The notes beneath the pieces were generated by a model. That model was given only the letters and a program-made list of their open reading frames with translations. It had not been told where the DNA came from and made no database searches. Below, in pieces: positions 1 to 64,000 of a stretch of 64,000 bases of DNA. The position numbers and the translations under genes were made by a program. Source of the DNA: Pseudomonadota bacterium (GTDB taxonomy: Bacteria; Pseudomonadota; Alphaproteobacteria; Rhizobiales; Aestuariivirgaceae). Position 1 is the stretch's first letter, and every line of letters starts with the position of its first letter. The stretch is taken from assembly GCA_963205315.1 (NCBI GenBank), contig CAUJIO010000101.1, positions 1 through 64,000 on the forward strand, given 5' to 3'.

Positions 1-312
1 GCCGAGGCCGTGCCTGCTGCCGACAAGCCGGAACGTGCGCCCCGCGCACGCCGGGACCGCTGGGGCCGTACCCGTGGCGGCGAGAGGCGGCCAAAATCCG
101 AGGATGGCCAGTTGCCAGCCGAGACCGCTGCCCCGGACATCGCTGAACAGGCACCTGCCCCGCGCGCTGCGGCACCAGACGTTGCGGCACCTGCTGCAAT
201 CGCACCGGTACCCGAACCGGTTGCTGAGCCTCCCCGCAAGTGGCAGCCGCCGGCCGCCACTGTGGCGCCGGAAGCCACGGAGCGCAAGTCGGGCTGGTGG
301 AGCAAACGCTAG
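1..312 (+). CDS. rne: Ribonuclease E, C-terminal end (partial)
   Basis: The reading frame is open from base 1 and gives 103 residues before the stop, so the gene starts outside the window. The segment is low-complexity: basic at first (RARRDRWGR), then rich in Ala, Pro and Glu, ending in GWWSKR. Alphaproteobacterial RNase E has a disordered arginine-rich and proline-rich scaffold tail that ends in a similar Trp-containing tag. RNase E cleaves single-stranded RNA and holds the degradosome together. The neighbour order with an M48 protease and a DsbA-like protein downstream fits the rne locus of Hyphomicrobiales. No catalytic domain is visible, so the identification rests on the tail and the context only. 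Confidence 0.65.
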   Translation, partial: AEAVPAADKPERAPRARRDRWGRTRGGERRPKSEDGQLPAETAAPDIAEQAPAPRAAAPDVAAPAAIAPVPEPVAEPPRKWQPPAATVAPEATERKSGWWSKR

Positions 313-362
313 CCTCAAACTCGCCTCATTCAACACCGATTGAACCAGACGAGGGTTCATCG

Positions 363-1739
363 ATGCAGATTAAGAGTCAGACATTCAAAGCGATGGCCGC
401 CACGTTCATGGCGGCCGTTCTGCTGTTTGTGAGTACGTCCCTCACGTTTGCCCAGTCTGCTCCGCTGCCGCTCATCCGCGACGCGGAAATCGAAGGATTG
501 ATGAGGCTCTACACCCGGCCGATCTTCAAGGTGGCCGGTATCAATCCCAAGTCGGTCAAGGTCTATCTGATTGCCGACAACCGCATCAATGCGTTCGTTT
601 CCAATGGCCAGCGAATCTTCGTTCACACCGGCCTCATCACCCAGTCGGCGACGCCGAACGAGGTCATCGGCGTTCTGGCGCATGAGACGGGCCATATCGC
701 AGGCGGCCACCTAGCACGCATGGGCGTCGAACTTGACCGGGCCAGCATCACTGCGGTGATCGGCATGCTGGCCGGTGTCGCAGCCGTGGCGGGTGGCGTT
801 GCGGCCGGTGACAGCGAAGCAGCCAAGGCCGGTCAAGGCGTCATGATGGGGTCACAGAGCCTCGCTCAGAGAAACTTCTTTGCCTATCAGCGCGACATGG
901 AATCCTCTGCCGATCAGGCAGCCCTCAAATACCTGTCGGCGACGCACCAGTCGGCCAAGGGCATGATCCAGCTGTTCGACAAGCTGTCGCGGCAGTCCAT
1001 CGCAACGATCCGCTATGCCGACCCCTATGTCATGTCGCATCCGATGCCCATGGAGCGCATCCGCAATCTCGAGACAGCAGCCAAGAAGGCCCCCGGCTAC
1101 GATAGCGTCGATCCGCCGGAGCTGATCCTCCGCCATCACCTGGCTCAAGCAAAACTTGCGGGCTTCATGGAATCCGCCCAGATCGTTATGCAGCGCTATC
1201 CGCGCTCAGATATGTCACTTCCTGCCCGATATGCGCGCGCCATCGCGCTGTTCCGCCGTGGCGACATCACCAATGCCTTGCCGATCATCGAAAGCCTCGT
1301 CGAGGAGCTTCCGCAAAACCCGTATTTCTGGGAGCTCAAGGGCCAGGCCCTGCTGGAAAACGGCCGCGCATCCGAGGCGCTTGCTCCCTTGCAGCAGGCG
1401 GTCACGCTGTTGCCAAACAACGGCCTGATCCAGCTTCTTCTGGCCCAGGCCCTGATCGACACCGAGAGCAAGGGCAATGCCGAAGCCGCTCTCAAGCTGC
1501 TGCACAAGGCCGAGCGCTCGGAAGGCGGCATGCCTGCCATCTTCAAGTACAAGGCCCGCGCCTATGGGTTGACCGGTCAACTGGGCAAGGCCGAACTCGC
1601 CACGGCCGAGGCGGCACTGTTGCAGGGCGACAAGGAGCTGGCACTGCAAAAAGCCAAGCTGGCCCAGGCGCGATTCAAGGCAGGTACGCCCGAATGGACG
1701 CGCGCTAACGACATTTTGAACTTCGCCAGCCGCGACTGA
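363..1739 (+). CDS. M48 family zinc metalloprotease with TPR tail (BepA/YfgC-like)
   Basis: The 458-residue protein begins with a signal peptide (about residues 1-30, ending near TFAQS), so it is probably periplasmic. The zinc motif HETGH lies at residues 107-111, giving two His ligands and the catalytic Glu. A glycine-rich region and the downstream YQRDMESSADQAAL segment supply the third ligand region of the family. The C-terminal half, from about residue 280, is alpha-helical with TPR-like repeats. The closest known role is that of E. coli BepA, which assembles or degrades outer-membrane proteins such as LptD and BamA. The start at 363 was chosen because it yields the signal peptide; an in-frame extension to 240 would overlap the preceding gene. 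Confidence 0.88.
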   Translation: MQIKSQTFKAMAATFMAAVLLFVSTSLTFAQSAPLPLIRDAEIEGLMRLYTRPIFKVAGINPKSVKVYLIADNRINAFVSNGQRIFVHTGLITQSATPNEVIGVLAHETGHIAGGHLARMGVELDRASITAVIGMLAGVAAVAGGVAAGDSEAAKAGQGVMMGSQSLAQRNFFAYQRDMESSADQAALKYLSATHQSAKGMIQLFDKLSRQSIATIRYADPYVMSHPMPMERIRNLETAAKKAPGYDSVDPPELILRHHLAQAKLAGFMESAQIVMQRYPRSDMSLPARYARAIALFRRGDITNALPIIESLVEELPQNPYFWELKGQALLENGRASEALAPLQQAVTLLPNNGLIQLLLAQALIDTESKGNAEAALKLLHKAERSEGGMPAIFKYKARAYGLTGQLGKAELATAEAALLQGDKELALQKAKLAQARFKAGTPEWTRANDILNFASRD

Positions 1740-1796
1740 GATGGACGGCGCATGCGGTTTCGGGCAATCTCGCCATCCGTTTCAAGGAATTACAGA

Positions 1797-2555
1797 ATGA
1801 TGTTGAACTTCCGCTACGCCACGCTTGCCGCCGCTCTGCTGCTAATCCCGGCCGCAGCCTCGGCGCAGGACAGCTTCACTGACAAGCAGCGCACCGAGAT
1901 CGGGCAAATCGTCCGGCAATACCTCCTCGACAACCCGGAAGTGCTGGTCGAAGTCAGCAAGGAACTGGAAATCCGCCAGAAGGCCGAGGAAGACAAGAAG
2001 CGCGAGGGAACGCTGGTGGCCAATGCCGACCAGCTGTTCAGGTCGGGCGACGATCTCGTCGCTGGCAATCCCAAGGGCGACGTCACCATGGTCGAATTCT
2101 TCGACTACAATTGTGGCTGGTGCAAGAAGGGCCTCCCCGAAGTCATGAGCCTGCTCGACAAGGACAAGGGCCTGAAGCTGGTGATGAAGGAATTCCCGAT
2201 TTTCGGGGGTGATTCCGACTACGCAGCGATGGCGGCGCTGGCCTCTAAAAAGCAGGGCAAGTATTGGGAATTCCACTTGGCCCTGCTCGGCCATGAGGGC
2301 AAGGTCACGCGCGCCAGCGTCGATGAAATCGCGGCAGCCCAGGGGCTCGATGTGGAAAAGCTCAAGGAAGACATGAAGTCTCCCGAAATTGCCAAGGTCA
2401 TTGCCGCCAACCAGCAGCTGGCGCAAGACCTGAACATCACCGGCACACCGGCCTTCATCATCGACAAGACGGTGGTGCCGGGTTACCTGCCGGTCGACGG
2501 GTTGATGGCAGCCATCAACGAAGTTCGGGCCACCGGGGGCTGCAAGCTCTGTTGA
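1797..2555 (+). CDS. DsbA family thiol:disulfide oxidoreductase (periplasmic)
   Basis: The start at 1797 follows an AAGGA ribosome site and gives a signal peptide ([12 protein letters not shown]). A short helical region precedes the thioredoxin fold. The active-site CXXC is CGWC at residues 106-109, within [12 protein letters not shown]. The cis-proline motif TGTPAF lies near the end, and the protein terminates in an unusual GGCKLC with two more cysteines. The fold and the helical insertion match the DsbA/ScsC/BdbD group, which oxidises or isomerises disulfides in secreted proteins. It lies 57 bases downstream of the M48 protease, probably in one envelope-quality-control unit. The tail cysteines could form a second redox pair, but that is inference. 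Confidence 0.88.
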
Positions 2556-2634
2556 CGATAGCGGCACGCCGCTTCCCACTCCAGTCCGGACGCCCTATAA
2601 GCGGAAGAACCGAACACGGAGTCGTGATAACCTG

Positions 2635-3084
2635 ATGAAGCCGATCTACGTCCTCAATGGCCCGAACCTGAATATGCTCGGCCTCCGGGAACCTGCGATC
2701 TATGGATCGGAAACGCTCAAGGATGTTGAGGCGCGTTGCCTGGCGCGGGCCAGCGAGCTGGGCTTCGCCATCGACTTCCGGCAGACCAATATCGAGGGCG
2801 AACTGGTGTCATGGATCCACGAGGCCCGCACCAAGGCCAGCGGCATCGCGCTCAATGCCGGGGCCTATACCCACACCTCGATCGCACTGCATGATGCGCT
2901 CAAGGCGGCGGACGTTCCTGCCGTCGAGGTGCATCTGTCCAACGTTCACAAGCGCGAGGCCTTCCGGCATCACAGTTTCATCGCTCCGGCGGTGAACGGT
3001 GTCATCTGCGGCTTAGGAATCAACAGCTACGAGTTGGCGATTTCCGCCCTCGCTTCCATCATCACCGCCAACAAGAAGGGTTGA
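2635..3084 (+). CDS. aroQ: Type II 3-dehydroquinate dehydratase
   Basis: The 149-residue length is typical of the dodecameric type II enzyme, which converts 3-dehydroquinate to 3-dehydroshikimate in aromatic amino acid synthesis. Visible motifs are GPNLNMLG with the mobile loop around residues 8-25 (catalytic Tyr in AIYG), [12 protein letters not shown] in the middle, and [18 protein letters not shown], which carries the catalytic His region. The gene is followed after three bases by accB. The aroQ-accB-accC order is conserved in many alphaproteobacteria. Confidence 0.96.
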
Positions 3085-3087
3085 CGA

Positions 3088-3600
3088 ATGCCCCCCTCCA
3101 AGAAACCTGCCGCAAAGAAATCGCCCGCAGCACCGGCTGATCCGGATCTCGGGCTGATCGCCAGTCTGGCCGAGATTTTGAACAGCACCGGTCTCACCGA
3201 GATCGAGCTCGATCGCAAAGGCACCAGGGTACGTGTTGCGAAGACGGTGACGGCCGTTGCAACGGTTGCCGCTCCTGCCGCTGCGCCCGTGGCACACCAC
3301 CCGGTTCACGCCGCGCCTATGGCTGAAGTTGCGGCAGTACCGGCCAAGTCCAACAATGGCGAGCACCCGGGAACCATCAAGTCACCGATGGTGGGCACGG
3401 TCTACATGGCGCCCTCGCCCGGCGCTGCGAACTTCATCGAAGTGGGTTCGAGCGTCAAAGAGGGCCAGACGCTGCTGATCATCGAAGCGATGAAAACGAT
3501 GAACCAGATTCACGCGCCGCGGGCAGGCAAGGTGACGCACATCTACGTCGACAACGGAACGCCGGTCGAATATGGCGAGCCGCTTGTGGCGATCGAGTAG
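3088..3600 (+). CDS. accB: Biotin carboxyl carrier protein of acetyl-CoA carboxylase
   Basis: The 170-residue protein has a lysine-rich start, a short N-terminal helix region (LIASLAEILNSTGLTEIEL), an Ala/Pro linker at about residues 55-85, and a C-terminal biotinyl domain. The biotin attachment site is EAMKTMNQI with Lys136; the more common version is EAMKLMN. The protein carries the carboxybiotin arm between biotin carboxylase (AccC, next gene) and the carboxyltransferase for the first step of fatty acid synthesis. accC starts four bases after its stop, which indicates coupled translation. Confidence 0.97.
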   Translation: MPPSKKPAAKKSPAAPADPDLGLIASLAEILNSTGLTEIELDRKGTRVRVAKTVTAVATVAAPAAAPVAHHPVHAAPMAEVAAVPAKSNNGEHPGTIKSPMVGTVYMAPSPGAANFIEVGSSVKEGQTLLIIEAMKTMNQIHAPRAGKVTHIYVDNGTPVEYGEPLVAIE

Positions 3601-3604
3601 AATC

Positions 3605-4948
3605 ATGTTCGACAAGGTTCTCATCGCCAACCGGGGCGAGATTGCACTTCGCGTGCTGCGCGCCTGCCGCGAACTCGGCATCCAGACCGTGGCCGTTCAC
3701 TCCACCGCCGATGCCGATGCCATGCATGTCAGGCTGGCGGATGAGAGCGTGTGCATCGGGCCTCCGCCGGCGCGCGACAGCTATCTCAACATTCCGGCCA
3801 TCGTCGCGGCGTGCGAAATAACCGGCGCTGAGGCCGTGCATCCGGGCTATGGCTTCCTCTCCGAGAATGCGCGTTTTGCGGACATCCTGACCGAACACAG
3901 CATCAAGTTCATCGGTCCCAGCGCCGAACATATCCGCATCATGGGCGACAAGATCACCGCCAAGCTGACGGCGAAGGAGCTTGGCATTCCTGTGGTTCCA
4001 GGATCCGAAGGCGGCATCGGCGATTTCGCCGAGGCGCGCAAGGTGGCTGCCGACATCGGTTATCCGGTCATCATCAAGGCGACAGCCGGCGGAGGCGGAC
4101 GCGGCATGAAGGTCGCCCACTCCGAGCATGACCTCGAGATCGCCATGAGCACGGCGCAGTCGGAAGCCAAGGCCGCCTTCGGCAATGGCGACGTCTATAT
4201 CGAGAAGTATCTGCAGAAGCCGCGTCACATCGAAATCCAGGTACTGGGCGACGGCAAGGGCCGTGCGGTGCATCTGGGCGAGCGCGACTGTTCGCTGCAG
4301 CGTCGGCACCAGAAAATCTGGGAAGAGGCGCATTCACCCGCCCTCAATGCCCACCAGCGCGACGAGATCGGCAATCGGGTCGCCGCTGCGATGGCGAAGC
4401 TCGGCTACGAGGGTGTCGGCACCATCGAGTTTCTCTACGAGAACAACGAATTCTATTTCATCGAGATGAACACCCGCTTGCAGGTGGAACATCCGGTGAC
4501 GGAGGCGATCACCGGGCTCGATCTGGTGCAGGAGCAATTGCGCGTCGCGGCAGGCGGCGATCTGCCCTACACGCAAGAGGACATTACCTTCTCCGGCCAC
4601 GCCATCGAATGCCGTATCAATGCCGAGAACCCGACGACGTTTGCGCCCTCGCCCGGACTCGTCAATGCGGTGCATTTTCCCGGTGGCCTCGGCTGCCGGG
4701 TCGATTCAGCTCTTTATGCCGGCTATCGTATTCCGCCCTATTACGACAGCCTCATCGGCAAGCTCATCGTCTCCGGCAAATCACGCACCGAATGCATGAT
4801 GCGGCTCAGGCGGGCCTTGAGCGAATTCGTCATCGAAGGCATCGAGACCACAATTCCGCTGTTCCAGCAGCTTCTCACGGAGCCCGATATCATCGACGGC
4901 CACTATGATATCCATTGGCTTGAGCAGTATCTCGCCCGTCAGGTGTGA
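3605..4948 (+). CDS. accC: Biotin carboxylase subunit of acetyl-CoA carboxylase
   Basis: The 447-residue protein has the standard length of AccC. It shows the N-terminal MFDKVLIANRGEIALR signature, the ATP-grasp glycine loop GGGGRGMK near residues 162-169, the ERDCSLQRRHQK catalytic segment and the MNTRLQVEHPVTE signature. It carboxylates the biotin of AccB using ATP and bicarbonate in the cytoplasm. The chosen start gives the canonical N terminus; an in-frame upstream start would overlap accB. Its TGA stop overlaps the ATG of aat. Confidence 0.97.
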   Translation: MFDKVLIANRGEIALRVLRACRELGIQTVAVHSTADADAMHVRLADESVCIGPPPARDSYLNIPAIVAACEITGAEAVHPGYGFLSENARFADILTEHSIKFIGPSAEHIRIMGDKITAKLTAKELGIPVVPGSEGGIGDFAEARKVAADIGYPVIIKATAGGGGRGMKVAHSEHDLEIAMSTAQSEAKAAFGNGDVYIEKYLQKPRHIEIQVLGDGKGRAVHLGERDCSLQRRHQKIWEEAHSPALNAHQRDEIGNRVAAAMAKLGYEGVGTIEFLYENNEFYFIEMNTRLQVEHPVTEAITGLDLVQEQLRVAAGGDLPYTQEDITFSGHAIECRINAENPTTFAPSPGLVNAVHFPGGLGCRVDSALYAGYRIPPYYDSLIGKLIVSGKSRTECMMRLRRALSEFVIEGIETTIPLFQQLLTEPDIIDGHYDIHWLEQYLARQV

Positions 4949-5607
4949 TGAGCACGATCACGCCCCAGATCCTGCTGCGAGCCTATGCGGCGGGGATCTT
5001 CCCGATGGCGGAAAGTGCCGAGGACAATGCGCTCTACTGGGTTGAACCCGACGAGCGTGGCATCATTCCACTCGACGGACTGAAGATTTCAGCTTCGCTG
5101 CGAAAGAGCGTTCGTCGCGGGGGTTTCGATATCCGCATCGACTACGACTTCACCGGCGTGATCACGCAATGCGCGGCGCGCACCGCCGACCGGAAGTCGA
5201 CATGGATCAACAACCGCATCGTGTCGCTCTATACGCAGTTGCACAGATTGGGCTGCTGCCACAGTGTCGAAGCGTGGCACGAGGGCAAGATGGTCGGCGG
5301 GTTATATGGTGTGCGTATTGGAGCCATATTCTTTGGTGAGAGCATGTTCTCGCGCGTCACCGATGCCAGCAAGGTGGCGCTGGTGCATCTCGTCGCCCGC
5401 TTGAATGCCGGCGGCTTCCGGCTGCTGGATGCGCAATTCGTCAATCCGCATTTGCAGCGCCTGGGTGCGATCCAGCTTCCAAAACATGAATACCACAAGG
5501 TGATGGAACCGCTGCTGGGCCAGAATGCGGATTTCTTCGCGTTCAATGCAGATCGCGATCCGGAAGCAGTGCTCAAGCTGGCAATGGGCCAGCACTTGCG
5601 CGGCTAG
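4948..5607 (+). CDS. aat: Leucyl/phenylalanyl-tRNA--protein transferase
   Basis: The protein has about 219 residues and the family hallmarks: the N-terminal LLRAYAAGIFPMAE, YWVEPDERGIIPL, the RxDYDFTGVITQCA region, and WINNRIVSLYTQLHRLG-type and GGLYGVRIGAIFFGESMFSR segments. The enzyme adds Leu or Phe to proteins with N-terminal Lys or Arg, marking them for ClpAP in the N-end rule pathway. The ATG at 4948 overlaps the accC stop; a GTG at 4945 is an alternative. In related genomes a DUF2155 gene and an NDUFA12-like gene often follow; here the next gene is an unrelated convergent sulfotransferase. Confidence 0.95.
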   Translation: MSTITPQILLRAYAAGIFPMAESAEDNALYWVEPDERGIIPLDGLKISASLRKSVRRGGFDIRIDYDFTGVITQCAARTADRKSTWINNRIVSLYTQLHRLGCCHSVEAWHEGKMVGGLYGVRIGAIFFGESMFSRVTDASKVALVHLVARLNAGGFRLLDAQFVNPHLQRLGAIQLPKHEYHKVMEPLLGQNADFFAFNADRDPEAVLKLAMGQHLRG

Positions 5608-5639
5608 GCATCGCCTCAGTTTCGCAACCGCCTCGAAAC

Positions 5640-6314
5640 TCACGCAGTCTTTGTGACATGACCGAAGGCCGGAAATTTTCCGGCAATGGCGACCGTGTCC
5701 TGTTCATAGCCAAAGGCCTTGAAGTCCGTCTCGTATAGCGACGCGACGCGGGAGCGCACATGGCCGGAGATGGCCGGTGCTTGCGTGGTGCTTCGCTTTT
5801 CATGCGGTGCCTCCTGCGGGGCGGGCAGATTCAGCCGTGATGCCACCGCATTCAGAATCGATCCAACACCTCCCTCGAAGCGGAAGACCTCGGCGCCGAA
5901 GCAATGAAATGATTTTTGCTGCCTGAAATGGTTGTTGCTCAGTCCGGGTGCGATGCTCGCCGCAGACAAGGCAAGTGCCGCCCACGTATTGAACGGCAGC
6001 ATCGAGTCAAATCGCATGAGATTTCGCGCGTGGCCATATTCCGAAATCAGCCGTTGCAGCGGGTGGCGCACCACCATGAAGGCGTAGTCAAAAAATCCAG
6101 ACGGAAACATCGCCTCCAGCATGTCGCCGTGGAAGTGCTGCATGGCCAGCGACGGTTCGAGAACGCTACTCTTCACCGGCTTGAGGAGCTTTCTCCCCCG
6201 ATTGTGAAGGGCTGGCTCGGCGTGGGTCTGCAGAAATGCCTCGATCGACGTTCCGCCCGTCTTCGGGACATGAATGAAGAGGACGTTCCTTTTACCAATA
6301 CGATAGGCGGGCAT
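5640..6314 (-). CDS. Sulfotransferase family protein
   Basis: The 224-residue protein carries the 5'-phosphosulfate loop HVPKTGGTSIEAF at about residues 15-27 and the 3'-phosphate motif VVRHPLQRLISEYGH around residues 84-98. Together these mark a PAPS-dependent sulfotransferase of the Sulfotransfer_2 or related family. It would transfer sulfate to a carbohydrate or other acceptor; the substrate cannot be read from sequence. The start at 6314 (MPAYRIGKRNVLF) matches the usual short lead before the first beta strand; a longer form from 6395 is possible but has a poor N terminus. It stands convergent to aat and upstream of a GH8 glycanase, so polysaccharide modification is a reasonable guess. 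Confidence 0.8.
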   Translation of the reverse strand: MPAYRIGKRNVLFIHVPKTGGTSIEAFLQTHAEPALHNRGRKLLKPVKSSVLEPSLAMQHFHGDMLEAMFPSGFFDYAFMVVRHPLQRLISEYGHARNLMRFDSMLPFNTWAALALSAASIAPGLSNNHFRQQKSFHCFGAEVFRFEGGVGSILNAVASRLNLPAPQEAPHEKRSTTQAPAISGHVRSRVASLYETDFKAFGYEQDTVAIAGKFPAFGHVTKTA

Positions 6315-6456
6315 GCAAATCACCGGGCTGAAGTGGGGACGATCACTCTCGACCTCGACGATTGTTGCGACAATCGTATCACAGACGCATGACACACATC
6401 ATCCGAGTGCCCAGCCCCATACGCAGTGAAACAAATTTCTTCCGCCGTTCATCGCC

Positions 6457-7674
6457 TCACGGCGTCCACCAGTTGCCTGACACCGTCAACAGCACCTGCA
6501 TGCGGATTGAGTCTCCATAGTAATCCGTGGTGACGCCGTAGTTGCCGCCCGTGATCGAGGTCCACATGGCATTGAGCCAGCCCTGCCCCTTGGCGCCGTC
6601 GAGCATGGCGGCGACCGCGAAGGGCGCGGTGAAGGGCAGATCCGCATAGTTGGCAAAAGCCTGGCCATTCACTCCGTTGCGGACGTAGTACCCGGCTTTG
6701 ATGCGCGAAGGGTTGCCGGACGTCAGGGTCCTGATCCATCGCGATTGGCGGCGCAGCGGCTCAAGCATCGCGGTGTCACCGTCGACGATGGCTGACATCG
6801 CCAGGCGCCACGGCGTGCGGCAGGCATTGTAGGAATAATCGCCGTCATGAGGTCCTTCCAGCACCGTTCCAGTGGCGGGTACAAAATCGGCACCCTCCTC
6901 AACCATGAAGTCCGGCATCAATCCGGTATTTTCGCTGCCGTGGGTAAACTGGAAATTGACGAGCGCAGCGATCTTGGCATGCAGCGACTTCCAGGTTTTC
7001 GCATTGGCCGCGTCGGCCCGCGCGAAGGCCAGCATGTGGCCGGTCATGAAGTCCGAGGGTCTTGTAAGCTTCGCATCGCCGCCCGTCGCCCAATCGCCGA
7101 CCTTCAATGTCATCGTCGCGCCGTTCACCTCTCTCGCCAGCACGTCATGCAGCACGAGCAGCGCCTCCGCCTTGTAGTCGATCGCACCCGCCGATCCCCA
7201 CTGCGCATCGGCAAGAAGTAGTGCATAGGCAATATCGAGATCGCCGTCGGTGGCCGAATCCGGACCCGATACATTGACCATCGCACCGTTGCTGTAGGTC
7301 TGCTTCCACGCCATCAGGTGCGGCGACAGGTGGCTGGGATGCGCCTTGAAATAGCGCAGCATGGAATTGAAGATGGCGCGGTCGCCCATATAGGCCGTGA
7401 GCACCATGCCATAGCCATGCGCCTCGGAGACCGTGGAATTGCTGCCGTCGTACTTGACCCAGTACTCACCACCGAGATGGCGCAGGTAAGCAGACTTCCA
7501 AGCGGCATAATGTTGACGCACGACGTTATCCATCTGCGCCTGACTGATATGGGACGGCTTGATGATGCGAGAGGCATAAGTGACATGGAAGGGAAAGCGG
7601 CGAAACGCTGCCTCACTTCCCGATGGGTAGGCCAGCAGCAGAATGATAACCAGCAGTGGCTTCCAGTATCTCAT
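6457..7674 (-). CDS. Secreted glycoside hydrolase family 8 (endoglucanase/chitosanase-type)
   Basis: The 405-residue protein has a signal peptide (residues 1-22, LLVIILLLAYPSGSEA) and a GH8 (alpha/alpha)6 barrel. The proton donor is Glu84 in SEAHGYGM, and the conserved acidic cluster is ATDGDLDIAYALL with Asp143, Asp145 and Asp147. Later parts include YSYNACRTPWRL and YYGDSIRMQVLL, typical of the family. GH8 members cut cellulose, chitosan, mixed-linkage glucan or xylan; BcsZ of cellulose operons is one, but no bcs genes are nearby. A GGAGGG ribosome site lies eight bases before the ATG. The substrate is unknown. Confidence 0.88.
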   Translation of the reverse strand: MRYWKPLLVIILLLAYPSGSEAAFRRFPFHVTYASRIIKPSHISQAQMDNVVRQHYAAWKSAYLRHLGGEYWVKYDGSNSTVSEAHGYGMVLTAYMGDRAIFNSMLRYFKAHPSHLSPHLMAWKQTYSNGAMVNVSGPDSATDGDLDIAYALLLADAQWGSAGAIDYKAEALLVLHDVLAREVNGATMTLKVGDWATGGDAKLTRPSDFMTGHMLAFARADAANAKTWKSLHAKIAALVNFQFTHGSENTGLMPDFMVEEGADFVPATGTVLEGPHDGDYSYNACRTPWRLAMSAIVDGDTAMLEPLRRQSRWIRTLTSGNPSRIKAGYYVRNGVNGQAFANYADLPFTAPFAVAAMLDGAKGQGWLNAMWTSITGGNYGVTTDYYGDSIRMQVLLTVSGNWWTP

Positions 7675-7718
7675 TCCAACGACCCTCCAGGAGCCTCATG
7701 CCTCGAAAGCTGTGCCGC

Positions 7719-7946
7719 CTATCGCCCATAGCGTGGATAGGCCGGTTCGATGACGTAATAGGCCCAGAGTGAGACATAGGCTTCGCCATAGACCAGCACC
7801 CGGCAGATATCGCCGGCAACCGAGGTGACCGGGCCTTCGCGGCCATCGGGAACCATCACCGCCTGGCCGACCCGGCACCAGTTGTTGGCAGCGGGCGGAA
7901 CATTTGCCAGTGTGAGTGTCATGAGAGTGGCGATTGCGACATGCAT
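7719..7946 (-). CDS. Small secreted protein of unknown function
   Basis: The 75-residue protein starts with a hydrophobic segment (MHVAIATLMTLTLANVPPA) that looks like a signal peptide. The mature part is a compact beta-rich sequence with two cysteines (NWCRVGQAVMVPDGREG and AGDICRVLV) and ends in YYVIEPAYPRYGR. It sits 44 bases upstream of the GH8 gene on the same strand and could be co-transcribed. No function is recognised. Codon use is like that of its neighbours and the opposite strand gives no better protein, which supports a real gene. Confidence 0.65.
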   Translation of the reverse strand: MHVAIATLMTLTLANVPPAANNWCRVGQAVMVPDGREGPVTSVAGDICRVLVYGEAYVSLWAYYVIEPAYPRYGR

Positions 7947-7977
7947 GCTCCGAGTGAAGCCAATCGGGCCTGGAAAA

Positions 7978-8916
7978 TCAAGCCTGCCTCAGCGCCGAAG
8001 GCGGTTTGCCGTAGCGCGCGCGGAAACTGCGCGAGAACAGCGGCAGCGAGGAGAAGCCGCAGGCCAGTGCGATCTCGCGCATGCTCATCGACGAATAGGT
8101 GATCAAGCGCTCGGCCTTTTCCAGGCGAAGCTTGAGATAGAGTCCCATCGGGCGCTCGCCCAGACCGGTAGCGAAGAGACGCTCCATCTGCCGCACTGAT
8201 ATCCCGGCGGCCTCGGCCAGTGCCCGGGCATCGACCGGTTCTTCTCCCTGCTCTTCCATGACGGTGATGATCTTCAGGAGACGCGCATCCGTCGTGCCAT
8301 GGCGCGCCGCCGCCGGAAGCCTCGCCTGCGCGGGCTGTTCCAGCGAGCGAAAGTGCACCAGCTGATCGGCGACCAGCACGGCGAGCGGGCGGCCGAGCAA
8401 CCGCCCGATCCAGTCCAGCATCATGTCGATGGCGGCTGCACCTCCCGCACAGGTCATGCGGTCGCGGTCGGTCACATAGAGCGCCTGCTCCGCCTGCACG
8501 CGCGGATAGCTCTCGCGGAAGCCGGGCAGGCTCTCCCAATGGCAAGTGGCACGGTAGTCATCGAGCACGCCCGCCTCTGCCAGCAGGAAGGGCGCGGTAT
8601 CGATCGCCGCCATCAGCACCCGCCGCCGCGCCAGGCTGCGGATGGCGCCGAGCATCGGCCGGTTGAATCCTTTCTCCGGCTCATAGGAGGCCGATACCAC
8701 AGCCATGTCCGGCTTGCCGATGTTGGCAAGACCGCCGGATACCGAAACCGGAATTTCATTGGACGCCGCAACTGGCTGGCCGTCGGCCGAGACAAAGCGC
8801 CAGCTGAAGGTGGGACCGGCGAAACGGTTGGCGACGCGCAAGGGCTCGAGCGCGCCATAGAGCGCGATCATCGAGAACCTCGGTACCAGCAGGAATACCA
8901 CGTCATAATGCGCCAT
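7978..8916 (-). CDS. GlxA-family AraC-type regulator (CdhR-like) of the carnitine-type operon
   Basis: The protein has about 312 residues. The N-terminal domain is DJ-1/PfpI-like (DVVFLLVPRFSMIALYGALEP and later MTCAGGAAAIDMMLDWI). The C-terminal 100 residues form an AraC helix-turn-helix pair (AGISVRQMERLFATGLG and MREIALACGFSSLPLFSRSF). This architecture is that of GlxA/CdhR/GbdR regulators; CdhR of Pseudomonas activates carnitine catabolism. Here it is divergent from a carnitine-dehydrogenase operon, so a role as its activator is likely. The start at 8916 leaves room for the intergenic promoter; an in-frame start at 8952 would lie nine bases from the palindrome at 8961. Confidence 0.85.
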   Translation of the reverse strand: MAHYDVVFLLVPRFSMIALYGALEPLRVANRFAGPTFSWRFVSADGQPVAASNEIPVSVSGGLANIGKPDMAVVSASYEPEKGFNRPMLGAIRSLARRRVLMAAIDTAPFLLAEAGVLDDYRATCHWESLPGFRESYPRVQAEQALYVTDRDRMTCAGGAAAIDMMLDWIGRLLGRPLAVLVADQLVHFRSLEQPAQARLPAAARHGTTDARLLKIITVMEEQGEEPVDARALAEAAGISVRQMERLFATGLGERPMGLYLKLRLEKAERLITYSSMSMREIALACGFSSLPLFSRSFRARYGKPPSALRQA

Positions 8917-9003
8917 GGCGGAATAAGAAAAACATCTGGCGATAAAAGTCAAATATCCATTGACCGGTCAGAATAGAGTCTTCGCTCTCACCAGGAGGAT
9001 TCC
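8917..9003. promoter_or_regulatory. Divergent promoter region with TGACCGGTCA palindrome
   Basis: This gap separates the CdhR-like regulator from the catabolic operon. It contains a perfect 10-base palindrome TGACCGGTCA at 8961-8970 and a strong ribosome site AGGAGG at 8993-8998 for the gene at 9004. The palindrome is a candidate regulator site, although AraC-type proteins usually bind direct repeats, so another factor may use it. Confidence 0.5.
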
Positions 9004-9897
9004 ATGCAGCCCAAAGTCATCATCACCTGTGCGGTCACCGGCGCCGGCGACACCGTCGGCAAGCACCCGGCCATTCCGGTTACGCCTGAGCAGATCGCCA
9101 ATTCGGCGCTGGAAGCCGCCAGCGCTGGGGCCACGGTGGTGCATTGCCACGTGCGCGATCCCAAGACCGGCAAGGGCTCGCGCAGCGTGGCGCTCTACCG
9201 CGAGGTGATGGAGCGCATCCGCGACAAGAACAAGGAGGTCATCATCAACCTCACCGCCGGCATGGGCGGCGACGTCGAAGTCGGCGGCGGCGAAAATCCG
9301 ATGCACTGGGGCCAAGGCACAGACCTCGTGGGCCCCGCCGAGCGTCTCGTCCACATCAAGGAACTGCGTCCCGAACTCTGCACGCTGGACTGCGGCACGC
9401 TGAATTTCGGCGACGGCAACACCATCGTGGTGCAGACGCCCGCCCAGCTGCGCGAACAGGCCAAGCTCATCATGTCCTATGGCGTGAAGCCCGAAATGGA
9501 GATCTTCGACTCAGGTAATCTCTGGTTCGCCCGCCAGCTCTGCCTCGAAGGCCTGATTCAGGATCCGCCGCTGTTCCAGCTCTGCCTCGGCATCCCGTGG
9601 GGCGCACCCTATGATTCGGAGACCATGGCCTATCAGAAGTCGCAGCTGCCGCCCGGCGCCATCTGGGCCGCCTTCGGCATCGGCCGCAACGAGTTCCCCG
9701 CCGTGGCGCAGGCCGTGCTGCTGGGCGGACACGTGCGCGTCGGCCTCGAGGACAATCTCTGGCTCGAACGCGGCGTCTATGCCTCGAACGGCACGCTGGT
9801 CGAGAAGGCGGTGAAGATCATCGAGATCCTCGGCACCAAGGTGGCGACACCCGACGAGGGCCGCGAAATCCTCAAGCTGGCCCCGAGGGCAAAGTAA
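9004..9897 (+). CDS. BKACE family enzyme, probable 3-dehydrocarnitine cleavage enzyme
   Basis: The 297-residue protein belongs to the beta-keto acid cleavage enzyme family (DUF849), a TIM barrel using zinc. The metal ligands are visible as His47 and His49 in VVHCHVRDP and Glu230 in GIGRNEFPA. Family members condense a beta-keto acid with acetyl-CoA and release acetoacetate and a new CoA ester. With 3-dehydrocarnitine the products are betainyl-CoA and acetoacetate. The assignment to dehydrocarnitine rests on the adjacent carnitine dehydrogenase, whose start lies one base after this stop. Motifs such as [16 protein letters not shown] and [10 protein letters not shown] are well conserved. Confidence 0.88.
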
Positions 9898-9898
9898 C

Positions 9899-10894
9899 AT
9901 GGCCACTCCCATCAAGACCGTCGGCATCGCCGGCACCGGGCTGATCGGTGCTGGCTGGGCCGCCCGCCTGCTGTTCCGCGGCTTCAACGTCGTAGCCTAT
10001 GACGTGAAGCCCGAGGCCGAGGAGCGGCTGAAGGCGCAGATCAAGACCGCCTGGCCCTCGCTCGAGGCCCTGCTGGGCAAGCCGGTGAAGAAGGGCAAGC
10101 TGATTTTCACGACTGATCTCAAGGAGCTGGCGTCGAAAGCTGACTTCATTCATGAAGCTGCACCCGAGCGCGAAGACCTGAAGATCAGGCTGTTCCGCGA
10201 CATCGATGCGGCAGCACGGCCAGACGTCATCATCGCCTCATCGTCGTCGGGCTTCCTGCCCACCAACCTGCAAAGCCAGTGCCAGCACCCCGAACGCGTC
10301 ATCATCGGCCATCCGTTCAACCCGGTCTACCTGCTGCCGCTGGTCGAGACGGTGCCGGGCGAGAAGACCTCGGAAGAAGTCATGGCGCGGGCGAGCGTAT
10401 ACTTCGAGTCCATCGGCATGCAGGTGCTGCGGCTGAAGCGCGAGATCATGGGCTATGTCTGCGACCGCCTGCAGGAAGCGCTGTGGCGCGAGGCCCTGCA
10501 CATCCTCAACAAGGACATCGCGACGACCGGCGACATCGACGATTCGATCGTCTACTCGGCCGGCATGCGCTGGGCCTTCATGGGCTCCTTCCTCACCTAT
10601 CACGTGGCCGGCGGCCCCGGTGGTATGCGCGACTTCATCAAGCAATTCGACCCGACGCTGGAACTCGACTGGACCGAATTGAAGTTCCCCAAGTGGAACG
10701 AGGCACTGGAGAAGCGCCTGGTCGAAGGTTGCGAGGATCAGGCGGCGGGCCGCAAGGTTTCCGAGATCGAAGCCAAGCGCAACGCCGTACTGGTCGACAT
10801 GATGAAGCTGTTCAAGAAACACAAGATCGGCGCCGGCCTTGTGCTCGACCGGGAGATGAAGGCAAGGAAGAAGAAGACAGCGAAGAAGACCTAA
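9899..10894 (+). CDS. lcdH: L-carnitine 3-dehydrogenase
   Basis: The 331-residue protein is a 3-hydroxyacyl-CoA-dehydrogenase-fold enzyme. The NAD motif GTGLIGAGW spans residues 12-20, and the catalytic His138 lies in GHPFNPVYLLPLVE. The segment ALWREALHILN...ATTGDIDDSI...GMRWAFMGSFLTYHVAGG matches known bacterial carnitine dehydrogenases closely. It oxidises L-carnitine to 3-dehydrocarnitine with NAD+. In several rhizobia the protein is fused to a betainyl-CoA thioesterase; here it ends in a lysine-rich tail (KARKKKTAKK) with no thioesterase domain. Confidence 0.9.
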   Translation: MATPIKTVGIAGTGLIGAGWAARLLFRGFNVVAYDVKPEAEERLKAQIKTAWPSLEALLGKPVKKGKLIFTTDLKELASKADFIHEAAPEREDLKIRLFRDIDAAARPDVIIASSSSGFLPTNLQSQCQHPERVIIGHPFNPVYLLPLVETVPGEKTSEEVMARASVYFESIGMQVLRLKREIMGYVCDRLQEALWREALHILNKDIATTGDIDDSIVYSAGMRWAFMGSFLTYHVAGGPGGMRDFIKQFDPTLELDWTELKFPKWNEALEKRLVEGCEDQAAGRKVSEIEAKRNAVLVDMMKLFKKHKIGAGLVLDREMKARKKKTAKKT

Positions 10895-10909
10895 CCGGGG
10901 AGAAGAACC

Positions 10910-11680
10910 ATGCCACAGCAGCGCGTCATGATTACCGCCGGGGCCTCGGGCATCGGCAAGGTCATCGCAAGGGCATTCGCGGCGGAGGGCGCCATGATTC
11001 ACATCTGCGATGTCAGCGAAGCTGCCCTGGCGAGGTTCCGGGAGGAGTTCCCCGACATCGCGGCGAGCCACGTCAACGTCCGTAACGAGGGCGAAGTCGA
11101 TGCCTGGTTCGATGACGCGCTGGAGGATCTGGGCGGCCTCGACGTGCTGGTGAACAACGCCGGCATCAAGGGGCCAACAGCACCGGTCGACGACATCGAA
11201 TTGGCCGACTGGCGCGAATGCATCGAGATCTGCCTCGACTCGCAGTTCCTCTGTGCCCGGCGGGCAGCGCCGGTGATGAAGGCGCAATCATCCGGCGCAA
11301 TCATCAACATGTCGTCCAATGCCGGGCTCTTCGGCTTCGGCAACCGCACGCCCTATGCGGCGGCGAAGTGGGCGGTGATCGGGCTTACGAAATCACTGGC
11401 GATCGAACTTGGCCCTTACAACGTACGCTGCAACGCCATCTGCCCCGGCAACGTCAAGGGCGAGCGCATCAACACCGTCATCCAGGGCGAGGCGGACTTG
11501 CGTGGCGTGCCCTTCGACGTGGTGGCGCGGGAGTCGGTCGGCGGCCAGTCCATCGCCCGCTTTGTGGAACCAGAGGAAGTGGCCGATCTCTGCGTCTTCC
11601 TGGGGAGCGACAAAGCCCGCATGATCAATGGTGAAGCCATCGCGGTCGATGGCCACGCCGAAACATTTCACATCAAGTAA
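10910..11680 (+). CDS. SDR family oxidoreductase in carnitine-type operon
   Basis: The 256-residue protein is a classical short-chain dehydrogenase. The cofactor loop is TAGASGIGK, with Ala in place of the first Gly of the usual TGxxxGIG, followed by acidic CDVSE, which favours NAD+. NNAGIKG and the catalytic Ser, Tyr and Lys (MSSNAG ... YAAAK) are present. It lies 15 bases after lcdH with a GGGGAGAAG ribosome site. In this operon it could oxidise D-carnitine to 3-dehydrocarnitine or act on a CoA intermediate; this is inference from context. Confidence 0.85.
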   Translation: MPQQRVMITAGASGIGKVIARAFAAEGAMIHICDVSEAALARFREEFPDIAASHVNVRNEGEVDAWFDDALEDLGGLDVLVNNAGIKGPTAPVDDIELADWRECIEICLDSQFLCARRAAPVMKAQSSGAIINMSSNAGLFGFGNRTPYAAAKWAVIGLTKSLAIELGPYNVRCNAICPGNVKGERINTVIQGEADLRGVPFDVVARESVGGQSIARFVEPEEVADLCVFLGSDKARMINGEAIAVDGHAETFHIK

Positions 11681-11706
11681 GCAAAGAACATAAGTCAGCA
11701 AAGATC

Positions 11707-12870
11707 ATGGATTTCAATCTCACCGAAGAACAGCAGATGATCGTCAAGACGACGCAGGATTTCGTCGTCAACGAGCTTTACCCGCATGAGGCCGAGATCG
11801 AGGAGACGGGGGTGCTGCGCCACGATCTCCGCGACGAGATCAAGAAGAAAGCCATCGAGGCCGGTCTCTATGCCGCCAACATGCCGGCCGAAGTGGGCGG
11901 CGCCGGGCTCGATACACTGACCTGGGTGCTCTACGAAAAGGAACTGGGCCGCGCCAACTATGCGCTGCACTGGACCTGCGTGGCGAGGCCCTCCAATATC
12001 CTGATGGCGTGCGAAGGCGAGCAGCGCGAGAAATACCTGTTCCCCGCCGTGCGTGGCGAGAAATCCGACTGCCTCGCCATGACCGAGCCAGGTGTGGGTT
12101 CCGACGTGCGCGGAATGAAGTGTTCTGCGCGGGCCGATGGCGACGACTTCGTCATCAACGGCACCAAGCATTTCATCAGCCATGCCGACGAGGCGAGCTT
12201 CGTCATCCTGTTCGCGGCGACCGGCGAGGAGGATACGCCGCGCGGCAAGAAGAAGCTGATCACCGCATTCCTCATCGACATGGGAACGCCGGGCTATACG
12301 GTCAGGCCGGGGTACAGGAACGTCTCGCATCGCGGCTACAACAACTGCATTCTCGAATTCAACGATTGCCGTGTGCACAAGAGCCAGATCCTGGGCGAAG
12401 TGCACAAGGGTTTCGAAGTCGCCAATGACTGGCTGGGCGCCACGCGCCTGCAAGTGGCGGCGACATGCCTCGGCCGGGCCGAGCGCGCCCTTGACCACGC
12501 CAAGCAATATGCCGTCAACCGCCAGCAGTTCGGGCAGCAGATCGGCAAGTTCCAGGGAGTCTCCTTCAAGCTTGCCGACATGGCGCTGGAACTGAAAGCC
12601 GCGCAACTGCTGACGCTCGAAGCTGCCTGGAAATTCGACAACAAGACGGTTTCGGACATGGATATGGCGATGGCCAAACTCAAGGCCACCGAGGTGCTGG
12701 CCTTCGTCGCCGACGAGGCAATCCAGATTCATGGCGGCATGGGCCTGATGAGCGACCTGCCGCTGGAGCGCATCTGGCGGGACGCGAGGGTCGAACGCAT
12801 CTGGGAAGGCACCAGCGAAATCCAGCGCCATATCATCTCACGCGCGCTTCTCAGGCCGCTTGGGGGTTGA
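11707..12870 (+). CDS. Acyl-CoA dehydrogenase, candidate gamma-butyrobetainyl-CoA dehydrogenase
   Basis: The 387-residue protein has the standard acyl-CoA dehydrogenase layout: N-terminal helices (DFNLTEEQQMIVKTTQDFV), FAD contacts (MTEPGVGSDVRGM, FISHADEASFVI), and the C-terminal helical domain with QIHGGMGLM and WEGTSEIQRHI. Glu367 in the last motif is the expected catalytic base. These enzymes introduce the alpha-beta double bond in CoA esters with electron transfer to ETF. Between carnitine dehydrogenase and a CaiD-like hydratase the likely substrate is gamma-butyrobetainyl-CoA, giving crotonobetainyl-CoA. The substrate is inferred. Confidence 0.87.
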   Translation: MDFNLTEEQQMIVKTTQDFVVNELYPHEAEIEETGVLRHDLRDEIKKKAIEAGLYAANMPAEVGGAGLDTLTWVLYEKELGRANYALHWTCVARPSNILMACEGEQREKYLFPAVRGEKSDCLAMTEPGVGSDVRGMKCSARADGDDFVINGTKHFISHADEASFVILFAATGEEDTPRGKKKLITAFLIDMGTPGYTVRPGYRNVSHRGYNNCILEFNDCRVHKSQILGEVHKGFEVANDWLGATRLQVAATCLGRAERALDHAKQYAVNRQQFGQQIGKFQGVSFKLADMALELKAAQLLTLEAAWKFDNKTVSDMDMAMAKLKATEVLAFVADEAIQIHGGMGLMSDLPLERIWRDARVERIWEGTSEIQRHIISRALLRPLGG

Positions 12871-12872
12871 GA

Positions 12873-14912
12873 TTGACCAAGGATCTTACCCGCCTCCTCA
12901 ATCCCTCCTCCATCGCCTTCATCGGCGGCAACGAGTGCGCCATTGCCATCAACCGCACCCGCGAACTGGGATTCACGGGCAAAATCTACGCCGTGCATCC
13001 CAAGCGTGACGAGCTGTCGGGCGTCGCCACCGTCAAGTCCGTGGATGAGATCGATGGGCCCATCGATGCTGCCTTCGTCGCGGTAAAGCGCGAACCCGCC
13101 ATCGACGTCGTCCGCGCGCTTCGCGACAAGGACTGCGGCGGGGCGGTGATCTATGCCGCGGGCTTTGCCGAAACGGGCAACAGCGATCTGCAGGATGCCC
13201 TGCTTGCTGCAGCGGACGGCATGCCGCTGATGGGGCCGAACTGCTACGGCTTCGTCAACACCCTGTCGCGCGCCGCCCTGTGGCCGGATGAAACCGGGCT
13301 TGTGCCGATCGAACGCGGCGTGGCACTGATCACCCAGTCCGGCAACATCGCCTGCAATTTTACCATGATGATGCGCGGCCTGCCCGTTGCCGCCGTGTTC
13401 TCGATCGGCAATCAGGTCGATGTGGGCATGCATGACATGGTGGAAACGCTGTCGGCGGACCCGCGTGTTACGGCCATCGGCCTGCATGTCGAGGGCCTGC
13501 CCGATGTCGCAGGTTTTGCGCGCGCCGCGATGATCGCGCGCAGCCGCAAGGTGCCCATCGTCGTCCTCAAGACGGGCCGTTCCGAACAAGGTGCAAAGGT
13601 GGCGATGAGCCATACGTCTTCCCTGGCGGGAGCCGACACGCTCTATGACGCGCTGTTCGAGCGCTATGGCGTGGCACGCATGAAGTCAGTCTCGGCCTTC
13701 GCCGAAACCCTCAAGTTCCTGCACAACGGCGGGCCGATTGCGGACTCGCGATTGGTCTCGATGAGCTGTTCTGGCGGCGAGGCGGCACTGGTGGCCGACA
13801 TGGCGCTGGAAAAGCGGGTGAGCTTTCCGCCGTTCAACGCTGAAACCAAACCACGTGTGGCGGCGACGCTGAACGAATATGTCGCCATCGACAATCCGCT
13901 CGACTACCACACCTTCATCTGGAACCAGCCGGAGAAGCTGCAAGCCACCTTCACCGAAGTCCTGAGGGGCGGCTTCGACGTGGCGATGCTGATCCTCGAC
14001 ACGCCGACCCATCCGAAAATGAAACCCGACGCCTGGGCGGTGACGGCCCACGCGCTTGCCAAGGCTTCGGCGGTGACGGGCGCGCGTGCGGCCGTGGTCG
14101 CCACCTTGTCGGAGGGCATGCCGCTGAAGCTGGCAGACGAATTGTCATCGGTAGGGGTTGCACCGATGATGGGCCTCGACGATGCGCTTACGGCGTTTGA
14201 AGCCGCAGCCGCGATCGGCCGCAACTGGGCGAGGAGCGACGCGCCGCCTCAGATGCTGGCGCCTTCGGTGAGAGGCTCCGGCGAAAGGAGCTTGAGCGAA
14301 TACGATGCCAAGCAACTATTGAAGACATTCGGATTGACGGTGCCCGACGGCATCGTCTGCAAGCCGGCGGACGCCGTGTCTGCCGCGGAGAGTCTCGGCT
14401 ACCCGGTGACGCTGAAGGTGTCATCTGCCGACATCGCCCACAAGACCGAAGCTGGCGGCGTGGCGTTGAATCTGAAAACCGCCGCCGATGTGGAAGCCGC
14501 AGCGGAGCGGATGCGCAAGCTGGCGCCCGACGTGCTGGTGGAGCGCATGGTCAGCGGCGCCGTGGCCGAACTCATCATCGGCCTGACCTCGGACCCGCAA
14601 TTCGGCACGGCTCTTGTCGTCGGCGCGGGCGGCATCCTGACCGAGTTGCTGAAGGACTCCGTCACCCTCATTCTCCCAACCTCGCGCCCCGAAATCGAAC
14701 GCGCGTTGAGGACGCTGAAGGTGTGGAAACTGGTCGAAGGCTTCCGTGGCAAGTCCGGCGACCAGGAGGCGGTCTTCGCGGCAGTGCAAGCGGTCGCGGG
14801 ATTTGCCGCCGCCAACCGGGGACTGATCGAGGAACTCGACGTCAATCCCCTGCTGGTTCTTTCCCAAGGCGCCGTGGCCGTTGATGCATTGATCAAGATG
14901 AGGGATTGCTAA
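12873..14912 (+). CDS. ADP-forming acyl-CoA synthetase (acetate--CoA ligase family), candidate betaine-acid CoA ligase
   Basis: About 679 residues form a fused two-part ligase. The N-terminal CoA-binding domain begins LTRLLNPSSIAFIGGNE. The succinyl-CoA-synthetase-like flavodoxin domains follow (VALITQSGNIACNFTMM, SMSCSGGEAALVADMA). The C-terminal ATP-grasp domain shows SEYDAKQLLKTFGLTVPDG, KTEAGGVAL and GLIEELDVNPLLV. Such enzymes make acyl-CoA from acid, CoA and ATP, releasing ADP and phosphate. In this operon it would activate gamma-butyrobetaine, crotonobetaine or carnitine. No ATG is available: TTG at 12873 has a GGGGG ribosome site six bases upstream, and TTG at 12867 is the alternative. 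It overlaps or abuts the previous stop. Confidence 0.85.
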   Translation: MTKDLTRLLNPSSIAFIGGNECAIAINRTRELGFTGKIYAVHPKRDELSGVATVKSVDEIDGPIDAAFVAVKREPAIDVVRALRDKDCGGAVIYAAGFAETGNSDLQDALLAAADGMPLMGPNCYGFVNTLSRAALWPDETGLVPIERGVALITQSGNIACNFTMMMRGLPVAAVFSIGNQVDVGMHDMVETLSADPRVTAIGLHVEGLPDVAGFARAAMIARSRKVPIVVLKTGRSEQGAKVAMSHTSSLAGADTLYDALFERYGVARMKSVSAFAETLKFLHNGGPIADSRLVSMSCSGGEAALVADMALEKRVSFPPFNAETKPRVAATLNEYVAIDNPLDYHTFIWNQPEKLQATFTEVLRGGFDVAMLILDTPTHPKMKPDAWAVTAHALAKASAVTGARAAVVATLSEGMPLKLADELSSVGVAPMMGLDDALTAFEAAAAIGRNWARSDAPPQMLAPSVRGSGERSLSEYDAKQLLKTFGLTVPDGIVCKPADAVSAAESLGYPVTLKVSSADIAHKTEAGGVALNLKTAADVEAAAERMRKLAPDVLVERMVSGAVAELIIGLTSDPQFGTALVVGAGGILTELLKDSVTLILPTSRPEIERALRTLKVWKLVEGFRGKSGDQEAVFAAVQAVAGFAAANRGLIEELDVNPLLVLSQGAVAVDALIKMRDC

Positions 14913-14925
14913 CTTGAATGCACTC

Positions 14926-14991
14926 GTCATCCCGGCGAAAGCCGGGACCCATTCAATCGCTTCAGGAGTTCCCGGCTTTCGCCGGGATGAC
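14926..14991. repeat. Perfect 22-bp inverted repeat with nested GAAA-loop hairpins
   Basis: The arms 14926-14947 and 14970-14991 are exact reverse complements separated by 22 bases. Each arm contains its own hairpin CCCGGC-GAAA-GCCGGG (or the complement), so the RNA could fold as one long stem or as two small hairpins. Elements of this kind, reading SSRRKPG / PAFAGMT when translated, are scattered palindromic repeats in many proteobacterial genomes. It lies between the CoA ligase and the hydratase gene. Confidence 0.9.
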
Positions 14992-15020
14992 GGCATATAT
15001 CTGTATACGGAGTATTGACT

Positions 15021-15806
15021 GTGACAAACGGACCCATTCACGTGACCCGCCGCGGCCGCGTGCTCGAAGTCAGGATCGAGCGCGGCAAGGCCAATGCCAT
15101 CGATGCTGTAACCAGCCGCATCATGGGGGATATCTTTGCTTCGTTCCGCGATGATCCGGAGTTGCGAGTCGCCATCCTCACCGGCACCGGCGAAAAATTC
15201 TTCTGTCCCGGCTGGGACCTGAAAGCCGCGGCCGAGGGCGAGCCACCGGATTCCGACTATGGCGTTGGCGGTTTCGGCGGCTTGCAGGAATTGCCTGACC
15301 TCAACAAGCCCGTCATCTGCGCCGTCAATGGATTGGCATTCGGTGGCGGTTTCGAGATCATGATTGCCTGCGACATCATCATCGCCGCCGAGCACGCGAC
15401 CTTCGCGCTGCCCGAAATCAATTCCGGCACGGTGGCCGATGCCGCGTCGATCAAGCTGCCACGCCGCATTCCCTATCACGTGGCGATGGAGATGCTGCTG
15501 ACCGGCCGCCGTGTCGACACAGCCGAGGCCAAGCACTGGGGCCTGATCAACGAGGTGGTGCCGGCGGACAAGCTGATGGTGCGAGCCCGCGCCGTCGCCG
15601 ATCTCCTGGCCGAAGGCCCGCCGCTGGTGTTTGCCGCGATCAAGGAGATCACCCGCGACACGGCGCACTTGCCTGTCCAGCAGGCCTTCGACATGGTCAC
15701 GAAGCGCAAGCTGAAGACCGTCGATACTCTCTATTCCAGCGAGGACCAGCTCGAAGGTGCGAGGGCCTTCGCCGAGAAGCGCAAGCCGCAATGGAAGGGG
15801 CGCTGA
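15021..15806 (+). CDS. caiD: CaiD-like enoyl-CoA hydratase (carnitinyl-CoA dehydratase)
   Basis: The protein from GTG 15021 has 261 residues, the length of E. coli CaiD, and shares its diagnostic segments: KANAIDAVTS, FRDDPELRVAILTG, GEKFFCPGWDLKAAAEGE, NGLAFGGGFE and the terminal FAEKRKPQWKGR. It belongs to the crotonase fold and should interconvert crotonobetainyl-CoA and carnitinyl-CoA. The oxyanion-hole regions are GWDLKA and GGGFE. The GTG start is preceded by ACGGAG; a TTG at 15015 is possible. This gene is the strongest direct link of the operon to the CoA branch of carnitine metabolism. Confidence 0.88.
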   Translation: MTNGPIHVTRRGRVLEVRIERGKANAIDAVTSRIMGDIFASFRDDPELRVAILTGTGEKFFCPGWDLKAAAEGEPPDSDYGVGGFGGLQELPDLNKPVICAVNGLAFGGGFEIMIACDIIIAAEHATFALPEINSGTVADAASIKLPRRIPYHVAMEMLLTGRRVDTAEAKHWGLINEVVPADKLMVRARAVADLLAEGPPLVFAAIKEITRDTAHLPVQQAFDMVTKRKLKTVDTLYSSEDQLEGARAFAEKRKPQWKGR

Positions 15807-15807
15807 G

Positions 15808-16587
15808 TTGAGTTTCGACTTCACGGCAAAGCGCGTACTGGTAACCGGTGGTACGCGAGGCATTGGCGCAGCGACAGTGGAGGCCTTCCTCGATGCCGGT
15901 GCGCGCCTGGCGGTCAATGGCCGGAGTGTTCAGTCGACGGAGAAAGCCCTGACGCATCTGCCGACCGAAGCCTTCGGAGTCGCTGGCGATGTGGCATCGG
16001 CAAGTGACTGCTGGTCTATCGTGGCAAGCGCCGTTGCAGAAATGGGCGGCCTCGACGTGCTGGTGAATTGCGCCGGCGTAGCGCGTGGCAGTACCGTCGA
16101 GAGTGTCACGGAAGCCGATTGGGACGACGTTCTGGACATCAATCTGAAGGGCACGTTCTTTTGCATCCAGGCTGCCCTGCCCCACTTGCGCGCATCGCAA
16201 GGAAATGTCGTGAACCTCGCGTCGGATGCCGGATTGATCGGCGAAGTCGGCCTTGCGGTCTACTGTGCCTCGAAGGGCGGTGTGGTCAACCTGACAAGAG
16301 CACTGGCCCTCGAACTGGCGCCCGATGTGCGGGTAAATTGTGTCTGTCCCGGCTATGTCGATACCGACATGGTCCGCCGTGACGTGATCAATGCGTCCGG
16401 CGATCCACGCGCAGCAGAACGCACGCTGGCCGCCTCGGCGCCATTGAACCGCATCGCACCTCCCGCCGAAATCGCCACAGCCATTCTCTATCTCGCCTCC
16501 GACCATGCCCGCTTCATCACGGGCTCGGCCTTACAGATCGATGGTGGCACAACAGCGGGCCACCCCCGGGCATCGCCCGAAAAATAG
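15808..16587 (+). CDS. SDR family oxidoreductase, last gene of carnitine-type operon
   Basis: The 259-residue protein is a classical SDR with the cofactor loop TGGTRGIG (residues 12-19), NCAGVARG, and the catalytic Ser, Tyr and Lys in LASDAG and YCASKGG. The C terminus RFITGSALQIDGG is typical. Translation probably starts at TTG 15808, one base after the hydratase stop, with AGGGG seven bases upstream. A 3-hydroxyacyl substrate such as a carnitine stereoisomer or its CoA ester is plausible, but the sequence does not define it. Confidence 0.84.
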   Translation: MSFDFTAKRVLVTGGTRGIGAATVEAFLDAGARLAVNGRSVQSTEKALTHLPTEAFGVAGDVASASDCWSIVASAVAEMGGLDVLVNCAGVARGSTVESVTEADWDDVLDINLKGTFFCIQAALPHLRASQGNVVNLASDAGLIGEVGLAVYCASKGGVVNLTRALALELAPDVRVNCVCPGYVDTDMVRRDVINASGDPRAAERTLAASAPLNRIAPPAEIATAILYLASDHARFITGSALQIDGGTTAGHPRASPEK

Positions 16588-16610
16588 CCCCGGCAAGAGA
16601 CCGGGGCTCA
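16581..16610 (-). terminator. Hairpin terminator read leftward
   Basis: An 8-bp stem AGCCCCGG / CCGGGGCT (16586-16593 and 16601-16608) overlaps the SDR stop. On the minus strand it is followed by ATTTTT, the pattern of a rho-independent terminator for leftward transcription. On the plus strand it has no T run. It supports a real leftward transcript from the small gene at 16639-16815. Confidence 0.6.
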
Positions 16611-16638
16611 GGGGGAGAGGAAGTCGAAGCGATCAGGC

Positions 16639-16815
16639 TCAGCCAAGTAGCCAATGGCGGCTGCGCTTCCGGATGCGAGCCTGCTCAGCCTCAAGCACCT
16701 CAAGCGCATGTTCTGAGGCGGCGGGTGCCGATAGTGACTTCAATGTCAGACGGACGGCGGCTTCGAGGCTCGAGAACGTTGAAACCTGTGGTGCAGCGGC
16801 AGCATTGCGGGCCAT
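16639..16815 (-). CDS. Small protein of unknown function (58 residues)
   Basis: The frame reads MARNAAAAPQVSTFSSLEAA and continues through a helical stretch (EHALEVLEAEQARIRKRSRHW) to LLG. The ATG has an AAGGA ribosome site nine bases upstream, and the gene runs into a hairpin followed by T residues on its own strand. It is divergent from the LysR gene at 16929 and could be its target. No family is recognised. The start, terminator and position argue for a gene; the short length and lack of a known relative keep confidence moderate. Confidence 0.45.
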   Translation of the reverse strand: MARNAAAAPQVSTFSSLEAAVRLTLKSLSAPAASEHALEVLEAEQARIRKRSRHWLLG

Positions 16816-16928
16816 GATCTTCAATCCTTGGTAATAACTTTAGCGTTGATCCGAATATAATCCCTTGAGATTCAGTCCACAAACGACGAGTTCTATGTTA
16901 ATCTTCAAACAGAATTTGAGGATCGTCC

Positions 16929-17846
16929 ATGTTACGCCATATTCCCGGCTTGCAGTCGCTTAAGGCCTTCGATGCGTCCGCCCGGTTGCTGAGTTTCACC
17001 AAAGCGGCGCAAGAACTGAACGTGACGCCCGCCGCCATCAGCCACCAGATCAAGGAACTGGAGGAGTTGACCGGCGTCACCCTGTTCCACCGCACCAGCC
17101 GGCACATGCAACTGTCGCGCGCCGGGATGATCCTCAAGCCCGCTATCGCCGAGGCGCTCGAAGGTTTGACCGATGCCTTGCAGCGCATCCGGCAATTGGA
17201 AAACCCGATGCAGGTTCGGGTGACGGCCTCGCCATCGATTGCCGCCAAGTGGCTGGTGCCGCGCCTCGACCGCTTCCTCGATGCGGTGCCGGGCGCCGAT
17301 GTGCGCATCGACGTTTCCTCCTCCGTGCTTGATCTGGAACGCGACGACGTCGACGTGGCGATCCGTTTCGGCGATGGCATCTATCCCGGCCTGTCGGTCG
17401 ACAAGTTGTTTCACGATGTGCTGTTTCCGGTGTGCAGCCCCGGCCTGCTGCAGGAAGGCAAGCCGCTGCGCGAACCGCGCGACCTGCTGCAATTCACGCT
17501 GATCCATCTCGAATACGAGGCGCAAGGCGCGGTGTGGCCCAACTGGCGGATGTGGATGCTGGCGGCGGGGATCAAGGATTTTAACGACACCCGCGGCCTG
17601 CATTTCAGTCAGACCTCGCTGGCGATCCAGGCGGCAATCGACGGACACGGCGTGGCGCTTGGAGATTCAACTCTGGTAGGAGATGACCTTGCAGCCGGCC
17701 GTCTGGTGAAACCATTCGAATTGGCGCTGAAGAGTCCGGCGCAGTTCGCCTATCACCTGATCACCAGGCGCGACACCGCCGACCGGCCGATGATCAAAAC
17801 GTTCCGCAACTGGATATTGGCCGAAGCCGCCGCCAGCCAGAGATGA
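16929..17846 (+). CDS. LysR-family regulator, GcvA type
   Basis: The 305-residue protein has an N-terminal winged helix-turn-helix (LLSFTKAAQELNVTPAAISHQIKELEE) followed by the GcvA-like effector domain with the RVTASPSIAAKWLVPRL and DVAIRFGDG signatures. Members of this subgroup regulate diverse metabolic and resistance genes. It is divergent from the 58-residue ORF and convergent with an MFS gene, so its target is unclear; the carnitine-type operon ends 340 bases upstream. A GAGG ribosome site precedes the ATG. Confidence 0.9.
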   Translation: MLRHIPGLQSLKAFDASARLLSFTKAAQELNVTPAAISHQIKELEELTGVTLFHRTSRHMQLSRAGMILKPAIAEALEGLTDALQRIRQLENPMQVRVTASPSIAAKWLVPRLDRFLDAVPGADVRIDVSSSVLDLERDDVDVAIRFGDGIYPGLSVDKLFHDVLFPVCSPGLLQEGKPLREPRDLLQFTLIHLEYEAQGAVWPNWRMWMLAAGIKDFNDTRGLHFSQTSLAIQAAIDGHGVALGDSTLVGDDLAAGRLVKPFELALKSPAQFAYHLITRRDTADRPMIKTFRNWILAEAAASQR

Positions 17847-17880
17847 GATGCACAGTTGGGTTCCGGCATGCGACCTGAAA

Positions 17881-19032
17881 TCAGCGTGCCCGGTTTGGCC
17901 TGAGCGAGGCATAGGCCATGACAGCCGCGGCGAACAGTGTTGCCGCCGATGCGAATGACACTGCGAAAAATCCATGGGCTGCATAGACCGGGCCATAGAC
18001 GGCCCCGGCGGTGCCGAGTGACACATAGGTGACGAATGAAAACAGTCCCATGACGGTGCCGCGCAGTTGCGGTGACAATGCCCCCATGAAGGACACCAGG
18101 GTTGTCATGCAGATGTGGTTGGCGAGACCCCAGATGAAGGGGTAGGCGGCGATTGCCAACATGTTGTCCGCGGCGAAAGGCAGAACGAGATAATTCAGCC
18201 CGACAAGCCCCAGGGCCAGTGGCATCACGCGCGCAGGACCTCTGGAATCGATCCACTTGTCGAACATGACGCCGGCACCGAACCCCAGTCCATAGGCCAG
18301 CGAAATGGTGCCGCCAAGCCACGCCCCTGCTCCGTGCATCTGGCGCACGTGGTCGCCGATGAATGTGTAAGTCTGGTAGAAGCCGATCATGTAGGCGAAG
18401 GTCGCCAGATAACCCGTCCAGGCTGCGGGCAAAGCCAGCACGTCGCGGTATCGCACCCGTTCGCCATCGCCCTGCGACGGGGTGCGGGGCAGCATGGAAG
18501 CACCCGCGACCATGAGGGCGGCGATCCCCGCAATAATGAAAAAGGTGCCGCGCCAACCCACGAATGCGGAGAGCAACGCCGCCAGGGGTACGCCAGCGAC
18601 CATGGCAACCGACCAGCCGAAAAGCACTTTTCCGGCAGCCTGAGAGCGCTGCTCCGGCGCTGCGATATCGCCCGTCAGGGCGTAGGTGGCGGGGATGATG
18701 ACGCCTGAGGCGAGGCCAGCCATCAATTGACCGCCTGCCAGAATGTGCCAACTCCACGCCAGGCCGCAAACGATGAGTGCCCCCGTGAGCAACAGGAAGG
18801 CGATACGGATCGCCTGCCGCTTCTGCCAATGGCCGAGTTGCGGAGCCGCGACGAGGGCCGACGCCGCAACGCCAACGCCATAGGCCGCGGCGGCAAAGCC
18901 GATCTCCTTCGGTCCCGTACCGAGGCCGCTGGCAATATCGGTCAGCAGCGGCGACAGCATCAGTGCCTGAATGCCAACGGCTGCGATGGAGAGTGTCAGA
19001 AGGCGCAGAGGGGCTTTCGGCGTTGCGCTCAT
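17881..19032 (-). CDS. MFS transporter
   Basis: The 383-residue protein contains about twelve hydrophobic segments. The first is LLTLSIAAVGIQALMLSPLL, and the family loop after TM2 is GHWQKRQAIRIAF. It belongs to the drug:H+ antiporter/sugar-efflux-like part of the major facilitator superfamily. Its start overlaps the stop of the upstream SDR gene by four bases (ATGA), so the two are translationally coupled. The transported compound is unknown; it may be the substrate or product of the SDR. Confidence 0.88.
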   Translation of the reverse strand: MSATPKAPLRLLTLSIAAVGIQALMLSPLLTDIASGLGTGPKEIGFAAAAYGVGVAASALVAAPQLGHWQKRQAIRIAFLLLTGALIVCGLAWSWHILAGGQLMAGLASGVIIPATYALTGDIAAPEQRSQAAGKVLFGWSVAMVAGVPLAALLSAFVGWRGTFFIIAGIAALMVAGASMLPRTPSQGDGERVRYRDVLALPAAWTGYLATFAYMIGFYQTYTFIGDHVRQMHGAGAWLGGTISLAYGLGFGAGVMFDKWIDSRGPARVMPLALGLVGLNYLVLPFAADNMLAIAAYPFIWGLANHICMTTLVSFMGALSPQLRGTVMGLFSFVTYVSLGTAGAVYGPVYAAHGFFAVSFASAATLFAAAVMAYASLRPNRAR

Positions 19033-19820
19033 TCGCGCGCCAGGGCCGGGTGATCGTCAAAGACACCGGCCGGCATCTGCTCGTAGTCGATGACGGCGCC
19101 GGTCATCATCTGCGCCGACGGCGACACCAGATAGGCCATCAGCCCCGCGACATCATCCGCCACCATCAGGCGGCCCGCCGGCATGCGGCGGCCAATGTCC
19201 TCGGCCCAGTTCTGCGGCTGTTTGTGAAAGCCGGTCTGCAGCGCCTGCTCGCCATCCGTATGCACCCAACCGAGATTGATGGCGAAGATGCGGATGCCCT
19301 CGCGCTTGACGCCGTTGGCCGCCGATTTGGTCATGGTGTTGAGGGCGGCCTTGGATGCCGAATAGGTGGTAAGATTGGGAGGCCCGCCATGCGCCAGCAT
19401 CGAGGACACATTGATGATGGTGCCGGAGCGGTTGGGCCGCATGCGCTTGACCGCCTCCTGCATCATGAACAAGGGGGCCCGCACATTGACGCCGAACAGC
19501 CGCTCATAGGATTCGAAGGTCGTATCATCGAGGCCGCAGCGCTCGGTATTGCCGGCCGCGTTGACCACGACATCCAGGCGCCCGAAGGCGGCAACCGTGG
19601 CGGCCACCGCGCGGGCCGGCACGCTGATGTCGAGAAGATCACCCTCCATCACTTCGACGCGGCCGAGGGTCTTGAGTTTCGCGGCACTCTCCTGGAGTTT
19701 CAGGATGTTGCGGTCGAGCAGCATGACGCCGCCAAAACCGAGTTCCAGAAACCGCCTTGCCGTCGCAAAGCCGATGCCCTGCGCTCCACCGGTGATGAGT
19801 GCAAATCTGCCGTCTGCCAT
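19029..19820 (-). CDS. SDR family oxidoreductase coupled to the MFS gene
   Basis: The 263-residue SDR has TGGAQGIG in the cofactor loop, LDRN after the second strand, NAAGNTE, and the catalytic Ser, Tyr and Lys in VSSMLAHGG and YSASKAA. The order SDR-MFS with a four-base overlap suggests that both serve one metabolite. No substrate-specific motif is evident. The gene appears to be the first of its unit; 89 bases separate it from the SRPBCC gene upstream. Confidence 0.88.
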   Translation of the reverse strand: MADGRFALITGGAQGIGFATARRFLELGFGGVMLLDRNILKLQESAAKLKTLGRVEVMEGDLLDISVPARAVAATVAAFGRLDVVVNAAGNTERCGLDDTTFESYERLFGVNVRAPLFMMQEAVKRMRPNRSGTIINVSSMLAHGGPPNLTTYSASKAALNTMTKSAANGVKREGIRIFAINLGWVHTDGEQALQTGFHKQPQNWAEDIGRRMPAGRLMVADDVAGLMAYLVSPSAQMMTGAVIDYEQMPAGVFDDHPALARE

Positions 19821-19909
19821 GATCTTGTTTCCCCGCTATGCCAGATGTTCTATTGGCTTGCGGGCAACTCTCCAAGCCCTCGACACATGCAGCGGCTGCG
19901 GGTCAGATG

Positions 19910-20461
19910 TCAGCCGTCCGTGGCCGGGGCGTCCGATTCCACCAGCGCCTTTAGCCGGGCGAGGCCTTTGACGTAATCGCCCCCGATCCAGCTGTCGAAC
20001 ATCAGGCTGACCCAGCGGTTGAGGATGCCGTTGGACTCAGCGCTGAACACCCACTTCACCAAGGTGCCCCCGCTCACGGTACTGAGCGTCAGCACTGACT
20101 GGGACTTTCCCATCTCACCGAAATCAAGCTCCGTCGTGACCTTCTCGTTCGTTACGGCTTCGGTGATCGTGACGGAGCCGCTGCCGATCTGCGGGTTGCC
20201 GGACTTCCAGCTCATCTTCTGGCCCGGCCCCTGCTCGGGACCCTCGAAGGTGTAGGTCAGACCCGGGTCGAGATCGGTCCAGGGCGACCACTCGTTGAAG
20301 CGTTTCATGCTGGCAATAACGGCATAAACCTTGTCCGGCGAGGCGGCGATGACGGTGGTGCGCTCCACCACTGCAACCGGCGGGATCAGATAGGCGCCAC
20401 CCACCACGACGACGACCAGCGCCACCAGCGTCAGGATGATGCCCTTCAGAAGTCTTTTCAT
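19910..20461 (-). CDS. Membrane-anchored SRPBCC (START-like) family protein
   Basis: The 183-residue protein has one N-terminal transmembrane segment (GIILTLVALVVVVVGGAYLI) and then a polyketide-cyclase/SRPBCC domain with AASPDKVYAVIASMKRFNEWSPW, typical of the family entrance loop. The domain forms a hydrophobic pocket for lipids or other ligands. The role in this organism is unknown. It is divergent from the L,D-transpeptidase gene at 20589. Confidence 0.82.
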   Translation of the reverse strand: MKRLLKGIILTLVALVVVVVGGAYLIPPVAVVERTTVIAASPDKVYAVIASMKRFNEWSPWTDLDPGLTYTFEGPEQGPGQKMSWKSGNPQIGSGSVTITEAVTNEKVTTELDFGEMGKSQSVLTLSTVSGGTLVKWVFSAESNGILNRWVSLMFDSWIGGDYVKGLARLKALVESDAPATDG

Positions 20462-20588
20462 TGCATGATTCCACGATTGAACGAGGTGCCGCGTTGTAGC
20501 ACTTCCACAATCATCAGGAAGTCATATTTGGCAGTAACCTGCCGTTAAGGATAAACCGCAACTCTACGGCGATACGAGGAGCAAACCC

Positions 20589-21194
20589 ATGGCACTTCTG
20601 ACACGGCGATCTTTCCTGGGCACAGCCGCGGCCGCCCTGACCTCGCCGCTTGCACCCGCCTGGGCACTGGAAGAAGACGATCCGTACAGGATGCCAGCAC
20701 AGAGTTCCGCCAAGACGCCTGCCGAATTCCGCCGCACGGTTGTGAACTACCAGACCAAGCAATTCCCCGGCACCATCATCGTCGATACCTCCGCCCGGCA
20801 TCTCTATATCGTGCTCCAGGGTGGACAGGCCATCCGCTACGGCATCGCCGTCGGCAAGGACGGCTTCCGGTGGGCGGGCATGGCCGATGTCAGCCGCAAG
20901 GTGATGTGGCCCAAGTGGACGCCGCCGCCCGAAATGATCAAGCGCAAGCCGGAATTGGCGCAATGGAAGGACGGCATGCCGGGCGGTCCCAAAAATCCAC
21001 TGGGTGCCCGCGCGCTCTATTTGTTCCGTGACGGCCGCGACACCGGCTACCGCATCCACGGCACTACCGAGCCCGCAAGCATCGGCAAGGCCGCCTCTTC
21101 CGGCTGTATCCGCATGTTCAATGAAGACGTCATCGAACTCTACCGCCGCACGCCTGTCGGCTCGCGCGTATTGGTGTATTCGGAAGGATTGTAG
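20589..21194 (+). CDS. L,D-transpeptidase (YkuD domain)
   Basis: The 201-residue protein begins with a twin-arginine-like signal (TRRSFLGTAAAALTS). The YkuD domain follows, with IIVDTSARHLYIVL and the catalytic segment IHGTTEPASIGKAASSGCIR; Cys173 is the nucleophile. Such enzymes make 3-3 peptidoglycan cross-links or attach proteins to peptidoglycan in the periplasm. A second, shorter member lies at 48635-49087. Confidence 0.92.
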   Translation: MALLTRRSFLGTAAAALTSPLAPAWALEEDDPYRMPAQSSAKTPAEFRRTVVNYQTKQFPGTIIVDTSARHLYIVLQGGQAIRYGIAVGKDGFRWAGMADVSRKVMWPKWTPPPEMIKRKPELAQWKDGMPGGPKNPLGARALYLFRDGRDTGYRIHGTTEPASIGKAASSGCIRMFNEDVIELYRRTPVGSRVLVYSEGL

Positions 21195-21239
21195 CTCCCC
21201 TGCTTCGGCAACACTTGTGCAAGAGCAGCCAATCGCGCA

Positions 21240-22559
21240 ATGCTGGCCGGCATGAACGCTTCGATTTTTCACCGTGAATTCAAGCCCCGCCCCTATTGGT
21301 GGGATCATCATGAACCCACCGCCCTGCCCGAGATCGGCCTGCCGAAACAGGTGCGCGTTGCCATCGTCGGGGCCGGTTATGCCGGCCTCAACGCGGCGCT
21401 GGAACTCAATCGCGAAGGGCTCGACTGCATCGTGCTCGATGCCAACGAGCCGGGCTTCGGCGGTTCCACCCGCAATGGTGGCATGGTGTCGGGCGGAGTC
21501 AACGTGGGCAAGCGTTATATGGCCCGCGCCCTCACTGATGCGGAAGCCGCCCCCTATCTGACCGATGCCGCCGATGCCTTCACCCATGTCGAAAACCTCA
21601 TCACCCGCGAGAACATCAACTGCGGCTGGACCAAGGCGGGCTATTTCGTCGGTGCGTGGTGCAAGAGCCACTACGATGGCATGGCCTCCAAGGTGGAGCG
21701 CCTGAACCGCTATGCCGGATCCGACGCCGTGCTGATCCCCCGCGAGCAGCAGATGAGCGAAATCGGTTCGGACTACTATCGCGGCGGCATGCTGATCCGC
21801 CGCGCCGGACACCTCCACCCGGCCCTGTTCTTCAAGGGCCTCCTCGACCTCTGCCAGGCCCGGGGCATCCCTATTGCCTCCAAGACCCCGGTGACGAAAT
21901 TGACTGAAGATGGCAACGGCTGGAAGGTTGAAACGCCGCGCGGCACCCTCCACGCGGGCGACGTCATCATCGCCACCAATGGCTATACGGGAGATGCGAC
22001 ACCGGAGTTGAAACGCCGCGTCGTACCTGTTGGGTCCTACATCATCGCCACCGAAGAATTGAGCCCGGATCTTGCGGCGTCCATCAGCCCGAAGAACCGT
22101 TCGATCGCCGATACGCGCCGGGTACTGACCTATTATCGCAAGTCGCCGGACGGCAAGCGCCTGGTGTTCGGCGGCCGCGCCAAGTTCGGCCACACCGATC
22201 CGGTGGAAACGGCCCCGATTCTCTACCAGTTCATGCTCGACCGTTTCCCCCAGCTCAAAGGCGTCAAGATCACCCATGCCTGGACCGGAAACGTCGCCTT
22301 CACCCTGGACGAGATCCCGCACATGGGCCGCTTCGGCAACATGCACTATGCCCTCGGCTGCAATGGCTCGGGCGTCGCCATGATGAGCTATCTGGGCCAT
22401 CAGACGGCGCGCAAGATCGCCGGCAAGGTGAACCGCACCTGCGCTTTCGATCAACCGGAATTTCCCGATCATCCGATGTACAACGGCTCGACCTGGTTCC
22501 TGCCGTGGATCGGCCGTTATTTCCGCACCCGCGACTGGATCGACCGGCGGTTCGGGTGA
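21240..22559 (+). CDS. FAD-dependent amino acid/amine oxidase (DadA/OrdL-like)
   Basis: The 439-residue protein shows the Rossmann motif VAIVGAGYAGLNAALELNRE near residues 33-52, the GGSTRNGGMVSGG segment typical of the DAO family (OrdL/PuuB-like), and a C-terminal FAD contact ALGCNGSGVAMM. Members oxidise secondary amines, glycine derivatives or gamma-glutamyl-putrescine. The start may be 21240 or the internal ATG at 21252. The stop overlaps the start of a GNAT gene by GTGA, suggesting an operon. The substrate is unknown. Confidence 0.87.
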   Translation: MLAGMNASIFHREFKPRPYWWDHHEPTALPEIGLPKQVRVAIVGAGYAGLNAALELNREGLDCIVLDANEPGFGGSTRNGGMVSGGVNVGKRYMARALTDAEAAPYLTDAADAFTHVENLITRENINCGWTKAGYFVGAWCKSHYDGMASKVERLNRYAGSDAVLIPREQQMSEIGSDYYRGGMLIRRAGHLHPALFFKGLLDLCQARGIPIASKTPVTKLTEDGNGWKVETPRGTLHAGDVIIATNGYTGDATPELKRRVVPVGSYIIATEELSPDLAASISPKNRSIADTRRVLTYYRKSPDGKRLVFGGRAKFGHTDPVETAPILYQFMLDRFPQLKGVKITHAWTGNVAFTLDEIPHMGRFGNMHYALGCNGSGVAMMSYLGHQTARKIAGKVNRTCAFDQPEFPDHPMYNGSTWFLPWIGRYFRTRDWIDRRFG

Positions 22560-23083
22560 TCTTCGAATCGAAACGCCTCATCGCCCGGCGTTTCGGGCCG
22601 CGCGATGTCGAACCCTTCGTCGCCATGCGGGCCGATCCGGAGGTGGCGCGCTACCAGTCATGGGAGACATTCACGCTCGACGATGGCCGCGCCTTCATCG
22701 CAGCGCTTGCCAATGCCAATCCGGGTGAACCCGGCTGGTACCAGATTGCACTCGAAGACAAGGCATCGGGGCAGTTTGCGGGCGATTGCGGCCTGAAGAT
22801 CATGGAACACGATCAACGGCTTGCACAAATCGGCTATACGATCATGCGAAGATTGTGGAACAGGGGCTATGCCACTGAGGCCATTGCCGCGCTGGCGGAC
22901 TATGCCTTCGGCACGTTGAATATCCACCGCATCACCGCCTCCGTCGACCCGCGCAATGTATCGTCATGCCGGGCCCTCGAAAAAGCCGGCTTCCAGCGCG
23001 AGGCGCTGTTCCGGCAAAGTGAGTGGTTCAAAGGCTCCTGGGCTGACGACGCCGTCTACGCCAGGCTGCGAAATCCCGTTTGA
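22556..23083 (+). CDS. GNAT family N-acetyltransferase (RimJ/RimL-like)
   Basis: The protein starts at GTG 22556, overlapping the stop of the oxidase, and has 175 residues. It begins IFESKRLIARRFGPRDVEPF, typical of the RimJ/RimL group, and contains the acetyl-CoA loop RLWNRGYATEAIAAL and SVDPRNVSSCRALEKAGFQRE. It should acetylate an amine of a small molecule or a protein N terminus. A longer form starting at 22505 would overlap the oxidase by more than 50 bases and lacks family support. Confidence 0.88.
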   Translation: MIFESKRLIARRFGPRDVEPFVAMRADPEVARYQSWETFTLDDGRAFIAALANANPGEPGWYQIALEDKASGQFAGDCGLKIMEHDQRLAQIGYTIMRRLWNRGYATEAIAALADYAFGTLNIHRITASVDPRNVSSCRALEKAGFQREALFRQSEWFKGSWADDAVYARLRNPV

Positions 23084-23119
23084 CCGGGAAGCCCGGTCAG
23101 ACACGAGCGGGAAATGGCC

Positions 23120-23593
23120 TTATTCGTTAAAACCTGTGGCCGAAAAACTCACGTCGCAGCCAGCGTCGCCATCGAAATTCTTGATATTACCCTTGAACCG
23201 GATGTCAGGCGTGTCAGGCAGGACCACCGCAGGCTTCATTGAGGTGATGCGAACTTTGGAGGCCCCCGGAGAGGTTCCCGCATAGCGATAAACATTCGAA
23301 TAGGTTACCGACTTGAAGGTCGTGCCGACAAGAGTGCCGGACGCCAGCGTATAGTTTGCCGCTCCATAGGGAATGAAGACCGACAGGCTTGTTCTGGCAT
23401 CATTCGCGCCCAGGTTGCCGATCATGATGGTCATCGTATAGTCAACGCTTGTTAAATCGCCGCTGATATCGGTGCAGGTCTGGTTCTGCGCCGTGACGTT
23501 GAAATCGCCCTTGAAGCGGATTTGAGACGCCGATTGGGCATCGACTGTGACAACGCCGAGGGCAGCCAGCAAGATAATCGGCCTTAAGATCAT
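23120..23593 (-). CDS. Secreted beta-rich protein of unknown function
   Basis: The 157-residue protein has a signal peptide (MILRPIILLAALGVVTVDAQS) and a GGAGG ribosome site five bases before the ATG at 23593. The mature part is rich in Thr, Ser, Asn and alternating hydrophobics, suggesting a beta-sandwich. The phrase IRFKG occurs near both ends (IRFKGDF and IRFKGNI), and cysteines sit near each repeat (NQTCTD and GDAGCDV). No known family is recognised. It looks exported and possibly surface-associated. Confidence 0.75.
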   Translation of the reverse strand: MILRPIILLAALGVVTVDAQSASQIRFKGDFNVTAQNQTCTDISGDLTSVDYTMTIMIGNLGANDARTSLSVFIPYGAANYTLASGTLVGTTFKSVTYSNVYRYAGTSPGASKVRITSMKPAVVLPDTPDIRFKGNIKNFDGDAGCDVSFSATGFNE

Positions 23594-23824
23594 TGCGTCC
23601 TCCAAAGGAACCATAAATCAAAGTCTTAACCGCTTAGTGCGTGAAGACTCAAAACTTCCGCAAGGAAAACGATGCACTGCCGGCCCATAGCAGCGCAAGT
23701 GAGATTTTATGAGGGTGGCGTTCGGCCCCAGCATCGAAAACTCACACCCGAGTGAAGGCCCTATTGCGCCTGTGGTCCGACGGCGCCGATTTTTGCACAT
23801 GCGACACCCTTGAGAATTGCAGAA

Positions 23825-23843
23825 GATATATTCTCAATATATT
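23825..23843. promoter_or_regulatory. NsrR-like operator before nsrR
   Basis: An 8-3-8 inverted repeat GATATATT-CTC-AATATATT (one mismatch) lies directly upstream of the nsrR start. It matches the layout of the repeat before nirK and resembles the AAGATG(T/C)ATTT half-sites described for NsrR. Autoregulation is the natural reading. Confidence 0.65.
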
Positions 23844-23851
23844 TTTCAACA

Positions 23852-24295
23852 ATGCGCATCACCTCGTTCACTGACTATTCGTTCCGTGTGCTGATTCACA
23901 CCGCAATCCGTCATCCGCAGCGTGTTACCATCGACGAGGTGGCTAACAGCTTCGGCATATCGCGCAATCATCTTGTGAAGGTGATCCATGGCTTGTCACA
24001 GGCCGGCTTCCTGGCCACGCAGCGTGGCCGCAATGGCGGCTTCGTGTTGGCGAAACCTGCGGAACGCATCCGGGTGGGCGATGTGGTGCGCTTCGGCGAA
24101 GACGGGCAGCCACTTGTGGAATGCTTCGACAGCATCACCAATACGTGCGCCATCACGCCCGTGTGCAAATTGAAATTCATGCTGAGCGAGGCGCAGTCCG
24201 CCTTCTATGCCGTGCTCGACCGCTACACCATCGCCGATATCTGCGCCAAGCCGGAACCTCTGCTGCGCCGTCTGGGACTTTCCGTCACCGCGTGA
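23852..24295 (+). CDS. nsrR: NsrR, Rrf2-family nitric-oxide-sensing repressor
   Basis: The 147-residue protein starts MRITSFTDYSFRVLIHTA, typical of NsrR, and has the Rrf2 winged helix (VANSFGISRNHLVKVIHGL, TQRGRNGGFVLAK). Three cysteines, Cys91, Cys99 and Cys105 (ECFDSITNTCAITPVC), are placed to hold the iron-sulfur cluster that reacts with NO. NsrR represses NO-response genes until nitrosylated. Here it precedes nirK, the NO-producing nitrite reductase, and both genes carry similar inverted repeats upstream. An upstream in-frame start at 23810 would place the operator inside the gene, so 23852 is preferred. Confidence 0.9.
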   Translation: MRITSFTDYSFRVLIHTAIRHPQRVTIDEVANSFGISRNHLVKVIHGLSQAGFLATQRGRNGGFVLAKPAERIRVGDVVRFGEDGQPLVECFDSITNTCAITPVCKLKFMLSEAQSAFYAVLDRYTIADICAKPEPLLRRLGLSVTA

Positions 24296-24310
24296 AATTT
24301 CCTTCGAGAG

Positions 24311-24324
24311 TTGACATCGATCAA
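24311..24324 (+). promoter_or_regulatory. FNR/Nnr-type box before nirK
   Basis: The sequence TTGAC-ATCG-ATCAA is a near-perfect match to the TTGAT-N4-ATCAA sites of CRP/FNR-family activators such as FnrN and NnrR. It sits 62 bases upstream of the nirK ATG and just upstream of the NsrR-like site, which fits an activator position. Confidence 0.7.
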
Positions 24325-24341
24325 TTCCTCGCCCGTTCAAA

Positions 24342-24360
24342 GATGTATTTTCAATACATC
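24342..24360. promoter_or_regulatory. NsrR-like operator before nirK
   Basis: A perfect 8-3-8 inverted repeat GATGTATT-TTC-AATACATC lies 25 bases before the nirK start, flanked by AAA on the left. It fits the known NsrR half-site consensus better than the copy before nsrR. Its position downstream of the FNR-type box fits a repressor site. Confidence 0.75.
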
Positions 24361-24385
24361 AAATATGAAACGAGGAGAAAAGACC

Positions 24386-25543
24386 ATGACCACCCGCATC
24401 AGCCACCTGGCCGGAGAAAGCCGTCGCGATTTTCTTAAAGTCACCGGTCTGGCTTCGCTGGCAGCCCTTGCCACGAGCGGAACGGCAACACCCGCCACTG
24501 CCGCAGCGCCTGCTGCCACGGCCCCGGCCGACATCGCCACGCTTGAGCGTGTCACCCAGAAACTGGTAGATCCGCCCTTCCTGCCCGACCATGAGCAGAC
24601 GGCGGGCCCTGCTCCGCGTGTCATCAAGGTGACGCTGCCGATCATCGAGAAAAAAATGGTGATCGACGACGAGGGAACCGAAGTCTGGGCCCTCACCTTC
24701 AACGGCAGCGTTCCCGGTCCGATGATCGTCGCGCATGAGGGTGACTATGTCGAGGTGACCCTCCAGAACCTGCCGACCAACAGCATGGAGCACAATATCG
24801 ACTTTCATTCGGCGACCGGTGGCCTCGGCGGCGGCGCGCTGACCAAGGTTCTGCCCGGCGAACAGGCCGTGCTGCGCTGGAAAGCGACGAAGTCGGGCGT
24901 CTTTGTATATCACTGTGCACCGGGCGACGCGATGATCCCCTATCACGTGACCCATGGCATGAACGGCGCGGTGATGGTACTGCCGCGCGAGGGACTGAAG
25001 GATGTGGCGGGCAAGCCCGTCAAGTATGACCGCGCCTATTTCATCGGCGAGCAGGACTACTACATCCCGCGCGATGAAGACGGCGCCTTCAAGAAATACG
25101 AAACCGCCGGCGAGGATCTCGCGGAGTCGCTTGAACTCATGCAGAAACTGACGCCCACGCATGAAGTGTTCAACGGCGCCAAAGGTGCCCTCACCGGTGA
25201 CAAGGCCCTGAAGGCGAAGGTGGGCGAGACGGTCCTCTTCATCCACGCCCAGGCGACGCGCGACACCCGCCCGCATCTGATCGGCGGTCACGGCGACCTC
25301 GTGTGGGAAACCGGCTCGTTTGCCGACACGCCCGCCACGAACCTCGAAACCTGGCTGATCCGCGGCGGCTCTGCCGGTGCCATGGCCTACACTTTCCAGC
25401 AGCCCGGCCTCTATGCCTACGTCAACCACAACCTGATCGAGGCGGTCATGCTCGGCGCCACGGCGCATGTGGTCGTCGAAGGTGAATGGAACGACGATCT
25501 CATGGCGCAGGTGCAGAAGCCCGGGCCGATCCAGGCCACGTAA
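24386..25543 (+). CDS. nirK: Copper-containing nitrite reductase
   Basis: The 385-residue protein reduces nitrite to nitric oxide in the periplasm. It starts after GAGGAG and has a Tat signal ([11 protein letters not shown]). The first cupredoxin domain carries [12 protein letters not shown] with type 2 copper His and the catalytic Asp. Type 1 ligands appear in [21 protein letters not shown] (His176 and Cys177 near the start of this stretch, then His and Met). The second domain has PHLIGGHGD and NHNLIEA, which supply the remaining type 2 ligands. nirV follows. No nor genes for NO removal are in the window. Confidence 0.96.
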
Positions 25544-25564
25544 CAGAAGGAAAAGGGTAACGTC

Positions 25565-26266
25565 ATGCTCACTCTTGCAGCCATCAAGCCGGTTGCAGCC
25601 ATGGTGGCGGGGCTTTCAAGCCTCGCCATCGCGGCCCTCCTGCACGGGACGGGACCCGACCTCGCCGAGCCCATTATGCGGCAGGTAGAGATACCGGGCT
25701 CCGCCACGCTGCTGGTGGCGGAACATGAAGTCACCCGCCGCGAGTGGCTGGCCTGCGTTGCCGATGGCGCGTGCGAGGCCCTGACACAGGAATTGCCGCA
25801 AGGTGCGGCGGACATGCCGATGACCGGCGTCAACCATCTCGACGTTGAAGCCTATCTGCGCTGGCTCAATGCCGCGGCCGGACGGCGTTACCGGCTGCCT
25901 TCCACGGAGGAGTGGCATGCAATCGCAGCGGAACTGCCAGCAGCGCCTTACAAGAAACTCTTCGATGATCCCCGGCTGGCTTGGGCTGCCGACTATGGCA
26001 GCATGCCACGGGTATCGGCTGTCGTGCGGCCGAGCGGTGCTTTTGGCACGTTCAGCAACGGCGTTGCCGATCTCGGCGGCAACGTCTGGGAATGGACGTC
26101 GACCTGCACGCTGAAAGGCGCTGAAACAGACCGCTGTCCGGCCTATCTGGCCGAAGGCCTGCACGAGGCGGCGGTGTCGATCTTTGTCCGAGACCCGGCG
26201 TCAGGCGGCTGCGCCGTCGGCGCCCCGCCCGCCAACATCGGCTTCAGGCTGGTGGCCGACGAATAG
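25565..26266 (+). CDS. nirV: NirV-like formylglycine-generating-enzyme family protein
   Basis: The 233-residue protein has an N-terminal hydrophobic segment and a FGE-sulfatase/SUMF1-type domain. Visible motifs are EVTRREWLACVADG, VNHLDVEAYLRWLNAAAGRRYRLPSTEEW, and NGVADLGGNVWEWTS, ending in NIGFRLV. nirV genes of this type occur directly downstream of nirK in many denitrifying alphaproteobacteria, and their exact role is not settled. It follows nirK by 21 bases with an AAGGAAAAGGG ribosome site, so co-transcription is likely. Confidence 0.85.
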   Translation: MLTLAAIKPVAAMVAGLSSLAIAALLHGTGPDLAEPIMRQVEIPGSATLLVAEHEVTRREWLACVADGACEALTQELPQGAADMPMTGVNHLDVEAYLRWLNAAAGRRYRLPSTEEWHAIAAELPAAPYKKLFDDPRLAWAADYGSMPRVSAVVRPSGAFGTFSNGVADLGGNVWEWTSTCTLKGAETDRCPAYLAEGLHEAAVSIFVRDPASGGCAVGAPPANIGFRLVADE

Positions 26267-26309
26267 TTCTCAGAACTCGGTTATCTTAGGGTAGAATGGC
26301 GAGGGAACG

Positions 26310-27017
26310 TCAACGAGCCGCAAATTGTCGCTCGATGTCATCCCACGCCGTCTTGCGAAAGCTTCCGCAGCTCGGCCAATACCTCGTATTGCCCTTCAAC
26401 AGGCTGACGCTTTCCGGCTTGAAAGGCTCGCCGGACATGCGCGTCATCAGGAGCGAACCGCTCGCCGTTCCGTAGATCAGGTGCAAGGCCCGCTTCGGAT
26501 GTTTCTCGACGGGAATGTTGGGAATCGCTTTTTCCCAACCCGGCTCGGCCATTTCACCATCGAAGTAGTCGAAGAAGACGCGGCCATCCGCCAGCTTGAG
26601 GAAATAGGCCAGCGAGCCGTGCTCCGGATCACGGAACCCCTTCGCTGCCACCACGTCCCCCAGAACCAGTTCATCAACGAAGCCGGAGTCGAGATCACGC
26701 CGCCGCTGTGCCTTTGCCGCGCGTGAGGGCCCCCGGCGCCAGACCTCGAAGCTCGAATAGACGATGCCAGCTGTAACGAGGGGGAGAATAACCGGCAATT
26801 TGACCGGCGGCCAAAGTCCGGTCAGCCACCCCAACACCATCGCACTTCCCGCGAGCAAGGCGCCCAGCAGCAGGCCCGAATAGCCAGCTACGAGGAACTT
26901 CGCCCACGGCGGCCCCATTTGCAGTGATGAAACCGACTTGAGCTCATCCGCCGAATTGACGGCCCGCCTGATGATCCGGGACCTGTCACTTTTCCGCAGA
27001 CTTGCGATGTCGTTCAT
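26310..27017 (-). CDS. Two-TM membrane protein of unknown function
   Basis: The 235-residue protein has a charged N terminus (MNDIASLRKSDRSRIIRRAV), two transmembrane segments (about residues 42-65 and 70-92), and a soluble C-terminal domain with LKLADGRVFFDYFDGE and LKGNTRYWPSCGSFRKTAWDD. No family is recognised. It begins seven bases after the stop of the lipoprotein gene upstream, so the two form a unit. The in-frame region upstream to 27362 lies on top of the lipoprotein gene and is not part of this protein. Confidence 0.7.
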   Translation of the reverse strand: MNDIASLRKSDRSRIIRRAVNSADELKSVSSLQMGPPWAKFLVAGYSGLLLGALLAGSAMVLGWLTGLWPPVKLPVILPLVTAGIVYSSFEVWRRGPSRAAKAQRRRDLDSGFVDELVLGDVVAAKGFRDPEHGSLAYFLKLADGRVFFDYFDGEMAEPGWEKAIPNIPVEKHPKRALHLIYGTASGSLLMTRMSGEPFKPESVSLLKGNTRYWPSCGSFRKTAWDDIERQFAAR

Positions 27018-27024
27018 CGGCCTC

Positions 27025-27384
27025 TCAGCCGCATTTCGCCTGCATGCGCCATTTGGCCTCGACATAGGCCGGCTCGCTCTGGAGCTTGCCGCGGTGGCCA
27101 TCCGGACAGGCGAAATAGCTGAGCGAGGACGTCGCCACGTTGACGGCATCCTTCTTCTGCTTCGGTCCCATGCCGGACACGGCCATGGAATAAAGGCCGC
27201 CGCCGCTGGGCGCGAAATCCAGATGATAGGTCTTGCCGTTGTAGAAGATCGGTTCCGACCGGGGGGCCGCCACCGGTGCGGGCGGCGCCTCACCCGTGAT
27301 GCGGACGGTCGACGACTGCTTGCAGCCCGCCAGAAAGGCGGCGCAGCAGCAGGCCAGCACAATGCGATTCAGATGTGTGTTCAT
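27025..27384 (-). CDS. Small lipoprotein of unknown function
   Basis: The 119-residue protein has a signal peptide ending in a lipobox (AAFLAGC, Cys about residue 20). The mature part contains a Pro/Ala-rich stretch, IFYNGKTYHLDFAP, and SYFACPDGHRGKL with a further cysteine, ending KWRMQAKCG. It is probably anchored in the outer or inner membrane. It is divergent from the aminotransferase gene and co-directional with the membrane protein that follows. The function is not recognised. Confidence 0.75.
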   Translation of the reverse strand: MNTHLNRIVLACCCAAFLAGCKQSSTVRITGEAPPAPVAAPRSEPIFYNGKTYHLDFAPSGGGLYSMAVSGMGPKQKKDAVNVATSSLSYFACPDGHRGKLQSEPAYVEAKWRMQAKCG

Positions 27385-27445
27385 GCCGCCCCTATGCCCC
27401 ACGCCTCTCGACCGGGCAAGCATTGCGACGTATAGAGGCGCAATC

Positions 27446-28657
27446 ATGACCAGCTTCGATCCCGCCTCCCTCCTCGTTCCCCGCACCCAGTCCGCCGACG
27501 AAGGCCCGATCATCCGCATGGCGCAGAAATCGCGCGACTTGCGGGCCAAGGGCATCGACGTCGTCAGCATGACGGTGGGAGAGCCGGACTTCGATACACC
27601 GGAGAACATCCAGGACGCCGCCACTGCGGCCATGAAGGCGGGCTTCACGCATTATGCACCGGTGCTGGGCGTGCCGGAACTGCGCGCCGCGCTGTCGAAA
27701 AAACTGAAGACCGAGAACGGCCTCGACTATGGCGTCAATGAAATCTGCCTCGCCAATGGCGCCAAGCAGGCGATCGCCAACGCCCTGCTGTCGATCATCG
27801 ATCACGGCGACGAGGTGATCATGCTGGCGCCGTTCTGGGTGTCCTATGAAATCACCGTGCGTTTCTGCGGCGGCACGCCCGTGGTGCTGCCTGCCAGTGT
27901 CGATGAGAACTACAAGGTGCCGGCGCGGCGCATCGCCGAGGCCATCACGCCGAAGACCAAGCTGCTGATCCTCAATTCGCCCTCGAACCCGACAGGTGCC
28001 GTGTGGACGCGCGCCGAACTGGAAGAGATTGCTACCCTGGTGAAGGCGCATCCGCGCATGATGGTGCTGTCGGACGAGATCTACGAATACATCATGTTCG
28101 GGGACAGGATGGTATCGATCGGCTCGCTGGCCGGCATGCGCGAGCGCACCATCACGGTGAACGGCTTCTCCAAGGGCTTTGCCATGACCGGCTGGCGGCT
28201 GGGCTATGCCGCCGCCGTGGAACCGATCGCCAAAGCCATGGGCCGCATGCAGGGCACGCTGTCGGCGGGCGCCAACCAGTTCGTGCAGCGCGCGGCGATT
28301 GCTGCCCTCGAAGGCCCGCGTGACGAGGTCGAACGCATGCGCCTGCGCTATCAACAGCGGCGCGACATGGTGCTGAAGGGCCTGCGCGCCATTCCGGGTG
28401 TCAAGATCGGTGACATTCCGGCCACCTTCTATGCCTTCCCCGATGTTTCGGAGCTGCTCGGAAAGAAGGCTGGCAACCACGTAATCGATTCGACCGACAC
28501 GCTCTGCGACTGGCTGCTCGACGAACATGCCGTCGCCGTTGTGCCGGGCGGCGCCTTCGGCGCTCCGGGTTCGATCAGGCTGTCCTTCGCCTGCAGCGAG
28601 GCGGAGATCGAAAAGGCGCTGGTGCGGATTCGGACGGCGTTGGGCAGTCTGGTTTGA
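27446..28657 (+). CDS. Pyridoxal-phosphate aminotransferase class I (aspartate-type)
   Basis: The 403-residue protein belongs to fold type I aminotransferases. Motifs are VSMTVGEPDFDTPENI, NGAKQAIANAL, APFWVSYEI, LNSPSNPTGAVW, LSDEIYEYIMF, and the PLP lysine in NGFSKGFAMTGWRLGY, with SIRLSFACSE carrying the substrate-carboxylate Arg near the end. This subgroup (Ib) includes aspartate/prephenate aminotransferases of alphaproteobacteria. The start at 27446 gives the usual N terminus; frames extending upstream run over the divergent lipoprotein gene. Confidence 0.92.
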   Translation: MTSFDPASLLVPRTQSADEGPIIRMAQKSRDLRAKGIDVVSMTVGEPDFDTPENIQDAATAAMKAGFTHYAPVLGVPELRAALSKKLKTENGLDYGVNEICLANGAKQAIANALLSIIDHGDEVIMLAPFWVSYEITVRFCGGTPVVLPASVDENYKVPARRIAEAITPKTKLLILNSPSNPTGAVWTRAELEEIATLVKAHPRMMVLSDEIYEYIMFGDRMVSIGSLAGMRERTITVNGFSKGFAMTGWRLGYAAAVEPIAKAMGRMQGTLSAGANQFVQRAAIAALEGPRDEVERMRLRYQQRRDMVLKGLRAIPGVKIGDIPATFYAFPDVSELLGKKAGNHVIDSTDTLCDWLLDEHAVAVVPGGAFGAPGSIRLSFACSEAEIEKALVRIRTALGSLV

Positions 28658-28669
28658 CGGCGCGGCGAC

Positions 28670-30229
28670 TTAGCGCCGGGCCGCCGAGAGCCGGATGTCG
28701 AGTCTCGACTCGGCTGCTGCAAACTGTGGCGATGGCTTGAGCCTGGCCTTGTCGACGAGAAACGCCTGGCCCGAGAGATTGTTGAGGTTGAAGACGTTGA
28801 TCCCCTGATTGCCGGGGACGTAGACGTTGCCATCGGCGACGGCCAACGAAATATAGGGGGCAAAGAACGGCAACCCGCCCGTTCCGGCCTGCCACAAGGG
28901 GCGGCAGTTGTTGCTGCAGCTTGCCGGGAAAGCGTACACGTGATCCTCCGTCAGCGCGTACACAATATCGCCCGCGACCGCGGTCGCGTATGAGCCTCCC
29001 AGCAGTGGCGTTTCCCAGTTTGGCACGCAGGTGGGTGCACTACAGGACGCGGGAAACGCGCTGAGCATTCCGCCACCCAGAACAAACGCCTGATTCCCGG
29101 CAACGGTAACTGTGCCATTCTTGCTGAAATTGTCGAATTGCCCCTTCCAGGCAGGCGACAATGAGGGGCCATTGGCAAGGAATGCCGCCAATTCAACGGG
29201 CGCCGCTCCAACGACCGCAAATACATAGTTGTTGGAAAACGCGGGCGCCCAGTTTCTGATGCTACCCCAATCCGCATAAGGCGTGCATGTTGCGCCGCCC
29301 GTGTTGCAACCGACTTTCAGGCCGTAAAGCTTGCCACCGGCGACCGCATAGACATTGCCGCCCCCGACCGCCACACTCGATTCGATTGGAGGCACAGAGC
29401 TCGTGGACCCCAGCAACGCGTGCCAGACGGGCGTGCATGTCGCGCCACCTGTGCCGCAATCGACCTTGAATGCAAACACGCCCGCATTGGTGTTACCCTC
29501 CGCTACGACGTAGACGATGCCGTCACTCACGACCGGCGTGCCGACACCGGGCGGCAGGTTGGCCTTCCATGCAAGGGCACCCGTTTTGCTGGAAAACGCC
29601 TTGATCTTCCCGGCCGCCGCGACGATCACCTTGCCGCCGCCATAAGCTGGCGCGGTCAGCGGCAGGGCCCCGGCCACAATATTGAAAACCGGCGCCCTGG
29701 TGTTGCGGTTGACTGCCCTGAGATGGCCATCGGAGGTGATGTAGTAGACGGCTTTGTCGACGAGAAGCGGGGCGCTTTGGACCGAGCCTCCCGGCAGTCG
29801 CCAGCTCAAACCCAGATTCTTCACCGTCGTGGTCTTCAGCACATTGTCGAATGCCACACGGCCCGTTGATGCTGCATCATGATGCCATTGCGTCCAGTTG
29901 GTTCGCACCTCGAAGAACTTTTGGGCGGACGCACCATTTCCCGAATGGGGAATAATCGAAATAACCTGATTTCCCGGAAGTGCCGTTTCCGGAATATTCA
30001 ATTCGAGTGTCAGTTTTCCGGCGCCATCGGTAACCCCGAATGTCAGCTGCTGAAGCCCGAAATAGACTTCATGAATGGCGTTGGCACCTAAGCCGGTGCC
30101 CTTGACGATGGTCTTGGTGTCTGGCGGCCCCGCCTGAACCGAAAGGCTGATCGATGCAGCAAAGGCCAGCGAAGAAGCCAAGTTGACAATTGCCATGGCA
30201 ACAAGAGCGGCAATGAAACGGCTGAGCAT
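28670..30229 (-). CDS. Secreted PQQ-like beta-propeller repeat protein
   Basis: The 519-residue protein has a signal peptide (residues 1-25), an N-terminal Ig-like region of about 100 residues (VKGTGLGANAIHEVYFG), the linker NWTQWHHDAASTGR, and then a chain of beta-propeller blades. Typical repeat phrases are APLLVDKAVYYITSDGHL, APAYGGGKVIVAAAGK, TPVVSDGIVYVVAE and SLAVADGNVYVPG. Pairs of cysteines occur in CGTGGATC and CNTGGATC loops, suggesting disulfides. The quinoprotein-type propeller without obvious catalytic residues suggests binding or structural work. A GGAGAAG ribosome site precedes the start. Confidence 0.82.
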   Translation of the reverse strand: MLSRFIAALVAMAIVNLASSLAFAASISLSVQAGPPDTKTIVKGTGLGANAIHEVYFGLQQLTFGVTDGAGKLTLELNIPETALPGNQVISIIPHSGNGASAQKFFEVRTNWTQWHHDAASTGRVAFDNVLKTTTVKNLGLSWRLPGGSVQSAPLLVDKAVYYITSDGHLRAVNRNTRAPVFNIVAGALPLTAPAYGGGKVIVAAAGKIKAFSSKTGALAWKANLPPGVGTPVVSDGIVYVVAEGNTNAGVFAFKVDCGTGGATCTPVWHALLGSTSSVPPIESSVAVGGGNVYAVAGGKLYGLKVGCNTGGATCTPYADWGSIRNWAPAFSNNYVFAVVGAAPVELAAFLANGPSLSPAWKGQFDNFSKNGTVTVAGNQAFVLGGGMLSAFPASCSAPTCVPNWETPLLGGSYATAVAGDIVYALTEDHVYAFPASCSNNCRPLWQAGTGGLPFFAPYISLAVADGNVYVPGNQGINVFNLNNLSGQAFLVDKARLKPSPQFAAAESRLDIRLSAARR

Positions 30230-30527
30230 ATAGCTTCTCCAAGCGTGGTCATTTCCGGCCCCATGCAAGTATGGGCAATACCACACAGCCGAGTCAACTC
30301 TGGCGAGCAGTCAGTAATGATTTTGCCCGCGGCGAGAACACCGGAGAATCAAAATCGGCGGCAATTGAGGCTACCTTTTGGGCTTGCCCCTATGTCAGGG
30401 AAATAAGGGGTTACGTCCGAGGCGCACAGGATTCGGTCAGGCTGTCTCTCGCCTGCATCCAGACTGAAAGCGGCAAGGCAGGGGACGGATATGGAAGGCG
30501 CCGGACAATCTTTGCCCCGAGGACGCC
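30230..30527. other. Intergenic region between two leftward genes
   Basis: About 300 bases separate the propeller gene from the LysR gene, both leftward. Open frames across it have no family features, no good ribosome site and atypical composition. The promoter of the propeller gene must lie here, but no operator or hairpin stands out. Confidence 0.5.
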
Positions 30528-31433
30528 TCAGGCCATTGCCTGCGCCCAGCGCAGGAAGGCTTGAATCGCCTGCTCTTTCGGATGCTGACGCCTGTGGACA
30601 AGATAAAATCCGTAGCCCGGCAAGGTCACCGCTGAGAGGCGCAGAAGCTTGCCGCTGGCCAGCTCCGGCGCGATGAGAATGTCGCTGCAAATCGCCAGGC
30701 CATGCCCCGCGATGACGGCTTCGATGCTGTGCAGTTCCTCTTCGAAACGCAGGCTCACGCGGCTGGCCAAATCTTGCGCAGGCTCGCCAGCCGCCTTGGC
30801 TTCACGTTCCCAGCGTTGCCACCTCGGCGCGTCGGCATCGGCGTCCGGCCACCCGGTTTCAATGAGGGGAAATCTTGCCAATGCGTCTGCGGCCAGCAGA
30901 CCGGCCGCCTCGCCGACCAACGAGGGTGCCCCCACAACGTGAAACCTGTCCCGGAAGAGTTCGGCAGCAGCGCCATCATTTGGCGTGCGCCTGGCGTAGC
31001 GGATCGCCACGTCTGCCTCATCCGAGTTGAGATCGAGCACATCGTAGGTGCTGATGATATCGAGCGGGATCGCCGCATGGGTTCTTCGCCATTCGGGGAG
31101 TTTCGGCATCAGCCACCGGGCTGCGAATGCACTTGTCGTTGTTACCCGAAGAACCGGGTTGAGTGTACCTTGACCGAGAGCCGCGAGGGCATCTGACAAA
31201 TCCTTGAAACTGGCTTGGACGCGCGGGAAGAGCTGTACGCCGGCTGCTGTCAGGGCAAGGGGACGAGGTAGGCGCCGGAAGAGTTTCTCACCGCAATGAC
31301 GCTCAAGCACGCGGATCTGATGACTGATGGCCGTCGGTGTGACGCCGAGTTCATCCGCCGCCCGCTTGAAACTCAGATGCCGGGCGGCAGCTTCAAAGGC
31401 TCGCAGACTGATCAGCGGCGGAAGGCGGACCAT
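30528..31433 (-). CDS. LysR-family regulator, GcvA type
   Basis: The 301-residue protein starts MVRLPPLISLRAFEAAARHL and has the helix-turn-helix LSFKRAADELGVTPTAISHQIR. The effector domain shows LRVTTTSAFAARWLMPKL and EADVAIRYARR. It is divergent from the FAD monooxygenase gene at 31571, and its likely task is to control it. A start at 31469 is in frame but adds residues not typical of the family. Confidence 0.9.
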   Translation of the reverse strand: MVRLPPLISLRAFEAAARHLSFKRAADELGVTPTAISHQIRVLERHCGEKLFRRLPRPLALTAAGVQLFPRVQASFKDLSDALAALGQGTLNPVLRVTTTSAFAARWLMPKLPEWRRTHAAIPLDIISTYDVLDLNSDEADVAIRYARRTPNDGAAAELFRDRFHVVGAPSLVGEAAGLLAADALARFPLIETGWPDADADAPRWQRWEREAKAAGEPAQDLASRVSLRFEEELHSIEAVIAGHGLAICSDILIAPELASGKLLRLSAVTLPGYGFYLVHRRQHPKEQAIQAFLRWAQAMA

Positions 31434-31570
31434 GACGCACCGTAGATGAAATGATTTCATCTGCAGCAAAATTCTTTGAATTTGCCACGGCGGAATGACG
31501 GGTGTCTTTTGATCCCAACAGTCTGCGAGCGATCAGCCAATCTGCTGCATCAATTTAGGGAATCTGGATC

Positions 31571-32800
31571 ATGGCAGCGCCTGTCATCGATTGCGATCTG
31601 CTGATTGCCGGCGGCGGGCTGGCGGGATCCGCCCTTGGGCGGGCGATGGCGCTGGCCGGGCATCACGTGATCATCGTTGAAAAGGAAACGGCCTTTCGCG
31701 ATCGCATCCGCGGTGAGGTGCTGCTGCCCTGGGGCAGTGTCGAAGCCAAGGAGTTGGATATCTACGACATCCTCATCAGAACATGCGCAACCGAGGTCGC
31801 GCGCGAGCACTTCTACTATTCCGGCGCAGCCACCTCGCCCCGGGACTATCGGACATCGACGCCGAAAGGAACCTGCACACTGACGTTCTTCCATCCGGAG
31901 ATGCAGGAGACCCTTCTCAACGAAGCAGCCCGGGCAGGCGCCGAAATCTGGCGCGGTGCCGCACTTTCAGCGCTGCGGCCCGGGGACAGGCCGGAAGCCG
32001 ACGTTTTCGACGATGACGGCATGAAAACCGTCCGGGCAAGGCTTGTCGTGGGTGCCGACGGGCGCGAGTCGCATGTTGCGATGCTGCTGGCGATGCCACG
32101 CTCAAACGACGAGACCGAACTTTTCACCGGCGGTCTGCAGATGACCGGCGACCTGCAAATCGAACACGCCTTGTATTTTTGTCTGCATGCGATCAGCGGA
32201 CGTGGCGTCATTCTGGTGCAGAACCGCCCGGGCAACTTCCGCGCCTATCTGCTGCACCACAAGGACGCCCTGCCCCGGCGCCTGTCAGGTGCTCGCGATT
32301 TCGCCGCCGTGATGCAGCACTTCCGTGAAATCGGCTTGCCACCGGACTGGCTGGAAGGGCTGACGCCCTATGGCTTCTTCGCCAGTTTCGACGGGGCACA
32401 CCGCTGGATCCCGCATCCGGTTCGGGCCAATTGCGCTCTGCTCGGCGATGCAGCAGCCGCCAGCGACCCGGTCTGGGGAAACGGACTATCACGCACCTTG
32501 AGAGACGTACGCTTGCTGCGTGACAGACTTCTTGATGACAGGGACTGGACACGTGCGGCGGATGGTTATGCGAAGGACCATGACGATTTTTTCCAGCGCC
32601 TGCGCCGTGCCGAGCGCCTGAATGCGCGCTTGCATTTCTCCATGGGAGAGGAAGCCGAGCGCCGGCGGCAATTGGCCTACGCCCGCATGGAAAGCGAACC
32701 CGAACTCAATCCCGATGTGTCAGGCCTGGGTCCCGAAGCGCGCTGCAATGATCATGTGATCAGCCAGTTGCTTGGTCAGGATCACGTGACGCTGATCTGA
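31571..32800 (+). CDS. FAD-dependent monooxygenase/oxidoreductase (PHBH-type)
   Basis: The 409-residue protein has the FAD motif CDLLIAGGGLAGSALGRAMALAG near the N terminus, IRGEVLLPWG, the VVGADGRESHV motif that contacts FAD and NAD(P)H, and ALLGDAAAASDPVWGNGLS for the FAD ribityl. These are marks of the p-hydroxybenzoate-hydroxylase-like group, which also includes halogenases and geranylgeranyl reductases. The substrate is unknown. It is transcribed divergently from a LysR regulator with a 137-base gap. Confidence 0.85.
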   Translation: MAAPVIDCDLLIAGGGLAGSALGRAMALAGHHVIIVEKETAFRDRIRGEVLLPWGSVEAKELDIYDILIRTCATEVAREHFYYSGAATSPRDYRTSTPKGTCTLTFFHPEMQETLLNEAARAGAEIWRGAALSALRPGDRPEADVFDDDGMKTVRARLVVGADGRESHVAMLLAMPRSNDETELFTGGLQMTGDLQIEHALYFCLHAISGRGVILVQNRPGNFRAYLLHHKDALPRRLSGARDFAAVMQHFREIGLPPDWLEGLTPYGFFASFDGAHRWIPHPVRANCALLGDAAAASDPVWGNGLSRTLRDVRLLRDRLLDDRDWTRAADGYAKDHDDFFQRLRRAERLNARLHFSMGEEAERRRQLAYARMESEPELNPDVSGLGPEARCNDHVISQLLGQDHVTLI

Positions 32801-32826
32801 CACCGATCCACTTGACGCCTTCAAAG

Positions 32827-32856
32827 AAAATGCCCGCGCATTTGCGCGGGCATTTC
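32827..32856. terminator. Bidirectional hairpin terminator
   Basis: A 12-to-13-bp stem formed by AAATGCCCGCGCA and TGCGCGGGCATTT lies between the convergent monooxygenase and RND genes. Leftward it is followed by a T-rich stretch (TTTTCTTT), rightward by TTTCC. It should stop transcription from both sides. Confidence 0.85.
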
Positions 32857-32878
32857 CAGTCAGCTGTTTCGGGCTACC

Positions 32879-35800
32879 CTACTCAGCCGCCTTTGGCAGC
32901 GCGAGGCCATCATTGGCAGGCGTTGCCACCACCTCATGTTCCAGCACGTCCGACTCGTTCTCGAGATCGTGCATGTGGCGGCGGTCGCGGGCGACGTAGG
33001 AATAGATCGCCGGGGTGATGAACAACGTGAAGAACGTGCCGATGGTCATACCGGCGGCGATCACCACGCCGATGTCAAAGCGGCTCTTGGCACCTGCACC
33101 GTCGGCAATCAACAGCGGCACAACGCCGATGACCATCGCCGCCGTCGTCATCAGGATGGGCCGCAGACGCGTGGCTGCAGCTTCCTTGATGGCGGTGTTG
33201 CGATCGAGCCCCATCGTTTCCTGCAGCTTGTTGGCGAATTCCACCATCAGGATGCCGTGCTTGGCGATAAGGCCGATGAGCGTGACAAGACCGATCTGCG
33301 TATAGATGTTGATCGTGCCAGAACCGATATTCACCGACGTGTTGTTCTGCGCCATGCCGTTGATCTGGCCGAGGATCCACAGCACGAACAGCGCTCCGAA
33401 CACGGTCGCCGGCAGGCCGATGAGGATGATGAACGGATCGCGGAAGCTTTCGAACTGCGCAGCCAGCACCAGGTAGATCAGCAGCAACGCAACCGCGAAG
33501 GTGATGGCCAGCGTATTGCCTTCCTTGACGAACTGGCGGCTCTCGCCCTTGTAGTCATAAGCCATGCCCTGCGGCATGATCTCGTCGGCCTTTTTCTGCA
33601 GGAAGGTCAATGCCTCGCCCACCGTACGGCCGGGGAACGGAACGCCCTGCAGCATGGCGGAGTTGAGCTGCTGGAATGTCGCCAGCCCGTTTGGCTGAAC
33701 CGTCTGGCCGACTGTTGTGAACGACGATAGCGGCACCATCGAACCGTCCGTGGCGCGAACCTTGAACTTCATGATCTGCTCGACCGTCGAACGCTCGGTC
33801 CGCGGCACCTGCGGAATGACCTGATAGCTTCTGCCCTGCACCGTGAAGCGGTTGACGTTGTTGCCGCCCAGGAGAGTTGCCAGCGTTGCGCCAACCTCCT
33901 GCATGGTGACGCCAAGTTTGTTGGCGCGATCCTTGTCGACCACCAGTTCAACCTGAGGAGTCTGGAAGCGCAGATCGGCGTTGGTGAAGATGAACAGGCC
34001 GGATTTCGTGGCCTCGCTCTTGAGTATCTCCAGCGTATCGGCCAGCCGCGTGTAGTCCCCGGGATAAGTGAGTACGAATTCAACGGGCAGATCGCCAGCA
34101 CCCACCGGAATGGCGGAGGGTGCCGTGGCGAAGATGTTCACGCCTGACACGGCCTTGAACTTGCCTTGCAGCTCGCCCATCACCGAAAGATCGGACCTCT
34201 CGCGTTCCGCCCATGGCTTCAGGATGAGTCCCATGAAAGCCGAGTGGCCATTTGGGAAACCGTTGATGGCGAAGAGGTTCTTCTTTTCCGGCAGCGCCAG
34301 GAACGTCTCCGTCAGATTGTCGGTATAGGTCGACAGGTAATCAAGATTGGTATGCTCGGGCGCGTTGACGAAGGCGAAGAGCACGCCCTGGTCTTCCGCC
34401 GGCGCGAGTTCCCGGTTGATGGCGCCATACAGCACCGTCGACAAGCCGATGGTCAGAACGGCAATCCACGCGAAAACGGCGCGCTGCTTGATGGCGCCAT
34501 CGAGCCGGCGGCGGTAGAAGCGCTGCAGGCCGCCGAACGTGCGTTCCACCACCCTGCCGAACCAGCTGAGTTCCGCATGCGGTTTCAGCATTTTGGACGT
34601 CATCATCGGTGACAGGGTCAATGCGATGACGCCTGACACGATCACGGCGCCAGCAAGCGTGAAGGCGAACTCGCGGAATAGCGCACCGGTGAGGCCCGAC
34701 TGGAATCCGATCGGAACATAAACGGTGGCGAGCGTGATGGTCATGGCGATGACCGGACCCGTTATCTCGCGCGCTCCCCTGATTGCCGCATCGAAGGGTT
34801 TCATCCCCTCCTCGATATGGCGGTGAATGTTCTCGACGACGACGATCGCATCGTCGACGACAAGCCCGATGGCAAGCACCAGTGCCAATAGCGTCAGCAG
34901 GTTGATGGAGTAACCGAAGAAGACCAGCACCAGCGCCACGCCGATCAGCGACAGCGGAATGGTGACAACCGGAATAAGCGTCGAGCGCACATTGCCGAGG
35001 AACAGGAAGATCACAACGATGACGATGGCGCCGGCTTCCAGCAGCGTCTTGGCCACCTCGTAGATCGACGCGTTGATGAATTCGGTCGCGTCATAGGCGA
35101 TGTTGGCTTCCAGACCGGTGGGCAGCAAGCGCTGCACTTCCGGCATGGCGTCGCGGACATTCTTGATGACGGTTAGCGGATTGGCGTCAGGCGTCGTCTG
35201 GATGCCCATGAACACGGCCTTCAGACCGTCAAAGGCTGAAGTCGAGTTGTAGTTCTGCGGGCCAAGGTCTATCGTGGCGATCTGACCAAGCCTGATGACT
35301 GTGTCGCCGCGCGTGGCGACGACCAGACTGGCGAATTGCTCCGGGGTTTCGAGCGACGTCTGGGCATTGATGTTCTTTTGCGTGAAATCGGCCTTCACTT
35401 CACCAGCCGCGGTCGAGAAGTTGTTGGCGGCCAGCGCCTGACGAACATCAAGCGGGGTGATGCCGAGTGCTGCCATCTTGTCCGGATTGAGCCAAACCCG
35501 CATGGCGAAGGTAGATCCGCCGAGAATGTCGGCGGCGGCAACGCCGCTGATGGCCTGCAATTTCGGCTTGACCACGCGGTCAAGATAATCCGAGATTTGC
35601 GGCGCCGACATCTGCTCGCTCTTGAAGCTGATATACATGAGCGCGAAACCCGCGCCCGTGGTCCGCTTCACCGTCGGGTCATTGGCATCTTCGGGCAATA
35701 CGCCCTTCACTTCGTTGACCTTCGACAGCACGTCGGCCAGCGCGCGGTCGGCGTTGGCATCGAGCCGCAGCTTGAGCGTGATGGTCGAGATGTTCTGAGC

Positions 35801-36052
35801 CGACTTCGACTCGATGATGTCGACGCCTTCCGTTGACGCCACCGCCTGCTGCAGGGGTGTGGTGATGAAACCCTTGATCTGGTCGGCGTTGGCGCCGGGA
35901 TAGACTGTCTGGATCTCGATCTTGGTGTCGGAGACTTCCGGGAACTGGCGGATGGGCAATTGCAGCACGGCCTGCAGGCCGGCCAGCATGATGAGAAGAC
36001 TGACCACGGTCGCAAGGACCGGGCGCTTCACGAAGATATCAGTGAAATGCAT
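32879..36052 (-). CDS. RND-type multidrug efflux permease
   Basis: The 1057-residue protein has the HAE1-RND layout. TM1 follows MHFTDIFVKRPVLATVV, a large periplasmic domain comes next, then TM2-6 with the proton-relay segment ALVLAIGLVVDDAIVVVENIHRH (Asp-Asp in TM4), then a second periplasmic domain and TM7-12. It exports drugs or other amphiphiles across the inner membrane together with the adaptor encoded upstream and an outer-membrane channel. No channel gene is in the window. It is the last gene of a PadR-adaptor-pump unit. Confidence 0.95.
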   Translation of the reverse strand: MHFTDIFVKRPVLATVVSLLIMLAGLQAVLQLPIRQFPEVSDTKIEIQTVYPGANADQIKGFITTPLQQAVASTEGVDIIESKSAQNISTITLKLRLDANADRALADVLSKVNEVKGVLPEDANDPTVKRTTGAGFALMYISFKSEQMSAPQISDYLDRVVKPKLQAISGVAAADILGGSTFAMRVWLNPDKMAALGITPLDVRQALAANNFSTAAGEVKADFTQKNINAQTSLETPEQFASLVVATRGDTVIRLGQIATIDLGPQNYNSTSAFDGLKAVFMGIQTTPDANPLTVIKNVRDAMPEVQRLLPTGLEANIAYDATEFINASIYEVAKTLLEAGAIVIVVIFLFLGNVRSTLIPVVTIPLSLIGVALVLVFFGYSINLLTLLALVLAIGLVVDDAIVVVENIHRHIEEGMKPFDAAIRGAREITGPVIAMTITLATVYVPIGFQSGLTGALFREFAFTLAGAVIVSGVIALTLSPMMTSKMLKPHAELSWFGRVVERTFGGLQRFYRRRLDGAIKQRAVFAWIAVLTIGLSTVLYGAINRELAPAEDQGVLFAFVNAPEHTNLDYLSTYTDNLTETFLALPEKKNLFAINGFPNGHSAFMGLILKPWAERERSDLSVMGELQGKFKAVSGVNIFATAPSAIPVGAGDLPVEFVLTYPGDYTRLADTLEILKSEATKSGLFIFTNADLRFQTPQVELVVDKDRANKLGVTMQEVGATLATLLGGNNVNRFTVQGRSYQVIPQVPRTERSTVEQIMKFKVRATDGSMVPLSSFTTVGQTVQPNGLATFQQLNSAMLQGVPFPGRTVGEALTFLQKKADEIMPQGMAYDYKGESRQFVKEGNTLAITFAVALLLIYLVLAAQFESFRDPFIILIGLPATVFGALFVLWILGQINGMAQNNTSVNIGSGTINIYTQIGLVTLIGLIAKHGILMVEFANKLQETMGLDRNTAIKEAAATRLRPILMTTAAMVIGVVPLLIADGAGAKSRFDIGVVIAAGMTIGTFFTLFITPAIYSYVARDRRHMHDLENESDVLEHEVVATPANDGLALPKAAE

Positions 36053-36063
36053 GGTGCCGGTCC

Positions 36064-37209
36064 TTATTGGATTGTGTTCGAATCCTGGAGCTTCAGCGCG
36101 ATCGAATTGTCGATCACCACCTTGCTGCCCTGGTCAATCTTGTTGTGGCCCGCGGTCACCACCTTGTCGCCGGGTTGCAGACCGGTATCAATGGCAACGC
36201 GTCCATCGCGAACCGCACCCGTTTTCACGAAGCGCCGTTCGATGACGAGCTCTTCGACCTCCTTGCCGTCCTTGTCCTTCGACTTTGCAGTGGCCACGAC
36301 AAAGACATTGTCGCCATAGAGCGAATAGGTGACAGCGGTCTGCGGCACGGTGACGACGTCCAGCGGCGCGCCGGCATCGACCAGCACGTCGGCATACATG
36401 CCCGGTACGAGCTTGCCGTCGGCATTGGCAATTTCAGCACGCACCTTGATGGTCCGGCTCGCGTCAGACATGCGCGCGTCGGTCGTGACGATCTTCCCGG
36501 TGAAGCGTTGGCCGGGATACGAATTGAAGGTCGCGGTGATAGTCTGGCCGGCAGCGATGCGGCCATAGTCCGCTTCGGTCACCGTGAAATCAGCATAGAT
36601 CGGATCGATCTTCTGCATCCAGACCACCTTCTGGCCGGGCGCCAGATAGCTGCCGATGGCAATATCCTTGAGGCCGACCTGGCCATCCCAGGGGGCGTAG
36701 ATAAACTTCTGGGCCACGACGGCGCGCAAGCGGTCAATCGCAGCCTGCAGCGTATCGCGGGTGGTACGCAGCGTGTCTATGTCGGCGCGTGGAGTCAGCC
36801 CTTTCCTGGCCAGTGATTCCTTGCGGGCCAGATCGGATTCGGCATTCACCAGCTGGGCCGTCAGGCTGCGCATGTCGGCCTCTTCCGTGGTGATGTCGAG
36901 CTTGATCAGCAAGGTGCCCTTCTTGACCGTCTGACCGGACTCGAAGTTGATTTCCTTGACGATACCGCCGACCTGCGGGGTGACGTCGATGCCCTCAAAC
37001 GCAGTCAACGTGCCGATACCGGCAATCCGCGGCTGCCAGCTGTCCTTGCGCGCGGGTTCTGCCGAAACGGTCTCGGGCGGCCGCGGGGCGTTCTTCACCG
37101 CGTCGGCGATGATTGCCGGCAGCTGGATATGCGACCAGAAATATATGCCGCCGGCCAAGCCGCCCAGCACAACAGTGGAAAGAAGAATATAAAGTACGCG
37201 CCTGATCAT
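36064..37209 (-). CDS. RND efflux periplasmic adaptor (membrane fusion protein)
   Basis: The 381-residue protein has one N-terminal membrane segment (LYILLSTVVLGGLAGGIYFW) and then the adaptor domains. These are a biotinyl-lipoyl half (GIDVTPQVGGIVKEINFESGQTV split around the hairpin), an alpha-helical hairpin at about residues 110-165, the second lipoyl half (IYAPWDGQVGLKDIAIGSYL), and a beta-barrel and membrane-proximal domain. It links the RND pump to an outer-membrane channel. The pump gene starts 11 bases after its stop. Confidence 0.93.
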   Translation of the reverse strand: MIRRVLYILLSTVVLGGLAGGIYFWSHIQLPAIIADAVKNAPRPPETVSAEPARKDSWQPRIAGIGTLTAFEGIDVTPQVGGIVKEINFESGQTVKKGTLLIKLDITTEEADMRSLTAQLVNAESDLARKESLARKGLTPRADIDTLRTTRDTLQAAIDRLRAVVAQKFIYAPWDGQVGLKDIAIGSYLAPGQKVVWMQKIDPIYADFTVTEADYGRIAAGQTITATFNSYPGQRFTGKIVTTDARMSDASRTIKVRAEIANADGKLVPGMYADVLVDAGAPLDVVTVPQTAVTYSLYGDNVFVVATAKSKDKDGKEVEELVIERRFVKTGAVRDGRVAIDTGLQPGDKVVTAGHNKIDQGSKVVIDNSIALKLQDSNTIQ

Positions 37210-37225
37210 GTCGTTCGTTCCCGGA

Positions 37226-37768
37226 TTATTCTGCTGCCTGCGCCGTGGTCAGGCGCAGTAGCTCGGCTTTCTTTTCATTCAACACATTGACAGCTGCTGT
37301 CAGCACTGCCTCGCCATAATCCGCGACGAAACGGGCCCCCTTGTGAGGCTGTTCCGAACAAATGCATCCAGCAATACGCGCCAGATCCCCGTTCAGGTCA
37401 TTCAACTGCTTGTCGACCGCCGCCAGCATCATTTGCGGCGTGAGATATTCCTGGAGCAGCATCTGAAACAGGAATTCCGACTTGTACTTGTCGCGGGCCG
37501 GAAGAACGGCAATCGACGCCGCCAAGGCCGCCCGCCCTTTCGCGGTAATCGCATAGACTTTCTTGTCGGGCTTGCCGGTCTGCTCCTCGGCGCGCACGGT
37601 CAGCAGGCCCTCGCCCGCCAACTGCGTCAGCGCTGGATAGATGGAGCCGAAGGACGCATCGATGAAGTGGCTGAACATGCCCTCCTCGATATCCTTCTTG
37701 ATTTCATAGCCCGATGCTTCCCCTGCCGTTAGGACACCCAGGCAGAGGGTTCTGACGTTCATACTCAT
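37226..37768 (-). CDS. PadR-family regulator of the RND pump operon
   Basis: The 180-residue protein has the PadR winged helix (LCLGVLTAGEASGYEIKKDIEEG, SIYPALTQLAGEGLL, GKPDKKVYAITAKG) and a C-terminal helical dimerisation region. PadR proteins repress efflux or phenolic-acid genes and release DNA on binding a ligand. It is the first gene of the unit with the adaptor and pump, so autoregulated repression is likely. Starts at 37768 and 37762 are both possible. Confidence 0.9.
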   Translation of the reverse strand: MSMNVRTLCLGVLTAGEASGYEIKKDIEEGMFSHFIDASFGSIYPALTQLAGEGLLTVRAEEQTGKPDKKVYAITAKGRAALAASIAVLPARDKYKSEFLFQMLLQEYLTPQMMLAAVDKQLNDLNGDLARIAGCICSEQPHKGARFVADYGEAVLTAAVNVLNEKKAELLRLTTAQAAE

Positions 37769-37771
37769 GCT

Positions 37772-37817
37772 GATCCGATATATGCCGAGTCGATAGATGG
37801 CGGACCGATATATATCG
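37772..37817. promoter_or_regulatory. Candidate PadR operator with CGATATATATCG palindrome
   Basis: The gap before padR holds a perfect 12-base palindrome CGATATATATCG at 37806-37817 and a related CGATATAT half at 37776-37783, about 30 bases apart. AT-rich palindromes stand out in this GC-rich DNA. They are good candidates for binding sites of the adjacent PadR-family protein, and could also affect the divergent liv operon. Confidence 0.55.
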
Positions 37818-37956
37818 AACCGTTATAGGGTTCAAGTGCAATGACGCTGCACTGCGGGATAACGGCGCTGCCGTGCTTGTCTTCGATATTTGAATTGCCT
37901 ATGAGTGGTTTAACGGCAGCCGAAACGTGCGCCAAACGGGAAACACAGGGGGGCTC

Positions 37957-38892
37957 ATGGAGTATTTTCTCCAGCAGCTGATTAACGGCATTACCTTGGG
38001 GTCGATCTACGGCCTCATCGCCATCGGCTATACGATGGTCTATGGCATCATCGGCATGATCAACTTCGCCCATGGCGATGTGTTTATGGTCGGATCAGTT
38101 GCGGCCTTTCTGGTCGTACTCGGCATGGGGCTGACGGGCGGCAGCGGTTTACTGCTGATTCTCTTCTCGCTCATCATCGTGGCGGTGATCGCCATGGTGG
38201 TCGCCTCCGCCTATAACTGGACGATCGAGAGGCTGGCCTACAAGCCGTTGCGAGGTTCGTTCCGGCTGGCACCCCTGATCTCCGCCATCGGCATGTCAAT
38301 CGTGCTGCAGGAATTCGTGCGCGTCAGCCAGGAAGGCCGGCCTAAGCCAGTCCAGCCCATCGTGACCGGCGGTTATGAGCTGATGACCCGTGTGACAGAA
38401 GCCGGCGAGTTCATCGTCCGCCTGACCAACATGCAGATCTTCATCATCGTCTCGACGTTGATCATCATGGCGGTGTTCACGGCCCTCATACAGAAGACCT
38501 CGCTCGGCCGCGCCCAGCGTGCCTGCGAGCAGGACATGAAGATGGCCTCGCTGCTCGGCATCGACGTCGACCGCACCATCTCGCTCACCTTCATCATGGG
38601 GGCGGCGCTGGCGGCCTTCGCCGGCCTGATGTTCTTCCTCTATTACGGCGTCACCGATTTCTTCGTCGGCTTCCTCGCCGGCATCAAGGCTTTCACAGCG
38701 GCGGTCCTGGGCGGCATCGGCTCGCTGCCGGGCGCAATGTTGGGCGGCCTCATCATCGGCCTTATCGAAACCATGTGGTCCGCCTATTTCACCGTCGAGT
38801 ACAAGGACGTCGCCGCCTTCACGGTGCTGGTGGTGGTGCTGATCTTCCTGCCGCAGGGCCTGCTCGGCAAGCCGGAAGTGGAAAAGGTCTGA
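37957..38892 (+). CDS. livH: Branched-chain amino-acid-type ABC transporter permease (LivH)
   Basis: The 311-residue membrane protein has about eight hydrophobic segments and the LivH signatures [21 protein letters not shown] and [12 protein letters not shown] near the start, and [20 protein letters not shown] near the end. It forms the membrane channel with LivM and is driven by LivG and LivF. The ATG at 37957 follows a run of six G. It is the first gene of the liv cluster, divergent from padR. Confidence 0.94.
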
Positions 38893-38894
38893 TC

Positions 38895-40283
38895 ATGACG
38901 GCACAAGACGTATCCACATTGAAAGCCAAGCCGATCGACTTCGGCGCGGTGGCCAAGGATCTTCTCGGCACCGCAGTCGTGGCGATGCTCATCCTCGTTC
39001 CCATCATTTCGCACAAATCGGTCATCACCCAATATTCGCTGGTGCTGGAAACGCGCTGGCCGACCATTGCCATTATCATGGCGGTGCTGCTGTCGGTGCG
39101 GCTGGCGATGCACCTGTTTGTGTGGAATCGCGCGCCGAAGCCCGTCGCCGCCCGGAGCGCTGGTGCGACCAAGGTCACCTGGACCGATACCGTCGCGCCT
39201 TACGTTCTGCCGGTCATGATCGTGCTTGCGATCCTGCTGCCGATCCTGGCTGGCGGCGAACGTCGGCCAATCGACCTCGGCATCTATATTCTGACCTACA
39301 TCATGCTGGCATGGGGCCTGAACGTGGTCGTTGGCCTCGCAGGGCTGCTCGACCTCGGCTATGTCGCCTTCTACGCGGTCGGCGCCTATGCCTATGCCCT
39401 GCTCTCGACGGTTTATTTCCCCTACTGGTTCGGCGACGGCATCGTGCCGTGGGCGTTCTACATCACACTGCCGCTGGCCGGCTTGCTGGCAGCGCTGTGG
39501 GGCGTCATCCTCGGTTTTCCGGTGTTGCGCCTGCGCGGCGACTACCTCGCCATTGTCACGCTGGCGTTCGGTGAAATCATCCGGCTGGTCCTCATCAACT
39601 GGTTCGACTTCACCAATGGACCGCAAGGCATCACGGTGCCGAAGGCGACGTTCTTCGGACTGCCGTTCACGGCGGGCGAAGGTGGCTTTGCCGCTTTCTT
39701 CGGCATCGAGCACAACCGCATTTATTACTACATCTTCCTCTACTATGTGATTCTCGCACTGGCGCTGCTGACCTACTACGTCACCAACCGGCTGCGCCGC
39801 TTGCCCATCGGCCGGGCTTGGGAGGCGCTGCGCGAGGACGAGATCGCCTGCCGGTCTCTCGGCATCAACACCACCAATACCAAGCTGACGGCTTTTGCGA
39901 TCGGCGCCATGTTCGGCGGCTTCGCCGGATCGTTCTTCGCTGCCCGCCAGGGCTTCGTGTCGCCGGAAAGCTTCGTGTTCATCGAGTCGGCGATCATTCT
40001 CGCAATTGTCGTCCTTGGCGGACTGGGCTCGCAGCTCGGCATCGTCTTCGCAGCGATCGCCATCATGGGCGCGTTCGAACTGTTCCGTGAACTGAACTTC
40101 CTCGAGGCCGTGTTGCCTGCGGGCACGGATCCGGTGCACTTCCGCATGCTGGCCGTCGGCCTCGCCATGGTGCTGATGATGCGATTCAGGCCCAGAGGCT
40201 TTGTCACACGCAGGCAGCCAACCGTGTTCCTGAAGGAACGCAAGGCTGTTTCGGGCGATCTGGTGAAGGAAGGACACGGCTGA
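38895..40283 (+). CDS. livM: Branched-chain amino-acid-type ABC transporter permease (LivM)
   Basis: The 462-residue protein is longer than the simplest LivM proteins because of an N-terminal extension with two or three extra membrane segments (residues 20-75) before the core [38 protein letters not shown] region. LivM signatures are [20 protein letters not shown], the coupling segment [20 protein letters not shown], and [13 protein letters not shown]. Extended LivM of this kind is common in proteobacteria. Its stop overlaps the start of livG. Confidence 0.94.
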
Positions 40284-41149
40284 TGGCATCTCCGGACAAG
40301 AACGCGGTGCTCTCGGTCGAGCACCTGACGATGCGGTTTGGCGGACTGACCGCCATCTCGGATCTGAGCTTTGATGCCTACCCTGGCGAGATCACCGCGC
40401 TCATCGGCCCCAATGGCGCCGGCAAGACGACGGTCTTCAACTGCATCACTGGTTTCTACAAACCCACCGAAGGACGGATCGCGTTCAAACATCCGGACGG
40501 CAAAGAATTCCTGCTCGAGCGGATGGACGATTTCAAGATCGCGCAGAATGCCAAGGTTGCGCGCACCTTCCAGAACATCCGCCTGTTTTCCGGCATGACG
40601 GTTCTGGAAAACCTGATGGTGGCCCAGCACAACAAGCTGATGCTGGCGTCAGGCTATACAGTGGGCGGCATCCTGGGTCTTGGCGGTTTCCGTCGGGCCG
40701 AGAAAGCGGCCATCGAATTGGCCAAGTCGTGGCTCGAAAAAGTTCGCCTGATCGATCGGGCAGACGATCCCGCCGGCGACTTGCCCTACGGTGACCAGCG
40801 CCGTCTCGAAATTGCCCGCGCCATGTGCACCGGTCCGAGCCTGCTGTGCCTCGACGAACCGGCCGCTGGCCTGAACCCGCGCGAGTCGGAGGAACTGAAC
40901 AAGCTGCTGAAGGCCATCCGCACCGAGAATGACGTCGCCATCCTGCTGATCGAACATGACATGAGCGTCGTCATGGGAATTTCCGACCACATCGTTGTGC
41001 TCGACTATGGCCAGAAGATTTCAGACGGTGACCCGGCAAGCGTAAAGTCCGACCCGGCTGTGATCCGCGCCTATCTGGGCGTGGAGGATGAAGAGGAGGA
41101 TGCCATCGCGGCAAAGGCGATCGCGGAAGCTCTGGGAGATCAGTCATGA
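40283..41149 (+). CDS. livG: Branched-chain amino-acid-type ABC transporter ATPase (LivG)
   Basis: The 288-residue ATPase has the Walker A motif GPNGAGKTT, the typical LivG insertion after the Q-loop (ARTFQNIRLFSGMTVLENLMVAQH), a signature motif that reads LPYGDQRRLEIARA, and Walker B LLCLDEPAAGLNP. The C-terminal acidic tail (EDEEEDAIAAKAI) is an extension. It overlaps livF by four bases, showing coupled translation. Confidence 0.95.
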   Translation: MASPDKNAVLSVEHLTMRFGGLTAISDLSFDAYPGEITALIGPNGAGKTTVFNCITGFYKPTEGRIAFKHPDGKEFLLERMDDFKIAQNAKVARTFQNIRLFSGMTVLENLMVAQHNKLMLASGYTVGGILGLGGFRRAEKAAIELAKSWLEKVRLIDRADDPAGDLPYGDQRRLEIARAMCTGPSLLCLDEPAAGLNPRESEELNKLLKAIRTENDVAILLIEHDMSVVMGISDHIVVLDYGQKISDGDPASVKSDPAVIRAYLGVEDEEEDAIAAKAIAEALGDQS

Positions 41150-41868
41150 GCCAGCCGCTTCTCGCCGTTCGCGGCGTCCAGACTTTCTACGGCAAGATCC
41201 AGGCGCTGAAGGGCATCGACATGGACGTCAACCAGGGTGAGATCGTCACCCTGATCGGCTCCAACGGTGCCGGGAAATCAACTCTGATGATGACCGTCTG
41301 CGGCACACCGCGGGCGCGCACAGGCACAATTTCGTTCAACGGCATCGATATCACGCAGGCACCGGTGCACAAGATTGCCCGCATGGGCATTTCGCAAAGC
41401 CCCGAGGGCCGCCGCATCTTCCCGCGCATGACGGTGCTGGAAAACCTGCAGATGGGTGCCACCGTCAGCGATCCGAAATATTTCGCAGAGGATCTCGACC
41501 GCGCCTTCCGCATGTTCCCGATTCTGCAGAAGCGCCAGGACCAGCGTGGCGGCACGCTTTCGGGCGGCGAACAGCAGATGCTGGCCATCGCCCGGGCGCT
41601 TATGTCGCGGCCCAAGCTGCTGTTGCTGGATGAACCGTCGCTCGGCCTCGCGCCGTTGATCGTCAAACAGATCTTCTCGGCCATCAAGGAACTGAACGCC
41701 AAGGAGGGACTATCCGTCTTCCTCGTCGAGCAGAACGCCTTCCACGCGCTGAAGCTTGCGCATCGCGGCTATGTGATGGTGAACGGCCGCATCACAATGT
41801 CAGGTACAGGCAAGGAATTGCTGTCGCGGCCGGAAGTGCGCGCCGCCTATCTGGAAGGGGGCCACTGA
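41146..41868 (+). CDS. livF: Branched-chain amino-acid-type ABC transporter ATPase (LivF)
   Basis: The 240-residue ATPase has Walker A GSNGAGKST, SQSPEGRRIFPRMTVLENL, the ABC signature LSGGEQQMLAIARAL, and Walker B LLLLDEPSLGLAP, with the switch His region in FLVEQNAFHALKLAHRGYV. It pairs with LivG to power the importer. The next small membrane-protein gene starts two bases after its stop. Confidence 0.95.
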   Translation: MSQPLLAVRGVQTFYGKIQALKGIDMDVNQGEIVTLIGSNGAGKSTLMMTVCGTPRARTGTISFNGIDITQAPVHKIARMGISQSPEGRRIFPRMTVLENLQMGATVSDPKYFAEDLDRAFRMFPILQKRQDQRGGTLSGGEQQMLAIARALMSRPKLLLLDEPSLGLAPLIVKQIFSAIKELNAKEGLSVFLVEQNAFHALKLAHRGYVMVNGRITMSGTGKELLSRPEVRAAYLEGGH

Positions 41869-41870
41869 TC

Positions 41871-42215
41871 ATGTCGCTTTTCATCGAGGACGGACATCAC
41901 TGGGTATTCTTGGTCCTGACCGTGATCATGGGCGGCGGGGCCGCCTTCATGGCGGGCCGTGGCATGGCAAAGAAATGGCGGCCAATCTGGATGCCGATCA
42001 TTGCAATGGTTCCGCTGACGCTGGGCCTGCGCTTCCTGCATTTCGCGCTCTTCCAGGGGCAGCTTACGTCACTGCACTACCTGCTCACCGACGGCATCGT
42101 GCTTCTGGCTTTCTGCATTCTGGGTTACCGCGGCACGCTGGCCTCCAAGATGGCGAACCAGTACCCGTGGCTTTATCAGAAATCCGGCCCCCTAAGCTGG
42201 CGGGCCAAGAGCTGA
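41871..42215 (+). CDS. Small membrane protein accompanying liv genes (DUF6867-like)
   Basis: The 114-residue protein has three hydrophobic segments (WVFLVLTVIMGGGAAFMAGR, IWMPIIAMVPLTLGLRFLHF and LLTDGIVLLAFCILGYRG) and a conserved-looking end MANQYPWLYQKSGPLSWR. Proteins of this type sit directly after livF in many Hyphomicrobiales clusters and are assigned to DUF6867; the function is unknown. Its placement suggests an accessory role for the transporter. Confidence 0.75.
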   Translation: MSLFIEDGHHWVFLVLTVIMGGGAAFMAGRGMAKKWRPIWMPIIAMVPLTLGLRFLHFALFQGQLTSLHYLLTDGIVLLAFCILGYRGTLASKMANQYPWLYQKSGPLSWRAKS

Positions 42216-42221
42216 CAACAG

Positions 42222-42242
42222 CCGCCACGTAAAGTGGTTTTT
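42222..42242 (+). terminator. Weak terminator candidate after the liv core genes
   Basis: A short stem CCAC-GTAAA-GTGG is followed by six T residues just after the DUF6867-like gene. The stem is only four base pairs, so it may at best reduce read-through into the binding-protein genes. Confidence 0.3.
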
Positions 42243-42334
42243 TCCTTCCCAAGCTCGAGACTTTCGGCAAATATCCTGCTCAAGGGCCGGCACCCCTGAC
42301 AATCCGTGCCACACAATACAAAGGGAGACGTACT

Positions 42335-43450
42335 ATGAAGTCATTCGTTCTTTCGGGCATCGCGCTAGGCTTTGCCGCAGCGCTCAGCGCATCGACGGCG
42401 CTCGCTGATATTACCGTCGGCATGGCTGGCCCGTTGACAGGCCAGCTCGCGGCCTACGGAGAACAGCTGAGGCAGGGTGCTGTCAAGGCGGTTGCCGACA
42501 TCAATGCCGCCGGCGGCATCAATGGCGAAAAGCTGGTGCTGGAAATGGGCGACGACGCCTGCGATCCGAAGCAGGCTGTGAACGTCGCCAACCAGTTGGC
42601 CTCGAAGGGCGTGAAGTTCGTGGCCGGCCACTTCTGCTCGGGTTCCTCGATCCCCGCCTCCAAGGTCTATGAGGAAGAAGGCGTCCTGCAGATTACGCCG
42701 TCTTCGACCAATCCCAAGTTCACGGAAGAAGGCGGCTGGAACGTTGCCCGCGTTTGCGGCCGCGACGACGCACAGGGCAAGGTTGCCGGTGCATTCCTTG
42801 CCAAGAGCTACGCCGGCAAGAAAGTCGCCATCGTCGACGACAAGTCTGCATACGGCAAGGGCGTTGCGGATGAGACGCGCAAGGCGATGAATGCCGCGGG
42901 CCTGACCGAAGTGCTCAACGAGTCGATCAATGCCGGCGAAAAGGATTACTCGGCTCTCGTCTCGAAGCTCAAGGACGCCGGCGTCGAAGCGATCTATTTC
43001 GGCGGCTATCATCCGGAAGCTGGCCTGATCCTCAAGCAGATGGTCGATCAGGGGCTCAATGCGCGCATGGTATCTGAAGACGCCATGAATGCGGCCGAAC
43101 TCTGGACCATTGCCGGCAAGGCCGCCGAGAACCTGATCTTCACGTTCGCCCCCGAGCCCCGCAACTTCGAGACGGCCAAGAAGGTCGTCGATGAGTTCAA
43201 GGCCAGCGGCTACGATCCGGAAGGCTATACGCTTTACGCCTACGCGGCCTTCCAGATGTACAAGCAGGCTGCCGAAGCCACAAAGTCGACCGACAGCCAG
43301 AAGATCTCAGAGTGGCTGCGCGCGGGCAACAAGACGTCGACAGTGCTGGGTGACATCACGCTCGACAAGAAGGGCGACCTCGTTGACCCGGTCTATGTCT
43401 GGTACACCTTCAAGGATGGAAAGTATTTCGAGGATCCCTCGATCAAGTAA
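42335..43450 (+). CDS. Branched-chain amino-acid-type ABC substrate-binding protein, copy 1
   Basis: The 371-residue periplasmic protein has a signal peptide ending near STALA and the Peripla_BP_6 fold. Family features are ITVGMAGPLTGQLAAYGEQL, NAAGGINGEKLVLEMGDDACDPKQAVNVANQL, HFCSGSSIPASKVYEEEG and YFGGYHPEAGLILKQM. It would deliver a branched-chain or other amino acid to LivHMGF. A GGGAG ribosome site precedes the ATG. It is closely related along its entire length to the next gene, evidence of a tandem duplication. Confidence 0.94.
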   Translation: MKSFVLSGIALGFAAALSASTALADITVGMAGPLTGQLAAYGEQLRQGAVKAVADINAAGGINGEKLVLEMGDDACDPKQAVNVANQLASKGVKFVAGHFCSGSSIPASKVYEEEGVLQITPSSTNPKFTEEGGWNVARVCGRDDAQGKVAGAFLAKSYAGKKVAIVDDKSAYGKGVADETRKAMNAAGLTEVLNESINAGEKDYSALVSKLKDAGVEAIYFGGYHPEAGLILKQMVDQGLNARMVSEDAMNAAELWTIAGKAAENLIFTFAPEPRNFETAKKVVDEFKASGYDPEGYTLYAYAAFQMYKQAAEATKSTDSQKISEWLRAGNKTSTVLGDITLDKKGDLVDPVYVWYTFKDGKYFEDPSIK

Positions 43451-43469
43451 GCGGCGAACCAACAACCAC

Positions 43470-43498
43470 GTTATGCCTGCCCGGTGGGCAGGCATAAC
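43470..43498 (+). other. Strong intergenic hairpin between binding-protein copies 1 and 2
   Basis: A perfect 13-bp stem, GTTATGCCTGCCC and its complement around a GGT loop, lies 20 bases after the stop of copy 1. It is not followed by T residues. It may protect the upstream mRNA from 3' exonucleases, raising expression of the binding protein, or act as a partial terminator. Confidence 0.75.
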
Positions 43499-43543
43499 AC
43501 CAAACAAAAACAAAAAACTGAACTCAGGGATGAAACTTACACT

Positions 43544-44659
43544 ATGAAAAAACTTTTGATGTCAGGCATCGGGCTGGGCTTTGCCGCGATGTTGAGTTCG
43601 ACGACGGCGCTGGCCGATATCACCGTGGCCACCGTTGGGCCGGTGACTGGCCAGCTCGCAGCACTGGGCGAACAATATTCGCAAGGCGCGAAGAAAGCCG
43701 TGGCCGATATCAATGCCGCCGGCGGCATCAATGGCGAGAAGCTGGTGCTGGAAATCGGCGACGACGCTTGCGATCCGAAGCAGGCCGTGAACGTCGCCAA
43801 CCAAATGGCTTCGAAGGGCGTCAAGTTCGTCGCCGGCCATCTGTGCTCGGGCTCATCGATTCCTGCATCCAAGGTCTATGAGGAAGAAGGCATCCTCATG
43901 ATTACGCCTGCCTCGACCAACCCGAAGTTTACCGAAGAAGGTGGCTGGAACGTCGCCCGCGTGTGCGGCCGTGACGATGCGCAGGGCAAGGTTGCCGGTG
44001 CATTCCTGGCCAAGAACTTTGCCGGCAAGAAGGTCGCCATCGTCGACGACAAGTCGGCTTACGGCAAAGGCCTGGCCGATGAAACCCGCAAGTCGATGAA
44101 TGCAGCCGGCCTCACTGAAGTGGTGAGCGAGTCCATCAATGCCGGCGAGAAGGACTATTCGGCGCTGGTCTCCAAGCTCAAGGATGCCGGTGTCGAGGCA
44201 GTCTATTTCGGCGGCTATCACCCGGAAGCAGGCCTTGTCCTGAAGCAGATGGGCGAACAGGGCCTCAATGCCAAGATGCTCTCGGGCGACTCGATGAACT
44301 CGGCCGAGCTCTGGACCATTGCCGGCAAGGCATCCGAAAACCTCATCTTCACCTTCGCACCCGAGCCCCGGAACATTGCGGACGCCAAGGCGATCGTCGA
44401 CGAGTTCAAGGCCAGCGGATACGATCCGGAAGGCTATACGCTCTACACCTACGCCGCCTTCCAGATGTACAAGCAAGCTGCGGAAGCAACCAAGTCGACC
44501 GATAACAAGAAGATCGCCGAATGGCTCCGTGGCGGCAACACCACAAAGACCGTGCTGGGCGACATCACCCTTGATGCCAAGGGAGACCTGACCAACGCCA
44601 CCTATGTCTGGTACACGTTCAAGGACGGCAAGTACTTCGAAGATCCTTCGATCAAGTAA
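43544..44659 (+). CDS. Branched-chain amino-acid-type ABC substrate-binding protein, copy 2
   Basis: The 371-residue protein has the same length as copy 1 and aligns with it from end to end without visible gaps. It has a signal peptide (MKKLLMSGIGLGFAAMLSS), ITVATVGPVTGQLAALGEQY, ICDDACD-type DDACDPKQAVNVANQM and HLCSGSSIPASKVYEEEG. Differences cluster in parts that may line the ligand pocket (for example SEDAMNAAE versus SGDSMNSAE), so the two may prefer different ligands. A rho-independent terminator follows. Confidence 0.94.
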   Translation: MKKLLMSGIGLGFAAMLSSTTALADITVATVGPVTGQLAALGEQYSQGAKKAVADINAAGGINGEKLVLEIGDDACDPKQAVNVANQMASKGVKFVAGHLCSGSSIPASKVYEEEGILMITPASTNPKFTEEGGWNVARVCGRDDAQGKVAGAFLAKNFAGKKVAIVDDKSAYGKGLADETRKSMNAAGLTEVVSESINAGEKDYSALVSKLKDAGVEAVYFGGYHPEAGLVLKQMGEQGLNAKMLSGDSMNSAELWTIAGKASENLIFTFAPEPRNIADAKAIVDEFKASGYDPEGYTLYTYAAFQMYKQAAEATKSTDNKKIAEWLRGGNTTKTVLGDITLDAKGDLTNATYVWYTFKDGKYFEDPSIK

Positions 44660-44678
44660 TTCCGGCCAATTCAACATG

Positions 44679-44712
44679 AGACCCGCGCATTCCGGTGCGC
44701 GGGTCTTTTGTT
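44679..44712 (+). terminator. Rho-independent terminator after binding-protein copy 2
   Basis: A 10-to-11-bp stem GACCCGCGCA / TGCGCGGGTC (44680-44689 and 44696-44705) with a TTCCGG loop is followed by TTTTGTT. This should end the transcript of the duplicated binding-protein genes. Confidence 0.88.
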
Positions 44713-44758
44713 GCGCGACGCACACGAAAACCCGATACTGGCGGCACGCTGGAATCCC

Positions 44759-45901
44759 ATGATGACCCCTGCCCGCCTCATTGCCATTGTCGCCACCTTG
44801 TTCTGCGCCGCAACGCCGGCCTCCGCCGACATCCTGATTGGTGCCGCAGGCCCATTCTCGGGCGGCAATGCCGCACTGGGCGAACAACTGAAGCGGGGGG
44901 TGCAATTGGCGGTCGACGACATAAATGCCCATGGCGGCATCGGAGGCGAGCGGCTGAGCGTGTCGTTTGCCGATGACGGCTGTGACCCAAGGAAGGCCGT
45001 GGAAGTTGCCACCGGCTTCGTCTCGGCGGGCGTGAAGGCTGTGATCGGGCACTATTGTTCGGGTGCGTCGATCCCGGCTTCAAAGGTCTACGAGAAAGCC
45101 AATATCGTGCAGATCAGCCCCTCGGCGACGCATCCCAAGTTTACCGACGAGGGTGGCTGGAATGTCATCCGGCTTGTGCCCCGCGACGACGCCCAGGGCC
45201 GTGCCGCCGCCGATCTGGTGAAGTCCAGGTTTGCGGCCAAGAAGATCGCCATCCTCAATGATCGATCACCTGCCCAGACGGCACTCGCTGCAGCTTTCAG
45301 GTCCGGTCTGGAGGCGGCCGGCACCACGCCTGTTCTTGACGACAGCTACAAGCCCGGCGCCAAGGATTACGAAGACCTCGCCCGGAGACTGAATGAGACG
45401 GCACCGGACGTGATCTACCTTGCCGGTTCATATGTGGAAGCAAGCCTCATCCTGCGGGAGTTGCGCGGCCTTGGATCGGTTGCACAGATCATCTCAGGCG
45501 ACTCGCTTGTGACCGACGATTTCTGGAACGCCGCGAAGGACGCCGCCGACGGCACGCTGATGACCTTCACCTATGATCCGCGAAAATTCGAGGCAGCACG
45601 CAGTGTGGTGCAGCGCTTCAAGGACCAGGAATATTCGGCCGAAGGCTTCACGCTCTATGCCTATGCCGCTGTTGAAGCCTATGCGGCGGCGGCGGTGGCC
45701 ACCAGCGGTACCGACAGCGCACGCATCGCACAATGGCTGCGCAGCGGCAACCGGATCAACACTGTGACCGGCGAGGTGAGCTTCGATGCCAAGGGCGACC
45801 TGAAGGCCCCAAGGGTTGCGTGGTTCAAGTGGACCAACAGCCGTTACATCGAGATCGATCCGGCGACGCTTGAGCCGCCGGCGCTTTCAACAACGCCCTG
45901 A
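44759..45901 (+). CDS. Branched-chain amino-acid-type ABC substrate-binding protein, divergent copy 3
   Basis: The protein has about 380 residues, a signal peptide (RLIAIVATLFCAATPASA) and the Peripla_BP_6 fold with ILIGAAGPFSGGNAALGEQL, DDGCDPRKAVEVATGF, HYCSGASIPASKVYEKAN and YLAGSYVEASLILRELRG. It is clearly related to copies 1 and 2 but much more diverged and has a longer C-terminal tail. It lies beyond a terminator, so it needs its own promoter; no good ribosome site is seen before the paired ATGs at 44759 and 44762. Its ligand is probably different. Confidence 0.9.
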   Translation: MMTPARLIAIVATLFCAATPASADILIGAAGPFSGGNAALGEQLKRGVQLAVDDINAHGGIGGERLSVSFADDGCDPRKAVEVATGFVSAGVKAVIGHYCSGASIPASKVYEKANIVQISPSATHPKFTDEGGWNVIRLVPRDDAQGRAAADLVKSRFAAKKIAILNDRSPAQTALAAAFRSGLEAAGTTPVLDDSYKPGAKDYEDLARRLNETAPDVIYLAGSYVEASLILRELRGLGSVAQIISGDSLVTDDFWNAAKDAADGTLMTFTYDPRKFEAARSVVQRFKDQEYSAEGFTLYAYAAVEAYAAAAVATSGTDSARIAQWLRSGNRINTVTGEVSFDAKGDLKAPRVAWFKWTNSRYIEIDPATLEPPALSTTP

Positions 45902-45915
45902 CCGGAGCCAGACCG

Positions 45916-46152
45916 ATGCGCGCCTTTTTCGTCCAGATCAAATGTGAACTCGGGAAAGCCTATGACGTGGCGACCGCGATCGCCGATGCCGAAATCGCTT
46001 CGGAAATCTATTCCACCGCCGGGGGTTTTGACTTGCTGGTGAAGTTTTATCTCGACGAAGCCGAGGATGTGGGCCGGTTCGTTGCCGAGAAAATCCAGAC
46101 GATCGCCGGAATCCGGGACACTTATACGATCATCACCTTCCGCGCCTTCTGA
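45916..46152 (+). CDS. Stand-alone Lrp/AsnC ligand-binding (RAM) domain protein
   Basis: The 78-residue protein consists only of the AsnC_trans_reg domain (MRAFFVQIKCELGKAYDVAT, STAGGFDLLVKFYLD, and TIAGIRDTYTIITFRAF) without a DNA-binding helix-turn-helix. Such SraA-like proteins form octamers that bind amino acids and may modulate full-length Lrp proteins. It starts 15 bases after the third binding-protein gene of an amino-acid importer, a suggestive place. It precedes the DUF2259 gene by two bases. Confidence 0.87.
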   Translation: MRAFFVQIKCELGKAYDVATAIADAEIASEIYSTAGGFDLLVKFYLDEAEDVGRFVAEKIQTIAGIRDTYTIITFRAF

Positions 46153-46154
46153 TC

Positions 46155-46898
46155 ATGCGTGCGCTGCTGGTTGCTGCCTGTCTCGGACTGTCCTGTGCTA
46201 CCGCGCTGGCCGCGGACGGCGCCAGCCTCAACGTCATCGGCTATTCGCCCGACAGCCGCTACTTCGCCTTCGAGCAATACGGCCAGCAGGACGGCTCGGG
46301 CTTCAGCTACTGGCAGGTTTTTGTCATCGACCTCAAGACGAAGGACTGGGTTGCGGGAACGCCTGTCCGGGCCTTGATCGAGGATGAGACAGCCAAGCTC
46401 TCCGCCGCCCGCGCCAAGGCATACGAGCAGGCCGCGACAGTCTTGAAGCAGACCGGCGTCAGCGAACCCGCCACCATCATCGCGGCCAATCCGACGACCG
46501 AGGTGGTGGCTGACCGCAGCCGCATCACCTTTGACCGCTGGTACCGGCCGATGGGCGCCACGCCATCGACCCTCGACACCACCGACATGCGCCACGAGAT
46601 CTCAATCGAGGCCCTGAAACTCCCTGACCCCAAAGGCTGCTATGACGCTGATGGCCCCTACTACGGCTTTAGCTTGACGCTCAAGGACCTGAAACTCGGC
46701 ACGTCCCATGCCTTCTACAAGGACGAGAAGATCCCTGTCTCGCGCGGCTGCGCCGTGGGCTATGACCTCGCGGCCATCGTCGCACCCGCAGGCATTCCTG
46801 ACGAGGACAGGATGGTGGCCATCGTCGGGGTCTACAGCCGCGGCTTCGAAGGCGCCGACCACCGGTTCGTCGCGGTTCCGTTTGTGTTGAGTGACTGA
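46155..46898 (+). CDS. DUF2259 family secreted protein
   Basis: The 247-residue protein has a signal peptide (MRALLVAACLGLSCATALAA) and the conserved opening NVIGYSPDSRYFAFEQYGQQDGSG split over a beta-propeller-like strand pair, as in predicted periplasmic DUF2259 proteins. Its function is unknown. It sits two bases after the AsnC-domain gene and upstream of purB, an arrangement common in Hyphomicrobiales. Confidence 0.8.
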   Translation: MRALLVAACLGLSCATALAADGASLNVIGYSPDSRYFAFEQYGQQDGSGFSYWQVFVIDLKTKDWVAGTPVRALIEDETAKLSAARAKAYEQAATVLKQTGVSEPATIIAANPTTEVVADRSRITFDRWYRPMGATPSTLDTTDMRHEISIEALKLPDPKGCYDADGPYYGFSLTLKDLKLGTSHAFYKDEKIPVSRGCAVGYDLAAIVAPAGIPDEDRMVAIVGVYSRGFEGADHRFVAVPFVLSD

Positions 46899-46963
46899 GT
46901 TCGAGACTCGCGCTCAGGTCCCGGATTTGTTAAGCGGACGCCCGAACAGTGAAAGGCCCGCCG

Positions 46964-48265
<1,302 letters not shown>

Positions 48266-48306
48266 GCAAGGACCGGAACATCTTCTCCGGGAGGGTCGAT
48301 CGCCAT

Positions 48307-48543
48307 ATGCACAAAATCAAAGCCCGCTATGCCATTCTTCTTGGCATCATGCTTCTCGTCGCGGGCTTCGTTTTCGAAGCGGTATTCAACGGAATACCCT
48401 ATCAGGACCCGACGCCTGAGATGACGGCGCAGTGGCAGTCCAACGAAATGGTGGCCCGCTATTTCTACCTGGCTGGCCTGGTGATCCTGGTTGCAGGCCT
48501 GACGATGATCCTGCTGCGCAGGGTCTTCCGGGCGCCAGCTTAG
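48307..48543 (+). CDS. Small two-TM membrane protein of unknown function
   Basis: The 78-residue protein has two hydrophobic segments (AILLGIMLLVAGFVFEAVF and YFYLAGLVILVAGLTMILL) separated by a polar loop that contains YQDPTPEMTAQWQ. It ends in a basic tail. It follows purB by 41 bases with a GGAGG ribosome site. No family is recognised. Confidence 0.65.
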   Translation: MHKIKARYAILLGIMLLVAGFVFEAVFNGIPYQDPTPEMTAQWQSNEMVARYFYLAGLVILVAGLTMILLRRVFRAPA

Positions 48544-48558
48544 CCTACAGGTGACATT

Positions 48559-48601
48559 GCCAGCAGCGCTTGATCGAGGGCATCGATCAAGTGTTGCTGG
48601 C
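48559..48601. terminator. Long hairpin between convergent genes
   Basis: An 18-bp stem (left arm 48559-48576, right arm 48584-48601) with two positions that pair as G-U in RNA encloses the loop AGGGCAT. It sits between the small membrane-protein gene and the L,D-transpeptidase gene, which point at each other. There is no T run, so it may be a processing or stabilising hairpin as well as a terminator. Confidence 0.6.
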
Positions 48602-48634
48602 CAGCGTCGCGTGCAGCGGGAGATTCCCGCGGTA

Positions 48635-49087
48635 TCAGTTGGTGATGGTGATCCGCGTGGCGTTCAGGCCATGCTTCTGCACCAGGCTGTAAAGCTTGGC
48701 GGCGTTGGTCGGATGCAGGCGAATGCAGCCGTGCGAGGCCGGGCGGCCCAGGCTCTTCACATACCCGGTCGCATGAATGGCATATCCACCCAGGAAGAAA
48801 ATCGAATTCGGCATCGGCGAATTGTCGTACTTGCGCGAATAATGCATCTTCTTCAACGCGAACGGGCGCCAGGCGCCACGCGGCGTGTAATAGCCGTCGC
48901 GCGCCGTCGACACTTTCCAGCGCCCATAGGACCAGCCGTTGACATCGACCGACATCGACTGACTGGAAATATCGACATGAATTTGTACCGCTGTCGGAAC
49001 CTTCTTCTTGGTGCTGGCGTCCGCCACGCCGGCGGTGGCAAATGCCACGAACGCCAATCCGGCGATCAATTTCAAAAAGCTCTTCAT
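48635..49087 (-). CDS. L,D-transpeptidase (YkuD domain), short form
   Basis: The 150-residue protein has a signal peptide (residues 1-24, ending VADAS) and a minimal YkuD domain with VDISSQSMSVDVNGW and the catalytic segment IHATGYVKSLGRPASHGCIR, in which His and Cys are the active residues. It should cross-link peptidoglycan 3-3 or anchor proteins. It is convergent with the purB side and separate from the longer enzyme at 20589. Confidence 0.92.
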   Translation of the reverse strand: MKSFLKLIAGLAFVAFATAGVADASTKKKVPTAVQIHVDISSQSMSVDVNGWSYGRWKVSTARDGYYTPRGAWRPFALKKMHYSRKYDNSPMPNSIFFLGGYAIHATGYVKSLGRPASHGCIRLHPTNAAKLYSLVQKHGLNATRITITN

Positions 49088-49141
49088 TGCTGCCTCTTCC
49101 CTACGAGAGCCCCCTCTCGTTTACCCCGACGCCCAAGTACG

Positions 49142-50389
49142 CTAGCTGCCGTCGAACAGGAACTCACGCCCCACCTTCACGCGCCGCACTCCGTCATATG
49201 AAATGATATCAGCCGTCGCGTAAGTTTCAGTTAAAGTTGCAGGTAAAAAGCTACCGGTTCCGACCATGTCAACGGGAGCCCGGGCCGCGCCCATGATCTG
49301 GCACTTCTGCGGATCAAACCCGGATGACGCGACAATCGTGGCCTTGGTGTAGCCCGCCCGGTCCAGCGCCCGGCGCACGTGGATGATGGAGGCTGCGGAC
49401 ACGCCCTTGCCGAACAGGATGCGGCGCACCTTGTCGACCAGGATGTTGTTGGGATCGAGCTGGAACGCCCGGCCACCCAGCACCTGCTCGACGATGTTGT
49501 ATTCACCGTGCACGCCGAGCCATTGTCCCACCGTGTCGACCGACTTTTCGTAATCGAGCCCCTGCGCAAACCGGCCGCCATGGGTATCGAGCCTGACGCC
49601 GAAGCTCTTGCCCTCGTCCTGCAGCTTCGCCTCGTCATAGAACCATCGCGCGCAGCGGATCGAATCGCTCACCTCTTCACCGGTGTAGTCGACAAGCGCC
49701 GTGACATTCTTCACTTCCGGAATGGTGGCGACGAACAGCTGCATGGCCTTGAGGACATCGCCATCGGCGTAGCCCACCAGCGCATGCGGCATGGTGCCCA
49801 TGCCTGCCTTGGCACCGAAGAACGGGGCGGTCAGATCCTGAGACGAGCCGACGAAGCCTTTGACGGCCGGATCGGCTTTGCGGGCCGCAGCGCCGCCCAC
49901 CGCCGCGCCATAGGCGGCAAGGATGTTCATTTCCGCGCCGGATCCATGCCGGGCGTGCATGTCCATGAAAGCGGCACCGGGCATGGCCCGGCACATTTCA
50001 TAGGCATTGTTGGCGGAGACGCAGGGAAAGCCGATTTTCTGCAGCAGCAGCGTTTCGACCTCCGACAGCCTGGCCATCGAACCCGTCACTTCCAGCATCT
50101 TGCTTTCGGAGGGCACAATGTCGCCCTCCTCATAAAAGCGCTTGATCTTCACCTGCGGCACGAAATGCCGGATCAGCCGGATGGTGGGTTCAAGAGCCGC
50201 CACCACGCGCCGCCGCATGAACACGGCGAAGGTGACTTCAGAGTCACCATTGGCGGCGACGATGCGGCTGGTGTTGGTGAAATACTTGTCGGTCTGGGCG
50301 TGAACCGGCCCGGCACTCAGTGCGATGTCGATGAGGCGGTCGAGGATGGCCTCATGGCCGGGGATCAGGGGGACATGCGCGTGAGTCAT
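49142..50389 (-). CDS. pncB: Nicotinate phosphoribosyltransferase
   Basis: The 415-residue protein has QTDKYFTNTSRIVAANGDSE (the family typically has TDLYKLTM or DxYQ near here), the His-containing FVGSSQDLTAPFFGAKAGMGTMPHALVGY, and VRLDTHGGRF and VASSGFDPQKC for phosphoribosyl binding. It makes nicotinate mononucleotide from nicotinate and PRPP in NAD salvage. It differs from E. coli PncB at the N terminus and belongs to a group common in alphaproteobacteria. An AAAGGGGG ribosome site precedes the ATG. Confidence 0.85.
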   Translation of the reverse strand: MTHAHVPLIPGHEAILDRLIDIALSAGPVHAQTDKYFTNTSRIVAANGDSEVTFAVFMRRRVVAALEPTIRLIRHFVPQVKIKRFYEEGDIVPSESKMLEVTGSMARLSEVETLLLQKIGFPCVSANNAYEMCRAMPGAAFMDMHARHGSGAEMNILAAYGAAVGGAAARKADPAVKGFVGSSQDLTAPFFGAKAGMGTMPHALVGYADGDVLKAMQLFVATIPEVKNVTALVDYTGEEVSDSIRCARWFYDEAKLQDEGKSFGVRLDTHGGRFAQGLDYEKSVDTVGQWLGVHGEYNIVEQVLGGRAFQLDPNNILVDKVRRILFGKGVSAASIIHVRRALDRAGYTKATIVASSGFDPQKCQIMGAARAPVDMVGTGSFLPATLTETYATADIISYDGVRRVKVGREFLFDGS

Positions 50390-50419
50390 GCCCCCTTTTC
50401 ACCCGGAATTCGCGAAAGG

Positions 50420-51196
50420 TCAAACCTCGCGCATGGCTTTCATCAGCGCTGCGGCGCCGACATGCAGGAGGTCGACGTCGACGGCGGCTGCAAAGAAGGT
50501 GAAGCCGATCTTCATGTAGGCCTTCATCACATCGGCGCTGCCGCCGAAGGCCCCTGCCACCAGACCATTCTTCTTGGCTGCGGCGGCGACCTTTTCCATG
50601 GCGGCCAGCGTGTGGGCGCCCAGCTTGTCGATTCCTGCCCCGTTGCTCAGCGTGATCGACAGGTCGGAGGGTCCGACGAACAGGCCGTCCAATCCCGGCG
50701 TCGCCGCGATCTCTTCGACATTGGCCAGCGACTCCACCGTTTCCACCATGGCGAAGACCATGGTCATGCGGTTGGCCTCGCGCAGATATTCGCCGGGCGA
50801 CAGGCCCGAGGCCTGCAACGCCGTGTAGCCGCCCCAGCTGCGCGCGCCGATGGGCGGATATTTCGACGCCCGGACCAGCAGTTCAGCCTGCGCCCTTGTG
50901 TTGACCATTGGCGCAATCACCGCCACGGCGCCGGCATCAAGTGCCTGCCCCGGAATCTCGGGTGAATTCCACAGGGTGCGGACGATGGCCGGGCGCCCCG
51001 CCGCATTGATGGCCGCGATCATCGGCGCGGCATCGGAAAAGCCGATCACGCCATGCTGCATGTCCAGCGCCACGCCCTCGAACGGCAAGCGTGCCACCTG
51101 GGCTGCGAGTTCGGCCGAGGGAATTGACATCCAGGAAAAGAGAAACGGCTCGCCAGTGGCGAGCCGTGACCGCAAGTCAAACTGCGGGGCGGACAC
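50420..51196 (-). CDS. HpcH/HpaI family aldolase
   Basis: The 258-residue protein is a class II pyruvate-type aldolase. Motifs are FLFSWMSIPSAELAAQVARL, GVALDMQHGVIGF, AGAVAVIAPMVNT, and GLDGLFVGPSDLSITL with FAMVETVESLANVEEIA supplying a metal-binding Glu. Substrates in this family include 2-keto-3-deoxy sugar acids and 4-hydroxy-2-oxoheptanedioate. Translation starts with GTG at 51196, which shares one base with the stop of the zeta-inhibitor gene, so the two genes are coupled. Confidence 0.87.
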   Translation of the reverse strand: MSAPQFDLRSRLATGEPFLFSWMSIPSAELAAQVARLPFEGVALDMQHGVIGFSDAAPMIAAINAAGRPAIVRTLWNSPEIPGQALDAGAVAVIAPMVNTRAQAELLVRASKYPPIGARSWGGYTALQASGLSPGEYLREANRMTMVFAMVETVESLANVEEIAATPGLDGLFVGPSDLSITLSNGAGIDKLGAHTLAAMEKVAAAAKKNGLVAGAFGGSADVMKAYMKIGFTFFAAAVDVDLLHVGAAALMKAMREV

Positions 51197-51519
51197 TACT
51201 GCCCTGCCTTGATCTGTTCGACGGCCGTGGCCATCAGTTCATTCATGGTACGGCGAATCTGATGGTCCGACTGCGCGACCGATTTCGAATCGAAATCAGC
51301 CCGGATCTTGCGGAACACGTCCTCGTCGCCGGCTTCCTGGAAATCCGCCACCACCACTGACTTGGCATAGGCTTCTGCTTCACCGCCCGTGAGGCCCATC
51401 TTCTCGGCCGCCCACAGGCCCAGAAGCTTGTTGCGCCGGGCGCCGGCCTTGAACTGCAGTTCCTCGTCGAGGGCGAATTTCTTCTCGAAACCTTCCTCGC
51501 GCTTGTCGAAGGTGGTCAT
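51196..51519 (-). CDS. DUF1476 protein, F1Fo-ATPase zeta-type inhibitor
   Basis: The 107-residue protein begins MTTFDKREEGFEKKFALDEE, the conserved inhibitory N terminus of the alphaproteobacterial zeta subunit, and continues with RRNKLLGLWAAEKMGLTG and a helical C-terminal part. In Paracoccus this protein blocks ATP hydrolysis by the F1Fo-ATP synthase in the same way as mitochondrial IF1. It is divergent from purC, a placement common in Hyphomicrobiales. Confidence 0.9.
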   Translation of the reverse strand: MTTFDKREEGFEKKFALDEELQFKAGARRNKLLGLWAAEKMGLTGGEAEAYAKSVVVADFQEAGDEDVFRKIRADFDSKSVAQSDHQIRRTMNELMATAVEQIKAGQ

Positions 51520-51636
51520 GCATGTCTCCTGTTGAGCCTGTTGGCTTGAAATAGCCATGACGAACGGCCAAATCAACTGAGGAAACGGCCATTGTGCAGC
51601 GCACCACGTTGCTTTATGGAGCCGGAGTCAAAGGAT

Positions 51637-51653
51637 TGGGGATTTCATCCCCA
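51637..51653. other. Small hairpin in the divergent zeta-inhibitor/purC gap
   Basis: A 7-bp stem TGGGGAT-TTC-ATCCCCA lies about 85 bases before the purC start. It could be a leader hairpin or an operator. No purine riboswitch core was recognised in this 218-base gap. Confidence 0.35.
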
Positions 51654-51737
51654 GAATCTGTAACAGAGATGGCGTCACGAGCCTCGCCGGACTAGATTGA
51701 CCGGCAGGCCGATAGGGTATTGATGAGGATATTCCAG

Positions 51738-52520
51738 ATGAGCAGCAGGCGTACCCGGATCTATGAGGGCAAGGCCAAAATCCTCTACGAAGGCCCGGAG
51801 CCCGGTACCATCATCGTCCACTACAAGGACGACGCGACCGCTTTCAATGCCCAGAAGAAGGCCGTGATCGAAGGCAAGGGTGTGCTGAACCAGCGCATTT
51901 CCGAGTATATCTTCACGCGCCTGAACGAACTCGGCATCCCGACGCATTTCATGCGCTCGCTCAACATGCGCGAACAGCTGGTGCGTGAAGTGGAAATCGT
52001 GCCGCTGGAAGTCGTCGTCCGCAACGTGGCCGCCGGTTCGCTGGCAAAGCGCCTCGGCCTGGACGAAGGCCACCAATTGCCGCGCTCGATCATCGAATTC
52101 TACTACAAGAACGACCAGCTTGGCGATCCGATGGTCTCGGAAGAGCACATCACCGCCTTCAACTGGGCGGGCCCGCAGGAAATCGACGACATGATGCACA
52201 TGGCGATCCGCATCAACGATTTCCTCTCCGGCCTGTTCCTGGGCATCGGCATCAAGCTCGTCGACTTCAAGATCGAGTTCGGCAGGCTTTACGAAAACGA
52301 CATGATGCGCATCGTGCTGGCCGACGAGATCAGCCCTGATTCCTGCCGGTTATGGGATATCAAGACCCAGGACAAGCTCGACAAGGACCGCTTCCGCCGC
52401 GACATGGGAGGCCTCATCGAGGCCTACCAGGAAGTGGCGCGCCGTCTGGGCATCATCGCCGAGGGCGAGAAGCCCGAGCGCTCCAAGCCCAAGCTCGTCA
52501 AGACGGACACCGTACAATGA
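51738..52520 (+). CDS. purC: Phosphoribosylaminoimidazole-succinocarboxamide synthase (SAICAR synthase)
   Basis: The 260-residue enzyme joins aspartate to CAIR with ATP. Motifs are [50 protein letters not shown] and [13 protein letters not shown]. The start at 51738 ([12 protein letters not shown]) matches family length and has GAGGA eight bases upstream; ATG 51723 is an alternative. The stop overlaps purS by ATGA. Confidence 0.96.
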
Positions 52521-52756
52521 AGGCAAGAGTGAAGGTTACGCTCAAGAACGGCGTGCTCGATCCGCAGGGCAAGGCCATCGAAGGCGCTCTGGGACATCTG
52601 GGCTTCGGCGGCGTTGCTGGTGTGCGTCAAGGCAAGTATTTCGAAATCGAGTTGGCCGAGACCGACAAGGCCAAGGCCAGGGATCAAGTGAAGGCGATGT
52701 GCGAGAAGCTGATCGCCAACACGGTCATCGAGAACTACGAGATCGAGCTGGCCTGA
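52517..52756 (+). CDS. purS: FGAM synthase subunit PurS
   Basis: The 79-residue protein has the PurS pattern: [27 protein letters not shown] in the first half and ENYEIELA at the end. PurS bridges PurQ and PurL in the three-part formylglycinamidine synthase of Gram-positive bacteria and alphaproteobacteria. It overlaps purC by four bases and purQ begins ten bases after its stop. Confidence 0.95.
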
Positions 52757-52766
52757 GGGATCGCGC

Positions 52767-53429
52767 ATGAAATCCGCCGTCGTCATATTCCCCGGACTAA
52801 ACCGCGACAGCGACATGATGATGGCGCTCGAGGGCGTGACCGGCTCAAGGCCCGTGTCTGTCTGGCATACGGAAACCGAACTGCCGAAGGTCGATCTTGT
52901 GGTCATCCCCGGCGGTTTTTCCTATGGCGATTACCTGCGCTGCGGGGCGATCGCCGCGCGCTCACCCATCATGTCGGATATCCGGGCCAAAGCTTTGAAG
53001 GGACTCAAGGTCCTTGGCGTCTGCAACGGCTTTCAGATCATCACCGAGGCAGGCCTGCTGCCCGGCGCACTGGTGCGCAACGCACAGCTCCGCTTCGTCT
53101 GCCGCCAAGTGAAGCTCCGGGTCGAGAACAACCAGACCTTCTTTACGAAGAACCTGGCCAAAGGCGCTGTCGTGTCCTGCCCTGTCGCCCATGGCGAAGG
53201 CAATTACATCTGTGACGCCGAGACGCTGAAGCGGCTCGAGGGGGAGAACCGCGTGGTATTCCGCTACGCGGACAACACCAACCCCAATGGCGCCATGAAC
53301 GACATCGCCGGTATCATCAACGAGCAAGGCACCGTCATCGGCATGATGCCGCATCCCGAAAACATGATTGAACCCCTGCACGGCCGCGCCGACTGCCGCC
53401 CGCTGTTCGAGAGCCTGCTGGCGGCGTGA
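52767..53429 (+). CDS. purQ: FGAM synthase glutaminase subunit PurQ
   Basis: The 220-residue class I glutamine amidotransferase has [13 protein letters not shown] at the N terminus, [16 protein letters not shown], the nucleophile Cys86 in LGVCNGFQI, and the His-Glu pair in MMPHPENM. It supplies ammonia to PurL. In related genomes purL follows directly; here 3.3 kb of other genes come between. Confidence 0.96.
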
Positions 53430-53430
53430 A

Positions 53431-54621
53431 CTAACAGGCAGCCGGGAAAGCGGAGCAAGTATCGCGCATCAGATTGCCGATGTTCCCTGCTCCATACCCA
53501 CCATAGTCAGCGTCAGGAAACTCGGCATTCACGCCGAACCACGAAGCGCCCTGCACATTCGCGCCGACAGTTGAGTATCCCCAGCTGGTGACTCCCACCA
53601 CGTAATTTGACTTTGCAGCACTGCCGAGATCAGCGGCTGTCGAGATCGAGGGCCGCGTTCCGAAATTGACAAGCCAAGGGCCGCCGCTCGATCCTCCGGT
53701 CTGCGGTGAGCCGATCTGCGTGTTCCTGAGCTCATTTCCGTTCGTCGTCGATGAGCTGGTGATGTATTTGCCGAATGTATCCGTCATCTGCATCTGGTAG
53801 CCGCTGTCGAACGCAACGGGATAGCCAAGTTGCGTGATATCGGCGACTGTGCTGTTGCCGAATACTGGAGACGCCGCGAAGGAATACCCGTTCCAGCCAT
53901 AACCGTACCAGCCGCCCAAGGTCGTTCCTGGGTATTCGCCGCTCTTCTTCTGCAGCGTCACTGTTGCAATGTCATTGTTGCAGGCAATGCCTGCCGCGCC
54001 ATTCTCGCATGTGTCTGTGCCATCAAAATAGGGAGTGGGAACGCGCCAGTTCGTCCCGGCATAATATCCCCACGGCCCCCCCTTGGAAGACGTGTTCGCC
54101 GGATACCAGAGCACTTCGTCTGCCCAGCCGTCGGCCTTCGTCCCGAACTTGTGGACGCAATGCGCGGCGGTGATGAGCACGGCCTTTTTTACCAGCGACG
54201 CCGTGCAAACGTACCAATCTGTGCCGAAGCGCATCCACAATTTTCCTGTCAGGCGGTATGGCTTGGCCGTGACTGGAGAGCCGGCAATATTATTGATCTG
54301 CTGGCTGGACGAATTGGCGACGCGAGAAATCGAGTAAGGCCATTTCTCTGTGCCGCTGCCGTAGCTTCTGGACGTGCTACTGGAGGCGCTGCTGCCCTTC
54401 CGGCCAACAGGTGCGGCATCGGACCGCCGGCCGCCAACCGGAAGGATGCTGGTGCTGAGAAGCGGCAATCGCGAGAGTCCTGGTCCAACGGGCACCGTCG
54501 AATTCGACATCGAACTCGGTCCCCTTGCAGTAGTCCTTTCGGCCTGTGCGCCGGGTGACGCCGCCAGCAGAGCAAGTGCAACACTGAAATACAATGAAAG
54601 ACGTCCAGAGGAATTCGTCAT
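53431..54621 (-). CDS. Secreted trypsin-like serine protease
   Basis: The 396-residue protein has a signal peptide (LYFSVALALLAASPGAQA) and a Ser/Arg/Gly-rich low-complexity region to about residue 110. A chymotrypsin-fold domain follows, with the triad visible as LITAAHCV (His), NDIATVTL (Asp) and GGSSGGPWLV (Ser). It resembles the V8/glutamyl-endopeptidase-like secreted proteases of bacteria. The stop lies one base after the purQ stop on the opposite strand. It is the first member of an accessory segment that splits purQ from purL. Confidence 0.88.
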   Translation of the reverse strand: MTNSSGRLSLYFSVALALLAASPGAQAERTTARGPSSMSNSTVPVGPGLSRLPLLSTSILPVGGRRSDAAPVGRKGSSASSSTSRSYGSGTEKWPYSISRVANSSSQQINNIAGSPVTAKPYRLTGKLWMRFGTDWYVCTASLVKKAVLITAAHCVHKFGTKADGWADEVLWYPANTSSKGGPWGYYAGTNWRVPTPYFDGTDTCENGAAGIACNNDIATVTLQKKSGEYPGTTLGGWYGYGWNGYSFAASPVFGNSTVADITQLGYPVAFDSGYQMQMTDTFGKYITSSSTTNGNELRNTQIGSPQTGGSSGGPWLVNFGTRPSISTAADLGSAAKSNYVVGVTSWGYSTVGANVQGASWFGVNAEFPDADYGGYGAGNIGNLMRDTCSAFPAAC

Positions 54622-54978
54622 GTCGCTCCGTTAACTTCACAAGCTGCCGTACTCTATTGGGATTTCTTAGAGAGATTTTCGCGTTTCAACATTGACGCCG
54701 ATCAACCTGATCTTCTCCGATCCATGCTGACTGGCTTCTTCTTCGCGCGTCAGACCAAAGTCAAATGGGCCAGAACTTCAGGGATGGCCATCTGGCGGGC
54801 ATTTGAAAGCGCTCTATGTTCAGTGCTGGCGGCTGTCTTGTATGTTCGACTTGTGCTACCTATTATATTCTCGGTGTGAGTTTATCTGTACTGTTGATCG
54901 GCCGTGCAGCAGGCAGTGACGACGTCGCGGGGGACAAGCGGCATATATTGCGGCAAACTCTGGGAATGGGCATTACCG
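54622..54978. other. Intergenic region between the protease and the small secreted protein
   Basis: About 357 bases separate two divergent genes. The part around 54840-54880 is AT-richer (CCTATTATATTCTC) and may hold a promoter. Short open frames across it lack ribosome sites or protein-like features. No tRNA, repeat or terminator was seen. Confidence 0.5.
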
Positions 54979-55224
54979 ATGAACAGCAAGTTCCTGAAAC
55001 TATCAACAGCCGGCGCAGTTCTCATGCTGTTTTCTGCGGGTGAGGTTGCGGCGGCGGGGAAAAAACACATTCTGATCGACGGACACGGCGACAGACGGCC
55101 GTACGCGGCGGATTCACGTGCCGGTGGCGGAAAATCCCATCCAATCGGAACACAACCCGGCACGGTATCGAATGGCACCAAGACACATCCGATCGGCCAG
55201 CAGGACGGTCCCCCACCGCGGTAG
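54979..55224 (+). CDS. Small secreted peptide with repeated HPIG motif
   Basis: The 81-residue frame begins MNSKFLKLSTAGAVLMLFSA, a clear signal peptide, cleaved near GEVAAAG. The mature part is short, Gly/Pro/Lys-rich and probably unstructured, with the phrase HPIG in two near-repeats (KSHPIGTQPG and KTHPIGQQDG). The ribosome site is weak. It is divergent from the serine protease and could be its substrate, inhibitor or an unrelated exported peptide. No family is recognised. Confidence 0.55.
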   Translation: MNSKFLKLSTAGAVLMLFSAGEVAAAGKKHILIDGHGDRRPYAADSRAGGGKSHPIGTQPGTVSNGTKTHPIGQQDGPPPR

Positions 55225-55338
55225 TCAGACTTTCACAGAAACTGGTTTGTGTTTGTCGAAGAACGGCCTTGCGCCGGAACCATATCGCGCCGCCCGGATG
55301 AAGACCGAACCGGCTGGAACCCTGTGCGTCCCGCCTGC

Positions 55339-55530
55339 CGATGGGTTCTCCCGTGCAATCTGACAAGACGCAGCACGGATCGTTACGGAACATTGCGTCA
55401 CGGACCGTCGATTCCACGCAGACGCTGGTGGTGCAGTCTGTGACGATCAGATGCCTGATCCCCCGTCTCCGCAAGATTCCGGCGAGAGCCGTCTCGCAGA
55501 AGCCACTGTAACAATGCCTGGCCGACATTG
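55339..55530 (-). pseudogene. Fragment of an isochorismatase-family cysteine hydrolase
   Basis: The minus-strand frame reads ETALAGILRRRGIRHLIVTD, then CTTSVCVESTVRDAMFRNDP and CCVLSDCTGEPIG. This is the core of an isochorismatase-type hydrolase, with the cis-peptide and catalytic-Cys segment TTSVCVEST. The N-terminal third with the catalytic Asp and the C-terminal end are missing; flanking residues in the same frame are Arg/Cys/Pro-rich and not protein-like. The remnant suggests that a hydrolase gene was lost here, in line with turnover of this segment. Confidence 0.6.
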
Positions 55531-55597
55531 AAGACACCGTGCCCCATCCGGAGAGGTGAAACCGCCGTTCCAGGCCAAACCGCAGCACCATACTGAG

Positions 55598-55613
55598 TTA
55601 AACCAAAGCTAAC
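55598..55613 (+). promoter_or_regulatory. CtrA-like box with one mismatch
   Basis: TTAA-ACCAAAG-CTAAC differs from the CtrA consensus TTAA-N7-TTAAC at one base. It lies 62 bases before the perfect box at 55660 and 135 bases before the start codon at 55748. Confidence 0.4.
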
Positions 55614-55640
55614 TCAAATGCTTTCCACCAGATTAACGCC

Positions 55641-55720
55641 CGCTTCACCGCGGCCGCCGTTAATGTTGGATTAACGCCGTTTGATTGCGCAGTATGTGGT
55701 TGTCCAATCGTTAACGGACA
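55641..55720 (+). promoter_or_regulatory. Leader copy 1 with full CtrA-type box
   Basis: This leader and the one at 56441-56520 are copies, with identical or nearly identical blocks: CGCTTCACCG, the box, TATGTGGTTG, CCAATCG and TAACGG. The box at 55660-55675 reads TTAA-TGTTGGA-TTAAC, an exact CtrA consensus, and is also part of a palindrome GTTAAT-N5-ATTAAC. The box ends 72 bases before the start codon of the gene at 55748. Confidence 0.75.
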
Positions 55721-55747
55721 CAGGCATTCAGGGTTCAGGAGAACAGC

Positions 55748-55933
55748 ATGGCACGTTTCATCAAGTCGCTCCTCGGATATGACCGCAACGTCGCATCGCC
55801 GGAAGAAACCGAGGCCTACCGCGTCGCCAACGAAGCGTTGCAATACCGCGTCAACATGATTGCCCGTCAGAGCAACCGCGCCTCTAGTTCCGACCGGCCG
55901 ACGACGGACATCTACGGCCGCTCCATTATTTGA
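55748..55933 (+). CDS. Small IKSLLG-family protein 1 (61 residues)
   Basis: The protein begins MARFIKSLLGYDRNVASPEE and continues TEAYRVANEALQYRVNMIAR, ending in a polar tail. An AGGAG site lies six bases before the ATG. It shares with the genes at 56143 and 56549 an N-terminal I-K-S-L, a central S-(P/A)-x-E segment and a helical A-x(3)-L-x(2)-R-V motif at matching spacing. No known family is recognised. The paired leader with a CtrA-type box suggests cell-cycle control. The short amphipathic N terminus could bind membrane or a partner. Confidence 0.72.
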   Translation: MARFIKSLLGYDRNVASPEETEAYRVANEALQYRVNMIARQSNRASSSDRPTTDIYGRSII

Positions 55934-56142
55934 ATCCGGTTTCAGCACCACCACGATGCGTTGCGACGGAGCGGATGGACCGCACCGGGCAACGCTTCTT
56001 GGTTTTTGATTAAATTGAACAGTTGCAGCTAGCGGGCCGTTTACCCCAACCGGAGTTGGGAACAAGTTAGCAGAAAAATTTCTCTCAAATTCATGCATCC
56101 TGTGCGAGATATTCCGGCATTGCACGCATGGAGAGAAACACA

Positions 56143-56295
56143 ATGACCGGCATCATCAAGTCGCTTATCGCCAAAGCTCGCGGGATCTCTGCAAAGGAAG
56201 ACGCAGAGACGCTCGATCGCGCCACTCAGGTTCTGCAGACCCGCGTTCAACGGTTCTCGGCTTCCTCTCCCCAGCAAGACCGCGCCGCTGCCTGA
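56143..56295 (+). CDS. Small IKSLLG-family protein 2 (50 residues)
   Basis: The protein begins MTGIIKSLIAKARGISAKED, continues AETLDRATQVLQTRVQRFSA and ends SSPQQDRAAA. A GGAGAG site lies about seven bases before the ATG. It keeps the I-K-S-L start, the S-A-K-E-D acidic turn and the A-x(3)-L-x(2)-R-V helix motif of the neighbouring genes. Unlike them it has no CtrA-type box or recognisable leader copy in front; a small hairpin CCCAAC-CGGA-GTTGGG lies at 56044-56059. Function unknown. Confidence 0.65.
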   Translation: MTGIIKSLIAKARGISAKEDAETLDRATQVLQTRVQRFSASSPQQDRAAA

Positions 56296-56440
56296 CACCT
56301 CCGCCAACGTTCGCGCGGCGACGAATAATAGCGCGACAGCAACCGCATCCTGCAAACATCTGCCGCCTTGCCACCCCCGCGTGACGGCGCAAGGTCAGGT
56401 TCACGACCTGTCATAAAATTGTACCGGACAGAGTAAGGGC

Positions 56441-56520
56441 CGCTTCACCGAGAGCCGTGTTAATCTTGGATTAACGCAGGAAACTCGGGCCATATGTGGT
56501 TGCCCAATCGCTAACGGGCT
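56441..56520 (+). promoter_or_regulatory. Leader copy 2 with full CtrA-type box
   Basis: This is the second copy of the leader described at 55641, displaced by 800 bases. The box at 56460-56475 reads TTAA-TCTTGGA-TTAAC, again an exact CtrA consensus within GTTAAT-N5-ATTAAC. It ends 73 bases before the ATG at 56549, nearly the same spacing as in copy 1. Confidence 0.75.
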
Positions 56521-56548
56521 TCGTAACCAAAGCATTAGGAAAACGCCC

Positions 56549-56686
56549 ATGACACGCATCCTCAAGTCTCTCCTCGGCTCCAAGCGTCAGGAACAGTCTC
56601 CGGAGGAAATCGAACAGCTGGCCCGTGCCACGTTCGTGCTGCGTTGCCGCGTCGAGCGGATGATGGACGGCAAGGCCACCATCTGA
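56549..56686 (+). CDS. Small IKSLLG-family protein 3 (45 residues)
   Basis: The protein begins MTRILKSLLGSKRQEQSPEE, continues IEQLARATFVLRCRVERMMD and ends GKATI. An AGGA site lies eight bases before the ATG. It resembles the 61-residue protein most at the start (KSLLG) and the 50-residue protein in the ARAT-x-VL-x-x-RV helix. It ends 91 bases before purL. Function unknown; the duplicated CtrA-type leader and conserved motif spacing support a real gene. Confidence 0.7.
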   Translation: MTRILKSLLGSKRQEQSPEEIEQLARATFVLRCRVERMMDGKATI

Positions 56687-56777
56687 TTGCCTTGCTGCTG
56701 GCCTTGTGCCAGCACCCTGTGGGCTTCCCACATTGGACATTTGAGATTTGGGGACCGAGGCGCTAAAGCCTCTCCCC

Positions 56778-58970
56778 ATGAGCCACCCCAAAGACATCAA
56801 GATCACCCCGGACCTCGTCAAATCCCACGGCCTCAAGCCGGATGAGTACGAGCGCTTCGTGAAACTGCTGGGCCGCGAGCCCAGCATCACCGAACTCGGC
56901 ATCTGCTCGGCCATGTGGAACGAGCATTGCTCCTACAAGTCCTCTAAGAAATGGCTGAAGACCATGCCCACCAAGGGGCCGAAGGTCATTCAGGGTCCGG
57001 GCGAAAATGCCGGTGTGATCGACATCGGCGACGGCGACGCCATCGTCTTCAAGATGGAAAGCCATAACCATCCCTCCTTCATCGAGCCCTATCAAGGGGC
57101 AGCCACCGGCGTCGGCGGCATCCTGCGCGACGTATTCACCATGGGCGCCCGGCCGATTGCCGCGATGAACGCGCTGCGCTTCGGCGAGCCGTCGCACCCC
57201 AAGACCCGGCACCTGGTGTCGGGCGTCGTCCACGGTGTCGGCGGCTATGGCAATTCCTTCGGTGTGCCGACCATCGGCGGCGAGGTGAACTTCCACGCCC
57301 GCTACAATGGCAACATCCTCGTCAACGCCATGGCGGTGGGTCTCGCCCGCGCCGATTCGATTTTTTATTCCAAGGCCAAGGGCGTCGGCCTCCCCGTCGT
57401 CTATCTTGGCGCCAAGACCGGCCGCGACGGCATCCACGGCGCCACCATGGCGTCAGCCGAATTCGACGACAAGGCGGAGGAAAAGCGGCCGACGGTTCAG
57501 GTGGGCGACCCCTTCACCGAGAAGTGCCTGCTGGAAGCCTGCCTCGAACTCATGGCATCGGGCGCGGTCATCGCCATTCAGGACATGGGGGCCGCCGGCC
57601 TCACCTCGTCGGCCGTCGAAATGGGCGCCAAGGGCGATCTCGGCATCGAGCTCGACCTGGACAAGGTTCCATGCCGCGAAGAAGGCATGACGGCTTATGA
57701 AATGATGCTGTCGGAAAGCCAGGAGCGCATGCTCATGGTGCTGCGCCCCGAGCAAGAGAAGGAGGCGGAGGCCATCTTCCACAAATGGGGGCTGGATTTC
57801 GCCGTCGTCGGCAAGACCACGGACACGCTGCGCTTCATCATCAAGCATGAGGGCGAGGTGAAGGCCGACCTCCCCATCAAGCAGATGGGCGACGAGGCGC
57901 CGGAATATGACCGCCCCTGGACCGCGCCGAAGAAGCTCCCAGTGCTGAAGGATGTCCCCGCTCCCGCCGATCTGGCCGCGGCCATCCTGAAGATCGTCGG
58001 CTCGCCCGACATGTGTTCCAGGCGCTGGGTGTGGGAACAATATGACAGCCTGATCCAGTCCAACACCGCGCAGATTCCCGGCGGCGACGCCGGCGTCGTC
58101 CGCATCCGGGACAAGAAGGCCATCGCGGTGTCGACCGATGTGACGCCGCGCTATGTCGAAGCCGATCCCTTCGAGGGCGGCAAGCAGGCCGTGGCCGAAT
58201 GCTGGCGCAACCTTACGGCAGTCGGCGCCGAGCCCATCGCCATCACCGACAACCTCAACTTCGGCAATCCGGAACGCCCCGAGATCATGGGGCAGTTCGT
58301 GTTCGCCATCAAAGGCATCTCGGAAGCCTGTATCGCGCTGGACTTCCCCGTCGTCTCCGGCAACGTCTCGCTTTACAACGAGACCAACGGCCAAGGCATT
58401 CTTCCGACGCCTGCCATCGGCGGCATCGGCGTGCTGAAGGACGTGACCAGGATGGCGACGCTGGCCTTGAAGAGCGACGGCGATGCCATCCTGCTGATCG
58501 GCGGACATGGCAGCCATCTGGGCCAGTCGACCTATCTGCGCGAAGTGCTTGGCCGTGAGGAAGGCGCCCCGCCACCCGTCGACCTGGCCCTCGAGAAACG
58601 CCATGGCGACTTCGTCCGGAACTTGATCAATTCATCGCAAGTCACTGCGGTGCATGACATTTCCGACGGCGGGCTTGGACTCGCAGTGATCGAGATGGCG
58701 ATGGCCTCCGGCCTCGGCGCCAGTCTCTCCGCCCTCACCCACGAACAACTCTTCGGCGAGGATCAAGCGCGTTACGTTGTCACTTGCAAGTCCAGTGATG
58801 CCGTCCGCCTCCTGACCGAGGCCACCGCCGCCGGCGTGCCGATGGTAAAGCTGGGCGAGGTCACGGCGGATCCCGTCCTGAAACTCGCCAACGGTCCCAG
58901 CATTCCTGTCGCCCAGCTTCGCACCGCCCACGAAGCCTGGTTCCCGGCCTACATGGCGGGGGAACTCTGA
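56778..58970 (+). CDS. purL: FGAM synthase large subunit PurL
   Basis: The 730-residue protein is the small-type PurL that works with PurS and PurQ. Motifs are [16 protein letters not shown] with the catalytic His, [29 protein letters not shown] split over the ATP site, [16 protein letters not shown], and [16 protein letters not shown], with a second half-domain carrying [12 protein letters not shown] and [12 protein letters not shown]. It converts FGAR to FGAM. The start at 56778 gives the usual N terminus. Confidence 0.97.
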
Positions 58971-59033
58971 ACTCCATACTCGCGACCATGCTGGAAATCG
59001 GTTAGACTCCCTGGTCCCGGATGGAGGACCGAC

Positions 59034-59828
59034 ATGACCGAGAATCCACAGAGCATGTTTTCCGATGGCGCGGCCTATGAGCGCCTGATGGGCCGCTGGA
59101 GCAAGAAGGCTGGCGAGCAGTTCCTCGACTGGCTGGCGGCCGGAAAGGGCCTCAGTTGGCTCGACGTGGGCTGCGGCAATGGCGCCTTCACCGAAGAGAT
59201 CGTCAGCCGCTGTGCCCCGGCCTCGGTGTCGGGCATCGACCCCTCCGAGGGGCAAATCGCCTATGCGCGGACAAGGCCCGGTACTCGCATGGCGGAGTTC
59301 CATGTCGGCGACTCCCAGGCCCTGCCCTTTTCTGACGGCAGCTACGACGCGGCCACCATGGCCCTCGTCATCGCCTTTGTGCCTGATCCGGCAAAGGGCG
59401 TGGCCGAACTCGCCCGCGTCCTGAGGCCCGGCGGCACCGCCGCTGCCTATATGTGGGACCTTCCCGCCATGGGCGTACCGCTTGGGCCGATCTACAAAGC
59501 CCTGCGCGACATGGACATGCCAGGACCGCAACCGCCCAGCGCCGAGTTTTCCCGGCGCGAGGCGATGGAGGCCCTGTGGCGCGGAGCGGGATTGGATGAG
59601 GTCGAAACGACTGTCATCCGCGTACCCGTCAGCTTCGACAATTTCGAGGACTTCTGGCAGTCGAACACGCTTCCCGCCGGGCCGCATGCGAAATTCGTCC
59701 ATGCCATGCCCGAAGCAGCCAGGGAAGAATTGCGCCGCCGCCTCAAGGACAGCCTGCCAACGGCCGCCGATGGACGCATCGCCTATGAATCGGTGGCCAA
59801 TGCCGTGACCGGGCGGAAGAGACGCTGA
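59034..59828 (+). CDS. Class I SAM-dependent methyltransferase
   Basis: The 264-residue protein has the SAM motif LDVGCGNGAFTEEI near residue 44, the acidic GIDPSEGQI, GDSQALPFSDGSYDAAT and the post-motif VLRPGGTAAAYMWD, all typical of UbiE/Methyltransf_11-type enzymes. The substrate is unknown. It lies between purL and bolA and is probably a passenger in the pur-bolA-grxD unit. Confidence 0.87.
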   Translation: MTENPQSMFSDGAAYERLMGRWSKKAGEQFLDWLAAGKGLSWLDVGCGNGAFTEEIVSRCAPASVSGIDPSEGQIAYARTRPGTRMAEFHVGDSQALPFSDGSYDAATMALVIAFVPDPAKGVAELARVLRPGGTAAAYMWDLPAMGVPLGPIYKALRDMDMPGPQPPSAEFSRREAMEALWRGAGLDEVETTVIRVPVSFDNFEDFWQSNTLPAGPHAKFVHAMPEAAREELRRRLKDSLPTAADGRIAYESVANAVTGRKRR

Positions 59829-59911
59829 CAATCAAATTTGCAGAGAGACGGGCGGCCAGTCTTGCTCTTCGCTCCGCAAATCTCTACATGCCGGGTTTCA
59901 GGAGTTTGCCC

Positions 59912-60148
59912 ATGGCCATGTCCGCAACCGATATCGAACGCTTCATCAAGGAGGCGCTGCCCGACGCGGTGATCGAGATCCGCGATCTGGCCGGTGACGG
60001 CGACCATTATGCGGCCAACGTCGTATCTGCTGCCTTCAAAGGCAAATCCCGCGTCCAGCAGCACCAGATGGTCTATGCAGCACTCAAGGGCCGCATGGGC
60101 GGCGAGCTGCACGCCCTCGCATTACAGACAAGCACCCCGGAGAACTGA
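59912..60148 (+). CDS. bolA: BolA family protein
   Basis: The 78-residue protein has the BolA fold with IERFIKEALPDAVIEIRDL, DGDHYAANVVSAAFKGKSRVQQHQMVY (carrying the conserved His) and GELHALALQT. BolA proteins pair with monothiol glutaredoxins to hold or move iron-sulfur clusters, and grxD follows after three bases. AGGAG lies seven bases before the ATG. Confidence 0.94.
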   Translation: MAMSATDIERFIKEALPDAVIEIRDLAGDGDHYAANVVSAAFKGKSRVQQHQMVYAALKGRMGGELHALALQTSTPEN

Positions 60149-60151
60149 CAC

Positions 60152-60472
60152 ATGACCGACATCGCCACCTGGATCGACAATGAAGTGAAGACCAACGACG
60201 TGGTGCTCTTCATGAAGGGCACGCCCGACATGCCGATGTGCGGCTTCTCCGGCCGCGCCACGCAGATCCTCCAGCACCTCGGCGTGCCGTTCAAGGGCAT
60301 CGACGTCCTCTCCTCGAACGACATCCGCCAGGGCATCAAGGACTACACCAACTGGCCGACCGTGCCGCAGCTCTACGTGAAGGGCGAATTCGTCGGCGGC
60401 TCCGACATCATGATGGAAATGTTCCAGTCGGGCGAGTTGAAGACGCTGATGACCGAAAAAGGCGTCGCCTGA
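60152..60472 (+). CDS. grxD: Monothiol glutaredoxin (Grx4 type)
   Basis: The 106-residue protein has the monothiol active site CGFS at residues 30-33 within GTPDMPMCGFSGRA, the family segment NWPTVPQLYVKGEFVGGSDI and a C-terminal helix. It carries and transfers [2Fe-2S] clusters together with BolA. The bolA-grxD pair is conserved in alphaproteobacteria. Confidence 0.96.
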   Translation: MTDIATWIDNEVKTNDVVLFMKGTPDMPMCGFSGRATQILQHLGVPFKGIDVLSSNDIRQGIKDYTNWPTVPQLYVKGEFVGGSDIMMEMFQSGELKTLMTEKGVA

Positions 60473-60476
60473 CGTT

Positions 60477-60989
60477 CTACGGTAGCTTCTTCAGCATTGC
60501 ATCGATCTTCTGGGCCGTCGCCTCATCCGCGACGGCCTTGGCATTGGTGAGGTCGGCTTTGGCTCCGGCGATGTCGCGCAGCAAGAAGCGGAACGTGGCG
60601 CGGCTGAGGTGCACCTCGAAATCCTTCGGTGCCGCAGCGATGGCCTGATCGAAGTCGCGGGCGGCGCCGGCATTGTCACGCAGCTCCAGCTTGGCCCGGG
60701 CGCGCCCGGCATAGGCGCGGCCGAAGGACGGATCGGTGACCACCGCCGCGGTGAAATCGGCAATGGCGTTCTGCGGCTCGCCAATGACCAGCAGCAACTT
60801 GCCGCGCTCGTAGGCGGCCATCGCATGTCTGGGATCGGACTCAAGCGCTTTTGTGAAAGCATCCATGGCCTTCACGATGTCCTTTGCCGCGAGCGCCTTC
60901 AGGCCATCCGCAAGCCTGTCATCCGCTGGAGCGGCGAAAGCGGGAGCGGCCGCGAGACACAACAGCACACATGGCACAAACCTGAACAT
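60477..60989 (-). CDS. Secreted TPR-repeat protein
   Basis: The 170-residue protein has a signal peptide (MFRFVPCVLLCLAAAPAFAA) and three to four TPR units (AMDAFTKALESDPRHAMAAYERGKLL, NAIADFTAAVVTDPSFGRAYAGRA, GAARDFDQAIAAAPKDFEVHLSRA). It is probably a periplasmic scaffold. It is convergent with grxD, with a four-base gap, and divergent from the first EamA gene. An in-frame start at 61046 gives a longer, less typical N terminus. Confidence 0.8.
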   Translation of the reverse strand: MFRFVPCVLLCLAAAPAFAAPADDRLADGLKALAAKDIVKAMDAFTKALESDPRHAMAAYERGKLLLVIGEPQNAIADFTAAVVTDPSFGRAYAGRARAKLELRDNAGAARDFDQAIAAAPKDFEVHLSRATFRFLLRDIAGAKADLTNAKAVADEATAQKIDAMLKKLP

Positions 60990-61037
60990 GCCGCAGCTGC
61001 TAGCTGCAAGTTTCCCCGCTGACAAGCCTCCCGGATG

Positions 61038-61055
61038 ATTGACCATCGGGTCAAT
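61038..61055. promoter_or_regulatory. Inverted repeat ATTGACC-ATCG-GGTCAAT before the EamA genes
   Basis: A perfect 7-4-7 inverted repeat lies between the TPR gene and the EamA gene. It resembles a dimeric regulator site. If it is an operator, the TTG start at 61039 inside it is unlikely and the true start of the transporter lies further downstream. Confidence 0.5.
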
Positions 61056-61986
61056 TTCAGGCAGGCAAGGCTACCGGCTTGGAGTATTTACCATTTCGCC
61101 TGCGACTCGCGCCATAGCGGCTTTGCTGTTGACCATGTTCTTCTGGGGTTCATCGGCAGTTTTCATTCGCACGCTGGCCCTGTCGCTGCCGCCAGAAGAT
61201 TCGCTGGCCGTGCGCTACGCGCTGCTGAGTGTCATCAACATCGGCGGCTTGCTGTGGTTCGGCACCTGGCGCATCCCCAAGGCGGACTGGCCGCGCTTCC
61301 TGTTGGCGGGCATCGTGGGCATGGCCGGCTACAACTGGTTCGTCAATGCTGGCTTTGCGCTGGTGCCAGCCGGCGTTGGCACCATCATCACAACGGTGGA
61401 GCCACTGATGATTGCACTGCTGGCCGCCGCCTTCCTCGGCGAGAAACTGAGCCGCTACGTGTTCGCCGGGGTCGGCATGGCGATGATGGGTTCTGTGGTG
61501 CTGTTCTGGAACGATATCACCTCGGCATCGCCGTCGGGCGTCCCGCTGCGCGGCATTGCCTACCTGCTGGTCTGCTGTGCCGGCTGGGCCATCTATACGA
61601 TCGTGACCAAGCCGCTTCTCGACCGCTATGACAGTTTCACCGTAACGGCCCTCACCATGCTCATCGCGGCGCCCATCCTGATCGGCGCGGCAAGCGAACC
61701 GGTCCATGTGCTGGCGGGAAAGCTCAGCATCCGTCAATGGCTGGAGGTCGTCTATCTGGTGCTGGCGGCTGGGATCGGCGGCACACTGATGTGGAACTAT
61801 GGCGCGAAACATCTCACCAGCACGGCGGCGGGCACATTTCTCTACCTGATCCCGGTGGTGGCGGTGACTTCCGGCGCCCTCATGCTGGGCGAAGTGGTGA
61901 CCGTTTTCATTGTCGTCGGCGGCTTGCTGATGCTGGCGGGCGTCGCCGCCGCGCAGTTCGGACCCCGGCTTTTCAGGCAGCCTTGA
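61039..61986 (+). CDS. EamA/DMT superfamily transporter
   Basis: The frame gives up to 315 residues with ten hydrophobic segments in two EamA halves, beginning AIAALLLTMFFWGSSAVFIR and ending FLYLIPVVAVTSGALMLGE and GGLLMLAGVAAAQ. It is a typical drug/metabolite exporter. The start is unclear: TTG 61039 lies in an inverted repeat, no ATG occurs before 61135 inside TM1, and a GGAG at 61080 stands eight bases before an ATT codon. The next gene encodes a related double-length protein and starts four bases after this stop. Confidence 0.85.
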   Translation: MTIGSISGRQGYRLGVFTISPATRAIAALLLTMFFWGSSAVFIRTLALSLPPEDSLAVRYALLSVINIGGLLWFGTWRIPKADWPRFLLAGIVGMAGYNWFVNAGFALVPAGVGTIITTVEPLMIALLAAAFLGEKLSRYVFAGVGMAMMGSVVLFWNDITSASPSGVPLRGIAYLLVCCAGWAIYTIVTKPLLDRYDSFTVTALTMLIAAPILIGAASEPVHVLAGKLSIRQWLEVVYLVLAAGIGGTLMWNYGAKHLTSTAAGTFLYLIPVVAVTSGALMLGEVVTVFIVVGGLLMLAGVAAAQFGPRLFRQP

Positions 61987-61989
61987 TTC

Positions 61990-63792
61990 ATGGATATGCG
62001 CGCCGTTTCCGCCCTGCTCTTCACAGTCGTCGTCTGGGGCATCGGCCCGGTTTTCCTGCGTACGCTGTCGGTTGATCTCGGTCCGGCCGATCACCTGGCG
62101 ATCCGCTATTCCATCGTTGCGGTGCTCTACCTCATCCTGCTGGCGTTCTTCGGACGCGTGGCCATCGCACGGGCGGACTGGCCGCGCCTGCTGATCATCT
62201 CGACGGTCGGCATGGTCGGCTACAATCTCGGATCGGCCTTCGGTTTCGAACGCGTGACCGCAGGCATCGGCAGCCTCATCATCGGCAGCCAGCCACTCCT
62301 GATCGCGTTGTTCGGCACACTGATCGCACGTGAACGCCTGTCGTCAGGGGCGGTCATCGGACTCATCATCGGCTTCATCGGCGTGGTGCTGCTGGTGTGG
62401 AAGGATCTGGGCGTTGCAGCGGACGGCCGCAACCTGCTGATCGGCAGCGGGCTGATCTTTCTTTGCGGTGTCGCATGGGCGATCTACGTGGTGATGAGCA
62501 AGCCGCTGGTGGTGAAATATGGGCCATTGAGTATCACCGCCTGGTCCATCGTTCTCGGATCCGCCGTTATGGTGCCGTTGCTCGGACGGCCTTCGACACT
62601 CGTCACATTGGCCGACATGAGCCCGCGCAGCTGGCTCGAGATGGCCTACATCGGCATCATCTCCACCATCATCGCATCGATCTCTTGGAACTTCGGTGCC
62701 TCGCGCATGTCGGCGGCAGCTTGCGGCGCCTTTCTCTACATGGTGCCAATCATCGGGGTTGCGTCCGGGGCCCTGTTTCTCGGCGAACATGTGACAATGG
62801 GCATGCTGACAGGCGGCGTCCTGATTCTCGCCGGTGTCGCCATCGCCCAGTTCGGCGACCGCCTGCGCGGCGGCCCGGCACTGGCAATTCCGGCGTTGCT
62901 TTTCGCCGTCACGATGTGGGGCCTGATCCCGGTTGCCATGCGCTTCCTCATTCTCGAACTCTCGCCGCAGACAGCGATGGTCTTGCGGCTCTATCCGGCG
63001 GGGTTGCTGGCCATCATCGTGCTGCTTTTCGTCGGTGTACGGAAGATCGAATGGCGCGACTGGGGCCGCATTGCCATCGCGGCACTCGCCGGCAATCTCG
63101 GTTACCAGATCCTCGCTGCCTTCGGCATGCAGACGGTGCCGGCGAGTTGGACGGGCTTGCTGTTCGGGTTGGAGCCTGTGTTCATCGCCCTCTTCGCCGT
63201 CCTGCTGGCCGGCGAGCGGCTGACGTTCTGGCTTGTCGGCGGCATGTTCGTGGCCCTGCTGGGGACCGCGGCGCTGATGCTCGGCAGCACGCTTTCGCCG
63301 TCGGGCGATGTCACGCTGTTCGGCGTGCTGCTGGTCACGCTCTCGACCATGGGCTGGGGCATCTACACGGTGGTGATCAGGCCCGTCTCGCGCAAATACG
63401 GGTCGTTGCAGGTTGCGTGTCTCGCCATGGCAATCTCAGCCCTGCCCATGCCATTCTTCGTGGGCGTCGAGTTTCCGCAGACCCTGGCCGGCATGGGGAC
63501 GACGGCCTGGTTCGCCGTCGGCTTCGTCGTGGTCTTCGGAACCTTCCTGGCAACGTCGGCTTGGAATTATGCACTAGGCCACATGGAGAGCTCGATTGCA
63601 GGCGTGTTCCTCTATGTGCAGCCCGTGGTGGCGGCGATCGGCGGCATTCTGCTGCTCAACGAGCGGCTGACCTGGCCACTTCTGGCAGGCGGCGGCCTCA
63701 TCATCCTCGGCGTGGCCATCTCCCAGTTCGGACCTCTCATGCAAAAGCCGCGGTTGGCCTCCGGGGCCAGGCCAGCTAGTCAGAGACGATGA
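61990..63792 (+). CDS. Double-length EamA transporter (two DMT carriers fused)
   Basis: The 600-residue protein contains two complete ten-segment EamA transporters in one frame. The first spans residues 1-295 (ALLFTVVVWGIGPVFLRTLS to GGVLILAGVAIAQFGDRL); the second begins after a short linker GGPALAIP with ALLFAVTMWGLIPVAMRFL and ends GGLIILGVAISQFGPLM. EamA proteins are normally about 300 residues with ten segments, so this is four EamA repeats and about twenty segments. The two halves and the preceding gene share motifs, which suggests duplication followed by fusion. Substrate unknown. Confidence 0.85.
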   Translation: MDMRAVSALLFTVVVWGIGPVFLRTLSVDLGPADHLAIRYSIVAVLYLILLAFFGRVAIARADWPRLLIISTVGMVGYNLGSAFGFERVTAGIGSLIIGSQPLLIALFGTLIARERLSSGAVIGLIIGFIGVVLLVWKDLGVAADGRNLLIGSGLIFLCGVAWAIYVVMSKPLVVKYGPLSITAWSIVLGSAVMVPLLGRPSTLVTLADMSPRSWLEMAYIGIISTIIASISWNFGASRMSAAACGAFLYMVPIIGVASGALFLGEHVTMGMLTGGVLILAGVAIAQFGDRLRGGPALAIPALLFAVTMWGLIPVAMRFLILELSPQTAMVLRLYPAGLLAIIVLLFVGVRKIEWRDWGRIAIAALAGNLGYQILAAFGMQTVPASWTGLLFGLEPVFIALFAVLLAGERLTFWLVGGMFVALLGTAALMLGSTLSPSGDVTLFGVLLVTLSTMGWGIYTVVIRPVSRKYGSLQVACLAMAISALPMPFFVGVEFPQTLAGMGTTAWFAVGFVVVFGTFLATSAWNYALGHMESSIAGVFLYVQPVVAAIGGILLLNERLTWPLLAGGGLIILGVAISQFGPLMQKPRLASGARPASQRR

Positions 63793-64000
63793 CCACATCC
63801 TCCATCCGTACGCCCTGGTACTTCTCACCGGTCGTCATCATCATCGCTGGCTGCCTGATCGCCATCGTCAATTTCGGCGTGCGCTCAAGTTTTGGCCTGT
63901 TCACCGCACCAATTTCCGAAGCGCATGGCTGGCCGCGCGAGACGTATTCCTTCGCCATGGCCATGCAGAACCTGTTGTGGGGAATCGCCACGCCACTCGC
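63789..64000 (+). CDS. MFS transporter, N-terminal part (partial)
   Basis: The frame starts with ATG overlapping the stop of the EamA gene by four bases (ATGA) and stays open to the window end, giving 70 residues. It begins MTTSSIRTPWYFSPVVIIIA and continues with the hydrophobic GCLIAIVNFGVRSSFGLFTA, then ISEAHGWPRETYSFAMAMQN, which matches the first two segments of oxalate/formate-antiporter-like MFS proteins. It seems to be co-transcribed with the EamA genes. Confidence 0.8.
   Translation, partial: MTTSSIRTPWYFSPVVIIIAGCLIAIVNFGVRSSFGLFTAPISEAHGWPRETYSFAMAMQNLLWGIATPL

Follow-up and report, generated by a model that had tools for sequence, protein, structure and literature searches.

Between purQ and purL, the window, by which we mean the whole stretch of 64,000 nucleotides analysed here, holds three very short reading frames on the forward strand, and the locus raises the question of whether these are genes and, if so, what switches them on and what their products do. 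On balance, we favour the explanation that they belong to a real, genus-restricted family whose members have their own CtrA-activated promoter and a cell-cycle-timed product. The parts of this explanation differ in strength: that there is a gene family with a CtrA-type promoter we hold with high confidence, that CtrA actually controls the genes is, judged from sequence, probable, and that the product is a CtrA-timed, partner-binding regulator is suggested tentatively.

Three small genes between purQ and purL

The upstream flank (52767..53429, + strand) encodes a glutamine amidotransferase domain and is named PurQ from its context. The downstream flank (56778..58970, + strand) was found by ORF scan, is taken from its context to be purL, and supplied its N-terminal part as a search query. 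The same scan placed three paralogous small ORFs between them on the + strand, of 61 codons (gene 1, P0002, 55748..55933), 50 codons (gene 2, the middle gene, P0001, 56143..56295) and 45 codons (gene 3, P0003, 56549..56686), and by eye each is preceded by a purine-rich ribosome site, in agreement with an earlier note on this DNA. Common to the three proteins are (F/I)-(I/L)-K-S-L near the start, an acidic turn S-(P/A)-x-E and A-x3-L-x2-R-V; the last two motifs hold as that note had given them, but gene 1 reads F-I-K-S-L and not I-I-K-S-L. Gene 1 is 63% identical to a syntenic copy in one relative, G030, with a Ka/Ks of 0.29, and gene 3 is closest to the only copy in G031, which lies 76 nt upstream of purL, and to the second copy of G030. 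The middle gene is matched by profiles A2 and A3, both of which include it among their own rows.

Across the genus the gap between purQ and purL, where purQ is in view, measures from 24 bases to about 3,350 (in the window). It holds unrelated ORFs (window 53431-55220; loci L075-L107), of which that in the window encodes a trypsin-like protease and those in other genomes, by eye, flavoprotein-like, PAP2-like and large membrane proteins, as if the gap were an insertion hot spot. At 54979-55221 (+) the window also encodes a putative secreted peptide of 81 aa, whose start resembles a signal sequence and in which the motif (S/T)HPIGxQxG recurs; Pfam gave no match for it.

Leaders and boxes in the window

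The leaders of genes 1 and 3 (55629-55717 and 56429-56517) are 75% identical over 89 nt at a spacing of 800 bases, and the 140 nt before the two ATGs are 63% identical, a value reached by 0 of 1000 shuffles. Both carry TTAA-N7-TTAAC on the + strand, TTAATGTTGGATTAAC at 55660..55675, ending 72 nt before the ATG of gene 1, and TTAATCTTGGATTAAC at 56460..56475, ending 73 nt before that of gene 3; the proposal that these leaders are copies of one another with a CtrA box at this distance is thus borne out. The main box of gene 1 has a box-like element 27 bp upstream of it (TTAACGCCCGCTTCAC, 55633..55648, +), and a motif scan of the leader of gene 3 found its counterpart (GTAAGGGCCGCTTCAC, 56433..56448, +). 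A candidate -10 region, TATGTGG, is common to gene 1 (55693..55699, +), gene 3 (56493..56499, +) and the first G030 leader. According to a study of the Caulobacter CtrA regulon (PMC4287350), the full motif is TTAA-N7-TTAA and, in one case, the P2 promoter of a gene with several promoters, it begins 39 bp ahead of the activated start; with that spacing the window's transcripts would start near 55699 and 56499.

CtrA-box promoters had been proposed for the family as a whole, and this stands for genes 1 and 3 but not for the middle gene, before which an intact CtrA box was sought and none was found. TTGG-N7-TTAGC at 56056..56071 (+; TTGGGAACAAGTTAGC), 71 nt before its ATG and with 3 mismatches of 9, is suggestive, from position alone, of a decayed box. 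The leader of the middle gene has a weak likeness to that of gene 3 (40%, reached by 2 of 1000 shuffles) and none to that of gene 1 (31%, reached by 607 of 1000), and CtrA control of the middle gene is weakly supported.

Relatives across the genus

The genus set comprised 37 genomes including the window's own (G000), and the stretch upstream of purL was read in 33 of the 36 others; the unread loci are those of G011 and G035, without a purL match, and G006, with a partial purL at a contig end. When 61 genomes were searched with the protein of gene 1, G030 alone emerged as a further carrier, its two copies lying in the same setting, and a five-row profile then brought in G031 and G017. A motif scan and a box-first scan of the purL upstream stretches found members in 19 genomes, nine of which (G007, G033, G012, G016, G034, G020, G004, G008 and G022) were fully picked out only by the box-first scan, G034 and G022 having earlier been weak profile matches. 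Profile A3, built from 23 members, found three genus genomes absent from it, G002, G023 and G027, in each case just upstream of purL, the last being cut by a contig end. Homologues with the same motif, which the earlier note had asked for, were therefore found at the purL locus in 22/33 relatives of the same genus, in diverged form, and none was found in 11/33, for two of which (G032 and G001) absence is read from a short or purQ-less stretch together with a genome-wide profile search. Since it was not found in these 11, the gene appears to be dispensable; CtrA is present in 10 of the 11. A weak profile match in G019 (E 0.014) lies away from purL and was dropped from the carrier count. A GTG-started 50-aa look-alike in G036, 43 nt before purL and without a box, was also not counted as a carrier, and is still among the 26 ORFs of the box and amphipathicity counts below.

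Outside the genus, no member was seen at seven loci, in two of which the stretch read before purL is only about 280 and 510 nt long. Profile A3 matched 14 of 384 non-genus genomes in an order sample (E 0.001-0.018; at most 16 candidates scored per genome), where about 8 matches are expected by chance at the same threshold, and 2 of 73 in a sample of relatives in which all candidates were scored. All of these matches lie in frames of 174-1322 aa, two with an internal stop, and for this reason we treat them as chance. The core pattern TTAATNTTGGATTAACG, with one mismatch allowed, occurred in 9 of 120 genomes, at the family gene in four (G000, G030, G031 and G034) and elsewhere in five. The promoter pattern TTCAC-N11-TTAA-N3-TRGATTAAC, derived from the family's own leaders and again with one mismatch, had matches in 5 of 13 genus genomes, all of them at the family gene, and in 1 of 384 others; the reversed control matched two genomes.

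No credible match to the family came from Pfam, NCBIfam, PHROGs, PDB or Rfam; the 23 members scanned against Pfam, NCBIfam and PHROG had matches with E 0.0007-0.23, none of them above a curated cut-off and each family in only one or two members. Nothing on the family or its setting was found in the open PubMed Central literature. The suggestion of an undescribed small-protein family is upheld by the syntenic relatives, the conserved box and the purifying selection, together with the lack of a credible library match.

Every member found lies upstream of purL, and in G024, G005, G010 and G031, as for gene 3 of the window, the distance is 62-91 nt, as would be expected if the small ORFs acted in cis on purL as leader peptides or attenuators, their translation serving only to control purine synthesis. 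This close linkage does not hold in all carriers, however: in G030 a reverse-strand ORF of 343 aa separates the two genes from purL, which is about 1.3 and 1.6 kb away from them, and the gene is about 1.1-1.8 kb away in G007, G012, G033 and G017. Moreover, purL stands without a detected small gene in the 11 genomes noted above, and the amino-acid sequence itself is under selection. We consider a role as purL leaders very unlikely.

Promoter anatomy across relatives

The main box is conserved across the family. With at most one mismatch of 9, it precedes 24 of the 26 ORFs (19 exact, 5 with one mismatch), a count that is partly selected because nine relatives were picked out in full only via the box, and in these 24 it ends 50-85 nt before the start. 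The two ORFs without it are the middle gene of the window and the look-alike of G036, itself a doubtful member. In G017 the box is weak, being equalled by 18 of 300 shuffles. G002 and G023, which came from the protein profile alone, have a one-mismatch box each; the start codon taken for G002 is one among several candidates. These counts agree with the upstream conservation of TTAA-N7-TTAAC that had been put forward as a check.

A second element was searched for 20-35 bp upstream with the template TTAA-N7-TTCAC, itself suggested by these same leaders, and 27 bp (start to start) was the best offset in 24 of 24 leaders, with no mismatch in 4, one in 7, two in 10, three in 2 and four in 1. Over 20 leaders, four close relatives having been dropped, the halves of the main box carry 1.8-1.9 bits per column. 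In the upstream element the TTCAC half carries 1.4 and the remaining half 0.9, and the sequence that separates the two elements carries 0.38, where chance gives a mean of 0.11 and a 99th percentile of 0.47. A comparable arrangement is found in Caulobacter at pilA, which is CtrA-activated and whose promoter, as described in PMC11264516, has a -35 site and less consensus-like upstream sites, with the same spacing in C. segnis, the extra sites lowering and delaying expression. The pilA promoter has four sites, with site 2 lying 31 bases upstream of site 1, whereas the family has one extra element at 27 bp start to start, with 11 bp between the boxes. By analogy, the upstream element of the family could lower and delay expression.

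In seven leaders (L089, L092, L097, L099, L101, L104 and L105) a stem-loop starts 18-25 nt downstream of the CtrA box, close to the presumed transcript start. Counting mismatches, its arms span 9-17 positions, and by eye its pairing is kept while the sequence differs between species. It is weak or absent in the window, where a weak 5-bp stem-loop, TGTCC-N10-GGACA (55701..55720, +), lies at the place of the strong 5' UTR hairpin of some relatives, and for the window genes we leave it out of account.

Coding constraint and protein design

The family proteins are roughly 45-76 amino acids long and their reading frame is under purifying selection. Over 12 pairs (at least 50% identical over at least 40 codons) Ka/Ks was 0.21-0.62, and in the eight closest it was 0.21-0.33, which supplies the coding constraint named beforehand as a check. 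Changes at codon positions 1/2/3 numbered 8/7/15, 10/8/22, 7/9/21 and 14/14/23 in four pairs.

These values bear on the possibility that the ORFs are non-coding or chance frames in a conserved regulatory region whose real product is an RNA. Indeed, 8 of 24 leaders fold with z ≤ -2.5, a figure to be read beside the box region used as a control, which also leans negative (mean z -0.6). Against an RNA product, third-position substitutions dominate, as in the 10/8/22 and 8/7/15 pairs, the folding of the window's own two leaders is not significant (z -0.2 and 0.3), and Rfam gave no match in the window region or in the loci of eight relatives, on which ground an RNA family was rejected. We find this reading scarcely credible, and continue with the small ORFs as protein-coding genes.

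Among the aligned members Arg34 is invariant (25/25), positions 8, 9, 24, 31, 35 and 38 are hydrophobic in 25/25 and positions 4 and 5 in 24/24, and the C-terminal tails vary by subclade. No transmembrane or long hydrophobic stretch was seen by eye in the family proteins. The membrane-binding amphipathic N terminus proposed in the earlier note fared less well than its other claims: the helical hydrophobic moment of the first 13 residues gave a median shuffle p of 0.27 per protein and, pooled over 26 non-independent ORFs, a p of 0.036, barely above shuffles, so that it is weakly supported.

CtrA in this genome and its other boxes

CtrA is encoded in the window's genome at G000:C69:119395-120063, with a score of 424 bits against a curated cut-off of 350, the next best match scoring 184. 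A CtrA over the cut-off is likewise encoded in 34 of the 37 genus genomes; a match at E 1e-90 or better is absent in G032, a non-carrier, and in the carriers G007 and G012, the genomes of which are incomplete (rated 92 and 79% complete).

The exact motif occurs genome-wide in 28 matches at 21 places, against 18 matches for a reversed control, and for this reason single boxes in this genome are unconvincing alone and it is conservation that convinces. Nineteen other exact-box places, in 18 stretches, were inspected, and ten proteins chosen by us were searched with Pfam. All ten are preceded by a box. They comprise two response-regulator-type proteins, one L,D-transpeptidase, one penicillin-binding protein of transglycosylase type, one divergent polysaccharide deacetylase, one peptidoglycan-binding protein and one each of zinc-ribbon, cold-shock, metallopeptidase and DUF6949 type, a hand-chosen set that fits a cell-cycle and envelope regulon. 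An exact box at G000:C31:47362 lies 45 nt before an OmpR-type regulator (L156), which presumably resembles the flagellar regulator FtcR and lies about 14 kb from the flagellin genes at C31:61726-64401.

It could be argued that the box does not mark a CtrA-activated promoter and is instead read by a different regulator or serves to control replication. The inner T-R-G-A of the 7-base spacer is conserved in the family beyond the CtrA consensus and, by eye, is missing from all 19 of the genome's other exact-box places, and two carriers, G007 and G012, are those without a CtrA match. Compared with the Caulobacter regulon, the full palindromic motif is the same, and the genus differs in this conserved T-R-G-A; the starts given here for the window are predicted ones. 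On the other side, CtrA is encoded here and the box is at a promoter-like distance. As for replication, the window has 3 DnaA boxes (at most one mismatch) where 5.3 are expected, and its GC skew, taken in 4-kb steps, shows no local turn; an origin was rejected on these grounds. We think it improbable that the box serves something other than activation by CtrA.

Comparison with pilins and small cell-cycle proteins

Flp/Fap pilins are about 50-60 aa long with a short hydrophobic-basic N terminus. The family proteins are alike in size and N terminus, but by eye lack the hydrophobic pilin segment and have no match to PF04964, Flp_Fap being none of the 11 families matched by any of the 23 members scanned. 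The number of Flp pilin matches varies from 0 to 9 per genome within the 37 genus genomes. That the product might be a component or accessory of the pilus or flagellum gained some colour from these counts, since Flp-type pilin matches average 3.4 in 23 carriers against 1.5 in 11 non-carriers (p 0.001, uncorrected for kinship; matches below the Pfam cut-off included, and G006, G011 and G035 left out as their locus was unread). The association fails in sister-clade contrasts made by eye on the tree, two going one way and two the other, and the pilus link was dropped. Flagellin was detected in 10 of 23 carriers, not in 13, and in 7 of 11 non-carriers (p 0.46), all being drafts of varying completeness, and a flagellar role is unsupported. 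Overall, a pilus or flagellum part is quite improbable, and a regulatory peptide is preferred.

SidA and DidA of Caulobacter are small, lineage-restricted, cell-cycle-tied membrane proteins that regulate division. The family proteins are likewise small, lineage-restricted and, as predicted here, tied to the cell cycle, but do not have a long hydrophobic segment; DidA is described in PMC4211646 as DNA-damage-induced.

History of the family

A FastTree phylogeny from 100 PurL and 220 PurQ columns, drawn without support values, has carriers on nearly all branches of the genus and non-carriers in four places. The simplest reading is that there was one ancestral gene between purQ and purL, followed by four losses. 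Since genes of the gene-1 type and of the gene-3 type occur both in G030 and in the window species, the duplication would, most simply, have preceded their split, the third copy arising in the window. Expansion by duplication of gene plus promoter, as the earlier note had it, agrees both with the 75% identity of the leaders at their 800-base spacing and with the lineage duplication that the tree suggests.

Discussion

The family, its synteny, the purifying selection, the promoter anatomy and the presence of CtrA in the genome were computed from the genomes themselves, and the mechanism that we propose goes further. Each gene most likely has its own CtrA-activated promoter, with the main box at the presumed -35 and a weaker element 27 bp upstream, and phosphorylated CtrA would bind the box and switch the gene on late in the cell cycle. 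Gene and promoter were probably duplicated together in the window's lineage, and the middle copy has no intact box. With less certainty, the product may be a cytoplasmic two-part peptide, in which a short N terminus, hydrophobic and cationic, leads into an acidic turn or cap and then a helix, the hydrophobic face of which would be broken by the invariant Arg. Such a peptide might bind a partner or itself, perhaps at the membrane, and would be a regulator rather than an enzyme.

Going beyond this, one may speculate that these are a rapidly diverging, lineage-specific class of micro-proteins, fired by a tandem CtrA promoter and tuning a cell-cycle or envelope machine at the membrane, which we regard as rather doubtful; that the transcript would, in some species, start in the stem-loop belongs to the same reading and is no less doubtful.

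CtrA-driven small genes and lineage-restricted small proteins are kinds already known; the libraries searched do not themselves contain this family. Its existence suggests that short, fast-evolving proteins confined to one genus, and missing from those libraries, are recruited by the CtrA network. With a defined anatomy of promoter, start and invariant residue, and with apparent natural losses within the genus, a role of the family in the cell cycle would be directly testable.
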